From the NCBI GenBank assembly GCA_022661535.1, contig JAKULF010000010.1, positions 2,666,001 to 2,730,000 of the forward strand: a stretch of DNA of 64,000 nt, read 5' to 3'. Positions 1-64,000 of the stretch are shown here, in pieces (positions within the stretch are counted from its first letter, which is position 1; each line of letters opens with the position of its first letter). This stretch comes from Eutypa lata. Taxonomy: Eukaryota; Ascomycota; Sordariomycetes; Xylariales; Diatrypaceae. The position numbers were made by a program, and so were the translations under genes. Under the pieces are notes generated by a model. It was given only the letters and a program-made list of their open reading frames with translations, searched no databases and had not been told where the DNA came from.

Positions 1-2
1 GG

Positions 3-2003
3 ATATATTCATCCCTATTCGATGAGGGTGGTCGCGAAATAACATGGCAGGAGCTCAGGAAGAACTTCCTAGACAAGGGTCTTGTCGAGAAGTTAGTAGT
101 TGTCGGGAACCAGGTCAAGGTTGAGCTGAACCGAGAGGCTACTAACTCCATGTATCCCGACTCGGCTGCGACTCGTCCTGGCTTCCACTACTATTTCTCC
201 ATCGGTTCTGTCGATGCCTTTGAGAGGCGGCTAGATGAAACTCAGCATGAGCTCGGCATTCCTACCAACGAAAGAATACCTGTCAGCTACGCCGGGCAAA
301 GCTCGCTTATGAACCTGTTCTTGGCATTTGGACCTACCGTCGTACTTGTTGGTCTTCTTGTGTGGGCAAGTCGACGTGGCCCCGGAGGAGCCGGTGGAAA
401 CAGTGGCATTTTCGGTATGGGAAAGAGCACGGCCAAGAAATTCAACCACGAGTCGTCCGTCAAGATCAAGTTCTCTGATGTCGCCGGTATGGACGAAGCA
501 AAGCAAGAGATTATGGAATTTGTCAGCTTCCTCTCGAAACCGGAGCGGTTCCAGCGCCTTGGTGCCAAAATCCCCCGAGGCGCGATCCTGTCCGGCCCCC
601 CTGGTACTGGAAAAACTATGCTTGCAAAGGCTACTGCAGGCGAGTCAGGTGTGCCGTTCTACAGTGTAAGTGGTTCGGAATTCGTCGAAATGTTTGTCGG
701 TGTTGGTGCATCAAGAGTGCGCGACCTGTTCACAACGGCGCGAAAGAACGCCCCTTGTATTATTTTCATCGACGAAATCGATGCCATCGGTAAATCGCGT
801 TCTGAGGGTAAGAGTTTCGGTGGAGGCCACGACGAGCGGGAAGCCACTCTCAACCAAATCCTTACTGAAATGGACGGATTTAATACTTCGGAGCAAGTTG
901 TTGTACTCGCCGGAACAAACAGGCCGGATATCCTAGATCAGGCGCTGATGCGACCTGGCCGTTTCGATAGGCATGTCCACATTGATAAGCCTACGATGTC
1001 AGGACGACAGGATATTTTCAAGGTGTACCTCAAGAAGATTGTGACCCATGAAGAGATTGAGTATCTCAGCGGGCGACTTTCAGCTTTGACGCCAGGATTC
1101 GCGGGTGCTGATATCGCGAATTGCGTGAATGAAGCTGCGCTCATCGGTAAGTTTTCGTAAACTAAATGGAAGGGACCAAGAGGATAGTCTAACGTGAAAA
1201 TAGCTGCGAGAGTCAATGCCACTTCAGTCACGATGCTGCACTTCGAGCAAGCGATCGAACGTGTTATTGGAGGACTAGAGCGAAAGTCTCTCGTCCTTAG
1301 CCCCGAGGAGAAGAAAACAGTTGCCTATCACGAAGCAGGACATGCCATCTGTGGTTGGTTCTTCCGATACGCTGACCCACTATTGAAGGTGTCTATCATC
1401 CCGCGAGGCCAGGGTGCTCTCGGATACGCACAGTACCTGCCAGGCGATGCTTACCTGATGAACTACAACCAGCTAATGGACCGGATGGCCATGACGCTAG
1501 GCGGTCGTATTTCTGAAGAGATACACTTCCCTACCGTGACCACGGGCGGTAGCGACGACTTCAAAAAGGTCTCGCGCATGGCCAGGCTCATGGTGACGGA
1601 GTGGGGCATGTCGCCGAAGCTCGGACTCATATCCTTCCAGAAAGAGGAGAACAGCATCCACAACCCGTTCGCGGAGGTGACGGGCGAGACGATCGACCAG
1701 GAGGTGCGGCGGATCGTCGACGAGGCCTACAAGCAGTGCAAGGAGCTCCTGGTCGCGCGGAAGAAGGAGGTCGGCATCATCGCCGAGGAGCTCCTGACCA
1801 AGGAGGTCCTGGTCCGCGACGACATGATCCGCCTCCTGGGCCCGCGGCCCTTCGACGACCGCGAGGACTTCACCAAGTACTTCGGCGGCGCGCAGGACCC
1901 CACCAAGAACAAGGATGCGGGCGGCGGCCAGTCGCCCAACCTTCCCGGCTCGACCGATATGCCGCCGGCTCCGGCGACGTTCGCGAAACTAGACGGACGG
2001 TAA
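3..2003 (+). CDS. m-AAA mitochondrial protease subunit (Afg3/Yta12 family), 5' end outside window
   Basis: ATP-dependent zinc metalloprotease of the mitochondrial inner membrane that degrades and processes membrane proteins as a hexamer. The reading frame is already open at base 3, so the start lies left of the window. Exons are 3-1146 and 1204-2003; the 57-base intron has GTAAGT and TAG ends and joins in phase 1. In order I see the matrix-side extension domain, a membrane helix (about 310-365), Walker A GPPGTGKT (594-617), Walker [11 protein letters not shown], the second region of homology ending RPGRFDR, and the M41 zinc site HEAGH (1329-1343). The tail has LGPRPF and then a Pro/Gly-rich end. 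Family membership is certain; whether it is the Afg3 or the Yta12 paralogue cannot be settled here. The 3' half of exon 2 is much richer in G+C at third positions than the 5' part. Confidence 0.95.
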
Positions 2004-2914
2004 GGATGTTGTTGTAAGGGTAGAAAAGAAAGGAAACGAAAACCTATACTAATGAATGGCATTTACGAGGTGGGTTGTGGGTTGTGGGCAAGGATCTGTA
2101 CATATATAAAGGTGAAAGAAAGGCAAAGGGGGAAGGCCTAGAATATATCCCCATTCAATTGGACAGGAGAAAAAGATCGGATGCGATTTGGAATGCTGCT
2201 GTTGTTGTTATTGAGGTCGTGTTCGCTCGTCATTAACTCTTCTTCTACGGCGAAATCCTTCCCCAGAGGAAGAAGGCTCTCAACTCTCAACCGTGCATAT
2301 GTATTTACTGTCTCATCAGCGCCACTGGCGCTAGCGAGCATCCCATCGCCGCTACTTAGCAGCAGCGTGAGGAGCGTCATGAGTTACCATAAAGCTAGTA
2401 TATATCTGTATCCTGCAGCGGTATATACTGTACAATAACTAACTACCCACCTATAATTATAGAGGTTGTTTTGTTCATCTCGCGGGTTGTTCATGCATGG
2501 GATCAAACATTAGATCCTGCGATAAGTTTCACTGTATTTTGATGCCTTTCTCTCTCTCTGCCAATGTGATTGTATAAACCGAGGCATGCCATGATATAGT
2601 TCAAATTTTAGTAAGACGTTAACTATCATCCCCTATGGCGTCTGGTCATGTAATTTGCAATACTTGCCCATGGAGGAGGGGATGGTGTAGGTAGGATCAT
2701 ATACATGTGATAATATACATTCATGAGACGTTGTTCTCGGGTTTCTCACTAGTTGCTAAACTCCTGACTTTCCAGCTCCAACTACCTCGGTAGACATGCT
2801 CCAATTCATGATTATCAACCTCCTCGACCAACTACTTCTAGCGTGATTGATCCGAAATACTCCACCATTTCACCAAATTGCAATCGGTCATGAAAGTCAC
2901 CTCAACTCCTCGCG
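2004..2914. other. Intergenic region between convergent genes
   Basis: About 0.9 kb separating the 3' ends of the protease gene (+) and the DUF3632 gene (-). It is AT-rich with short TATA and CTCT tracts. An open frame at 2181-2438 has a hydrophobic start but no conserved motif and probably lies in 3' untranslated sequence. I see no gene here. Confidence 0.6.
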
Positions 2915-3927
2915 TTAGGTTCTCATCATGGCAGCCTCGAGCGTCTCCATCAGATCAGCCGACTTCTTCGCGAGCTCCCTAGTCGCACGCTGCAGATTCT
3001 CCTCGCCCTCCGCAGCAGCGACGAACCCGGCCTTCCACCGGCGCCAGGCGTCGAGGGACCAAGGTTCCCTCTCTTTCAGCATCGTGTCTTCGTCCTCTGG
3101 GGGAGATAGGATAGCCTGGAAGATGTTCTGACCACTGCACAATATCCACTGCGCCGCGGCAGATACGTGGCAGTCTATGGCCGCATAATGCGTAGACGGG
3201 GTAGACTCGAATGCGTCGCGCATGGTCCACGTGCAGAACGTAGATAGTATTCCCCCGTTGAGGGCGTGCATGTGGGCGTAGAAGGCGCTCGTGTTGATCC
3301 AGCGCTGGCCGTGCTCGGGGTTCGAAGTCCCCTCTCGGTCCATATTTGAGTAGGCGGCTATGAAATGCAATGTCAGTTATAATTTTACCTATCATACCCT
3401 TAAATTTTAATTCAAAGGGGCAAAGGTGTGAATGAAACCCACGGTTATACAACTCGCGAAGAGTCTCCCCGAGGAGATTTAACTCTAATATGTAGCGAAT
3501 GTCCCTAGATGTATCCTGCGCAATATTTAGCAACTATATCAAAAACAATCACAAGTACTCGTGTGGGTATGTATATACTAACCCAAATAGCCGTCTTCGT
3601 AGTCTTAGGGGAACGTCGAAGAGTAGCCACGAGCCGTGCCAGCTTCGCTTGGCAAACGTGGTGATAGGGGATCTGTTCCGCGGCGCTGAGACACAGCTCC
3701 CATAATACCACCAGTTCCTCTGACCATCCTCGCGGTTCCGGGGGGTCGGGGAGCAAAGCTATGATAGATTGAGCCGTGTGCGCCAGGCTCAACCCGCCTT
3801 CTGCTTGGAGGAGATATTGGCGCAATAGGCCAACTACTTTGCTTTCGAAAAGCGGGTCTTTCGTAAAAGCATCAGATGGCGACGATCCGTTGTCGACTCC
3901 GTCGAAGAAAAATGTTAAGGGTTCCAT
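2915..3927 (-). CDS. DUF3632 family protein of unknown function
   Basis: Predicted 286-residue soluble protein. On the minus strand the exons are 3927-3583, 3515-3443 and 3357-2915; the two introns (GTTAGT..CAG, 67 bases; GTGGGT..TAG, 85 bases) restore one frame. The start is the ATG at 3927, as no upstream ATG fits. The sequence is helical and acidic in the middle, has a Trp- and Asn-containing core (RWINTSAFYAHMHALNGG) and ends in an amphipathic helix. The pattern of a WxNxxAFxAxL-like core in a roughly 280-residue protein matches fungal DUF3632 proteins, whose biochemical role is unknown. No signal peptide, membrane helix or catalytic motif is visible. The family call is from pattern recognition; the exon joins are well supported by phase. 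Confidence 0.75.
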
Positions 3928-5107
3928 CGTGTGAGGACTGGGTGGGTGAGTGAGTGAGTGAATGAGTGCTTGCGTGCGTGCGTGCCAGTACGCAGTGGAT
4001 GTTGTCGATGTGATATAATAAGCAGGCTACTTAAGCTAGGTAAGTAAGTAGGTGCGTATGTAGGCATGTATACTAAAAGTGTTGATGAAAAATAGAAGTA
4101 CTGTACTATGTAGGCAGTTTGAAAGCTTGGCATCTCAGAAGGCTATTGCCGTTGTTAACTTGCCTGTTCACTCATTTATAGAGTAGTATGTATGCTTGGC
4201 CAGTGTTATTCCTGGAAGGTAATAAACCCCATACTACCTACGCCGGCGACAGCGCGCGATACGCCGGGAGATCTGCCTGGCGTGGCAACACAGCCGCACA
4301 GGCGCCCTCCCAAGTTGGTTGTGATGCTTGTGGGGACGCGGTTCCTATTGGCTAGAGGCCTGTCTCGGCAGACTATTCGGGAAGGAAGTGGTTCAAACCC
4401 ACTGGGCCAGGCCACCGATCCTCCCTGAGAAAATTGCGAGTTTGCCTTCGGACAGCAAGGCAGGATCAAGGAGGCTTGGTCTCCGTCGTGTTCTTAGCTA
4501 TAGCGCCATAGAGTTTTGTAAGTCTATGAGCATAGGGACTTAAGACATACCTATCGAATTCAGAGAAGTGTGCCTAGTTAAATCTTCACGGGTGTGAGGA
4601 CTTCGGTAGCATTTGAGTTGTATTAATCTAACGAGAAGAACAACATAAAATGAATAGCATAGTCTTACTATATAAAGCTGGACTGCGTATTTCAAACGCA
4701 CTTAATATCTCACATAAAAGGGGGTAAGTTTGTAAGCGAGTGGTTTGCATCTCATTTAAAACCCAGTTGGTCTTTTTTGTCTATTCATCATCATCTATAA
4801 ATTCCACCGTATAAAATATACCACATGTGTGTGCAAACATGATTAATGCAACTCTAAACCGTGCATGTCCTCGTTTCTTCTAGTGACATAGCGCAGTCTA
4901 GGTAGTAGAGGTTGTAGCCTTTTAAAAGAAAATAAAAATAAACCGCAGAAAGCTAGGGGATATCTCTTTATGACGAAAAATGAATCCCATAATATGGGTT
5001 ATGGCGGTCATCTTCGACGGCCTGCGAAAGGAACCAAAAAACTCCGACCATGATTAAGTGATGTAAAGGTCTCGTCAGTGTGCGTACGGGAAGGACCCGT
5101 GGCCGGT
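3928..5107. other. Intergenic region with simple repeats and a GC-rich insert
   Basis: Divides the start of the DUF3632 gene from the end of the malic enzyme gene (both minus strand). Near 3940-3985 there is a TGAG/TGCG microsatellite, probably in the DUF3632 promoter. From about 4225 to 4500 the base composition turns GC-rich inside AT-rich surroundings. It includes GGTTCAAACCC (4388-4398), which resembles an RNA polymerase III B box. No protein gene is supported. Confidence 0.5.
3940..3985. repeat. TGAG/TGCG tetranucleotide microsatellite
   Basis: Tandem GTGAGTGAGTGAGTGAATGAG followed by TGCGTGCGTGCGTGC, seen directly in the sequence just upstream of the DUF3632 start codon. It would lie in the 5' untranslated region or core promoter of that gene. 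Confidence 0.8.
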
Positions 5108-7298
5108 TTATTCCCTCAGGGGATCGTAGACCCGGTTCTTGATATACTTCTCCAGGTCAACGTCACCCCACTCTTCCCACTCGATCCACTGTGCTTCGGA
5201 GAGCTCACTGACACCCTCCCTACGGGCAGCCTTCATGACTTCGCGAGCGACGACAATACTAGCATCCCTGACACGTTCGATGTTCGGGTAGATCAAACCC
5301 TTCTGAATTTCCTCGGCGTTGAGTGTATCCGCCAAAGCTGAGGCAGAAATGTAGACCATTTCGTCGGTGATCTTGGAGGCCTTGGCAAGGATCGCTCCAA
5401 GACCGAGACCAGGGAAGACATAGACATTATTGCCTTGGTTGGGCCAATATGTCACTGCCTGCTCGCCAGCCTTGACCGCAAACGGTGAAAATGGCGAACC
5501 AGAAGCAAAGATGGCGGTTCCGTCCGTCCACTGGATGGCTTGCTCGAAAGTGCATTCAGCCTTAGTAAGAGGGTTGCTGAGAGGGAAGAGGATAGGTCGT
5601 CGGTTGACGCCTCCGGATTCAACCGAAGCCTTTAGGGCCCGAATGACCGACTCGGTGAAAACGCCGAAAGTAGCGGTTAGACCAACCAGAGCGGAGGGTC
5701 GGACATACTCAATGACCTCCTCGAGGGACCGGAATTGATGGCCGTTGTTATCTGTTCTAGCGAAGTACTTCTTGTGTTCAGCGAGTCTGTCACCCCGGTC
5801 TCTAGTCACGAGACCTTTGGTGTCGACGAGCCAGAACTTGTTCTTGGCTTCTTCCTCGGTCAGTCCACGACGAGTGTAATACTCGACAAGCTGCTTGGCA
5901 ACACCAACACCAGCGGAGCCAGCACCCATGAAGACTAGGCGCTGCTCCTCAAGAGGCACACCAGACAGGTTCACAGCACCGATGTAACTAATAACGAGGT
6001 TAGTCTAATATCCTACAGCCGGTTGTGAACGACAGGAATAACTCACCCTCCCAAGACGACGGCACCAGTTCCCTGGATGTCATCGTTGAAACACTTGTAC
6101 TTGTTGCGGTAGCGCGCAAGGTAGTTGAAGGCCTTCTCTGTCTCGAAGTCCTCGAACTGTGTGAGCATGTTAGGGAAGACGTCGGCAACAGCCTCCATGA
6201 ACTCGTCCATGAACTGCTGTTGGATCTCGGGTGATGGACGGCGAGCTCGGAGGCCGAGATATAACGGGTCCTTCAGGTTACCCTCATTATTGGTACCGCA
6301 GTCCAGGACGATGGGGAGGGTCTTCTCGGGGTGAATTCCGGCAGCTCCGGTGTAAAGAGACAACTTTCCAATCTGATAATAACGTTAGCGATGAAGGAGC
6401 GATAAACTACAAGTTGCGCTAACGGGAGACCTACAGAGATTCCCACGCCATTAATGCCAAGATCGCCCAGACCCAAAATGCGGGAACCGTCCGTTACAAC
6501 GCAGATTTCTGGGTTCTGGTAGGGCCAGTTACGCAGGATGGTTCTGATCGACTTCCGTTGCTTAATGGAAATGTACAGCGCCTCTGGTCTGGTGTACAGC
6601 GTCGAGTACTGCAAGCACACATCGCCAATCGTGGGTGTGTAGACTAGGGGCATAAGTTCTCGGACATTGTCTATTAAAACACGGTAGAAGAGATCGAGGT
6701 TCTGATCCTTCAGACTTGACAAATACATATACTTGTCAATGCCGGTTTGTCTTGAATGAATCATCTTCATGCATCTTGCGACTTGAGTTTCCACACTCTC
6801 CATAGCGTGGGGTATTAAACCTGTCAAGTTCTTAGAGACGCGCTCATCGGGAGTGAATGAGAGGCCTGAGGAGGAAATCCACGTTAGTACAGAATCGTCA
6901 CCAGGCTGCATCTAGCTGCCATCCCCAAAGGGTTATGGGACATAAGGGAGATAATAAGCACCTTTGTTCCAAGCAGGTTCCCGCAGAACTTGGTAGCCAG
7001 AGGCGGCAGACTTAGAAATGTATTCTGTCTGGCTATATTGTTGGACCTCAGCGTAGTGGTCCTGGGAATACCCTCTTAGGCCGTCTAGGGAAGCCATTTT
7101 CATTTGTTCTTGGATTGCGGTGATATCAACAGAAGACATGGGGTTAAACGCGGATTGTCTTCGACTTAAAGAAAGCGATAAACGTTTACTAGAAACAGAA
7201 GAATGTGAAGAACGTCCAGAAACTACTGAAATGGAAGGGGATGATGAGCGTGGGGTAGATATATCGGAGCTTGCGGTGCTGAAATTCGTAAACGCCAT
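5108..7298 (-). CDS. Malic enzyme (probably NAD-dependent, mitochondrial)
   Basis: Oxidative decarboxylation of malate to pyruvate with reduction of NAD(P)+. Exons on the minus strand are 7298-6962, 6865-6435, 6372-6047 and 5987-5108; introns have GTGCTT..CAG, GTAGGT..CAG and GTGAGT..TAG ends and join in phase. Visible family marks are LMPLVYTPTIGDVC, ILGLGDLGINGVGI, the metal-binding stretch CFNDDIQGTGAVVLGG, and the nucleotide fold FMGAGSAGVGVAKQL. The malate-binding region and C-terminal domain are complete. With the ATG at 7298 the protein is 657 residues. The first 55 residues are rich in Ser, Arg and Thr and poor in acid, as in a mitochondrial presequence. The frame stays open upstream to an ATG at 7793 (822 residues), and an internal ATG at 7139 would give 604 residues, so the start is uncertain. 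Cofactor preference and compartment are inferences. Confidence 0.93.
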
Positions 7299-10200
7299 TT
7301 GACGCTTTGGGGAAGGTCGATGTGGTCCCGAAAAGAAAGAAGGATTCACGTTAGAACTAGGTGTTGGGCTGCAGTTCCTGGAGCTAGATGGGGTGCTGGA
7401 TGGGCTGATGCTAGCAAAGGTATGCTGATTAGAACTTGGGGTACAACAAGTATGCTTATTATTATTAGTGGTCCGAATGGTCCGGCCAGACGTTAAGGTA
7501 GTACCGGTAATACTGCTAGAGAATGGACCGGAAGCTGACGAACAGGGTTCGGGACAATCAAGGTGGCTGTGGTATGGAAGACAACGATGACCAGTGCCAG
7601 TATCGTGATTACTACCAGTAGTAATCGCGTTGATTTTATTCGTGCCAATCAACCTTGTTGTAGCTGCGGAATGTTGTCGTCGTCGTCGTCTGGTTATGAT
7701 GATCGAAAGAGGTGGTGCAAGTGGGCTTCTTAATATCGAATTACGAGGTCGACTAAACACCCATGTTCGGGTTTGTCCTGCAATGAAACCCATCGCTATT
7801 GGATGAAAATGCTGCAACCGACAACTGTGACAAGGGGTATGGTGAGAGGTTTCGCTACAGTTTCATGCCTATGGGCCATCAACCTTCTAGAGCTCTAAAC
7901 CGCCTCCAAGGCCGTTTGTGGGGTGATTTTGTAGCTTGGCTAAGGAACTTCAGTCATACCTTTTTGGATGTTATGTTTTAAAGGCTTTTATCTATTAGTA
8001 AACCCAATCCCCCTATTTACTATGTAGTAAGTGTGAAAGATCTATATTACTGATATCAGTTATGAGTACAGCACATCATTCGTATTCAATACTATTGTTT
8101 TCAAATTCAATGTTGCTTACCTACATGTAGGTATGTACAATACTTACGGCACGGATATCGCTAAAAGGTCAGGGTAACTGGAGGAGGCTCCGGAGATCGT
8201 TTAGCCGCAACGGGCAGCAATAATATAGCGTTAATAGGCTTTTTCTCAGTGGTTGATTGTGGGGAAATTGGAGTTGTTACTCTAGCTAGTAGCTATGTAT
8301 GTATGAAGGAACCTCAAATATTAACAAACCATGAGAATAATCAGCAAAACAGTTCCTTCTTGAGCAGGTGTGCCTCTGATGTGCGATGTTCAAATACCTA
8401 ACTTAGTAACAAATCTCCGATATTTCTTTTTTATCCTGTTTTTCTCTACTCTCCTCACCTAGATTAATTCTAGAAAAATTTTGTTGGGCCCGTCGAATAC
8501 TTCCCGGGTCGGGCACAATGGAATGAAGAGCTAGGAGAATTAAGGGCGTACGTACACGCTAAACCGCAATACTCTGGTATGTATGTACTGTATATACCTA
8601 CATACCTACATATCATACAGTATCTGTTGAGCTACATTATTATCTCGTTGAATTCTGAATATTTGAGAACTTCATCATACATTTTCTCAACTTGCGGTCG
8701 AATTGCAATCCTGATGTATAGTATCATCTACCTGTCTGCAAGCCCAGAATAACTAACCACAAGTCTACAACACAAAGATGGAATTCTCTCTTAACAGGGA
8801 TGACACTGACGGGACCGGTGGATCTTTCTAGCTCCCTGGCTCCCTATGTAGAAAGAAGCACTAGACCTCCGCGTGAAGCTCTGGGTTTTCTAGCGGACGG
8901 GGTCTCATCTCCAAATCTGCAAAATCTGAGTGCCTTGGCGCCTCCAAATTTGGGGAAAAGGCGGCCCCGACGCTAGATCGTGACCCCTGGATTTCGTCCG
9001 AACTGTGCATGCCTCCGTCCGGTGTCCACTGTTGCTCCCATTGTTGGTCCGATCTGCTATGTATGTATGGCTTTTTAACGGAGGAGATCGTAGGACTTTC
9101 GTTCTAACTACATAATACAACTTACTACATATGTACCTATGTATGTGCCTACTAGGGCTTATCACTGATGATACTGCAGTGTCTTGCATAAATGATAGCA
9201 CCATCCCAATCATTACCTGTGAAACCATGGAGGATTCTGTTGAATTTCTAACATGCTACCAAAGCGGCGGGATCTGGATATATCGGCCGGGTCTCCAATT
9301 CGACAATTCCATGTTACTATGTACTTGGCGCTAGATATTCGTGTGATCCCGTTGCTAATTGGTGGTGATGCCAGTCCCACCGAATCCATAGTCCCAACAC
9401 GGATGGAAAATTGTTATATGTAAATATTCCATATCCGCAGGGAATTGCAGTTGGGCAGCCTGGGCAGTTGGTTTCCTGACTAATGCAGAGGTGCCTGCAT
9501 GAGACTGCAATAGATAGATGCGGATCTCTCGTGACGACGATACCCCATTCTTATCCACCATCTCGGTCTATCTTGCGGTTGGTCAATATCTTCAACCGGG
9601 AACTAATATGTATATAGTTAATTCCTGTTAGTAAAACATATGTGTTGTGTATTAACTAAATGTCGAAAGCGGTCAACATTGCGATACATTGCCGCCGAAA
9701 CACAGGAAAGCCCATGGCGTAAGTAGGTACTCCATATGTAAGCTGAGTCGTCTGAACTTGAACTCGTTCCTCTTGGCCCCCCAGCCTATGGTAGCCAAAC
9801 AGTCAGGCTGACCCAGCTGAAGGCTGCAGCTCAAGAGTCTCGGGACCTCCGCCCAGCCGCCCTGAACGATGGGGGTCGGTTTATGACCCTGGTCTAAAAT
9901 AGCTGCCGGCGCACGCGACAGATCCTTGCTTGCCGAGAGGATGGCTACATAACCTGGGTCCGATTTCTCCCGATCTCCGCCCTAGTTTGGAGAAGCCCTC
10001 GCTTTTTGCTCTCAACGTTCTAGTTACTCTAGACAAGTTTTTGTTGTCCGTGCCTGCGTGCTTGGTCATAGAATGATGGGCGCCGGACCTCCACCATACC
10101 CCATTCGACCTCACTTGGCGCTTTCCCCCCGTGACGGGTTGCAAGTTGAAACTTGAAATCCTAGATTCTGATACAGCCTGTTCCGTGCCTTTTATGCCTA

Positions 10201-12105
10201 GATTGCTGCCCCTGGGAGTCTCTCCACTTGTCTCGGACATCTAACTGAGTGATACCTTCTTCAGGCGCCTTTTTTACCACAAGTTTGCCACGCCACGTAG
10301 TAATTCTTCCATAAATCCTACCAACGAATACCTAACGCAAATCCTAAGATCATTAATATTTTCAATACCACCTATATCAGGGGAAGTAACAAGGATGAAT
10401 AGCTTTGATCTGTGGTTGGCATCCGGATAACGGCACCTAGAATAGTCTATAGAATTTGTGCTAACTATCCAATCCTTACCGTTGAATTACTCAAATTACC
10501 CACGCCGCTTACATCGGTACAAAGAACATTAGTACTATTGTATGTGCGTAAGAAACTACAACTTACATAGACATATCCTCAATCTCCAGCCAACGAGAAA
10601 ACACCTCGCCGTTGTTGCTATCCGCTTACAACCAACCCCCATTGCGTTAGCACCATCAACTACGGAGGCCGGCTCGACGCCGTTACATCCACTGGACCAA
10701 GCTCTTACCGCCCCTTGGCTTTTGAGCTTGTTTTTAGCTGAATAGAGTACTCCGTGTCGCATTCTGTCTCCGATCTCGCTTTCCGACTCTCCAGTACACT
10801 CACTACCTAGTTATATGTTTAAGCTTCGACGATAGTTGCGGATTCCGGGAAGCTCATAGTGCTAGTAGGTTGTAAGCTACCAATTTAGCCTGTACGCATA
10901 TACGTAGTAGAAGCTAGGCATGGGCTCTGTAGCAGCCCTTCTTATAGCACTACTGGGCGGCCTCTCGTGAGTTTTCAGCCGAATTATTTCCTAGTTTTGC
11001 CCTAAATATACGGAAACAAAGAGCTGTCTGTCTAGACAGTTTTCAGTCTATTAAACTTGTAAGTAGAATATTCGTTGAACTTTTATAAATAGGAGCAAGA
11101 TGGTTTACCGGCTACAGTAGCGTCTATAACTTCCTACTGTAATAGAATGTTCGGAAGCTAGCCATTTGCAGCATCATAATATGAAATCGTTCGAGCCCGC
11201 CATCGAACTATGTGTACCGTACCGTATAGGCAGATAGGCCACGTCCGTATCCCGTAATTCGGAATGCTAGTAGGCCAGTTGGAATATGTCATCTCAAGGT
11301 CGTACTGACTAGACTAGGTTCTAACTTATCCGCTACCTTAGATCTACCCGTTTTCTCCTACGGGAGAAGGTTTAATTAAGCTTTGTATACCCCATCTGTA
11401 GGTAGTACATACCCAGTTAAGCATGGGCCAATGGGTACGGGTAGGAGTGTTCATGACATGTTTCAGTATACAGGCTTCACCCCATAATCTGAGATGGGAT
11501 CTCCACTAGAGGTCGATAGTGTAACAAAGAACATAACCCGATCTGTCTGTTCCCTTGTCATCCCTTCTAATAGGTATGTATGGTATTCGGGGGATTAAGC
11601 ACAGTATACGACCTTCATCCCATATAGACTTCAAGCTAGGATCGTCTATTGACGAGGTCTAAGTTCATATACCTACTTATGTAGAATTTCGATGAACTAG
11701 TTCTTCTACTATCTTGGCTTTAGTATTCAAGGACGCTTAAACGCGGTTTGCGCGGACGTTCACCACATGAGTTATGGTTTCACCCCTTTCCCCTCCATGT
11801 TAACAACGTTCGGTTGTCGGGTCGCTCTTTACCCGCTTTATCTACTAGTTTACCGACTCTTACAGTGTGACACAAACTTGGATATTTAACATGATGTTTT
11901 TCGCATGTCATGATAACGATCATATGAGAGTTCAACAGTTCACAGCGAAGCACTGTTCTAAGGTACGTTTCTTGAGAGCTAAGTATAATTAATCAAAATA
12001 CAACTAAAGGTCCACCTACAAAAGGTAGGTGTAGCTTGAAACCGAAGGGACGGATTCTGGACCTATATCACAAATATACTAGGACTACAAAATACCTATG
12101 ATGGG
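7299..12105. other. Long gene-poor region
   Basis: About 4.8 kb (4.3 kb if the malic enzyme begins at 7793). From 7299 to 7793 the minus-strand frame is open and continuous with malic enzyme. Beyond that I see no frame with recognisable motifs. There are repeated TACCTA/TATGTA runs (8110-8135, 8580-8610, 9060, 9125) and a GC-richer patch at 8880-9060. An open minus frame of 119 codons at 9881-10240 carries no motif I recognise. This could be decayed transposon sequence or simply regulatory and spacer DNA. Confidence 0.5.
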
Positions 12106-12965
12106 TTACCAAGGGCTAATCCCATAGGCGCCGTGCATCTTTCCCTCTTGGCCATCCTTCTCCCCCCTAACCACGCCAGCAATGACCTTAGCCCCGACCT
12201 CGGGGCCCGGGACGCCCTTCCGGCGCGCGAGCTCGCGAGTCTCCTCACCCCCAATGAAATTCGTCGCATTAGGGCCAGGGTCAGCCGTGAACACCCTCAG
12301 CGTGCCTCCCTCGTGTACTCCGTACCGCTTCCAATACTCGAGCATCAGCATGTTCAGCGCAGCCTTCGAGACGCGGTACTCCAGGGGGCTTGCGCCCGTG
12401 ACGGCCTTGTAGTAGCGGCTCTGCGGGTCGCCGGACCCCGCCAGCGAGCCCATGGAGCTCCCCACGAACACCAGCCGCGCGCCCTCGGACTTCAGGAGCA
12501 GCGGCAGGAAGGCCTCCGTCGCGGTCGCGGCCCCGAACAGGTTCGTCTCGAGCGTCACCCGCAGGTTCTCCACCACGCCCGGCACCTGCGACAGGATACC
12601 CGCGTTGTTGACGAGGACGTCTAGCCGCCCGAACTCCCTCTCCACGGAAGCCGCGGCGTCAGCAGCTTGTGCGGCTGACGTCACGTCTAGGAGCACCGGG
12701 GACGCAGTACCTGTAACGTTGGGCAGCAGTTTTCGGAGTTCGGCGGCCGCCGTCTCGCCTTTCGCGAGGTCCCGGCACCCGATTAGGATGTGGTATTGCT
12801 TGTTATTGGGCCCGTGGGACTGCAGCAGGGCCTTGGCAGTCTCGAAACCGAGACCTTGGTTTGCCCCTACATGGTTCCACGTGTTAGTGGTGTTCTGCCT
12901 ACTTGTGTCTTGTGGTTGAAGAGAGGCTTGCCAGTGATGAGGCAGATTATTTTGTCGTTTGCCAT
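12106..12965 (-). CDS. Short-chain dehydrogenase/reductase (carbonyl reductase-like) with a GC-AG intron
   Basis: NAD(P)-dependent oxidoreductase of 264 residues. Exons are 12965-12932 and 12866-12106. Exon 1 ends in ACTG and exon 2 begins GGGCAAAC; joining them recreates the cofactor loop TGANQGLG. The intron (12867-12931, 65 bases) begins GCAAGC and ends TAG, so it is a GC-AG intron; no GT donor nearby gives an open frame with that loop. Further marks are CRD after the second strand, NNAG, the catalytic Ser in VFVGSSMGS, and the Tyr-Lys pair in EYRVSKAALN. The tail FTADPGPNATNF resembles the usual PG motif after the active site. The gene stands alone between two gene-poor stretches. The substrate cannot be predicted. 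Confidence 0.9.
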
Positions 12966-13958
12966 TATGTCGATTTGTTTCTAAAACGTACTCTTGCCGT
13001 TGACGCTGAACTGAACAAACCTCAACTTGTAAAGGATACTAGAAAATCGAGGATTCTTTATACCTGAACTCCTGTTACACAACGTTGCGCCGCAAAGCTC
13101 AGGACATAACAACTATCCTACTTTAACCAATAGATACCAAGTAAAGGGGTATAACTCCGTCACGGGGCGGAGTTAAGGGAGTGGTCCACTGTGGATCCCG
13201 GGTTTAGCTCGCAAACTCCAGGTATGGCCTGGAAGAGACCACATCATGATGATGTTCTAGTGGGGGACATTACGAAGATTCAAGATTTGGGTGTTGTTAG
13301 GAAGGTGGTTCGGTTTATCAATGGGGTCAATGAAAGTTGATGCCCTCGGCCCCGGGAGAGTCAGGGCGTTAATCACCCCGTCTTTCGGCTCCTAGGCTGA
13401 TCTTATTTCGGCACTGCGTATTCAAAACGACTTCACTCTTTATACCCTGCTCATGATGTTCATCTCATGATATAAAAGAAACTTATAATGAATGTAGTCA
13501 GCTTACAACAATGCTGTTAGCGGCTCTACGGTCATTCGTATAGGGAGGATCCGAGCAGAGATCTGCAAGTATGAACAGCGTCGTCTTCCCAGAAATGCAT
13601 AACGAACATCATAGGGCTATAAACTTGATAACAGATTCTTCTTGCTATAAAGATGGTATATATGAAAAAGACTTCCGCCCTATTTAAGAAGAAAAAATGC
13701 AGTATATAGTATGCCAGGAAGGCCGAGATGTTGTTGTTTTTCATACAAACCGCCAGGGGTATATTTTGATGTTCATCCAAACCAGCCCTTCCTTTCCTTT
13801 TGCATATCCAACCACCACTTTCCATGCCCTTTGAATGCCCATTTCCAATCCGAGATTACTTTACAAAGCATGCCCATCCGGAACCAATTGCAGATGCGCA
13901 CCATGAAACACCTCCACCCTTCCCTTTTTTTAAATTTCTTATACAGATGAGACTCATT
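12966..13958. other. Intergenic region
   Basis: About 1 kb between the start of the dehydrogenase gene and the stop of the large fusion gene, both on the minus strand. The left part is presumed promoter of the dehydrogenase. I found no conserved coding sequence. Confidence 0.5.
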
Positions 13959-16900
13959 TTAATACAACAACGCACCGGAGTTGACCAAGTGGGTGAACCT
14001 GTCGTCGGGTTCCTCGAAGCGGTATTTCTCGCCCCTCACGACGCGATCAACCTCCTCCCTGACGAAAGGGTAGACGTCCTTCCAGGCGTTCCGGCCCATC
14101 CAGCAGTCGAGGTGGCCGTAGCCGGGGACGACGCGGCGGCGGTACTTGACCCCGTCGTCGCGGCACGTGCCGAAGGCGTCGGTGAGGGCCTCGTAGGTGT
14201 CGAGGGTGCTCTGGGGGCTGAGGACGGCGTTGTCGCGGCCGCAGAAGAGCAGGAAGGGGACGTCCTTGAGGCGGCGGACGTTCTCCTTGGTGTCGAGGCG
14301 CTCGAACAGCGGGCCGTTGGTCATGACGCCGCCCTCGGCCCCCTGCTTCATGAGCAGGTGCAGCAGGGTCATGTTGACGCCGCCGAAGAAGCGGTCGATC
14401 TGGCGGTGCGTGGCCTCGTTGAGGTTGCGGTGGTTCCAGCACCGCCCGAAGACGAGCGTGCACCGGTGGCAGCTCGCGTTGTTGCAGATCTCGCGGCGCT
14501 CGTCGGGCAGGAGGCGCAGCAGCTCGTTGAGCGCCTTCTGCACGTAGCTGTCGTCGGGCCCCGTGCTGCAGCTGAACCACGGCCCCGCCAGCAGCTTGTA
14601 CACGCGGTCGAGCGGCGCCGGCGCCGCCATGATCTTGATCATGTTCAGCGTGTTCCACACCGGGTTCATGAACACCTGGCTGCACGTCACCCCGCTGATC
14701 CAGCCCGCCGGGATCGTGCCGTCCAGCAGGCCCGCCGAGAACGCCACGCTGCCCATGCAGTGCGCGATCGCGTAGACCTTGCGCTGCCCGTAGTGCGCGC
14801 GGATGTACTCGAGGGAGGCCTTGAGGTCCAGCCGCGCATCGTGCGTCGTCCAGCTGTTCTGCGCTGCCATGAGAATGCCGATGCGGTGGACCGGGATGAA
14901 GACGCGGTAGCCCGCTCTCCGGAAGTAGTTGACCGCGTTGTAACGAATGGTCGGCAGTGCGTATATCTGATGGTCTACTGACGCACCCGGAATCATGAAT
15001 AGATTCTTGGGCTCGATCGTAGTATTCGTGGGCTCCCACATGTGTAGTTTGGTCACTACACCGTCTACGGCATGGATTGCGCAGGAGTGAGTGGGAGGTG
15101 TATCATTCATGAAGTCAGTAGGGACGTGGCTAGGGTACTGTAGAGGCGTGAAAGGAGCCAGTAGAAGCGACATGGACCTTCGTGTGAAGAACGTGAAGAA
15201 TTTGCTCGCGCTAACCAGCTTCTTCAGCATGCTGCTACCGGTGGCTGTCAATGTTAAGACCTCCGAGAGGAAGTCCTTCGCCGTTATTCCCATTATGCCC
15301 TTTGCGACAATCTTGCCTGTGAGGCCTTGTTCGTCCGCTTCTGGGTCTCTCTTCCATTCTGGAAGACTCTCGGTGATGGTGACGTAGAGCGTGGTCGTTG
15401 ACTTCCAGTATTCAATTGGGGCGAGGGCGACAGACGAATCGACCACCTTATAGCCATGGAAGTGAAGCCGCCTCCCATTGATACCAGTCATCTCAAAGTC
15501 ATAGGTAAGGTTTCGGGTTCCGGGAGCCTTGTGGTCCTTCAGAAACAAGTTGAAGTCGCCGCGATGGACCATAAAGGGAGATCCCGGGATAGCTGGACAG
15601 ATAAAGGTACCTGTAAGCATAGCTCGATGACTTGGGTCGTTCACGATCGATCTAGTGTTGAAAGACTGGACGCTAAGGAAGAAACGTGCAGTTTCACAGA
15701 GGTTCTTCGCAGTCCTGGCAGCCAGCTCATACACTTCAGCATTATCCCTTACCAGGTTGGTATCATGATGGATGAATCCAGACATGACTTCCGTGAACCC
15801 AAAGCCGCCATCATTCATGCGTTGAGCGGACGTCATCGCGTTTTTGGCATGGTAGATGCTGGCATTTTCCGCTTTCTCTTCAAGTTCATCGTACATCCGT
15901 CGTCCGCGGGGGTGGGGATGCTGAGGGGAACCGAGGAGATTAAGGATGCTGTTCTTTTCTTTACTAATTGTCAACTTCTGCTTCTGGGCAAAGAGGTCTA
16001 CAGCCCGCTCGGCTAAGGCTGTAATGGTGGCTAGTGGGTTAGCACCCAGAGCAGTTGGGATGAGAGCGGCATCTGTGACAATAAGTCCAGGATGGGTCTC
16101 TTCCCCTAACCCCGTAAAGACCTCGCCGGCATGGTTGGTGACACCGGTGTAACCAGTACCGTCCCGAGCCATGCAAGCACCACTATTCCACGTCAGAAAT
16201 TAGGTACCTTAAGACATACTGACACCGGCATATGCTTACCCAATTGGATGGACCGTAATTTGCTGTTCCCCCAATAGAGAATACCAGGGGTTTGGAATGA
16301 ACGTTCCACCAACAGCTCTCGTAGCTTGCTCCAGTTTATGATGCAACTCCCGAACGTGATCGCTTCGGCCGACACCAATGAACTCAAGAACAGGGTTATC
16401 ATCTTTAAGCGTCAATATCGCTTGGTTGGCTGTGAATATGGTCAGTTAAGAACCTGGTTTAATGTCAAGTACTGGGACTTACCATCATGGGACATAATGA
16501 GGTAGACCTGGGTCTTCTCAATGGCACCTTTCCTAAACCATGGGCCTAGGAAGAGAGTGCCTGCTCGAGCAAGGTTTGCCTTAAGTTTATCAATAGTAGT
16601 ATCATCTTTTGGTCCTACGGCACCTGGCAAACATTCGAGCACTGCCTGCATAAAAGGTGCAAGGGCTTTCGGGATGGTGCCCTCCTCGATCACGTAGCCA
16701 TCCTCGGGGTTTTGATGACCGCCCCTATTATCAATGATGCCAGTGATGCATGGACCAATGGGATGGTATGGCGAAGGGAACGATCTCCCAATGGCGTTCA
16801 CCTCGTGATCCGTATTGTACCTGAGGACGTTAGAAAATAAGGTCGAAAAGGTCATATAAGAACCACATACCCAAACGCCAAGATATCACCATTGCCGCTC

Positions 16901-18316
16901 ATATTCTGCCCAACCTGGGGGCTCATTTTGAGGCCCATTTGTCGGCTCCTGAGGAGGATTTCTGTCGTCCCGATGGAACCGGCGCCGAGGAACACGGCTT
17001 TCTTCGCGTGCACCCACATCAGGTCACCATGTAGGTTGGCTTTGAAATGGCCTCGATTTCTGCCATGCCATGCGAAATATACTATGTATCCTTCTCGATC
17101 TGGCGCCTTCGCAATGTATCGCACCTCGGATTCGCAGAAGATCTCGGCGCCCCAGTTCCATGCATCTGCGACGTATGTAACGAGGGTCGTGTTCTTGGAG
17201 CCGTCATTCAAGCCCGTGGCATCTTGCCCGGTAAGTGCCGACGCCGACATCTCAACGCCACAGTTGTTCGGGCCATTTACGAACCGTGTGGTTTGCAAGA
17301 CTCGTCTAAACTTGTCGCGCATGTTCAAGGATTCCGATTGCTTCTTGAGGAGATCCAGTTTCGGTAATCTTGGCCAGTCCTCGGGATATGCCGTTGGCTC
17401 TAAGACATCCCTCACCTTCTCATAATCTAACAACATGTCAATGGTCTTTGCGCTTTAACATCATAGGATCGGCTAGCCGGAAAGTCGGCGTAGCCTATCA
17501 AGAAAGAACAACGTACATTGCTCCAAGGCTCCTGTGTTCTCTCGGATTTCTTTCGGCCAGGCTTCAAGGGCGAGCGTATCTTTATCCGCTTCTAAGTAGA
17601 CATTGGCGTTTATCAAGCTGGTACCACCGAGCCCTAGAGAGAAGGGTGTTAGTGCGAGACGAAAACACGGAAATGCGTGACAACTAACCGTTACAGACGA
17701 TGGCATTCTGACCGTTTCCGAAGATCATATGGTACATGCCGGTTGGGTCACCGCCCTTGACAAGCTTTGATGGTAGCCACCTGGGGGCGAACTCTCCGGA
17801 GTAATGGACTTGCTCCAGGGCTTCGCCAGCGTCATCCGGATACTCACCCGGCCATCGCTCCTTGCCGCGCTCCAGGACGCAAACCGATTCACCCGCGCGA
17901 GCCATCCGGGATGCGGCAACACCACCACCGTAGCCGGAACCGATGACGATGCAGTCGTACGAGCCTCGCATGAGCTCGACCGGCTTGGAGAGTTGTGGGA
18001 AAGAGGCCGACTTGGGATCGTCGCCCCAGGTCCGTATCCGCGCATAGGCACGCGATCTTGGTCCGCCAGCATCCTCTTCATGCATACCAAAGGTGGGGAT
18101 GCGATGGGATGTCGGGTGTGGGTGGGAATTCGAGTCGTCGCCATTGGATGTACCATTCGACGCCCCATTTACCGGGCCATCAGTGAAGCCTTCGAGTGAC
18201 CCGGTAGATGAGCTCCCGGCGCTGCCCCTACGGTTATGGCCGTTCACCGGAAATGTGGCGGAACCCCTCATCGCGCTGGGTTTGAGAAAGGCGTCGTCGA
18301 CCGTAGCTGAAGGCAT
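13959..18316 (-). CDS. Fusion protein: GMC (cholesterol oxidase-like) flavin oxidoreductase plus alpha/beta hydrolase
   Basis: Predicted 1350 residues from six exons: 18316-17689, 17633-17517, 17426-16871, 16820-16483, 16429-16240 and 16182-13959. All five introns are GT-AG and phase-consistent. Residues 1-110 are a Ser/Gly/Asn-rich low-complexity head. The FAD site GSGYGGG is at about 126-132, LGGTSLINANVY follows exon junction 1, GAGSIGTTEILL is in exon 3, and the GMC C-terminal signature HPIGGACM spans the last junction, with DAALIPTALGANPLATI after it. From about residue 950 an alpha/beta hydrolase follows: a nucleophile-elbow sequence AIAHCMGS (Cys about 1085), FCGRDNAVLSP as the acid loop and GYGHLDCW with the final His. 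The hydrolase elbow has Cys where Ser is usual. Sterol or steroid-ester metabolism is an inference from the cholesterol-oxidase-like half. No signal peptide is seen. Codon use in the last exon is strikingly GC-rich. Confidence 0.9.
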
Positions 18317-21300
18317 GGCGCTAATAGGTCAAAACCTAAACAGATATATTATATTAGGATACTCCCGCAGCGACCCTTTGGGCTATTGTATGGCCCAATC
18401 CTATAGAGGGCAACAGAGGTCAAGTGTCACGGAGTATGAAACTAGGTTGTGATACTAAGACACCGAAGTATTTCAATAGAAATTTGGATAAATTGATTTC
18501 CAGAGAATATGGGTCTGGATGCCGGGGTGTAGGATCATGTCTTGCATTGCAGGGGGGACTATTGCCTCTTACATATACTTGACATAATATCTCCCAAGAC
18601 CCGTTGGCAACGAAGATCCAACCTATAAATACAGTTACAACTTGTACTCCATGTATGTATGATATATGAGGGAGGGTAGGCCAGCCCTGAGTAACGAATG
18701 AGGCGTTCTCGGTTCAGCAGAGCGAAAAAAAAAAAAGCCTCCCCTCCTCCTCGAGTGGGAGCCTTTACGCCGTGCAGGGCCTCGGTGGTGCTGAAGCTGG
18801 GCTGAGAATTTAGTAGCAATGATCACCGTCGATGTTTCTCTCTCTAAACCCAAAGCATCACCCTTGCAGCCGCCAACCCCGTTGCGGATCGCTACCATTG
18901 GGCGGTAGACGCTTTCAACTAAACTCCATCCGGATATGCACAAATCAGATAATTCAGCAATTCTGACAGCCCATGCAGAGACGGGTGAAACTAACCCAAG
19001 GCGCCACAGAACCCGTCTCTACTAGCGTGAGTACGAAGTATCATTGGATCTATCACCGGGTCGCTGGAGCATAGTCAATTTGCGTAGCTATCTTCAGCGG
19101 GGCTGAAAGCGCACTTGCAGACGACCCCGATCTATTCTTACATACATACCAGCATACATATCGTTAACATGTCTAAAAGCGTCGTTACATCGGCTACGCT
19201 GACCGAGCTATAATATGCGTATAACATATTCTCTCTATAGTGTCTGATCTCCACTCGAACTCCCGTTGAAGGAACAAGAAGGTTGTTCATCCTGCCATGT
19301 GTGCTATACTTACCTAGGTAGTTAGTAAGCTCGGAACTATGGCTACACAGATAAAGAGATACACAGGTAGACTCGGAAAACGCATACGTAGACTTTAGTG
19401 ACTATGTGTTACAAGATCCAATTGACATACGGGTATTGCCGTTTTTAAATCTTACCAAAGAACAGTCAGAAGCCAACTTGAAGATATTCCTTGAAAACGG
19501 GCCGCAATGATTTTGGGGCCATGCAAGGGAGGAGTAGCGAGGAGCAGGGGGATCAACTATTGTGCATTCCAAATTGCATATTGACGGCAGCCGGGTTAGT
19601 ACCAGATGTTTGTTATAACTTCGTGCCTGTGCTATTCCTGATTGGCTGCTGAACGACACCAATTGGAATGACCAGATTCTAGTATTCCCGATTGAGCTAT
19701 ACATATATCATTATGCATTCATTACTTCCTATCTATTTGCCTCAACATAAGCCGCGTCACAGCATATGCTCAACTATCAGACTGACGATTAAAAGAGCGC
19801 GATGGTTATTATTAGGAACTCTACTACATAGTTACACCGAGATATATCATAATTATTCCCGACCACGAGGAGGTGCCGGATCTCATAGAATACAGGAACG
19901 CAACTCCGGTTGGTCCGCAGCACGCAGTACGATAATAGATAGTTATATGTAACTACATACCTAGCACGAACGGTACAGCAGCACAACATTCACGTGCATG
20001 CCAAGTAGGTAGGTAATTAATAACTACTGGTCTAGGGGGCATTCGCCATCCCAAAGTGTCGGTTTACTTATTCAGGGGCTAGTGATATTTTACGGCTTAC
20101 AGCCGGGGATACATCAGCAGGGATTACTATTTTAGTAAACGTAGCGTAGCTTGTAAGGCTGAGCTGAGTGAGAAAGTCGGGGGGCGATCGAGACATCTCC
20201 AACTTAAGTTAGAACCTGGGGGGGGGGGAGGGGGTCTTCTGATGGGCATGGCAACCCCCGCCGGTCGGCGCACGGCTCTTCAACTTGTGGGACGATATCA
20301 GAAGCCACTCGGGTAATAAACGAAAAGCTATGAAACAAAACAAAGTCTAGAGGCTCTAGTTAGAACTCTAGAAGTCGGGTAGAAACAATCAACAATGTAG
20401 CCAAATCTACAGTATGAAGAACCTTTTTGCAAGTCGTCTACTTTTACTTAGACAGTCCTCCCCTCCCTCGCCAACCCCTTTTTTCCAATGTAGCAGTAGG
20501 CGTGTCTTGTTCGTTATATCTCGATCTCGCATGGTCGGCACAGTCGGAATAGCGCGCCATCATACATACGCACATGTAGAAATGCCGTGTAGCCTTGTGT
20601 ATCGTAGCAATGCCATGCAGTTCACCGCCCCCCTCCTGGCTTGCGATGCTGTGTATTATGTGCCATATCTCCCAATCGCGTTCTGTTCCGACCGAATAAA
20701 AAGGGGAAATGGGTTTTCTTTACTACAACAAACAAGCGACATATCGCCGAGGCTCGAGACGTATATGATACAATGGGGTTGCACAGGGTCGATCCTCTTC
20801 TGTCATACCTACATAAATGCCACCACATTTCCATCTTAATTTTTACTATGCAGCTATGGTAATGCAGATATTATCCAGAATCCCACCTCGGTTCTAGCTA
20901 CTACATACATACCTAGGTAGCCATCGTTTATTCACTACTACGTAGGCACGGTAGCCCCACTAGCTCCCTCCCTCATCGAACCCCCAATTAATGTACATAG
21001 CCCCGAGTCGCTGCCAGACGTCACTCCCGTATTTATACCAATTGGCGAAGGATCACCTTGCATAGTGACGTCGTCCTGAGCCCGTTCAGCCAAGCTATTG
21101 GCCAGATCTTTAGGATTGAGGCGTTGCTGTTTCCCTCCTCTACAACCAATCCTCTGACTATAGATAACAACGTCTCTGTAGAAGACGGTTCAGGAGTCGT
21201 GGGAATAACGCCAAGGAGGGTAACAAGGCTCCGGGCAGTTCGGGTATGGTGTCATACAATGAGGATCGTGGGGTCCCCTGCAACAACGGGCTCCAGGCCC

Positions 21301-22190
21301 CAACCAACGGGGCATGCGCTTAGCCATGTAGGTACATAAGCACTTAGTTAGCCCATGGATTCAGCTGCCACATGGTTCCTTCGGGACAAAGCTACGGCTC
21401 CCTTGCCTAGAGAAAGACGGGCCAATCATGGTCTCTGACTCGACCCGACGAAATGAAATAATTCTAGCCTCATTATACAGCTAAAGCCCGACAAGTCGAA
21501 TACGAGGTGAGCAACGAACGGCCCCGAACATTCACTTCGCTCTCATGATAGGTGGCCGGATGGTGGTTCTTCGGGGCATTTTCGTTTCAGGTCTCTAAAT
21601 TTAACGTTTCGTTCACATGGAATGAATACCAAGATGATCACCGGGGGAGGGAAGACTACCTAGATAATATTTTCCCCACAGGGTCGCAATCAAGCCGTTG
21701 TAATGTTTCAAGTCTGGTATAGATAGAATCCTTTTTCCGTTGGATGGAAATATCACCGTAGCATTGCGCCCAATGTGGGATGCGCATTCTTTCAGTATCT
21801 AAAGTAAGGCATTCTCGCGGGCAGAACAGACTCGACTTTCTATTTACGTATCCTTCGTAAAATCCGCCAGCGCCTTCAAAGAAGAAGAAAACCCCTGGTA
21901 TCTAACTGAATAATCCTACATACACATAACTCTCCGCCCCCTACTCCCTCCTTGTGATGAGAAGGATGGAGATGCTCGGCGTCCTCTTTTTTTTTGTCCC
22001 CCCTCGCCCCGCCCTTACCCCGTTTTCCCGCTTATAGGAGGGTTAAAGAAAAGAAAAAGAGGCTAGGATAGTAGTAGTAGCAGTAGTAGTAAGCCCGCCT
22101 TGTGATCGATCTGATTTTCCTTGGTGCTATGGGTGGTCGTGTGTGTGCGTGAGTTTGTACTCTACGTCACATCCTCATAGGTACCATCGC
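18317..22190. other. Gene-poor region
   Basis: About 3.9 kb between the start of the GMC fusion and the 3' end of glutamate dehydrogenase. It holds an A12 run near 18724, a G-rich run near 20218-20235, a GTA/AGT triplet tract near 22070-22091 and many TACCTAGGTAG-like motifs. Small open frames show no family motif, and I see no convincing gene. Confidence 0.5.
22070..22091. repeat. AGT trinucleotide repeat
   Basis: TAGTAGTAGTAGCAGTAGTAGTA tract downstream of the glutamate dehydrogenase stop codon, probably in or just past its 3' untranslated region. Confidence 0.8.
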
Positions 22191-24310
<2,120 letters not shown>

Positions 24311-27185
24311 GGTTTCGTCGGTATATATATAGGTATATGTGTTGTGTGTATATGTTTGGCTAACCAAGCTGAGGTTGGGGGTATCTTAAGTTGAATTGGT
24401 TCAAATCGTATACGCGTAAGGACGCGGAATCAGAGATGTATATCGTCAATGACTCGTAGAGGTTTCAATGGCCGTAGGCTTGTGGTGGACAGTTGGGTAT
24501 AGTAATGACCAAGAATTAGAGAGGGAGAGGGGGAGAGCAAGACGAATAGGTCGAGGTGAACGAGGTCATTATATATTATAGTCTAGTCATCAGACGGACA
24601 GACAAACATACAAACATGCTTTCTCGAAGACTAACTACATCATCCCGCCGTCTTCGGCCTGCCGTCTAAGCAAACTATATTACAAACAACCTTAGCCACT
24701 GCCTAGGCATCCCAGTATGAGAGTACTATTCACCAACTCACCTCCACCCATACAACTAGGAGAACACACACAGAGAGATACACACACCTTACCAGTAGGT
24801 ATGTAGGCATGTAGTTAGTAGCCTGGTCGAGAGTGGGGGGTGGGGGGGACCCTGACCCTAATTCATGAAGCAACCTCGCCGAATAATTATCAGATCTATA
24901 TGCGCCTCAGTTTTTGTCACCCGGCAGCCTCTTTCTTATTTTTTTTTTCTCTCTTCGTCGTACCCCCCCGATGGCTGACATCACGCGATCCCACCCCCCA
25001 TTGGGCATTGCGGTATTTCTTTGTTCAAATCATTCCATTGAGCTGTGTCCGTTATTAGTGTTGTATGTGATGATGGCCAGCAGTATATGAAGTCATAGAA
25101 GGCTATATGTCCACTTTATGCCTCAAATAATCCTTAATTGTTTTTTCCGTTCCCCTTCTCGCCCTGCCATTCGTCTGTAGCATGTGTTGATAGTAAATGT
25201 CATAGGAAAATCCTAGCCAATCCAAATGCAACATCAAAAGAAACCCTGGCTCGCCCCGGCCCTGCCCAGCCTGCAACATAAGAATTTACGGACTATGTAG
25301 CGCCGACGATCTTGCATTAGAACTAGGACTAAAAGCTTATAGTTATGTAATGACATCTGGAGTTAGCCTCGAATTTCACCACTAGCCGATGACCTTGCGA
25401 ATAAACATATGTAGTATACATAGGTAGGTAGTATAAGTTTCACCGTCACTATTTTGCGTATCGGTTGTGCGGTGCGTCGTCTATACGCCGTGATCGTGGA
25501 GAAGGGCGCCAACAGCTAATAGTAGAAGCCAAGTATTTCATAAAGAGCATCTCATGGTATTGCTGCTGCCCAGACGGGCTTATTAGGATAGCGAAGACGG
25601 AGTTGCTTCCCTATGCTACTATGCTACCTAGGGCGTCAAATCCCACACATGCCATACGGGTGAAATCGGGTAGCCATTAGAAGCGCTGGTGACAAATTCC
25701 AAAACGTTGCTCGTGGGGATTTCTTTTCTACCTACCTACCTCAGTCAGCGCCGAATTCGCCCGCGTACCAGAACAGCCAGCCAGCGGCGTAGAAATGCTA
25801 GACTCATACGTATATATGAGTGAACGGTCACTGCATATCTTGAGTACCTAGCTAGCCATCGGTATAGTATACATGTAGAGTAGATAACTCATGGCACATA
25901 CATACATAGCCTACAACGTATATAATATAAAATATTAACGAAATACTAGAAGAAAAGATCACACCTACCATGTGTTTGTATGTATGTACATACCAAGCTT
26001 TCGCTAAACGCTCGTTAATGTTCGAACCCTGCCCACACCTAGGTATGTATTGTACATCCACCACACTACTAAACTACTAGCATTAGTGTGAATGTAGGTC
26101 AATACGTGCAGTTCCGTCTATACCGTAGCTCACATTAGCTGAATTTCTTATCGACGGGCTCTGATTCGCCGTCCCAATTACTCGGACACCAAACTTTCAT
26201 GTCAGAGGTAACAACAGTGCAGGGTGAGAAGAAAAAAGGTCAGGGAAAAAAAGGAGACCCCGCGGTCAATGGAGTCTCGCCTCGTGCTTTGCAGGGTTTA
26301 GATAGGGGACATCGTTCTGCCCCGATGCCCGCCGCTAACGGAGAGTCGGCCAAGCCTACCTAGGTATGCGTGTATGTATGTAGTATGTAGCTACAGCTTA
26401 CCTAGAGGCTATCTAGGTAGGTTTCTAAGGTTCTTACACACCACACAGACTTCACTATTTGCTGCTCCCACATACCGCAAACGTCACATGTGAGGGCTTT
26501 CTTTTTTTCTTTCTTTTCTTGGACCCTGGTTTTTTTTCTTCTTCAGCCTACTTTTCTTAAATCAGATTCCCAACTCCCACTGCGATGGCGGAGGGTTACA
26601 TAGCCCCATGGTGGTGTAACAAGAGATAACCCGCCGCGTGGGAGAGCGGCGGAAGTCACCGCGGGACCGACGCCCAATTCCAATTTACTAACCCTACCTT
26701 GCCTACCTTACCTACCCAGACCTACATCATATGAACAGACAGCAGGAGGATAGTCTGCCCATCATCCGGCGTCGCCCTGTTCTGGGGCCATTCAATAGAC
26801 TCGGACCGTCTCGCTGAGCTCGATGTGCGGTTTCGGCGTAGGGCATCATCTTCCGTTACCGGACTCTTTTTTTTTTCTTCTCGAGATGTTGTTGGCACGC
26901 GAACTCGAATACGTCTGCGATCTTCCTATTGCAAATCACTTCGCTTCCCTGTGATGAGGCATACTTTTTTTCATTTGAATTATTGAACTGCATACTGTCT
27001 TTCCCTGACGTCCCTCTTTTGCGCGAATAAGGCCTGCCTGCTGTAATTTTCCCTATCTCTAAAAGAAAAACCAATACAACCTCATAATTCCAATATCAAT
27101 TGACCCCGTACTCCGTGCCTTGATGCAGACCCCCTAACTTAGCCATATGACCGAGCCCCAATCGCACGATGGACAGCCCAGATCA
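24311..27185. other. Intergenic region
   Basis: About 2.9 kb upstream of glutamate dehydrogenase and downstream of the polymerase gene. The part near 24311-24800 is the presumed promoter, with CA/GT and GA-rich tracts. Elsewhere there are GTAGGTAGGTAG (25420-25432), ACCTACCTACC (25729-25741) and a TACCTAGGTATG..CTAGGTAGG block (26355-26425), plus T-rich runs. I see no gene. Confidence 0.5.
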
Positions 27186-30100
27186 TTACCACATAGCAGC
27201 CTGGTCGAAATCGAATCTCTTAAGCTCCTTGCCGGCATCCTCGACGTCCTTCTTGGCCTTCATGCGCATGTAGAAGATAGGGCAATCCTTGCTTGAACAG
27301 ATCACCTCGTTGTGCATACTGCCCTGGCAGCGCTGACACTGGGTCCAGAGGCGGCCGAATCGCACCTCGAGGTCCGACACTTTGTCGAGTGTCTTCTTGT
27401 AGAGCTCACCAACGCGCGGCGCACAGTCCGAGCAAACGGCGCCCGCGCTGTCCGCCTTGCTTACCAGAGGCTTCTTGCAACCCATACATGTCATCGTTTT
27501 CTTCGCAAACTTCATCAACCCGCCCACTGTCGGTGCTGCTACCGAGATGGATCGCGTGTGGGCACCGGCAAGCAACGATTTTGCCTTTGTCTCTCCTAAT
27601 ATCGGCTCGAAAATACGGCCAAGGGGCTTGGCCAGCTGGTTGTCTAGGTAGTACTTGGTGTCGATAGGCACGTTATTTTCGAGGACGTAGATGGGGTCTT
27701 CTGATCGCTCGAAACCTTTCGCGTTACTGGAAGCCTTGATCATCACGTAGGCTACTCGGTCACCTAAGCCTGGTGCAGAACCCGGGTCGCGCTTCTCCAT
27801 GCGCTTGGCAAGTTCTACGTGAGCTTCCTTGTTTTCGTAGCTTTCCTTGTCCTTTGTGAGGGCCTTCGTAATAACAAGCTTCGACATGTCAACCTTGTTT
27901 TGAAGTAGCTCCGCAATGGTGTCCTTGACGTAGCTGCAATCGCTGTTAGTATAGGGCACGGGCTTAGAATTTGGGGGGCAGTAGACTTACTCTTGAGCTC
28001 CCTGAACATCTTGGTCGATTAGGATCATCCTCAAGACTTTCTCGATTACTGTCTGAACAAGCATGCAGTTATCTCTCCGGACTGTTTCAATACCCTTGGT
28101 ATCCATTTTGTCGTACTTGTTTGGGTTCGTCCAGAAGAGACCAGCATACCGCTTCTTGTTGATCAATAGGTATGGGAAATACACCTTCTCGAATTCGAGC
28201 TTGATGGGTTTGATGAATTTCGAGGACACGAAGTTGGCCGCCTCCTCGCCGAGTTTCATGGCCTCAGCGAGATCCTTCGTCCCAAATTTTACCATGACCG
28301 AATCCGTGTCACCATAGATGACTTGAGCATCGTGGGAATAGCCGTTGGCAATGGTATAGTGTTTTTCAACCTCTTCTTTGGTCTTCTCAATCATTTGACG
28401 ACCGTAACTTGTGGTACTACTGGCTATTTCAAGGCAAGGAAGTTTGCCTGTTGTAGCTCCAGTAAGACCGTAGACACTGTTTGCACTGATTTTCAAGGCT
28501 AGCTGTCGACCGTTCAAGACAGCCTTCTTGAAAGGGTCTGTCTCAGTGGCTAGCTCTCTTTTGGCTTGCTTTCTTGCTGTGAGCAATTCTTCAAGAATTT
28601 GCGCAAGGAGACCCTTTCGCTGCTTAGTAGTGACAAACATGTCGCCATTGGGTGTGACGATGTAATCCTCGCCCTTCTTCAGACCAAATCTCTCGACACC
28701 CTTTTTGTCTATTAGTGTTGTGTAACACAGATTGTGAGCTTGCATGATACTGGGGTATAGGGAGGCGAAATCGAGTGTTGCAATGGGCACATCATAGTAG
28801 CCACGGGTTGGCTCGATAACTGTAGCGCCTTCGTACTGTTCATTCGAGCCCTCTGATTTTGAATTCGGGATGACTAGTTTTTGTTCGCGGGCCTTTCTAA
28901 AGAGCTGGCTCATGAATTTAACTTGCTGTCCTCGTGAAAGTAGGAAGTTAAACGGAACACCTGTGACTCTTGCCATTTCTGTGTAATTCGCGAGACACGA
29001 CAACTTGTCCATGAGCCTCTGTGGCAAGTAGGCATCCTTCAAGCAGTATAGCGCAAGACGACGCCTTGATTCTGCAGTGCCGTTGAACAGCTCTGTGATC
29101 ATGGTATAATGCACATCTTCTTTTTGCTCTCCTAGGAAGTGTGAACACACCGAGTTCAACGTGTAACTTCTTAGATGGTGATCGCGCTGGATGAGTTGTA
29201 GAAGGTCTAGTTGTAGGCGTCCATTTGTGTTTATCGTCTTGGTGTCTCGGTTGCCTATCTGTTTGCTGGAGAAATTTGATTTCTTCACAACAGACTCCAC
29301 ACTAGGTAGTCGGGTCCAATATTCGAAGCCTCTGACCTTGAGGTGCTTTGCGCGGTCTATAAGATACGGAAAGTCGAAGTTGGCGATGTTGTAGCCAGTG
29401 ATGAGGTCGGGATCAACTTTATCAAGGAACCTCTTCCATGACATGAGCATGTCCTCTTCTCTGTCAAATGAGAGAACCTGCGTAGCCACGATAGGACTCG
29501 TAGTGTCCATGCAGAAGACGTTCCGAACGAAAGGTTTGTTCTCTCCATATCGCGTGACTACATTGGCAATCTGGATGACTGGATCGACGTCTGCCACAGG
29601 AAAAATACCTTTCCGTCCAGCACATTCGATATCGAATGAAAGGATTCGCAAGGGTGCCATCTTGGACCATTCTCCTTTAGGCTCGTGTGAGATGAGGTCA
29701 CGATAGCTTATTTCCGCCTCGATCTGACAGCTTGATTGTCGTTGGTTCTTGGGTAATAGCCTATACTTCGTAGGCGGCGCCTCTACCCATGACATACCCG
29801 GTATCTATTTACCATTAGCGTATACTTCTATCACTGAGTCCTCTTGACATACCTCGCAATCCACCATAAACCGTAAGACGTATTGTAGGTTGTCGAATGT
29901 CAGGACGCCACCATTGTCGGGCACCCGCCACATTCCTTTCCAGTTCGCATCACCATCCTCAATCAATGAGCGTACTTTCGGTATGAACTTCGGGTCGTTC
30001 ACCGTGATCTTGATATAAGGACTCTGGGTGTTTCCTTGAAAGCGGTATATGTTCTCTCTTAGCAGTATTTGACAAGAGTGTATGGCTGGCTGATGCAGGG

Positions 30101-30614
30101 CAAGTCGACTCTCGAGGAAGGTCTTGAAGCCGTCGCAGTCTTTCGGGGAGAATGATACCGGAGCGGCGATATAGATGTAATGCTTGAAGTCGGTGACATG
30201 AAGCATAACCGAGTGACCGTTCTCAGTGACTCCGAAGAGCTTCACAGTGGCGCCTCCACCGTGGAGAGTACCCTCTTCCGCTTCAATCTGTTGGAAAGTC
30301 AAGGAATCCCTCTGGGGTTCGAAATCGACGACGGGTGGTCTCTCCCATGCCTGATCTTTCTCTGCGTTTGTTTGCTTGAGGTCTGATATGTCCTGACTTA
30401 ACTTCTCAAGCACCTCCGACTCGAACGCGCTCTTTGGCTGGGTCGAGCCTAATTTTGAGCGAGGGCCATGTTGGGAACTGTTGAGACGCGAGGCAGGCGA
30501 AGAAGAAAGCGGCTCTAGTCTTCGCCTCTTTGATGCGGATGGGGTGGAAGGAATATTATGGCGGTTTGTCGCATTACCAAGAATGCGTTTCTGGGGAAGT
30601 ACTGCTGAAGCCAT
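27186..30614 (-). CDS. POL3: DNA polymerase delta catalytic subunit
   Basis: Replicative family B DNA polymerase with proofreading exonuclease, 1107 residues from exons 30614-29853, 29804-27991 and 27933-27186. Introns are GTATGT..TAG (48 bases) and GTAAGT..CAG (57 bases, branch site ACTAAC). Exonuclease motifs are [23 protein letters not shown] and YCLKDAYLP. Polymerase motifs are [35 protein letters not shown] and [12 protein letters not shown]. The C-terminus has the two cysteine clusters of delta: [12 protein letters not shown] (zinc) and CQRCQG..CSSKDC, the latter the site for the iron-sulphur cluster in the family. The first 90 residues are a variable Ser/Arg/Lys-rich head consistent with nuclear targeting. 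The gene is complete and has no unusual residues in its catalytic motifs. Confidence 0.97.
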
Positions 30615-31409
30615 GACTTGAATCTGGTGGGAGACAAACTGGTAGATAGTAAGGAAAGTTGTAAGCGAGGACCGGGAACTCTGAGGGTAGTGATGTAGCT
30701 TTCAAGTGACTACTGTAACCAGATTATTGGTTACAACAAGAGCATGGCGCAGAGGATGTTGTGCGAAGTTCTAGTTCTGAATTATAAATCAAGACTAGGT
30801 TTTGATTGAATCAACAATGAAGAAAGCTGCTGGAGTCTTCGTCGAGAATTCAAAGTGTAGATAGGTTTGTTGTTAACGGCTAGGTAGCATAAGGATAAGG
30901 AGAGCATATCAATTAAAGAGAAATCGCGTGTCGCGTAAAGAGGTTAACATGTGGGGCAGCACGCGTCCAACGTCATTAACCGCGTTTCGTTATCTGAATA
31001 TTCCCAATTTGATAACTGCATAGCAGAGCAACTCTTGATTGTCCTAAGTTAGATATTACATAAGCAGAAACAGAGGCGACGGTAAGTTGTCATACCACAG
31101 CTATTCAATGTTATGCGGGTTATGCCATCAATATCTAAGTATATACGCAATTATCTCGTTGAAATTACCCCCCTATCACAAGGTGACATGCAGGCATTAG
31201 CTAAGCATGCTTAAAGAACAAAGGTAAAGCACCAGCTGTCGCTATAATGAATCTATCCGCTATCAAATTGCAAGTACCTACCTACTAACTCTAAGTACTT
31301 ACTTATAAAGCATATAACTGAGACTGTGTTAACCCCACCATCCACTCTGCTTGTTGTTACAATATATGGGCGCTTATAAGCTTAAAGATACTACCAGCAA
31401 GCTAATCAT
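30615..31409. other. Intergenic region
   Basis: About 0.8 kb between the start of the polymerase gene and the stop of STE24, both on the minus strand. It is AT-rich. An ACGCGT Mlu-type box, the core of the MBF site known for S-phase genes, lies at 30961-30966, roughly 350 bases upstream of the polymerase start. A single six-base match could be chance. Confidence 0.4.
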
Positions 31410-32905
31410 CTAAAGCTCTCGGCCAGATGCCTTTTCGACCTCGCCGTCCTTCTCCTCTACCACCACCTTTCCACTTGGTGTCCAGTCAAGCGCCTTAAGT
31501 CTCTCCGAAAGAATAGGGTGGGAGAAGTGATAGCTGGCATACATCCAGTCCGCATCCATAGTACTCAGGTTCTGGATCTGGAGCTTAATGAGGGAAGAGG
31601 CAAGCTCCGTCTTGTAGCCAAGCTCTTGAGCAAACCCATCCGCTTGGAACTCGAAACGTCGGCTCATGATGTTCATCAGAAGCTTGATGACAGTGTCCAT
31701 TGGTGCCAGAATATCGGAGAAGAGGATAAAGCCGATGATAATAGGATGTTCAGTAAGAAACCCGAAGTCGCTATAGAGTGAATTGTTGTTTATGAAAACC
31801 GAGAAGAGAGTAAAGATATAGAAGACATGAACCTATTGACGGTTAGCTTTATTCATATAAACACCATTGAGACAAGATGACGTACCTGGGAGATACCAAA
31901 GAGACTAGTAGTGTGGCCCAATTTCCAGTGGCCAAGCTCGTGCGCCAGGACGGCGACAACCTCTTCCTCTTTGCTCTTCTCAATTAAGGTATCATAGATT
32001 ACAATGTGCTTCTTCCAGGGCAGACCAAAGAAGTAGGCATTGCTGTGGGCACTGCGCTTGCTTCCATCAATTACGAACAACTCCTGAAGAGGGAACTTCA
32101 ATTTCTTTGCCAGAGCCTCGGTTTCGGACTTGAGCTTGCCTTCCTCTAAAGGAGAGAGCTTGTTGAACAACGGCAGAATAGCAATGGGATAGACAGTAAT
32201 CATGAATACCTGAAGACCGGCGGCAAACATCCAGAGGTAGTAGAAGAACTGGGTACCTGTCTTCTGGATAATGCTGAGGAAACCGGCAAGAATGGGAGGG
32301 GCCAAGACAAAAGCGAGCAGGTTCGACTTGATCATGTCCGTGACAAAGAGTTTAGGCGTTTGCTTATTGAAGCCAAACTTCTCTTCTAGAACGAAGGTGT
32401 GGTAGACGTTCATAGGCAAAGACAGGATCTGTTGGATGATGATGAAGCTGAGGACGAAGACAATCGAGTGCGAAATCTCTCCAGTGAAACGGGCCGGGGC
32501 GAAACGAAGTAGAAGGCTGCCAGTCCAGGACCATAACTTAGGGAGGACATCGAGTTGTATGAAAGCGATATTCTGGATCTGACCCCAGAGACCTCGAACG
32601 AAACCGAACCTTGCCTTGGCGCGACCGTAATCCTGACTCTTGTCGTAGACTTCCTGGGAGACTTCCTGTTCGAGAACCTTAGGGGGCTTCGTCTTCTTCA
32701 AGACTTGATACTGGCGCAGCGATAGATATTCTTCGAAGGCATACTGGGCGACAGAGAACCCGATGACGAGCTTCTTCCATGGAAAGAGTGGGCGGTCCAA
32801 AGATCGGGCTAGGCGCTGTTGTCATCACGTCAATTACGACTTCTATAACACTAGGTGGTTTCTTATAGAGAAATGCTGCAGAATACATACCTGCAAGAGA
32901 TCCAT
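31410..32905 (-). CDS. STE24: CAAX prenyl protease Ste24 (zinc metalloprotease)
   Basis: Endoplasmic-reticulum and nuclear-membrane M48 protease that removes the last three residues of farnesylated CAAX proteins and trims a-factor-type pheromones. Exons are 32905-32891, 32815-31886 and 31832-31410, giving 455 residues. Exon 1 is only 15 bases (five codons, MDLLQ) and joins to RLARSLDRPLFPWKK, which matches the usual N-terminus of the family. There are about seven hydrophobic segments, the zinc site HELGH (about residues 297-301) in VLAHELGHWKLGH, and the downstream Glu ligand region RRFEFQADGFA. The tail lacks a dilysine but ends acidic. It lies within 11 kb of mevalonate kinase and the prenyltransferase alpha subunit. 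Confidence 0.96.
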
Positions 32906-33539
32906 CTCGTCACAGAGAGATGTACTCAAAGGCGCAAAAAGTTGACGCTTGTAAGAAGAAATGAACTTCAAAGGTTGTTGCAACTTAGTTCATAAGTGAG
33001 AGGATCAAGTTCCTCATTCAATAAGAAACCGTGTCCTAGCACCTCAAACTCTTTACGTCAGCTGCTGTATGCTGCAAGTTGGGCCAGTGAAATTGGGGCA
33101 ATGCGCTTACGGGCATTAGAAATATGGGGCCGCCAATAGCTCAAAAGTAACAATAAATAGTTGCATTCTCCAGATTTCTACTTTTATAAATACCTACTAT
33201 CAAGATGTTTGCGTGTAGAATAAAATCGGTGTCAATGCTAGTTTGCTCGTCATCAGTTTGGACTAACTTGTGTAATACGTAGGTATTTGACTCCTAGGCT
33301 GTTGTCATCCCCAATCAGAACAACAAACGGTCAAACAGTGCTGTTTCGGTTCCCCAGAAGCATCTACGACGAATACCATCTAGACCACTGATTACTTAAG
33401 AAACGTCCATAACCATTGGCACCAAACTATTCTTGTTCAACCTCGCTTGTTGACTAGACCCCCCCCCCCCCCCCCATACTGCTCACAAAGCTGACATGCC
33501 GAATTCACAAGTAGTGGCAGAAGGTAACAACCGATCCGA
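32906..33539. other. Intergenic region with a C homopolymer
   Basis: About 0.6 kb between STE24 and the small Ish1-like gene. It contains the presumed STE24 promoter and a run of 17 C at 33459-33475. I see no gene in it. Confidence 0.5.
33459..33475. repeat. Homopolymer of 17 C
   Basis: Uninterrupted C tract just downstream of the small Ish1-like gene, read directly from the sequence. Its exact length may be unreliable because homopolymers are error-prone in sequencing. Confidence 0.85.
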
Positions 33540-33997
33540 TCACCTCATATTGGCCTTCACCCTCTCTAGCAATTGCTCTCGTGTGTCACGCGCTTGTGGG
33601 TGGAGATTCCGCTAGATTAGAGTTGTTATTTAGTAGTCATAGGTTCAACATAGACGTAGAAGTAGAATCCATAGGTACTCACAGCTGCGAGCCACCTTCT
33701 CATCTCCTCTCTTGTCCATTCTTCAGGATTGCCGGTAGGATCAGGCTCGGAGGGGAAGATCTCTCCGCCCCACAGTGACCAAGCTACAGCTCCTGTGACG
33801 AGCGCCGAGAAGGCTGTGAAGTAAGTCATATATCAGTATCTTAGCAACACGGAATATACGTGCTCCTAGAAATGATAGGAAAGTCATACCTAGAACAGCA
33901 TTCTGAGAAGGTGAGTTAGTTGGTCCTACGTTAAGAGTTGTACTTGTAAGTTCTGATTTACCTTGGAATGCATTGCTTTGTCTAAAGGTGTTGGCAT
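33540..33997 (-). CDS. Small single-span membrane protein with an Ish1-like motif, four exons including a 13-base microexon
   Basis: Predicted 83 residues from exons 33997-33962, 33902-33890 (13 bases), 33813-33683 and 33611-33540. All introns are GT-AG (GTAAAT..CAG, GTATGA..CAG, GTGAGT..TAG) and the phases close exactly. The product begins MPTPLDKAMHSK, then a hydrophobic helix (about 13-33, NAVLAFSALVTGAVAWSLW), then EEWTREEMRRWLAA continuing into RNLHPQARDTREQLLERV. The W..EEMRRWL...LHP...TREQLLE pattern resembles one Ish1/SAP-like helix-extended-helix repeat, known from fungal nuclear-envelope stress proteins. Joining the last two exons completes this motif, which supports the model. Location (nuclear envelope or mitochondrial inner membrane) is unknown. 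It is divergent from RPL38. Confidence 0.78.
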
Positions 33998-34505
33998 GGT
34001 TCAGGTAGTTGGTTCGAGAAAGGTGAATAAGCTTGTAGAGCAGATAGATATAGCTGTTTATGAGAAGAGGGTATTTTACTTTAATGCATGATATTCTTAA
34101 GTATCAGGTATTCTCAGAAGAAGCAACTCTGTCAAGTTGCTAACCATGGTCATCTGAATTCTGTACCTATCACTGTTGCCTTGGAGCTTGAATGGAACCA
34201 CAATGACGCCACACTAAAGCGCCATACTAGAGGCTAGTCTAAAGTGCCACACTACTACGAAAAGTGCCACACATCAGGACAAGCTATTTGCGTCATTAGG
34301 TAATCCAACTAGCATGTCTTCACACCCTAGTAACGTTAGTTCTTGCTTCTTGGCAATCGATAACTAAACACCGATGTGGAAAAATCGCTAAGGAATTTCG
34401 CCCACACAATTTCGAGGTCGTCGTCGAAAATCAACATCTTTTCATTAACGAATTTCAGACTTCCCGATTCAAGCACCACCCGACGTCCAACGCCAAACCG
34501 CCAAA
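33998..34505. promoter_or_regulatory. Divergent promoter region of the Ish1-like gene and RPL38
   Basis: 508 bases between two divergent start codons. It contains four copies of an RGYGCCAYAC-like element at about 34204-34214, 34217-34228, 34242-34251 and 34262-34271, all in the same orientation. The two clearest copies share AAAGTGCCACAC. Such clustering upstream of a ribosomal protein gene suggests a binding-site array, but no known factor is assigned. Confidence 0.45.
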
Positions 34506-34977
34506 ATGCCTCAAGAAATCGGAGATATCAAGAAGGTATGCGCCATACTCCCATGTATATTTTATTTCCGTGATTGTTTGGCTGACAGTTCAATTCTAGT
34601 TCATCGAGATCTGCCGGCGCAAGGACGCCAGTTGTATGTGTTCCTAGTTAGAGGCGGGGAAGAGTAATCGTTCGAAATATGTATTCTAACAAATTATTTC
34701 ACAGCCGCCCGGATCAAGAAGAACACCAAGTCCTCGCAGACCAAGTTCAAGGTCCGATGCTCTCGACACCTGTACACCCTCGTCCTGAAGGACTCCGACA
34801 AGGCCGAGAAGCTTAGACAGAGCCTCCCGCCCAGTACGCAAACCCCACCTCCTCGTAAATCGAAACATGTAAATTCTGTTTTGGGAGGGAATTATGACTA
34901 ACTAAAACTCTTATAAAACAGCTCTCAAGATCTCGGAGGTCCCGAAGAAGAACAAGAAGGGCAAGCACACGGCATGA
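34506..34977 (+). CDS. RPL38: 60S ribosomal protein L38
   Basis: Component of the large ribosomal subunit (eL38), 82 residues. Exons are 34506-34535, 34600-34633, 34705-34833 and 34922-34977, with introns GTATGC..TAG, GTATGT..CAG and GTACGC..CAG, all phase-consistent. The product runs [43 protein letters not shown], then a basic tail KKNKKGKH. Length and sequence match eL38 throughout. Three introns in an 82-codon gene are typical of fungal ribosomal protein genes. It is divergent from the small Ish1-like gene and shares its promoter region. Confidence 0.97.
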
Positions 34978-37891
34978 AGCGGTAGTTGAAGTGGATGTCA
35001 TCTGTCTGGCCTGCGCGTCAACACAAAAAAGTCGATTGTTGAGGGAATCATGATGTGACGGATGCATATATGCATATGCCCTGGATTTGGGGCAGGGCTA
35101 CTCTTCACGAAACGGCGTCGATGGATACCTTGCAATTGAGGCTCACGAGTCTACACGAAGTCTCGTAGTGCACAGTTCGTACCAATACGAAAAGAACTTG
35201 ACCAAGAACCCACCTTCTACCTAGCCATTAGGTTCTTCTGCTTTATGTTCATATCTTCCTGATGGTGCCTCATGCTGCTAGCATTGGCCAATTGCTACCA
35301 AATAGTAGTGACAGACCCCGGGAAATCTATCATTGTTATCGTGGGCCTTTAAAGATATCGTTCTGACAAGGTGGGTTAAGGTGCACAAAGCTCCATTGGG
35401 CTTAGAATTACTGGTTTTTTAGTCCTTGTGGTCTGGTCTTGCGTCCTCCATACTCCAGTCTTGCGTCCCCCATACTCCAGTCCTCCATACTCCTACAGGA
35501 TTCTTGATGCTTATCGCCCAGTCAGTCGGCTTTAGAGGAGCAGGGGTTTCGGAGTTTCGAGCCTCCTTTCTCTGATCTCCCAATGGCCGCTGACGCTGCT
35601 GACAGCAAGCATGAATTCAGTCATCATTTTCTTCCTTCGAGGTAGGCAGTAAGGCTCCGGTAGGCAAGCAACCTAGTTGTCGCCTCTATTGCCGTCTTGC
35701 TCTTAAGCTACCTCCATGTCTAAGTTTATGAAGCGTAACTGTTGTACGTGCAGTGACTCGTATCAAGAATCCAGGCAAAACAGTTTGCACCTCACTAGGG
35801 CTCTGTATTCGCAATGACTGCCTGCTATTATTACCATGCATGGTGGATAGGTATATCATAAGGGTCTCCGTTGCTAGTTTCGAACCAATGATGAGGCTCA
35901 TGGCGCACCTTGGCACAAACTTTCGCCCTTCTTTTCCTTTTGACTCTAGTATAAGATACCTGCTAAAACGCATGTCCATCATATTTCGACATCTTGCTAG
36001 GTGAAGATGCTACCATACAGCAAACACTAGCTGGGAAGTTCCGTGTTCAAAATCAATATACAACTCACTAGGTAGTCGCCACTTAGAGTGTGCTACCTAT
36101 ACTTTAATTTAATCTGTCCTATAACGCTTCGGGTACAACTGGCAGCGGTAGTTTTGATCTGTGCAAATACCAAGATATTTGACCAGCAATTCAAAATGTA
36201 TTACATGAACACGATACTTCCAAATCTAGTATATCCGGGAGCGCTACTCTTGTTGCTGCGCCCCTATGCAGTTTCATTGGTAAGCCCTAACAAATCTACC
36301 AATGTTCTTCATTGCCCTCCCATAGATATTCCTGACGCACCTAGTCTGCATCTTCTTGTCTATAGATCATTGCCTATTATTGTTCCTGTCCTACTCTCTC
36401 CACAATGCAAAACACGTGAACCGAAAAAGCTAGAAGGGTTACTACATATGTAATAGGGGGGGATAAGCGCCACAACACATTAACTACTGCAAAACGCGTA
36501 TGAAAGCACCAACACAACAGACTATGCTCTTCATTCTGGTGATAGATATAGGTCGAAAAAGCGGTGGTATTATGTAAGGATTCGCAAGAGATCAACATAA
36601 ACTTAAGCTGGATTCACACTCTGGAAATACTGCTACTGAGGTGCTTGGCATTTGATCTTGGGATCAACTAACTTTGTACCAATTGGCATAGTTACCTAAA
36701 CTATGGGGGGAAATAGTACTTTATCTGTCAAGCTGAAAGCTGACCTCAGTATTACATACCCCCTATGCATATGCATGCACTATCAATATATAACATTTTG
36801 GCAACTTTCAGCCTACCCGTAGTGATAGGCAATGGCTGCTTATCAACCAACGATAGGGGTTTTCTATAGGTGAGGGGCCGGTTGGTGCAGAATGGGTTTC
36901 TAATTGGTGGAAGGTGAGTGGCTCGGCCCAGATGCCTCGTGAGTTCCATTGGAATGGTACGAAGAACTAGGCGTGCTAGGTAGGCACGTTTTTCCTCCTC
37001 TTGTCTCAGTTTTTTGTCTATCGAAGGGAGGGACGGGGTGAGGGGTGAGTGGAAATTTGGGGGAATGGCACCCTAACGTTAATTCCCACATTAGAATTAG
37101 GTACATGCATAGCACAGCACAGCACAGCAAACTTAATATCATACCCACGGACACATCTGGACAACACACCTGACCGATGATGAATTCTATCGTCGTCTTC
37201 CTCCTTTTTCTGCTACGAGCTATCTATTGACAGTTTCTAGTCTGTATATATTCATTAACTCGTTGTGGTTGTTGCTCAGCTTACATCTTCCTACATACAT
37301 ACCTTGTGTCCATCAAATTTCCCTATTCAGTAATACATGTATTAGTCTAACCTGCTTTATATTAGCACTTTACCCACGTCAGCCCTGGACTATTACACCT
37401 GCATACAAACATAACTTCATCCCTGTGTAGCCAGGTACTTATTAATTACTCGAGCAACCCGCGGCCAACGGCTTCACGGAGGGCCTCGCCCGTTTCTTTA
37501 CTGTAATTTCCATCCCTTGCTCGACCCCGAGCATACTCTCCGAGAGCGAATATCTTTGCATAACTATCGGGGGCTTTTTTGATTTCCCGCGCTGTACCGG
37601 GTCTTACAAAAATCGTTGCACATCATCGCTTCTTCACCCATTTCCCGTAGCTCTTACGAAACGTCCCGTTATTTGTTGCTCCGAAAGGTATCCGCTTCGG
37701 CCTGTTGTGTGACGTGACACCAAATACTCTGTCATTGAGCATCGAACTTACATAAGAGTCGGAATCTAAGAGGTAGAAAAGGAGGTGAGGGAAAGAGCCC
37801 CTAAAATCTCACTACTCTAGAGCCAGAGAATCGCATTGCCCCTAACGAACGGCTCGCGCTCCAGCTATACTTAATAGCGCAACCCCGGAAA
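34978..37891. other. Gene-poor region between RPL38 and ERG12
   Basis: About 2.9 kb. It has a short imperfect tandem repeat at 35435-35492 and several short open frames without motifs. The last 400 bases are the presumed ERG12 promoter and contain TGACGTGACACC (37708-37719), which includes a CRE-like TGACGT core. No gene is supported. Confidence 0.5.
35435..35492. repeat. Imperfect tandem repeat CTTGCGTCCYCCATACTCCAGT
   Basis: Two full copies of a 22-base unit followed by a partial third (CCTCCATACTCC). Read directly from the sequence; it lies in noncoding DNA between RPL38 and ERG12. Confidence 0.75.
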
Positions 37892-39437
37892 ATGTCTAAC
37901 GGTGTCAATGGTGTTCATCACGATATGGAGGAGCTGCACATTAACGGGGACGGGAGATCCGACGACGAGATGAAGAAAAAGATGAAGCGCAAGATGTCTA
38001 GTCCCATGATGCCCGCTTTCATGGTATCTGCCCCAGGAAAGGTCATTGTCTGGGGCGAGCATGCTGTTGTATATGGCAAGGCAAGTTGTTATACGTAGCC
38101 ATTCGTGGCATGAATACTTTTTATCTTACGCTTGCTAACCAGCTGCGTCTATTTAGGCTGCCATTGCTGCTTCTATCTCCCTTCGATCCTATCTCCTAGT
38201 CACGACGCTGTCTAAATCGAAGCGAACCGCGACCTTGCAGTTCCCCGACATCCAACTCGAGCATACTTGGGACATTGACGATTTGCCCTGGGACGCCTTC
38301 TCACACCCGTCCAAGAAGAAGCACTACTACGATCTCGTTACAACCCTAGATCCCGATCTACTCCAGGCTATACAACCCAACTTAGCTGTTGTCTCGGCAG
38401 ATAAGCCGGAGGCCGAGCGCAAAGTCCATCAGAATGCTGCCGCTTCGTTCTTATACCTCTTCTTGTCGCTAGGCTCGAAGAAATCAGCCGCTTGCTTATA
38501 CACACTGCGCTCAACGATACCTCTCGGCGCCGGGGTGGGGAGTAGCGCTTCGGTCTCCGTCTGTCTCGCCGCTGCCATGCTGCTACAGATCCGTGCACTC
38601 TCTGGGCCGCATCCGGACCAGCCTTGCGAGGAGGCAAAGGTGCAATTGGAGAGAATAAACAGGTGGGCGTTCGTAGGCGAAATGGCTATACACGGCAATC
38701 CATCGGGTGTAGACAATACGGTAGCAACGCATGGTAAGGCTGTCGTTTATCAGCGGCTCGACTACCAAAAACCGCCGACAGTCACGCCATTGTGGGACTT
38801 CCCCGAATTACCCTTGCTACTAGTCGACAGCAAAACCCCTAAATCCACGGCGGCACAGGTCGCCAAGGTGGGCAAGCTAAAGGCCACACACCCGGGGATA
38901 GTAGGCAACATATTAGACGGGATCGACAATATTACGAGGACTGCGGAGAACATGATCGACGAGGATGACTTCGACAGCGAAGAATTCGAGAGTCTACGGC
39001 GGATAGGCGAACTTATGACCATCAACCACGGCCTTTTGGTGTCCCTAGGAGTCTCACACCCCCGGCTCGAGAGAGTACGGGAGCTAGTAGATCATGAGGA
39101 GATAGGATGGACGAAGCTCACCGGTGCGGGAGGAGGCGGGTGCTCAATATCTCTCATAAGGCCGGACGTGTCTGGGGAGAAGTTGCTTGCGCTGGAAAAC
39201 AAGCTGGAGATGGAAGGCTTCCAGCAGTTCAAGACGACGCTCGGAGGCGACGGCGTGGGGGTGCTGTGGCCGGCCGTGCTGAAGAACGGCCTCGACGAGG
39301 ACGAGGAGGGCGGCATGGAGATCGACCTCCACAAGTTCCTCAAAGCCCCCGGTAACGATGGTGTCGAGAAGCTGGTGGGCGTCCAGGGCGGGGGCGGGGA
39401 GAGAGAAGGCTGGAAGTTCTGGCGGGTTGAGAGTTGA
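37892..39437 (+). CDS. ERG12: Mevalonate kinase, with a GC-AG intron
   Basis: Phosphorylates mevalonate in the sterol and isoprenoid pathway; GHMP kinase, 489 residues. Exons are 37892-38080 and 38157-39437. The join recreates the conserved GEHAVVYGKAAIAAS; the intron (76 bases) begins GCAAGT and ends TTTAG, a GC-AG intron whose donor otherwise fits the consensus. A nearby GTATAT would drop VYGK from this motif. Other marks are the phosphate loop PLGAGVGSSASVSV, GNPSGVDN, the catalytic-base region and KLTGAGGGGCSISL. Residues 1-40 are an extra charged head beyond the yeast enzyme. The C-terminal part (EEGGMEIDLHK to the Gly-rich end) is also extended. It lies between STE24 and RAM2. Confidence 0.95.
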
Positions 39438-40804
39438 TATCAAACGAAACGGCTAATGAAAAAAAAAACACTCACCTAAAAAATTTTCTCTTTAAAAATA
39501 TAAAGGGCGGCTAAAGGGGTCGTGCGATCAATCTGCCTGTGGATAGTATAATATCTTTCTACTTTGGTAAACGAGATTTTATGATGGATACCTAGGATAG
39601 AAAAGACCAACTTTCCACGCCGGCGGAACGAGAGAGGACCAAGGGGAGGTAGGAGCGCCCACAGGCTTCCAGAAACTCAACCAAGTATAATATACAACTA
39701 ATGATATTCCTTAATATATGGTATGAATCAGATTGACTGCTGGGGCGTACCACGATCTATCAGATACATGTGTCTATGTATTACGGGCTCGATGAACTCT
39801 CTTTGCTCACATTTCTAGGACAGCCATCTAGGCCACTTCGTACGATAAATACCTCTTCTGCCTGTTTTCTGTAGAGAAAAAAAAAAGAAATGCTGGTCAC
39901 GCTACCCCCCACAGTGTTACATGTAGAAATACCTAGGTAGGTAGACAAGCATGACAAATCAGCAGCATGCACGTAGTATAGATACACGAGATGGCTGTGT
40001 GCGGGGGTATGGGGGTATCAAATGCTCTTGTGGAATATTGACTTCAGCTTTGAATCCAGCAACGCTTGTTGTTGAAGTGTAGGTAGCTAGCCATGTGAAA
40101 GAGGTAAGTAGGTAGGTATGTTCCTACTTACACACATACATCACTGGCTGGCGTAAGACTGAAATTTGTCGACAACTCGCTGTTAGGCAGTGACGTAAAA
40201 ACCAGCTCTTAAGGCTTATTAAGTTGTTATATAGGATTTTACTTGTAACAAAATCGAAGTTGTCTTACCTTAGGTACTTACCTAGGTGAGCTTCGGACTT
40301 GATTTGAAAACCCCGGATATCAGGTATTGCCAATGCCCTGTACAATACACTTGCTTCCTCAAGGACTCCGAATGTGTCTGTAATCTATAGAGTACATTTT
40401 AGACCAGAAGCTGTGGTCGTATTGTGATAGATTAGAGCCCACGCGCAATTTGTATATAAGGCAGTATCTAATCCTCCTCTTTTCTCTTCTTAGGTAAACG
40501 GCTAGCTATAGAATTGTAGTTATGTGTTTAATATTATTAACATACTATTATTCTATTACTTGAAACGACATAATATGGCGTTGAACAGGAGACAAGGTTC
40601 ATGCGTTCGGTCTCAAATCATCGAAGCCGTCATAAGTATTAGCTCTAGGTAAGTAGATTTAAAGAAAGATGACATAGGGACTAGACCTAATTTGGCGTAA
40701 AACGGGTGCTGGAGACATTCTGGAACCCCACCATCCACTACATTCACTTACACCTACTTAAGAGGAGCCTCATATAAGAGAAACTCCTTCCAGAACATGT
40801 GAGA
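39438..40804. other. Intergenic region
   Basis: About 1.4 kb between ERG12 and RAM2, both on the plus strand. There are ACCTAGGTAGGTAG (39931-39945), GTAAGTAGGTAGGTA (40104-40118) and TACTTACCTAGG (40276-40288) motifs. The right part is the presumed RAM2 promoter. No gene is seen. Confidence 0.5.
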
Positions 40805-42675
40805 ATGGCTCCCAAGAATAAGGGAGGTTCTAAGGTGAAGGCAACTGAATGTAAGCAATCGATCTATTCATTTCATCCTTTGTACTCAATTTCCAAGCTC
40901 CGCAACAAAGAGCATCTGTATCGTCATCCCAAATTTCTACACACAAACCCACACACCCTCCCTCCATCTTACTTTACTACCTTGCTACCTTACTAACGCC
41001 CGAAAAGCCAAAGACCAAACGTCGTCCTCTACGCCCCCACAACCACCACCGCGAACCCCCAACGAGCGCAGCTGGCAGCTGTACTACGCGACGAACCCGT
41101 ACCAGAAGGAGTTCGAGGAGCTGGGCCCCCATGGCATGAGCCCCGCCGCCCGCCTCGCCCACGCCTACTCGTCCTACGTGAAGCCGGGCGCCGCCGACGT
41201 GCTGTCGAAGAAGGCGCAGAAGGACCTGTGGAAGCAGGCGAGCGAGCTGAACCTGCCGCTGCGCAACCTGCCGAGGCCCGAGCCCTTCCGCTTCGGCCGC
41301 GACAAGAACGGCCGCGACCTCGGCGACTACCCCATCGAGGAGTTCGACGCCTACCGCGCGAAGCGCTCCCGGCTGTCCAGCCTCGAGTCCGCGAGCGACC
41401 GGTTCCGCACCCACAGGGAGAAGCAGGAGGTCGGCGTCGTCGACTGGGAGACCGGCGAGAAGGTCGAATATACCGTCACCGAGGAGGATACCCAGGCCGA
41501 GAGGCTACGGCGCAAGGAGATGGCGGACCTGAGGAAGGACCTCTTCGGCCAGAAGACCGCTTCGTATGCCTTGGATCCGGAGTGGGACGACGTTACACCC
41601 ATACCGCAGGTCGAGCCTGAGGGAGCGCTCGCCGCTATCGCGTATCCAGAGGATTTTGCTGAGTGTATGTTTCTTTATCCACCCTCCCGGGCATCTTTTC
41701 TCCCATAGTCTTCTAGTAAGTTTGTAATGCTAACAGAGCACTGATCTAGCGATGTCGTACCTACGTGCCGTCATGGCCGCGAAGGAGTACTCGCCGCGGG
41801 CCCTGCAGCTGACGGACCGCATCATCTCGATGAACCCGGCACACTACACGGTGTGGCTGTACCGGTTCGCCATCGTGGAGGCGCTGAACATCTCGATCCC
41901 GGACGAGATCGCGTGGCTGAACGAGGTGTCGCTCGAGCACCTGAAGAACTACCAGATCTGGAACCACCGCCAGCTGCTGCTGGACCACTACTACCCGGCG
42001 ATCGCGACGTCGGACGACGAGGTGCGGGCGCTCGCCCGCTCCGAGACCGACTTCATCGCCCAGATGCTCGACCTCGACACCAAGAACTACCACGTCTGGA
42101 GCTACCGCCAGTACCTGGTGCGGAAGCTCGGGCAGGCGCTGTGGCCGTCCTCGGAGGCCGCCGCCCCGGAGGACCAGGAGGCCGCCAGCACGGAGCTGCG
42201 CGGCGTCTCGCAGCTCCTCAACCGCGACGTCCGCAACAACTCGGCCTGGTCGCACCGCTTCTTCGTCGTGTTCTCGGACCCGGGCCAGAGCACGCCGGGC
42301 AGGCACGCGACGGAGCCCGACGCCGACGCCGTCCCCGCCGCCGTCGTCGACCGCGAGCTCGCCTACGCCAAGGCCAAGATCGACCTCGCGCCCCAGAACC
42401 AGAGCCCCTGGAACTACCTCCGCGGCGTGCTGGTCAAGGGGGCCCGGCCGCTGAGCGAGGCCCGGGATTTCGCGGAGTCGTTTCTTCAGCATCTTGGCGA
42501 GGAGGAGGAAGAGGAGGCGGTCCAGAGCTCCCATGCCCTCGACCTCCTTGCTGATGTCTATAAGGAGGCTGGTGACCGGGAGCGCGCTGATCTCGCACTC
42601 AGGCGCCTCGCGGAGAAGTGGGATCCTATCCGCCGTGGCTATTGGGGCTATAGGCGGAAGTTGCTGAATGCCTAA
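40805..42675 (+). CDS. RAM2: Protein farnesyltransferase/geranylgeranyltransferase type I alpha subunit, with long N-terminal extension
   Basis: Shared alpha subunit of the two CAAX prenyltransferases. Exons are 40805-40850, 41008-41664 and 41750-42675; introns GTAAGC..AAG and GTATGT..TAG join in phase, giving 542 residues. The family core starts near residue 210 at DPEWDDVTPIPQ, then MSYLRAVMAAKEYSPRALQLT. It has five PFTA repeats with the Trp signature (HYTVWLYR, NYQIWNHRQ, NYHVWSYRQ, NNSAWSHRF, QSPWNYLRG). Usual family members are about 330-380 residues, so roughly 190 N-terminal residues (basic head, Pro-rich linker, charged helix with WETGEKVEYTVTEEDTQAERLRRKE) are extra. The frame is continuous through exon 2, so the extension appears genuinely coding. 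G+C at third positions is very high. Confidence 0.93.
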
Positions 42676-43590
42676 GTTCCATAGAGGCAGGCTATGTCAC
42701 TAGTATGGATTATGCCATGTCATGGCTACGAAAGACCGGTTGTTCATACACAGCCATGGTTCGATTACCGACGAAGAGTGTAGAAATCACGCATCTGTGA
42801 GAGAAGATACGTCTCGGGTCAGACTTTCCCCCGACACCAAAGATACATATGAGGCAGTCGTCCGTATAGATTTGTGACGGATGCATGGACCGATACGATA
42901 GAATGGATTCGGTTTGCAATAGATAACAAGGGGTGGGATCCTCTCGCTCACATGCTGACTGCGTCGTCTATCCATTGCCTTAGATAAATAGCTACTCTAA
43001 GTACCCTTCAATACATATGCACATGGTGTATCTATGCCTTCCTAAGTGGTCCGTTAACAGGTTTCGGTGTGTATCCTCTACTCATGTGCGTGTACCTACA
43101 TACATAGGATTATAGAATGTCCGTAAGTGCGATGTTATATTCTTAGAAGACTCGGTAGACCTGTTTTATAACCCGGCCAAGCAAGAGATTCAAAGCACTT
43201 ATAGTCGTGTATCAGGCTTGATTCATTTATTGATACCTACCCCCTTAGTCGTCCTATTTATTCAACTTAGGAGGTAAATTCCTAGGGACCCGAATGCAGA
43301 AACCGGCTTTCACTAGTTGTGCTGATGATAGCCTCGCTATCTCCGGACCTATCTGTATTTCAGGTAGATAGGTGTATACACATCTTCTCCCGAAACTCCA
43401 TCCTGGACCGAACTGAACCATCGATCGTCCCATTTCACTCAACGAGGTCATATAAGCAAACATGTCCCACTCATCGGTCCATTCCTTTCCCTTCCTTTTT
43501 TCCCCTCCTTCCTAACATCCTTGGTAGATAGAGAGCCGTATCCTGGCACCACCATACCTAACCACACAACCTCCCAGCTCACTCACTCAC
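42676..43590. other. Intergenic region between convergent genes
   Basis: About 0.9 kb between the stops of RAM2 (+) and the NTF2-like gene (-). Short open frames only; a TACCTACATACATAGG motif at 43095-43110. No gene is seen. Confidence 0.55.
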
Positions 43591-44526
43591 TCACAGCGCG
43601 CGAAAATTCTGACTAACGACGACCCAGCGCCGCAGGCCGCGGGGCGCATTACGGGCCCAGGCCTCCCAGTGCGGGACCAGCAGCCAGGCCTCGTTAAAGG
43701 CGCGCTCGGTGGTGGCCTCGTCGCCGGCCTTGCCGTAGCGCACCGTCCCGTTGACCTGGATCGCGATGCTGATACGATCACCGGACTCGATCGCCTTACG
43801 ATCGGTAGTCCCGGATGATGATGGGGGCGCGCCGAGGACAAAATTCGGGTTCACGGGTTGTGCGTCGAAGGAGCCTACGTCGTCTGTTTTGTTTTTGGGG
43901 GGCCGGGTTGTTAGTGGGAGGGAGAGAAAAGGGGGCGAGGGTGAGTAAAGATGAGGGAAGGGTTTGCAATATGCGAGGGAGCAAGAGCATGGGTGGTAGG
44001 CAGCGTGTTAATGGAGAATACAATACATAGTATAGTGCACGTACTAAGTCATACAGTGTTAGTATTTTTCTTTTCTCCCTGAGTAAAGCTCTATCTAGAC
44101 ATATGAAAGGAGAGGGGGAGAAAAGGCTTGAAGTGCAGTACAGTACAGTACAGGCCATAACCACATACCAGTGAACGGGATTACCCTGTGTGTTCAGAAG
44201 GTGCTCGAAGTCGGCGACCGTCTCGCACACGTTCCCATTGATGCTGATGTCGGGCTTCACCGCCGCGGCCGTCAGCTTGTTCGACGTGCTCGCGTAGAAC
44301 GGTGCCAGGCCATTCCGCCGGTTCAGCGCGTCGTAGTAGTAGTCCACGAAGTTCTGCGCCGCTGTGTGTGTGTGGCGGGCAGGTCGCACGCAAAATGTTA
44401 GCCAAGCTTGTCTACTTAACCACGTACTCATGCGCTTTCGTAGTTTTGAAAAATAAAAATAAAAAGAGACTCACCCTCGCTAGCGACCTTGGCCTGTATT
44501 TCGGGAGATGGAAAAGGTGCAGCCAT
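43591..44526 (-). CDS. NTF2-like domain protein (possible mRNA-export factor of the Mtr2/Nxt1 kind)
   Basis: Best model is 173 residues from exons 44526-44475, 44361-44185 and 43883-43591. The product has AQNFVDYYYDALNRR and LAPFYASTS, then SINGNVCETVADFEHLL, DVGSFDAQPV and a final ERAFNEAWLLVPHWEAW followed by VVVSQNF. This is the helix-sheet order of an NTF2 fold. Proteins of this kind pair with Mex67/TAP in mRNA export, but that role is inferred. The second splice is unsettled. The best donor by consensus (GTATGT at 44173-44168) runs into a stop with either acceptor, whereas GTAATC at 44184 joins in frame. The intron is long (about 300 bases). Confidence 0.72.
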
Positions 44527-45280
44527 CCTCGCAAGATTTTCTGAATCTAGATGTATGTATGAGGTTCGTGATAGGAGGTAAGTAGTGAATGGGTATGTTA
44601 TGTGGTAAGTGACGACGTCCGAACCTAGATAGTTCATAAGGTCTCAGAACGTCCGGTTTAGCGAAGAACGTCCACGGTGTAGTTGGCGGGAAATTATTAT
44701 AAATTGTGATCAATGACCCCAGACTTATTTCTGTATCTTGACTGCGCAGAAAACTTGAAGTCGTTGGAGTAGATACATCAAGTCAGTCGGTTATCAACAA
44801 TGAGAAGTCGTAGCTGATAAAATCGAAGATCATAAGTGAATGACGATTGATTCTTTGCTCTGCCAATAATAGGTACACTGTGTGGAGCAGTTTCTCCCTA
44901 TTGCCTTCGGTGGCCTAAACCCGAAGTATACAGTATGGTAAGACACAAGCCGGGTTATTGGTACGGCTTTATAACCGCCTAGGAAGGACTCAAACCCTCC
45001 AGGAACATTCAGTTGAATTAAAGCAGTCAATTAAGTTATACTTCCAATATATCATTTTTATCCAACTTGCCCTTCTTCACATGCGGATTGAAGAATATGC
45101 TATCACCTCCTTATGAGCCCGTATTTCTGGCCAAGAGCCGACCTAGAACGCCTACTAGAGCGGTATTTTATATTTAGATGTGATCGCGAAAAGTCTCGTC
45201 AGCGCAATCCCTGAACCTAGAATCAAACATCCAACAAAACACGCACTTACTTAGTTATCCTGCTGTTATTACTATTTAAA
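44527..45280. promoter_or_regulatory. Divergent promoter region
   Basis: About 0.75 kb between the divergent starts of the NTF2-like gene (-) and the NAT9-like gene (+). It is AT-rich without a long open frame. It must hold both promoters, but I recognise no specific site. Confidence 0.4.
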
Positions 45281-46311
45281 ATGCGGTTTAATGAAGATAT
45301 AGGTCAGCGCCCTTATGGCGAATTTACTTGCCAAAAGTGTTCGTCCATGTGTATGTTGACCAACATGACTCATAGCTATATCAACATCCAAGGTTCTTCT
45401 CGTTCCATACGACGAACATCATGTGCTGAGGTACCATGAATGGATGAAAGACCCCGTAAGGCCTCATCATCTGTCTTGACTGCAGATTCATTTCTTCTAG
45501 GAAAGCTCTAACCTAGGGTAAATAGGCGATACAAGAAGCCACGGCTTCAGAACCCCTCACCCTAGAGGAGGAGTACGAAAACCAGCAGTCGTGGCGCACC
45601 TCCCATGACAAGCTGACGTTTATTGTGTGTCGAGCCATTGATAGTAGCAGTGGTCTCGATATTAGCAACCCTGGAAGCAAGGTTACGGATCAAAAGAGTA
45701 ACCCTAGCAGCAATATTGAAACCAATGAGAGAGTCTACGCAGGCCAGGTTGATGCGCCGGATCGCATGGTCGGGGATATCAACCTCTTCCTTACGCCATG
45801 GGAGGGAGATGAAGATGATGAGAACGATTTTAATGGGCCATCCCTAGACAAGGCAGTAGTACCCTTAAGTCCCCAGTCGAAGCGAGACCCTACCGCCAGA
45901 TGCTGTAACGGCGAGGTGGACATCATGATCGCAGACCGCGACCACCGTGGCAAAGGGCTGGGAATAGCCGCAGTATCTACGCTACTGCACTTCGTCCGGC
46001 AACATCTCAAGTCAATCTTAGCGGAGTACAGCAAAGCCCAAGGAGATCAGGGAGGGATCGGGGCTCGCAGCCCGTACGAGTTGAAGGACATGGTGGCCAA
46101 AATTAACGAAGCTAACGCTGGGAGCATTGCCTTGTTCACGAAGCTGGGCTTTCGGAAAAGGGGCAAGGTGAACTACTTCGGCGAGATAGAAATGGTCCTT
46201 GAGGATTTTGGTGTAGCCGCATCGTCGGGGGCGAGGGATGAGAATGGGGGTGAGGCCAATGTGTTGGACTACCGAGAGTTACTTTTCGATAGATCTAGAG
46301 TCCCGGCCTGA
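45281..46311 (+). CDS. NAT9: N-acetyltransferase 9-like protein (GNAT family)
   Basis: Acetyl-CoA-dependent N-acetyltransferase of the NAT9 group, 295 residues. Exons are 45281-45302, 45376-45455 and 45526-46311; introns GTCAGC..TAG (73 bases) and GTAAGG..TAG (70 bases) join in phase. The 22-base first exon gives MRFNEDI, followed by KVLLVPYDEHHVLRYHEWMKDP, then AIQEATASEPLTLEEEY. This order closely matches animal NAT9 (MRLN..LVPY..YHEWM..TASEPLTLE). Later marks are MVGDINLFLT, the acetyl-CoA loop DRDHRGKGLGIAAV and NAGSIALFTKLGF. A fungal insert of acidic and Ser-rich residues lies between the two halves. It is convergent with the dehydratase gene. Confidence 0.92.
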
Positions 46312-46488
46312 TCTACGCAGTTTAGTTTATCTACATACGTGATACCTAGCAACAAGAGTTCACGAATACATAATCATATACACAACATCATCTTCGTCTT
46401 GGACCGCAAAAATATCTCTATATTTTATTTTTGACTATTTATCTAATCTAGCTACCTAAGTATGTATCAGCCCAAAACCAACCAACTC

Positions 46489-47711
46489 TCAGACGACCCC
46501 AAACCTCTCCTGGTACGCCCTCAGCATCTCCAGCGTCACGTTCGACCCCCCACAGACGATCAGGACGACGTTCTTGCCAGCCCACTCCTCGTCGCGCAGC
46601 CCCGCGCCCAGCACCCGCCGCAAGTCGCCGTTGTAGACGGGCGCGACCGCGGCGCCGCACGCCACCTCGACCAGCATGAGCGCGTCGTTCGCGAACCGCA
46701 CGGAGCCCGCGACGGCGTCCGCGTCCGAAACGACATGGCTCGTCAGGTGCGCCGCCGACCGGGTCCACTCGAAAGCCTGCTCCGCAACCCGCACGGCGCC
46801 CAGGCTCGTCGCCACGCTCGTGATAGCCGGGAGCGTGACGAGCTCGCCCGCCCGCACGCTCTGATTCAGACTGTCGGCGCCGAGCGTCTCGATGGCGAGG
46901 ACCCTCGGCTTGTCTTTCAACCTCTCGACCCCCTCCATGATCCCGCTTAACAGACCCCCACCGCCAACCGAGCACACGATACCGTCAATCTTACCGCTAT
47001 TATTTCCAGTATTACCACTACCGCTACCGCTCGCGGCAGCCAGCAAAGACCCCGCCGTCTGCGCGACGACCTCATCGACGATGGAAGCCGCGCCTTCCCA
47101 GACGTGCGGATGATCGAAGGGCGGCACGTAGATGGCGGCCTTCGGATCATCGCGCGCCAACAGCTCCGTGCGCAGGAACTTGTCGGCGCTGGACCAGTCG
47201 GCGCCCACCTGGTGCACGGTAGCACCCAGAAGCCGTAGCTTCGCTATCTGGTGCGCCGGCGCCGTCAGCGGCACGACGATCGTGCAGGTGCAGGGGGCGC
47301 CGCCCCGACTCAGGGCGGCGGCGGCGGTCGCGCAGGCGAGCCCCGCATTGCCTCCGGAGGAGCAGTAAAAGTGCACCACCACCGTCCCCTTGTCCTTGTC
47401 CTCGTCGGCGGGAGATTTAGTATCAGTGCTAGCTTTTTGGTGCGCTAGGAGCGCCCGCCTCATCATGTTCCCTATCCCGCGGGACTTGAATGACCCTGAG
47501 GGCTGCAGGTTCTCTAGCTTTAGAAATATGTTGCTGTTTGCGTAGGTTTTTCCGTTCGGTTAGTGTCGGCTTTTTTTTAATAAAAAAAAACACATCATAA
47601 GGAGAGGTCCATATCCATAACATACCATCCCGCTACTTGGGAGAGCGCCGTTGATGGGATGCATGGTGTCTCGATCCAGAGCTTTTGCGGTTCGGGGTCG
47701 TACGAACCCAT
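46489..47711 (-). CDS. L-serine/threonine dehydratase, PLP-dependent (Cha1-like)
   Basis: Deaminates serine to pyruvate, and threonine to 2-oxobutanoate, with pyridoxal phosphate. Exons are 47711-47626 and 47533-46489 (intron GTATGT..CAG, 92 bases), 376 residues. The join gives QVAGCNIFLKLENLQPSGSFKSRG with the Schiff-base Lys at about residue 45. Other marks are YCSSGGNAGLA, the phosphate-binding VGGGGLLSGI and the C-terminal IVCGGSN. A Ser/Gly/Asn repeat stretch lies in the middle (LLAAASGSGSGNTGNNSG). Exon 2 has very high G+C at third positions, so it also has long antisense open frames. The family is clear; the preference for Ser over Thr is not visible. Confidence 0.92.
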
Positions 47712-48427
47712 CGCGACTACCCGAGGGCTTATTGTAAGCTTAGTGGTGAAAGAACGAGGGGAAATGGTATCCCCGCTCGCAGCAGAGAAAGGAGGTATCT
47801 TATGAAGCTTAATATAACCTATAGGTATTAGGCATCATTCACTTGTATTGAATGACGGCGACGGGATTATGAGTAGGGAATTCTACTGTTGGCGGAGGTG
47901 GAGAAACTAGCCCCTGGTATAATGCCCTCGTTTTACGTAAGGTAACTACGACTAGAGGAAAGCAACTGTCAGATGTGGATAGAAATCCGATAGGTTTAGA
48001 CGTACATAGTTATGTACCTTACAGTATTCACTGAGTTTACGCTTCACATAACAGTTCCAATACTGAAAATGCTTATATTCTTTTGTTTATTAGCTACCCA
48101 AGTTTCCGTACCCTCAGCTAAGAAGTACCTCTAGAGATCATTTCCAGGTCAGATTTCTATCAACGATTTGACGAAGTTCATCTAACTGGGCGGCCCTTCA
48201 CTATGTAGGTATAGACAGAACTAACAGACCCGACGACACAATAGCCCTTAAGAACTCGGGCAATGAACATAAGCTCAATATCCGAAAATGTCTAAACGAA
48301 TGACTATGAATAAGAACATCCTCTTCTACTAACAAACTTGGCAAGCAAGGTTGTAGAAGGGTTCCTTTGACCCCAGTCGCGATCTTCCAATCAGAAGCCA
48401 CTATACTATTATGCGGGTGGCTTTCCT
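47712..48427. other. Intergenic region
   Basis: About 0.7 kb between the start of the dehydratase gene and the stop of the repeat-containing small gene, both on the minus strand. AT-rich; nothing recognised apart from the presumed dehydratase promoter. It forms the left border of the candidate peptide cluster. Confidence 0.5.
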
Positions 48428-48778
48428 TTAGTGTAACTTGGCGCCATTGACCATGTCGCCTTCGGAAGCACTCCAGGCATAAACGACGGCTTCATCAGCA
48501 TCGCCTTCCTCAGCCCGCCGCGATTTAGCGCCATTCACTGTCTCTCCCTCCGAAGTGCTCCATGCGTAAACTACTGCTTCATCCGGATCGCCGTCTTCAG
48601 CACGTACTTTGATCATCTCGGCAGACTCGTGCAGCGAAGAACCTGCGCCAAATATTAACTTTGAACTATACCTACGGTTCAGTTTATGCTTACCTTGCCT
48701 AGCCACGCTAGCAGGCAGTGCAGCCCCTAGGGCTACAGGGCCAAGGACGGTAATAATGTAGGCGGAGGAGCAGAGCAT
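48428..48778 (-). CDS. Candidate secreted ribosomal-peptide (RiPP) precursor with two tandem repeats
   Basis: Predicted 99 residues from exons 48778-48694 and 48642-48428. The 51-base intron (GTAAGC..CAG) is a multiple of three, so the unspliced frame is also open (116 residues). Residues 1-24 form a clear signal peptide (hydrophobic YIITVLGPVALGAALPA). Residues 43-71 and 72-99 are two repeats, 21 of 26 compared positions identical, each AE-x-GD-x-DEAVVYAWS-x-SEG followed by VNGAK. The second unit follows SRR, a possible Kex2-type site; the first follows KVR, which is less typical. The acidic leader in each unit and the conserved Tyr (YAW) resemble ustiloxin-, phomopsin- and asperipin-type precursors, whose Tyr is oxidatively cyclised. 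Two UstYa-family genes lie immediately next to it. An alternative is a pheromone-like secreted peptide. No CAAX end is present. Confidence 0.7.
   Translation of the reverse strand: MLCSSAYIITVLGPVALGAALPASVARQGKHKLNRRYSSKLIFGAGSSLHESAEMIKVRAEDGDPDEAVVYAWSTSEGETVNGAKSRRAEEGDADEAVVYAWSASEGDMVNGAKLH
48431..48601 (-). repeat. Two 84-87 base tandem repeats inside the precursor gene
   Basis: Units 48601-48515 and 48514-48431 encode the two near-identical segments of the precursor. At the DNA level they differ mainly at third positions while the protein is conserved, most strictly around DEAVVYAWS. This suggests selection on the peptide. Confidence 0.85.
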
Positions 48779-49537
48779 TGTGGCGATTGTTTCAAGGGTA
48801 TTGCAGTATAATGTAATGATAGCAAAAGAATGATGCGCGGAGGGCTTGCAGATATTGAATCGACTGGGGAACATACGGTGGACATCTGACCCTATATATA
48901 GACATTTCATTGAGAGAGTTCACTTGATAGAAATTGGCTGTCATCGGGACTTAAGATGGACTCCAGAGTTTTACGGGTAAAGGCTTTGTAGTGCAGCCTT
49001 CCATCCTCCTCGGCACAAATCACCAACTACAATCGAATATCGTTCCCCCCTTGGATTGGGAGGAGGGTGTATAGCCTAGGTCATAAGAGCACACCTACTA
49101 TACCACTTACCATCGAAGGATGCGGCGTAATCCTGCGGCTATGTCCCAACTTGCAATGTCGTGTCAGAAAATTCACGCAGGCCAGCAAATCAGAATGGAG
49201 ACAATGGGTAACATCCTTGATGCCATAAGGCTATCAATGATAGGCTTTGTAACACCCGGGAAATGCTTGGATTCAAGGCCCCCAAAGGCTGTGTTGCATG
49301 GAAGGATGACTTCACTGTAACAGTACTCCACAGAGCGTTAACAGAATGGGATATCCAGGATATTGCAACAGAGCCTGGTCTGACGGTTGCTTTGAAATGA
49401 AATTACTCGTTAGATCACATGCAGATGCCTAGCCTACTACTTGGTCTCATTGCTTGTCTCGCCTACCTTTGCGTATGCTCGCGAAAACACCCCATACAAT
49501 CATCACGACTCCTTACAAAGGGTCAATCATACGCAAA
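48779..49537. promoter_or_regulatory. Divergent promoter region of the precursor and the first UstYa gene
   Basis: 759 bases between two divergent start codons, the simplest arrangement for co-regulation. Possible in-frame starts upstream of 49538 (for example an ATG at 49475) reach into it. I recognise no defined binding site. A small open frame at 49120-49320 has no motif. Confidence 0.4.
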
Positions 49538-50388
49538 ATGACATTTCACGCTAAATATATTCCCATCCTAGAAGATAACAATGACGACCAAGTTCTCCCC
49601 GAGAGCTTGGTTCCTGAAGAACCTTGGCGAGACAACTCATCAAAGGGGTGCAAACTGAACCACAAACTCCTCCGTCTCGTGCTCGTGGCTCTTCCCGCAG
49701 CCTTTGTGTCAGGCACCACTGGTTTCTACTTGGGAAAGTACTTAGAAAGACATCAAGTTGAACCTGACTGGCTCTGTAAGTTTCTGATACACATTTGATC
49801 ATTGCTGAACAAACACTGATGGCTATGTTACAGCACCACCGGGAATAATCAACACCAAATTTAACTACGAAGCACAGTTTGGGGCCACTACTGGAGAAGA
49901 CTCCCAGAGGTACTGGGAATCAATTTTTCCTCGTAGGTGATTTGTATTGGGCTAGAGTTATTTATTGCTAATGCTTACTAATGGTATCGTTTTACCAGGT
50001 GGTCGCGGGTTTGTCCAGCACCCGCAGATATCCCCTGAGCCAACGTGTGTTTCCATGTATCATCAACTCCACTGCCTTGTGAGAGACTCTTGGGTGCTTC
50101 ATTTTATGACTACTTCTAACAATCGGCTAGGATGCTATCCGTCGTGGGTACGGGGCAGCTATGGAAGGAGTTGAGCCTGGGCTCCACGTTAAGCCGCGGC
50201 ATATCCATCATTGCCTGGATTACCTGCGACAGTCCATCATGTGCCACGCAGACGCGAACCTCGAGCCCATAGACATGACCCTTGGCGGGGTGAAAGGGTT
50301 CGGATCACCAAGAAAATGTCGGGATTCCAACAAATTGAAAGAGTGGGCCGATACGTGGAGGACACATAACGAGACTATCATCGATTGA
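49538..50388 (+). CDS. UstYa-family oxidase-like protein (DUF3328), first copy
   Basis: Predicted 224 residues from exons 49538-49775, 49834-49932, 49999-50078 and 50131-50388; the three GT-AG introns keep phase. It begins MTFHAKYIPILED, typical of the family's short cytosolic head, and has one membrane helix at about 44-66. The two paired family motifs are HQLHC (about 134-138) and HIHHC followed by LDYLRQSIMCHAD (about 163-180). In ustiloxin, phomopsin and related pathways, proteins with these HxxHC motifs carry out oxidative cyclisation of the precursor peptide. The gene is divergent from the precursor and tail-to-tail with the second UstYa gene. A longer N-terminus from an upstream in-frame ATG is possible but less like the family. 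Confidence 0.9.
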
Positions 50389-50719
50389 CAATGGACAGTC
50401 GTGTTCGCATCTTGTTGTAGACTTCCTAGCATATTCAATCGTGTTCAGATAGTAGACAGTCAGAGAGGAAAAGCTAGGGTAATATGCACATTCTCATAAT
50501 GCTACATCCACATCGTTGACACAATCAGCCAGCTATTACTCTCTACAGGGGCTGCACATTTTTGCTCTATAAATCATATACTTGTACCAATTTTCGCTCT
50601 CAGATTTCAATAAGGGGTTAATGAGTGTTTAATATTGAAGATATCCTGTGTACTATAGCACTTGGACAAATATAAATTGCCTAATAGAAAGATAAATAAG
50701 GCACCTCCCATCGACCCGT
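50389..50719. other. Short spacer between the tail-to-tail UstYa genes
   Basis: 331 AT-rich bases between the two stop codons. It should contain both terminators; no gene is seen. Confidence 0.6.
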
Positions 50720-51794
50720 CTAAGCATGTTGCTCTGGCATAAATAAGTTAGGGTCATAAAGATCCACACTTCGTGACTTCGCCCACCCTGAAAGTCTATC
50801 CCATCTGACACACCGATGTAGAGCACCTTCTTTCACAGTAGGCCCAATGGCAGAATGGTTTTCGTCGCGCAGCCATCGGAACGGATTAACAGCAACGTCA
50901 CCATGGCACATTGCCGCCTGACGAAGGAACTCCAAGCAATGGTCTATAATAATTATCAGCTACGATTTTACGAGAATAGAACGATGCCACCAAACAAACA
51001 GACAAACAATCAAAACAAACATACCTGCATGTGCTGAGCGTTCATCATAGGCGGCTTGAGTCTGGTTCGAATAATAATAGTCCTTATATATCCATTTACG
51101 TAGTTGTTTCTTTGATTTATTAGCTGTTTCGAGATACTGCCATGGTTCGAGTTGATATGGCTTACCACACAATGGAGCTCATGGTAAACTCCCAGCGTAG
51201 CAAGGTATCCCGAGCCGTCGCTCATTGCCAGTGAGGTTTGACCCAGCTGCAGCATTTCCTCATCAGAGACCATCAGATTTATCCCTGTAGGCAATGTAAG
51301 CAAGCACATAATCCTGGCTTCAGGTTTGCGTTTATCTACCTTCCATTAGGCCCGCCCATGCCTCATCTGATTTGGGATTGGGATACCCGGTGAACTCATT
51401 CTTCACTCCGGTCAATCCATCGATTGGCCGGACTTCATATTCAATGACGGCCTGGGCAGGTGCTATTTTACCGTTCCAAAAGTCAGCCCTGTTTTCTGAG
51501 GTTGAAATGTGTGTTTTTCTACTCACAGTAGATAATTGAATCACACATCGGTGATCTAGCCCAGTGCGTACTGATGACCAAGGAGATCAGGGCAGCATAC
51601 GAGCAAAACGCAATCCCGTGGAATACAGCATAACGTAGGAAAGGAGTGTCCCAAAGGCACCGGGCGACACCTGCGGGAGGTTCTGCATCCTCGGGTTTGA
51701 ACGCTTTCGTGCTAGGCCTTATATCCTTCTCAAGGAAAGGAAGGGATTCCGCTGCAGACTCTGATGATTTCCGATGCTCCTGCATTGATCCCAT
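50720..51794 (-). CDS. UstYa-family oxidase-like protein (DUF3328), second copy
   Basis: Predicted 272 residues from exons 51794-51527, 51462-51340, 51284-51166, 51109-51025 and 50943-50720. All four introns are GT-AG and phase-consistent. Residues 1-50 are a charged head, and a membrane helix lies at about 54-75. In the luminal part I see EYEVRP, YPNPKSDEAWAGLM, the first family motif HELHC (about 165-169), KQLRKWIYKDYYY, and the second motif HADHC (about 197-201) completed exactly across the last splice, followed by LEFLRQAAMCHGD. It is clearly different in sequence from the first copy, as with the UstYa/UstYb pair in ustiloxin clusters. The C-terminal 60 residues (from VNPFRWLRDENHS) are Trp- and Arg-rich. 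Confidence 0.9.
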
Positions 51795-53074
51795 TTCTAA
51801 TCTGGCAGTGATAGTAAGGATAAACACAAGCGAATATCTATTAATCTTTCGTTCTAGTTCTGTGAGAGCTTCGGCTTCAGATAGCTGTATAATGCGAAAA
51901 TAAGACAATGCAACCAAAATTTACCTCGGGATATCTATTATACACAATCCGATCGTCGATCCATGCAGCCTGGTAGACATCTGAAGGAAGAGGCTAAGTT
52001 AGACAAGATCAGTCGAGTTGGTTGCATCAGCATCGAAGGAATAAAACCCACCGTACGTCAACGAGCAAGGCTATGCTACGTGGAGGCCATAACGAGTTCT
52101 CTCTAACCACACCGGTGTACCGTAGCTCCCTGGATTCGGGCGGAGCATTATATACTCCCGAAATACTACATATATATTACCAATTAATTACCTACATATA
52201 CGGGCTTATGCTGTCTACTACACTTTTATATTGAGGTTACAATAGCGGGTTTATGCATACAAATGAGTTTCTGGTAACCATTTCGAATAGTGATCTCTGT
52301 ACTTCAACTACGCAGGTGGGTAAATAAATAAGCAATAGCTAATGGCTCATGGAAGGTAGTTATATCTTCTACTTCATAGGCAGTGTTTCGTAACTATATC
52401 GATTATTCTCATAAACGCTTACCTCTACCTACCACATAATGGGGTAAGGTCACGGGCTAGGCGCGGCGTTATAGTCGCAAGCATCGGAGGCTTATCCAAC
52501 CCAATAGTTTTCCGTTGCGACGCAGTACGCAAGGCTCTCTCGTTCCTCCGCTGCCTAAAATTCTGCAAAAGAGACCGGTTGTTGGAACAGCGTCACATTT
52601 GCACGGATTAATACTTGCTGTAACAGCTGATGTTATATGCAGCAACTCGGCGCTTACTGGCCGGCCATTGCAACCCCTCGCTGTGCCAAGAGGGCGTTGG
52701 TCGCCTCCTTTTGCATGATGGCAAATCATTGTAGAGATTCAAGGGAGGGATCAATTCCTACGCAATTACTGTCAATGGTACACACCTATAAGCCAACTGC
52801 TGCAGGGAAGAACCGAAAAACCATGCGGCTCAACTGCATTCGGCGTTTTTTCGAGCCATCCCAATCAGAAAAGAAGGGCGCATTTAGCAACGTGAGCGGA
52901 TTACAACTATTAGGATATTCCCCAGAGGATGGCGGAACCCTGAACCAACAAAATTATTCTGTGAAAGACCATAAGCAAACTAACTCCTGTGCTTGTAGTA
53001 TTGCCTGTCAGCTATCTAATCCATTCCAACTCCCTTCTTGACTTTGCTACCGCACATCGCGGAATCTTTACGCC
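51795..53074. promoter_or_regulatory. Divergent intergenic region inside the candidate cluster
   Basis: About 1.3 kb between the starts of the second UstYa gene (-) and the rhodopsin-domain gene (+). Open frames at 52515-52718 and 52637-53041 (+) show no family motif. They probably lie in untranslated or promoter sequence. Confidence 0.45.
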
Positions 53075-54522
53075 ATGGTGCTCAGCAGAAACACAAACAT
53101 TATTATTATCTCGGCGGTGTTTTCCGTCCTAGCCATCGTGGCCGTATTAATGAGGTTCAGGGCTCGAATGCTTCAAAGGGTTGGATTCCAAGCTGACGAC
53201 TATCTCATCATCCCCGGCCTTGTGAGTCACATTCCCATCCTCCAATGAGTCGTCTGCTTATGCTACTAGGTGTTTTCCATTGGAATCGGTGCGACGAACA
53301 TCGCCGGTTGGTATTATTTCCCCCATCTAGTATGTTCACTTGCTAAAGATGCCTATCAGCTGCGATCCTAGGAAACTTGGGAAACCACGTGCAATTGGGG
53401 GAGGACGGCGCACCAAAGTTCGACGACAGCTTGACAGTATACAAGCAGGTGAGATGCCAACCTCGACCGATCACCTTAGTAGACTAACTTTACCATTAGA
53501 CTGACTTCGCTACTCAATTGTTGTCCATCCTAGCTCTGGCCTTTACCCAGCTCTCAATCCTTTTCCTTTATCGCCGCATCTTCACAGGGAGACTATTTTC
53601 AAAGATCACCAATACCATCATTGTCTTAGTCTGCGCTTGGGCTGCCTCCTTTTTCTTCGCGGATCTTTTGCAATGCATCCCTACCAACGAAATATGGACC
53701 TCCTGGGAGGGCCAACCAGGCCACCTTGAGCACTGCTATAACTACATTCCGATGTTTTATGGCACTGCGATTTCTCATATGATTATGGACCTCCTGATCT
53801 TGTCTATCCCCGTACCTATGGTGTGGAAGCTCCAGAGTAAGTGGTTTGCGGCCTTTATCATCACCACCGTTATCGAAGCATCCAGACCTGCGTGTAGTTT
53901 AATCAAAAGGGGTTACTGGCGAGGAAGTCGCACAAAAGCCCGGAATTCCCATAAACTTATACGAACAGAGCTAGTACTGATATGAGATCATATAGTGCCA
54001 ACTAGTCAAAAGCTTGCTGTTACCGGAATCTTCATGTTGGGTGCCTTGTGAGTCAATCAAGCTGGATATAAGAAGCCCGTGACTAACAAATACATAGCGT
54101 GGTTGGAATTAGCGTCGCACGAGTCTACTTCTTCTTTTCGGTCGGGGCGAACATCGAGAGGGCATGGGACATCACATGTAAGTTTGGAGGATATTTGCTC
54201 CAGCATGGAATACTAACTATTAGCAATAGATGAACGGGCCCCCACAATCTACTGGTCTCAACTTGAAGCGGCGATCGCCATTGTTTGCGCTTGCTTGCCA
54301 ACCTTGCGCGTGCTTTTTGTAGACATCTCGCTTGAGACTATCGCCAAGAGGTTTGCAAGCAAGATCTCCCTGTTCAGTGGCAGCAAGTCATCCTTCCGCA
54401 CTATGCCGAAACCAAGTCAAGGCAGTATATCCTCGGCCAGCGGTCTTCAACAGACAGGGGAGGCAATTCGTTTGTCAAGCCTTGATCAACCGCACGGCCG
54501 TGATTTCCATGGGAAAGCGTAG
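53075..54522 (+). CDS. Fungal rhodopsin-domain (PTH11-like, seven-helix) integral membrane protein
   Basis: Predicted 340 residues from exons 53075-53221, 53270-53306, 53372-53448, 53500-53836, 53996-54047, 54098-54177 and 54230-54522. Six GT-AG introns all join in phase; the fourth is long (159 bases). Hydrophobic segments include IIIISAVFSVLAIVAVLM and then LLSILALAFTQLSILFLYRRIF, ISHMIMDLLILSIPVPMVW and VTGIFMLG. The motifs ADDYLI, SILFLYRRIF, the Pro-rich PVPMVWKLQ and YWSQLEAA are typical of the fungal rhodopsin-domain family. The tail is Ser-rich and cytosolic. Members often sit in or near secondary-metabolite clusters, but their molecular role is mostly unknown. Here it lies between the second UstYa gene and the O-methyltransferase. 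Confidence 0.88.
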
Positions 54523-55700
54523 TCTGAAAAGTGCGCACATCCAGTTTAACTGACTGTGTAGCCTATGATTTCCGTAGTGGCTCTTAGGCGATTGCATTTA
54601 TTGTTCGCAAGAGTTCAAAGGGATGTGAAAGGAACTGAAGACAGACTATCAGGTCCCTCGTGGGTTTGGGTTATAATCGCGTTGGTCTTATCTATGTAAC
54701 TAGCTAACTACATATTAAGTAGTTATACAAATGATATCTAGAAGTGAGCATGTCGATCTACTGAGTGCCTGTACAGTAACAGGGCGATTGCACCATACCT
54801 AACTACATAATTATCGGATAATGCTATAAATCGTACAAGATACCTCGGGATTATACTGTTCTCTATATAATTAAGTTATGAATGAAACAAGAAACGAGTA
54901 CGTTCTATGGATTTGATATAACTACTTTTCGTACATTTCCTTATGCAGTAGTTGATGCCGAAGCCTCATATGTAGTATGCATCGGTAACAACACGTGAAG
55001 ACTTAAGAAAGAATAGATAATAATAATGGGAAGGCATATCTAATTACTCAAGCATTCGAAAGGCTCTGTAGCCGACGTGTAGCATTAGGCAACGGGATAC
55101 GAGACTATGTGTGGCACAGCGGAGTCACAGTAGTATAAGTGTCGTTGGAAGGATTCATCACGAACCCCCCCCCCAAAGTAGGACCGATGCGTCGTTTCAA
55201 GCTTATGCCAATATGTTCTTGATGCAGGCTACACCGCCAACTACATACAGCCTTGCCTTCTCGAAATATATCGTATAGTTTTTGGGGCATAGTACATGAT
55301 GCAAGCACATTGACCCACCTAAGTTGGGGGCTGAGGTAGTACTGCATACATAGTAGCCAACATGTGTTACATCAGGCAGGCTCCCAATGTTACCGTAGCA
55401 ATGGCACGGTAATAGCACTGGGCTACGGAGAACCGACATGGAGCCAGATAATGCGCGAGCAAACGTTGATTGGGCGAAACATTCTCTCATGGCTGGAAGA
55501 GCGGCCTAGACCGAAAATAGAATCCCCTACTAAGGTTATGATACGTCCTGGTTGACCCCAGCTTTCCCTGAAAAGCCTTGTTTACCATAGGTTCTATGTA
55601 TTCCAGCTGGATAGAGGTTATTATATTCCACTACGTTTTCTGTCTATCACTTGCTGCCGACACTTCTCTCAAGAAAAATCGGCATACCCGGCTTGTCATC
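54523..55700. other. Intergenic region inside the candidate cluster
   Basis: About 1.2 kb between two plus-strand genes. AT-rich, with a C9 tract near 55165. The right part is the presumed promoter of the methyltransferase. No gene is seen. Confidence 0.5.
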
Positions 55701-57270
55701 ATGTCCTCCCGCATCACCCTCCTATCCTCTAGAATTGCCACAAATACAAGTAAACTCAATGATTACCTTGAAGCCAATGGCCTCCCTACGCCGTCATTCG
55801 AGGTCAATGGGCCATCTCAGTCTTCAGTTCCTTCCAGCGAGCCTGAGATAGAAGCTGCTCGCATTGCTATCATAGACGACACTCAGGAACTGCGTCGTCT
55901 GGTCCTTGGCCCCAGGGATTACCTCATGAGCAACCGTGTAAGTGAAAGCGGCAGGGACGAGAAATACCCTATTGATGACGATGGTACAGCACAACGCGCT
56001 CCTTAGCCAGCAAGCGATTGTACGGTTTCGCTTGGCCCATACCTTTCCTATCGGGCAAGAGGCAACGTTTGCAGATATCGCCAAAGCATCGGGTCTCAAT
56101 GAATCAGACGTTCGCCAAATTTTGCGACTTGCTGTCCTCCAGAATATCTTTGCGGAATCGCATCCTGGCCTCATTTCCCATACTGCTGTGTCGCGGTTGC
56201 TCGTGGAAGACCAACCTTTGAGCGATTGGGTCGCATCCAGCACAGATGACTTATGGCAAGCAGCAGCTCAAACCTGCAATGCTATGGCCAAATATCCCGG
56301 TTCCCAAGAGCCTACTGAGACGGTTAGTACAAGTCATCTATGTTACGAGCACGCCTTCATGCTAAATATTAACTCTGGGTAGGGATTCTCACTTGCAAAT
56401 CAAACGGACAAATCCATATACGAACTGTTTTCCCAGTTTCCTGAGCGTGCCCGGAGATTTGCCAATGCCATGCGTTCTTTTACCAATGGAAGTGGTTTCG
56501 AACTACGCCATATTGTGGACAACTTCCCTTGGGGCAATTTCCACAATGGCACGGTTGTTGATGTAATTCTAGATCTCAAAGAGGATGAAATTTTTTTCCA
56601 AATTGCTGATGAGTTTGATCTAGGTCGGCGGCTCTCAGGGATTCGTTTGCTTCGCCATTGGAAGAAAATTCCCCACGCTGTCATTCGTAGTCCAGGACCT
56701 CGAACCGGTAATTGAGGCCGCAAAGAAAGAGGTACCAGCCGATGACGAAGTCGGGAAACGCGTATCGTTTATGGCTCATGACTTTATCACCCCTCAGCCT
56801 ATCCACGGCGCTGATGTGTACATTTTCCGTTGGATATTTCACAATTGGTCAGACAAGTACTGCGTCCGCATCTTGAAAAACCTCATCCCTGCTCTCAAGC
56901 CAGGAGCCAAGATCGTCGTGAACGACACAGTCCTGCCACAACCCGGGGTACTCTCAAATTGGCAAGAATCCCGTATAAGGTTAGTTTTAATCACCGCAAA
57001 CTCTACGATTTCCGAGACTGTTCCTGGATATTCCGACGCTATCTATCCGCTTGCTACACCTATGAAAGACCTGTCTGTCATTGTGTGCTAACATACGCGC
57101 ACAGGAGCACAGACCTGACAATGAAGGAGATCCAAAACTCCCGCGAACGAGAGCTGGATGATTGGGTGCAGCTGTTCAAGACAGCTGACCCCCGATTCCA
57201 GTTTGAAGGCGCCATGCAGCCGGATGGTTCGGATTTATGGATCTTGACTGCGGAGTGGAAAGGGGACTGA
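55701..57270 (+). CDS. SAM-dependent O-methyltransferase (plant COMT-like)
   Basis: Predicted 423 residues from exons 55701-55937, 55990-56322, 56383-56562, 56624-56979 and 57105-57270. Introns are GTAAGT..CAG, GTTAGT..TAG, GTAATT..TAG, GTTAGT..CAG. The third intron is the telling one: splicing it joins GTVVD to VGGSQGF, restoring the SAM-binding loop. N-terminal helices (dimerisation) are followed by HNALLSQQAIVRFRLA, ADIAKASGL, GGSQG (about 252-256), FVVQDL and the catalytic region IFRWIFHNWSD with His at about 323, then PGAKIVVND. This is the fungal secondary-metabolite O-methyltransferase architecture. It is the right-most recognised member of the candidate peptide cluster. Its substrate could be the modified peptide or something unrelated. 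Confidence 0.92.
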
Positions 57271-58652
57271 TTCCCCCTTTCCTGTAAATTGTGGACAATT
57301 GGGCCCCTGTGTTCCTTAGTAGTATGTTATTGATTAATACAAGCTATACTTGTTTCTAGCATTGAATCTAGTCCGCGAATACTAGAATCATCTAGACTCT
57401 TAATTAATGTCTGAAGTGAAAACCAATCGATAATTACAAATAGAGGTTGAATGTCACAGTGATATCACGCTTGTACGTCAGTAGCTACTCAATTAACACA
57501 GCTAGCTTAACTTGAAGGATAGTGCTGGAACGATGATGATGTGGTACATATAAGTGACTGCAGCCAGATTTCTATAGGCTTCTCTAATTAGTGGCCCAAG
57601 ATCATGGAGTGCTACTTCGACATTTTGAGAAATGACTAGGATAACACAATATCATCGCTTATATATATTATGTCTTAATATTTTGAGCAGTTGATTATGC
57701 TTCTTACTTCAGCCCTTTGCCCAACTTACCATGTCTCGACTCCATACCCCCCCTCACCCCCCCTCACCCCCCTTTAAACAGAAAATATCTGTAACATCTT
57801 CATTTTCTATCAATTATATATAGCTTGATATTGAAATAAGTTTTAATTTACATAATATTCCGTTTCTCTCTTTAGACTTTATTAATTTAAATGACCTGTT
57901 AAACGTAATATTCAAGATAGCCCATACTATTTTGACCAAAGCAGTTGCTGAGCGAAAAAACTCGCGTCATGTGAAACGGCAGTAGATATCTTACCGCCAG
58001 GTGGGATATCACGTTATGGTCTCCAAGAATAGCCAAGATATGGAACACCTACCTCTCTGGCGAGCTAGCAGATAGCAGGGACAGAAGGGTATCTTGAAGG
58101 ATGGGTCTCGTGCGAAATACTTAGTAGTAGATCCAGTCGACCTTCAAATATCTTCCATTTACGTATCACAAACATATACATTGTTGTTGTTCCGATCTGC
58201 CAATTCTAAAACTATGAGGACCGTACCGACGCAATCCTGTTTCTATTAAGACAAGTTGGTCAAAAGAGTTACCACTTCAGCCATGCGGTCATTACGGGCG
58301 TGTAAGCCCATGATAACCAACTCTACTCAGGCGCCGGTTACAAGCAGAAAGTACATCCTAGGCTTAGTGTCCAGGTGAGTTTCACGGCTGGACATATAAG
58401 CCTACCTCATTTAAGCCGGGTCGGAACCTAACCAAGAAGGCTGATACAGACAAGTTGTAAACAAAACGACTCTAAGAGCCTACCAAGACCATTGTTTATG
58501 AAGAGGCGATATCATCATCATCTATGCTCTCTGGTTGGATATCATACATATATGCATACATACATAACATTAGTTATCTACCTAATCCAAGTACTCACAC
58601 ATCAATCACCCCTATCCCCCTCTTCCCACCCCCACCCCTGACACCCTCAGAT
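57271..58652. other. Intergenic region, right border of the candidate cluster
   Basis: About 1.4 kb between the convergent stops of the methyltransferase (+) and methionyl-tRNA synthetase (-). Strongly AT-rich, with a small CCCCCCCTCA tandem at 57747-57773 and TATATA tracts. No gene is seen. Confidence 0.5.
57747..57773. repeat. CCCCCCCTCA tandem repeat
   Basis: Two 10-base units and a partial third in an otherwise AT-rich stretch, read directly. Confidence 0.75.
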
Positions 58653-60887
58653 TTAATCCTCAACGGGCAAAGGCGGGAACAGCGGCTTCCGCGTATCGAC
58701 CACCGGGACGCCGTAGTCGTCATCGGAGCCGAGCGCCGCGTCGGCGAGGCTTCTCCTCTCGGGAGCGACGCCGAGGCGGTCGAGGATCTCGGAGGCCTTC
58801 TCTGGCATGAAGGGCTGCAGCAGGATGCCGGCGACGCGCAGGGACTCGGCCGCCGCGTAGATGGTGCGGTGGACGGTCGCGGTATTGCCTGCTTTGGCTT
58901 GGTCCCAGGGTGCGGCGTTGGAGACGTAGCGGTTTGTCTATTTGGTATACGTGTTAGGTGTGGAGTTCTTCTAATTTTGTTCAAAGGACTCGAGCGTTTG
59001 GTTGGTTGGTGGGTGAGAATGGGAATCGGGAAATGTTGTGTGTACGGATGTGTGTGTGTGTGTGTGACCGTTATGAGAGGGAGGGAGTGTGTAATGCAAT
59101 GTAGGAGAATAGTAGATAAAGTCAAGTAGGTGCCTAAGTAGGTAGATAGCAATCGGTGTAGGATAGAGGCTAGCTAGGGGAGTTGGTGTGATATGCTGGC
59201 AACTAGATGAGAAGAAAATAAGATGTATGATATATGACTAACCTCGAAGATGAATTCCATGATTTCCCGTAGTGCCGCGCCGGGGTTCAGCTCCGCCATC
59301 TGCGCATCGGCGAGCCCTACCACATTATTTAGGTGCTGAATCTGAGTCTCGACAATAGCACCAATCGGTCCACTTCCCGACATCGCCGTCGCGCTGCTAC
59401 TGGTGTCACTATGAGATTCCTCCTTCTTATTATTAGCAGCAGTAGCAGCAGCAGCAACGACAGCATCCCTAACGCTCCAAGTCGTAGGGCGCGTGATGCG
59501 GCTGAGCAAGTTACCCAGCCCCATCTGGAGGCCCTTCTTGTAGCGCTCGACGACGAAGGCGTTGCGGTACTCGGCGTCGTGGGCGATGCCGCCGGCGTAG
59601 ATCAGGAAGTAGCGCAGGGGGTCGACGCCCCAGCGGTCGAGGGCGAAGAACGGGTTGACGACGTTGCCGGTGGACTTGGCCATCTTGCGGGCGTTGATGA
59701 GCCAGTGGGCGTGGCTGAGCACGCGGCCCGGCAGCGGCAGGTCCAGCGCCATCAGCAGCGCCGGCCAGTACACGCAGTGGAAGCGCACGATGTCCTTGCC
59801 GATGACGTGGACGTCGGCGGGCCAGCAGCCCCGCGCGCGCTCCGAGCCGGGGACCGCGGCGTCCCAGTCGGGGTACCCCGCCTTGGTGATGTAGTTGACC
59901 AGCGCGTCGATCCACACGTAGATGGTCTGGCCCGGGTCGCCGGGCACGGGGATGCCCCAGTCGAGGCGGCCCACGGGCCGCGACACCGACAGGTCCTCGA
60001 GGTGGTTCTTGACCCAGTCGACGACCTCGGCCATGCGGGTGGCGGGGGTGACCCACTCGGGGTTCTGGGCGTAGAAGCGCAGCAGCCGGTCCCGCAGCGC
60101 CGTCAGCCGGAAGTGGTAGTTGCGCTCCTCGACCCACTCGACGGCGGCGCCGGACTCGACGGACGCGGCGAACAGGCGCCCCGTGGCCGGGTCCAGGCGG
60201 CGCTCGACGAGGGCCTCGGGCACGAAGGCCTCGTCGCTGACGCAGTACCAGCCCTCGCGCGCGGTCTCGTAGAGGTACCCCCGCTCGCGCAGGCGGGCCC
60301 AGAAGTGCTCGACGGCCGCGCGGTGGTCCGGGTCCGTGGTCCGGATGAAGTGGTCGTGGGCGATGCGGCCGCGGCGGGCCAGGTCGCGGAAGGTCTCCGA
60401 GTTGGCGTCGCACAGCGCCTTGGGCGCGACGTCCTGGCGCTCCGCCGCCCGCTGCACCTTCATCCCGTGCTCGTCGGTGCCCGTGCACAGGATGGCCTCG
60501 CGGCCCCGGAGCACCTCCCACCGCTTGAGCACGTCCGCTAGCAGCATGCTGTAGAGGTGGCCGATGTGGGGGGCTTCCCTTCAAGTATTAGCTAGCACTT
60601 TTTGTGTGTCCCCCTTTCGGTAGTGTGGATCGAAAGAATGAGAATGGTGACGTTTTCTTACAGGCATTTACGTAGAAGATGGGTGTGGTGATATAGTATG
60701 GTTTCTCTTTAACATTCGCCTCTTGTAGAACGGAGCTGCTGCTGCTGAAGGGTTTGCGTCCAGTGGTGGTGGTGGTGGTGGTGGTGAATTTGCCTCTGCT
60801 TCGACATGACCGACACACCCATCCACGATTTTGAGCCGGGACAGACCTGAGCCATGACAGGCGTCTTGTAGGAGCACTCAGAAACAT
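58653..60887 (-). CDS. MSM1: Mitochondrial methionyl-tRNA synthetase
   Basis: Charges mitochondrial tRNA-Met; class I synthetase, 613 residues. Exons are 60887-60662, 60573-59243 and 58937-58653. Intron 1 (GTAAGA..AAG) splits the codon before the HIGH box: the join gives PIFYVNASPHIGHLY. Intron 2 is long (305 bases, GTTAGT..TAG) and holds a (TG)9 tract. Exon 2 has the editing/connective region (CTGTDEHGMKVQ) and the KMSKS-type loop KMAKSTGNVVNP. Exon 3 begins TNRYVSNAAPWDQAK, the anticodon-binding part. Residues 1-60 are an Arg/Ser/Thr-rich, acid-poor presequence with a poly-Thr run encoded by a GGT/ACC repeat, fitting mitochondrial import. Exon 2 has extreme G+C at third positions, unlike exons 1 and 3. 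Confidence 0.94.
59049..59066. repeat. (TG)9 dinucleotide repeat in an intron
   Basis: Nine TG units inside the long second intron of the methionyl-tRNA synthetase gene. Confidence 0.85.
60763..60786 (-). repeat. Coding trinucleotide repeat (poly-Thr)
   Basis: (GTG)8 on the plus strand, read as a run of Thr codons in the presequence of the methionyl-tRNA synthetase. It may vary in length between strains. Confidence 0.85.
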
Positions 60888-61692
60888 GACTATAATTATA
60901 AAGACTTGTCGTATCCCGGGGTTGAGGTATCGGTGAATCTGAAAGTAGAGAGCTCGCAAAAGATGGTCTGATATGTCTGGTTGCAGTTAGTTGATCAGCT
61001 TGCACATCACTGATTGGCCAATTGAAAATTTTAGGGCTCCGACCTTCGAATTATTAACTAGGTAGGTGCTACGGATCGGCTCTCACAGGCTTATTTTCCC
61101 GATTGAGAGTGCTGGAGTCATGCAACTAACCCGCACTTGTATTAACCGGAACTAAGCGCCGCATCGAAATCTTCTGCTCTTCGAGCTGTTGGCGTAGGAT
61201 TGATTGGCAGTTGGGAATTCGATGAATTAATTCTTGCATGCTAGTTAAATGTTAACCTATACCTTTAATCACCTTTGGGTCTTCATGATTCTGGAGATGA
61301 TTATAAAAGTTATGTTCAGTTAAGCAAGCCTATTGCTCAGCTATAGTACATACAGCCATCGAGTTCGTACATGACAACATAATCTGACAGCATCGTCTGA
61401 ATATACACTTTTCACATACACACGTCTCATGCGCCATTAACACCTCTCCTGCCACTTGTTGGAAGCCTGAAGTTGCAACAAAACGTTCCGAAATAAAGCA
61501 AGTTGGGTATGATTCATCATAGTAGACGGTTGGGGTTCCCGATTCGTCTCACCCTGCCAGATAATGGCAAAGCTCAAAGTATTGTAGGCGACGGTTCTGT
61601 ACTTAGTAACCCTATCTCGCCATACCACATATCATATGTTTCCATCTACTACAGCTAGTATTGTGGCTGTTTCTGTGATTATCTCGAGTCAA
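60888..61692. other. Intergenic region
   Basis: About 0.8 kb between the start of the synthetase gene and the stop of the RAD16-like gene, both on the minus strand. AT-rich; presumed synthetase promoter at the left. No gene is seen. Confidence 0.5.
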
Positions 61693-64000
61693 TTAGCTAC
61701 CCCTAAACAAGAACTGAAGGTCCTCAGGGGTAAGCGATTCCATGGCACTATCATCCGAATTGATCGTCGAGTTGATCATGTTAGTTTTCTTCTCCTGGAG
61801 AAGCACCATGCGACTCTCGACCGAATCCTCGATGCAAAGACGCGTGATGGTACAAGGACGGGTCTGCCCAATACGATGGCAACGATCAGCCGACTGCCAC
61901 TCGGCCGCAGGGTTCCACCACCTAGAGACAGGTCAGTATACTTTCTCTATAATAAAATGAATTAGGGGTATGAACATACGGATCGACAATGAAGACCCGT
62001 GAGGCTTCGGTTAGGTTCAGTGCTACACCACCAGCTTTCAAGGAGACTAGGAAGCACTCGACGTCGACATTGTTCATGAAATGGTTGATGGACGCTTGAC
62101 GCTGAGCCGGTGTCATGCTACCATCAAGCATGACCGTGGTAATTCCTGCCCGACGGAGACGCCACTCGATCAGCTGGAGCATCGTGGTAAACTGCGAGAA
62201 GATGATCGACTTGTGTGACGCGTTGTCAGAACGTAGACTATGTAACTCGTGGACAAGCAACTCGATCTTGGAGGACGATGTCCAATTCTCCATCTTGATA
62301 CGGTTGATGATGGATGATTTCTTGACTAGCGACTCCTCTTGCTCGATTTCAGGCTGTTCAAGGTCGATGGACAGCGGGATGTGGCAATGGGGACAATCAG
62401 GCTGGTCTTGAGAATTGACGTATGTCTTAGCACAAGCGCGACAGAAATCGTGCTTGCATCTAGACCTGATCGCCTCCTCGGCCGGCTCATCACAGATGCA
62501 ACAGACCAAAATATTTTGTCCGCCTTCACTGGATTTCTTCAGAATCAAATCAGGGTGGTCTGCGACTTGACGCATCTGCATGATCAGACCAAAAATGTTG
62601 GCATAGTTGTTGAGAAGAACACCTTGAGCTACATATGTGTCGAACTTGCGTTGACCGCTCGTCATAATGCTGTTGGCGAAATCATTCTCCTCTTCTCCGA
62701 AAAACTGGCGATCAACGTAGATCTCTTTGACCGGAAGCTCCATCGAGTTGGTGTGATCCTTCTTCAGACGGCGCAGCATGATCCGGTCTGTCATAAGTCG
62801 AAGCTTCTTCAATGCTGATTTGCCCTCTCCACGGTTACCGAATTTCTGGATAGGATTGAGTAATTCCTGGTTGAAAACGGACACATGTCGCATAGAGTGA
62901 TGCTGGCCTAGGCGGTGGTGAGCTCCATCTAATTTTGAAGATAAGAATATGGGTTACTCACAATGTACACATCTGCCATCGTCATTCATGGACCACTCGA
63001 GACTGGAGCAGGGGCATTGCTTGCAGAAGTAAGATGCAAAAGGTGCTACGTTGAGGAATCGGATCAACGAGAAAAACTCCCCAATTCGGTTCTGCAGAGG
63101 GGTACCAGTGAGGCACCAGCGATAATCAACCTTCAGTGCAAAGCAAGCCTTCGCCGTCATTGTTGTTCTCGTCTAAGTAGAATCGTTAGTAGAGGTCACT
63201 GTAGGGCGGGGTTTCATCTTACCTTGATGCAATGCGCTTCATCAAGGATGACACGATGGAACTTGATTTGATGAATCGCGCTCTTCTCCTTGAACAAGCC
63301 ATCCTTTCGTCGGAATCCCTTCTCCTGCTTCCGGTAAAGAGATTCCAAACTGTTATAGGACATGAGGATGACATCGAATTCCTTAAGCTGCTTTACCGTC
63401 ATGTTCTTCGCTTTGACGTTGGTGCCATGAAAGACTAAAGTCTTCAGTTTACCATCAGTGTACGAGGCAATTTCAGTTGTCCACTGCATCAGAGCAACAG
63501 GCGGCACAAGAACCAACGACGGTACCTTGACTGGGTAGTCAGACATGATCAGTGATACCGCCTGGATCGTTTTTCCAAGGCCCATTTCATCACCAAGTAA
63601 GCCACCTTTCCACTCAATATTCTCCATAGCTTTCATCCAAGCGAGGCCCTCTAGCTGGAATGGCTTGAGAATACGGTTGATTGACTTAGGTTGCTCTGCT
63701 TTACCAGCCTTGATAACTGGCATTTCTTCGAGATGGAGCCACATAGTTTTGAGCTCCGGGTGGTGAAGCTCAAGTCTTTTCCTCTCTTTCTCGGCGCGGG
63801 TCAAAGAACGATAACTACGAGGTTGGCGTTGGCGCTGGCGTGGGGTTGGGACAGGGCGAGCAGGACGCGCAGGACCAGCGATAGGTTGGGGTTCGTCTTG
63901 GAAATTGTCGTCGGACCCGTCTTCAGAATCGTCCGACTCGACTCCTTCATCCCCGAAAATACTATCGTCAGAATCGCTGGCACTCGGGTCGACGAACGCT
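61693..64000 (-). CDS. RAD16: RAD16-type SNF2 ATPase with RING finger (nucleotide excision repair), 5' end outside window
   Basis: DNA translocase and ubiquitin-ligase subunit of global-genome excision repair. Exons within the window are 63999-63223 (open at the right edge), 63172-62962, 62907-61980 and 61921-61693; introns are GT-AG and in phase. The visible N-terminal part is acidic ([10 protein letters not shown]) and then Arg/Pro/Gln-rich. SNF2 motifs are [35 protein letters not shown] box II ([10 protein letters not shown]), [27 protein letters not shown] and [14 protein letters not shown] ending [24 protein letters not shown] finger [25 protein letters not shown] sits between the two helicase lobes, as in Rad16. 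A further Cys cluster (CKQCPC..RCVHCQHH) is completed across an intron. The C-terminus [12 protein letters not shown] is the family ending. Confidence 0.95.

What the first reader, a model, noticed from the sequence alone, without database searches (positions are those of the whole stretch)
48428..48778. Two-repeat secreted precursor with conserved YAW core, a possible new dikaritin-type RiPP
A 99-residue predicted protein has a signal peptide and two near-identical 28-29 residue units (21 of 26 compared residues identical), each with acidic leader, DEAVVYAWS and SEG..VNGAK. The second unit follows a dibasic SRR. Known KexRiPP precursors share signal peptide, Kex2-cleaved repeats and a Tyr-containing core. 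The YAW core is not one I know from ustiloxin, phomopsin, asperipin or victorin. Weak points: only two repeats, and the first unit lacks a clean dibasic site.
Basis: partly seen in the sequence, partly recalled or inferred. Interest (0 to 1): 0.88.

Follow-up and report, generated by a model that had tools for sequence, protein, structure and literature searches.

The report
Two-unit Tyr-Ala-Trp fungal RiPP precursor
A small gene in the grapevine fungus Eutypa lata (or a very close relative) encodes two near-identical peptide units holding Val-Val-Tyr-Ala-Trp next to two UstYa-family enzyme genes, and it likely makes a side-chain-crosslinked peptide of a kind that repeat-counting gene surveys would skip because it has only two units.

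Summary
In detail: minus strand 48778-48428, a 99-residue product after a 51-base intron, with a signal-peptide-like start and two units matching at 21 of 26 residues, split by SRR. It is not chance: across 27 unit codons, 17 of 20 base differences are at third positions (13 synonymous codons, 5 nonsynonymous; pS 0.76, pN 0.09), so both units were kept at the protein level while silent sites ran close to saturation. Two UstYa genes with open gene models and double HxxHC motifs lie 0.8 and 1.9 kb away, followed by a fungal-rhodopsin gene and an O-methyltransferase. No tyrosinase match lies in the window. Precursor homologues were found only in Eutypa lata, whereas one UstYa enzyme has 47-64% relatives in other Xylariales. 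Best reading: an orphan UstYa (dikaritin-type) RiPP whose Y-A-W core is likely crosslinked by the UstYa pair; the bond, the protease steps and the product are untested. Seven of 17 other UstYa loci fetched from this genome also hold repeat precursors, two of them with two units, a size that published surveys (three repeats or more) exclude. A new member of a known kind, with a possible new crosslink chemistry.

The parts
48428..48778 (-). Precursor gene, exons 48778-48694 and 48642-48428, 99 residues
   Evidence: same model in public E. lata protein P0001
48643..48693 (-). 51-base intron (GTAAGC...GCAG), in frame if retained
   Evidence: splice agrees with P0001; no RNA evidence
48524..48601 (-). 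Unit 1 (26 residues); core VVYAW at 48560-48574
48515..48523 (-). SRR, holding the only dibasic (predicted Kex2) site of the spliced product
48437..48514 (-). Unit 2 (26 residues), followed by LH; core VVYAW at 48473-48487
49538..50388 (+). UstYa gene 1, 4 exons, 224 aa, YHQLHC and HIHHC motifs
   Evidence: gene model by hand; PF11807 E 3.2e-21
50720..51794 (-). UstYa gene 2, 5 exons, 272 aa, YHELHC and HADHC motifs
   Evidence: gene model by hand; PF11807 E 5.1e-46; relatives
53075..54522 (+). Fungal-rhodopsin (PF20684) membrane-protein gene; cluster membership unproven
   Evidence: exon 53500-53982, E 2.4e-25; outer limits read by eye
55701..57270 (+). O-methyltransferase gene (PF00891); cluster membership likely
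   Evidence: exon 56624-57088, E 1.5e-20; outer limits read by eye; a methyltransferase also lies beside UstYa genes in L026 and beside UstYa relics in L031

Best explanation
The ORF encodes a two-unit peptide precursor beside two UstYa-family genes, and it is predicted to enter the secretory pathway, be cut by Kex2 after Arg-Arg, and have its Tyr-Ala-Trp core likely crosslinked side chain to side chain (Tyr to the Trp two places on) by the two UstYa enzymes. Shown by the sequence and calls: the two units, the selection that kept them, the open UstYa gene models with double HxxHC motifs, the methyltransferase gene nearby. Inferred: secretion, Kex2 cleavage, binuclear-copper chemistry (shown for other DUF3328 enzymes), the Tyr-x-Trp bond, O-methylation of the product, and trimming of the acidic N-terminal and SEG..VNGAK C-terminal arms by unknown peptidases.
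For: (1) Unit-against-unit codon test: 9 identical, 13 synonymous, 5 nonsynonymous of 27 codons; pS 0.76, pN 0.089; Fisher P 5e-8. (2) Two UstYa gene models 0.8 and 1.9 kb away, both over the Pfam cut-off. The HxxHC pair is invariant in the 27 relatives of UstYa 2 that were aligned. A model of the Whalleya relative places the two motifs on two successive helices, after one long N-terminal helix, in line with the description of copper-dependent CctR (PMC12435403 abstract and passages). (3) A uniform scan for aromatic, dibasic, repeated ORFs over 258 kb (the window plus 20 stretches covering 17 of the 18 other UstYa loci of this genome) found six, all in UstYa loci; in the window only this one. 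(4) A related methyltransferase lies beside UstYa genes at L026 and beside UstYa relics at L031. (5) Tyr is the crosslinked residue in ustiloxin, asperipin and phomopsin (PMC7329392 section 7), and the four-gene asperipin cluster has no tyrosinase (PMC6514808 passages); no tyrosinase match lies in this window.
Against: No product, transcript or cross-species precursor homologue. Only two units and one dibasic site; unit 1 follows KVR. The UstYa models are mine: no Eutypa lata protein was among the 27 named or unnamed hits of UstYa 2 that carry a species name, and UstYa 1 was not searched in the protein database. A Kex2 gene was not located in this genome by any of three tries (43 with 78-79; 80), perhaps a limit of exon-wise searching but not proven so. 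Nothing shows which residues are linked: Trp is no commoner in repeats beside DUF3328 genes than in others (20.5% against 24.5%, PMC7329392 section 7). The passages I read describe no UstYa product with a Tyr-Trp bond. The flanking arms are about as conserved as the core, so selection does not single out YAW.
Confidence: 0.6

Rival explanations
1. Same RiPP class, but Tyr is joined through oxygen to the beta-carbon of a Val, as Tyr is joined to Ile in phomopsin; Trp is only a recognition or activity residue.
For: Ustiloxins and phomopsins share an EDYXI core (PMC6339444 passage) and phomopsin has a Tyr-Ile ether (PMC6514808 passages). Both units keep V-V before Tyr.
Against: In EDYXI the Ile follows Tyr by two places; here that place is Trp and the valines precede Tyr. 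No tyrosinase, which those two pathways use (PMC7329392 section 7), matches in the window.
Confidence: 0.2
2. A UstYa pathway without a ring: the enzymes hydroxylate or desaturate residues of the units.
For: DUF3328 enzymes are also implicated in hydroxylation, halogenation and isomerisation (PMC12435403) and in dehydroamino-acid formation (only the title of that paper seen, in the reference list of PMC12186524).
Against: For the characterised repeat precursors DUF3328 proteins are indispensable for cyclisation, at Tyr (PMC7329392 section 7); both units keep the Tyr.
Confidence: 0.12
3. An unmodified, Kex2-released linear peptide (signal, pheromone or effector) whose gene merely lies near UstYa genes that act on something else.
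For: 78% of surveyed Kex2 repeat proteins had no DUF3328 gene among the 15 closest genes, so linear products may be common (PMC7329392 section 7).
Against: The nearest gene modelled on one side is a UstYa gene, with a second after it. Nearly all precursors annotated as mating factors or pheromones lacked such neighbours (three exceptions; PMC7329392 abstract). The repeat scan found no such ORF elsewhere in the window.
Confidence: 0.07
4. A chance or decayed ORF.
For: No RNA evidence; no homologue found outside the species.
Against: Third-position bias between units, an unbroken frame with usable splice sites, and identical units in two public proteins.
Confidence: 0.01

Closest known systems
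Asperipin-2a cluster (Aspergillus flavus)
   Same: Small cluster, UstYa-type cyclase, no tyrosinase among its four genes, aromatic core peptide (PMC6514808 passages)
   Different: Here two UstYa genes, not one; two units; core VVYAW, not FYYTGY; a methyltransferase and a fungal-rhodopsin gene nearby in place of the transporter and isoflavone reductase
Ustiloxin / phomopsin (dikaritins)
   Same: Two (ustiloxin) or five (phomopsin) DUF3328 genes with a secreted repeat precursor (PMC7329392 section 7); Tyr followed two places on by Ile there, Trp here
   Different: 16 or 8 repeats against 2 (PMC6514808 passages); Ile against Trp; tyrosinase, which those pathways use, without a match in the window
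Kex2-processed repeat proteins (KEPs)
   Same: Signal-like N-terminus, near-identical units, a dibasic site between them
   Different: Falls under the published lower limit of three repeats (PMC7329392 section 13; PMC6339444 passages)
Lichen Clan R1 UstY clusters
   Same: Two UstY genes together with an O-methyltransferase
   Different: Lichen clusters also hold tyrosinase and FGE-sulfatase, and no conserved repeats were found in their candidate precursors (PMC12048977 passages)
Bacterial biarylitides (crosslinked aromatic-x-aromatic, Trp accepted)
   Same: A ribosomal peptide crosslinked between Tyr and an aromatic residue two places on, Trp being accepted there (PMC13417212 passages)
   Different: Cytochrome P450 instead of UstYa; five-residue precursor; bacterial. 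Resemblance of motif only, not homology

Membership tests
UstYa-type RiPP (dikaritin, DUF3328 as class-defining enzyme) | DUF3328/UstYa gene with two HxxHC motifs beside the precursor | tested here: met
   Two gene models, PF11807 E 5.1e-46 and 3.2e-21, both HxxHC motifs present in each
UstYa-type RiPP (dikaritin, DUF3328 as class-defining enzyme) | N-terminal signal peptide | tested here: inconclusive
   Hydropathy peak 2.26 at residues 8-16; no signal-peptide predictor was run
UstYa-type RiPP (dikaritin, DUF3328 as class-defining enzyme) | Repeated core units containing Tyr | tested here: met
   Two units, 21 of 26 identical, VVYAW in both
UstYa-type RiPP (dikaritin, DUF3328 as class-defining enzyme) | Dibasic Kex2 site between units | tested here: met
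   RR between the units; none before unit 1; cleavage itself not tested
UstYa-type RiPP (dikaritin, DUF3328 as class-defining enzyme) | Crosslinked peptide product | not testable with these tools
   Needs LC-MS or an enzyme assay
Dikaritin in the narrow (phomopsin/ustiloxin) sense | Tyrosinase gene in the cluster | tested here: not met
   23 PF00264 matches in the genome, none in the window; nearest on the same contig about 175 kb away
Dikaritin in the narrow (phomopsin/ustiloxin) sense | S41 peptidase gene in the cluster | tested here: inconclusive
   PF03572 gave no match anywhere in the genome, 1 candidate scored; exon-wise search may miss it
KEP as defined in published surveys | At least three tandem repeats between Kex2 sites | tested here: not met
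   Two units; rule read in PMC7329392 section 13 and in passages of PMC6339444
KEP as defined in published surveys | Kex2 protease encoded by the host | tested here: inconclusive
   PF01483 gave 0 matches, 0 candidates; a recalled active-site pattern 0; of 44 S8 matches 2 were examined and showed no P-domain

The most novel reading that the evidence does not exclude
A fungal ribosomal peptide in which a pair of copper-dependent UstYa enzymes joins Tyr to Trp across one residue (Y-x-W), giving a biarylitide-like ring by a wholly different enzyme family, then O-methylated by the cluster's methyltransferase; and the first described of a two-unit class of UstYa precursors that mining pipelines discard by rule.
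Probability: 0.28. Interest if true: 0.68.

Novelty: new member of a known kind. Interest (0 to 1): 0.47.

Why it matters
If right, it is an orphan RiPP pathway in a grapevine trunk-disease fungus with a core unlike the characterised UstYa products I read about, and a clean substrate for asking what bonds UstYa enzymes can make. It also exposes a blind spot: the two surveys of Kex2 repeat proteins that I looked into demanded three repeats or more, while in this genome three of the eight UstYa loci at which I found a repeat precursor (window, L023, L026) have exactly two units. The codon test between units, which needs no other genome, is a cheap way to accept or reject such short precursors.

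Tried and rejected
Precursor homologues: two protein searches with different length ranges (candidates about 54-173 aa, E up to 1, repeat region only, about 132-420 aa, E up to 10) gave only the Eutypa lata protein P0001 and an assembly protein with identical units, P0002, without a species name. Paralogue in the genome: only itself; the second hit, E 0.11, 26% identity, I do not take as a relative. Units of the other precursors against the window's: shuffles reaching the observed score were 281 (L026), 3439 (L023), 68 (L029), 812 (L011), 126 (L012), 1765 (L013) and 3216 (L019) of 5000. The best, 68 of 5000, is one of seven comparisons, so the loci share a plan, not a shown ancestor.

PALP enzyme 46492-47559 as a tailoring enzyme: left out, nothing ties it to the cluster. 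Kex2 gene: not located. Fungal-rhodopsin genes near UstYa: matches within 10 kb of 5 of 19 loci where 1.2 are expected from 156 matches (P 0.008). But one search scored only 150 of 295 candidates, so 156 is a lower bound; with 295 the expectation would be about 2.3 and the excess no longer clear. Methyltransferase: 2 of 19 where 0.3 are expected (P 0.04). I grouped the loci myself; both are weak.

An earlier, laxer scan also listed low-complexity and antisense self-matches, one of them in the window (41945-42451, score 97); these fall to the limits on identity, dibasic site and aromatic residue used, which I set.

Full report
What is there. The reported ORF exists on the minus strand, ATG at 48778 and stop ending at 48428. 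With the 51-base intron 48693-48643 removed it gives 99 residues. A public Eutypa lata protein, MGN70_004751, has the same spliced model with a single difference, Y7F, in the signal region. A second public protein without a species name has identical units and differs at two positions, both outside them. So the window comes from Eutypa lata or a very close relative (Xylariales, Diatrypaceae; that it is a grapevine pathogen is recalled). The genome is G000, 54.5 Mb in 29 contigs, window at C14:2666001-2730000.

More than chance. The two units match at 21 of 26 residues. The internal self-match scores 117; 1000 shuffles of the mature part reached at most 48. The strongest test compares the two units as codons: of 27, 9 are identical, 13 differ silently and 5 change the residue. 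Of 20 base differences 2, 1 and 17 fall on codon positions 1, 2 and 3. Silent sites differ at 76% and replacement sites at 9% (Fisher P 5e-8). The duplication is therefore old and both copies have been held at the protein level; recent gene conversion would have made the silent sites alike too (inference). The limit of the test: the acidic arm and the SEG..VNGAK arm are kept about as well as VVYAW, so it shows that the units matter, not that YAW alone does.

The neighbours. I built gene models for two UstYa genes: UstYa 1 at 49538-50388, plus strand, four exons, 224 residues; UstYa 2 at 51794-50720, minus strand, five exons, 272 residues. Both pass the Pfam UstYa cut-off (E 3.2e-21 and 5.1e-46) and both keep the double HxxHC motif. 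UstYa 2 has 27 database relatives at E 0.001 or better among 342 candidates. The closest, from Whalleya microplaca, is 60% identical over 99% of the length. Of the first 16 hits, 13 come from genera that I place in Xylariales from memory (47-64% identity over 65-99% of the query); the others are Chaetomium, Madurella and Lasiodiplodia. Four further hits that I would also place there fall to 30-37%. No hit bears the name Eutypa lata, so no public annotation backs my UstYa 2 model. In all 27 the HxxHC residues are invariant. A fungal-rhodopsin gene (53075-54522) and an O-methyltransferase gene (55701-57270) follow. Further out lie a PALP-type enzyme and a GNAT gene on the left and a class I (methionyl type) tRNA synthetase on the right. 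No tyrosinase matches in the window.

The rest of the genome as a control. The UstYa family matches at 37 places, which I grouped into 19 loci, the window's included (list). I fetched 20 stretches covering 17 of the 18 other loci (the locus at C5:3092288 was not fetched). A uniform scan of these plus the window (258 kb, six frames) for repeated, dibasic, aromatic ORFs returned six, at L019, L029, L011, L013, L026 and the window. In the window only the finding passed. Two more precursors that fail the identity limit were seen at L012 and L023. So seven of the 17 other fetched loci hold a repeat precursor, and two of them, L023 and L026, have exactly two units. The cores differ: VWLW, DYNTLG, VIYPDY, YRANAWG, WNAAAW and so on, and no unit is clearly related to the window's.

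Does the methyltransferase belong? Its relatives in the genome include 63% at C8:5745013 (no UstYa match there, L032), 58% at L031 and 45% at L026. L026 holds UstYa genes, a two-unit precursor, a methyltransferase and an exon that resembles P450 only below Pfam's cut-off; a fungal-rhodopsin exon lies just beyond it at C6:4087493. L031 holds decayed pieces resembling UstYa 1 and UstYa 2 beside an open methyltransferase frame, and no repeat precursor was seen there. A methyltransferase of this kind thus lies with UstYa genes or their relics at three loci; but the closest relative of all does not, so I take membership as likely, not shown. A 2025 paper on lichens states that O-methyltransferases had never been reported in dikaritin clusters (PMC12048977, passages seen).

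How it most likely works. Signal-directed entry into the secretory pathway, Kex2 cleavage after the Arg-Arg between units, and oxidation by the UstYa pair follow from the family. [quoted passage not shown] Our model of the Whalleya relative agrees in plan: disordered start, one long helix at 51-83, and the two HxxHC motifs on successive helices 161-176 and 187-211. Asperipin is made from a four-gene cluster with one such enzyme and no tyrosinase (PMC6514808 passages). In ustiloxins and phomopsins the core is Tyr-x-Ile (EDYXI, PMC6339444 passage). Here the residue two places after Tyr is Trp in both units. I therefore commit to a Tyr-to-Trp side-chain link as the likeliest single bond, while giving the full novel case well under even odds; the class assignment is much firmer than the bond.

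Against. No product, transcript or homologue in another species; only two units; one dibasic site; no public UstYa 2 protein from the species; Kex2 not located by exon-wise searching. Trp is not enriched in repeats next to DUF3328 genes (20.5% against 24.5%; PMC7329392 section 7), so a Trp in the core is not by itself a sign of crosslinking.

Novelty. Searches of the open-access library with UstYa, DUF3328, dikaritin, Eutypa lata, RiPP, Trp and methyltransferase terms showed no title or abstract start on this precursor or on a Tyr-Trp UstYa product among the rows listed; the lists are capped and the library lacks most subscription journals. Of the papers I saw: PMC7329392 abstract, sections 7 and 13 and passages; PMC12435403 abstract and passages; PMC6339444, PMC12048977, PMC6514808, PMC12186524, PMC13417212 and PMC7099791 passages only. 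Two surveys set a floor of three repeats (PMC7329392 section 13; PMC6339444 passages), so their rule would have passed over this gene. I file it as a new member of the UstYa RiPPs in the broad sense (DUF3328 as the defining enzyme), not of the narrow phomopsin/ustiloxin group (tyrosinase not met) and not of the KEPs as surveyed (three repeats not met).

Noticed in passing
L029 (G000 C14:2552000-2561999) 2269-2718, minus: UstYa-linked repeat precursor with about ten short units of the type KDSDDVWLWKK; a Trp-x-Trp core and no Tyr in the repeat.
   Followed up: partly
L026 (G000 C6:4075300-4085299) 1833-1970, minus: Two-unit precursor with units ending VIYPDY in a locus with UstYa genes and an O-methyltransferase; between units 12 codons identical, 6 silent, 1 changed.
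   Followed up: partly
L023 (G000 C13:454500-464499) 2556-2786, minus: 69-residue two-unit precursor with a hydrophobic start and Tyr and Trp in each unit (YRRGAWGKR / YRANAWGKR) in a UstYa locus.
   Followed up: partly
L019 3976-4647 minus; L011 3191-3541 plus; L013 6635-6964 plus; L012 2747-3106 minus: Four further UstYa-linked repeat precursors with cores GVWASYGYDE, DYNTLG, DWNAAAWSNFIKSYFPEE and YSIIVYSIG.
   Followed up: no
L031 (G000 C5:5418001-5428000) about 5531-6200 and 7874-9175: Decayed UstYa-1-like and UstYa-2-like pieces next to an open methyltransferase frame, with no repeat precursor seen: looks like a relic of a similar cluster.
   Followed up: partly
G000 genome-wide: Fungal-rhodopsin (PF20684) matches lie within 10 kb of 5 of 19 UstYa loci; 1.2 expected from the 156 scored matches, about 2.3 if the unscored candidates are real too.
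   Followed up: partly
window 46492-47559, minus: PALP-family enzyme gene bordering the cluster; membership not shown.
   Followed up: no
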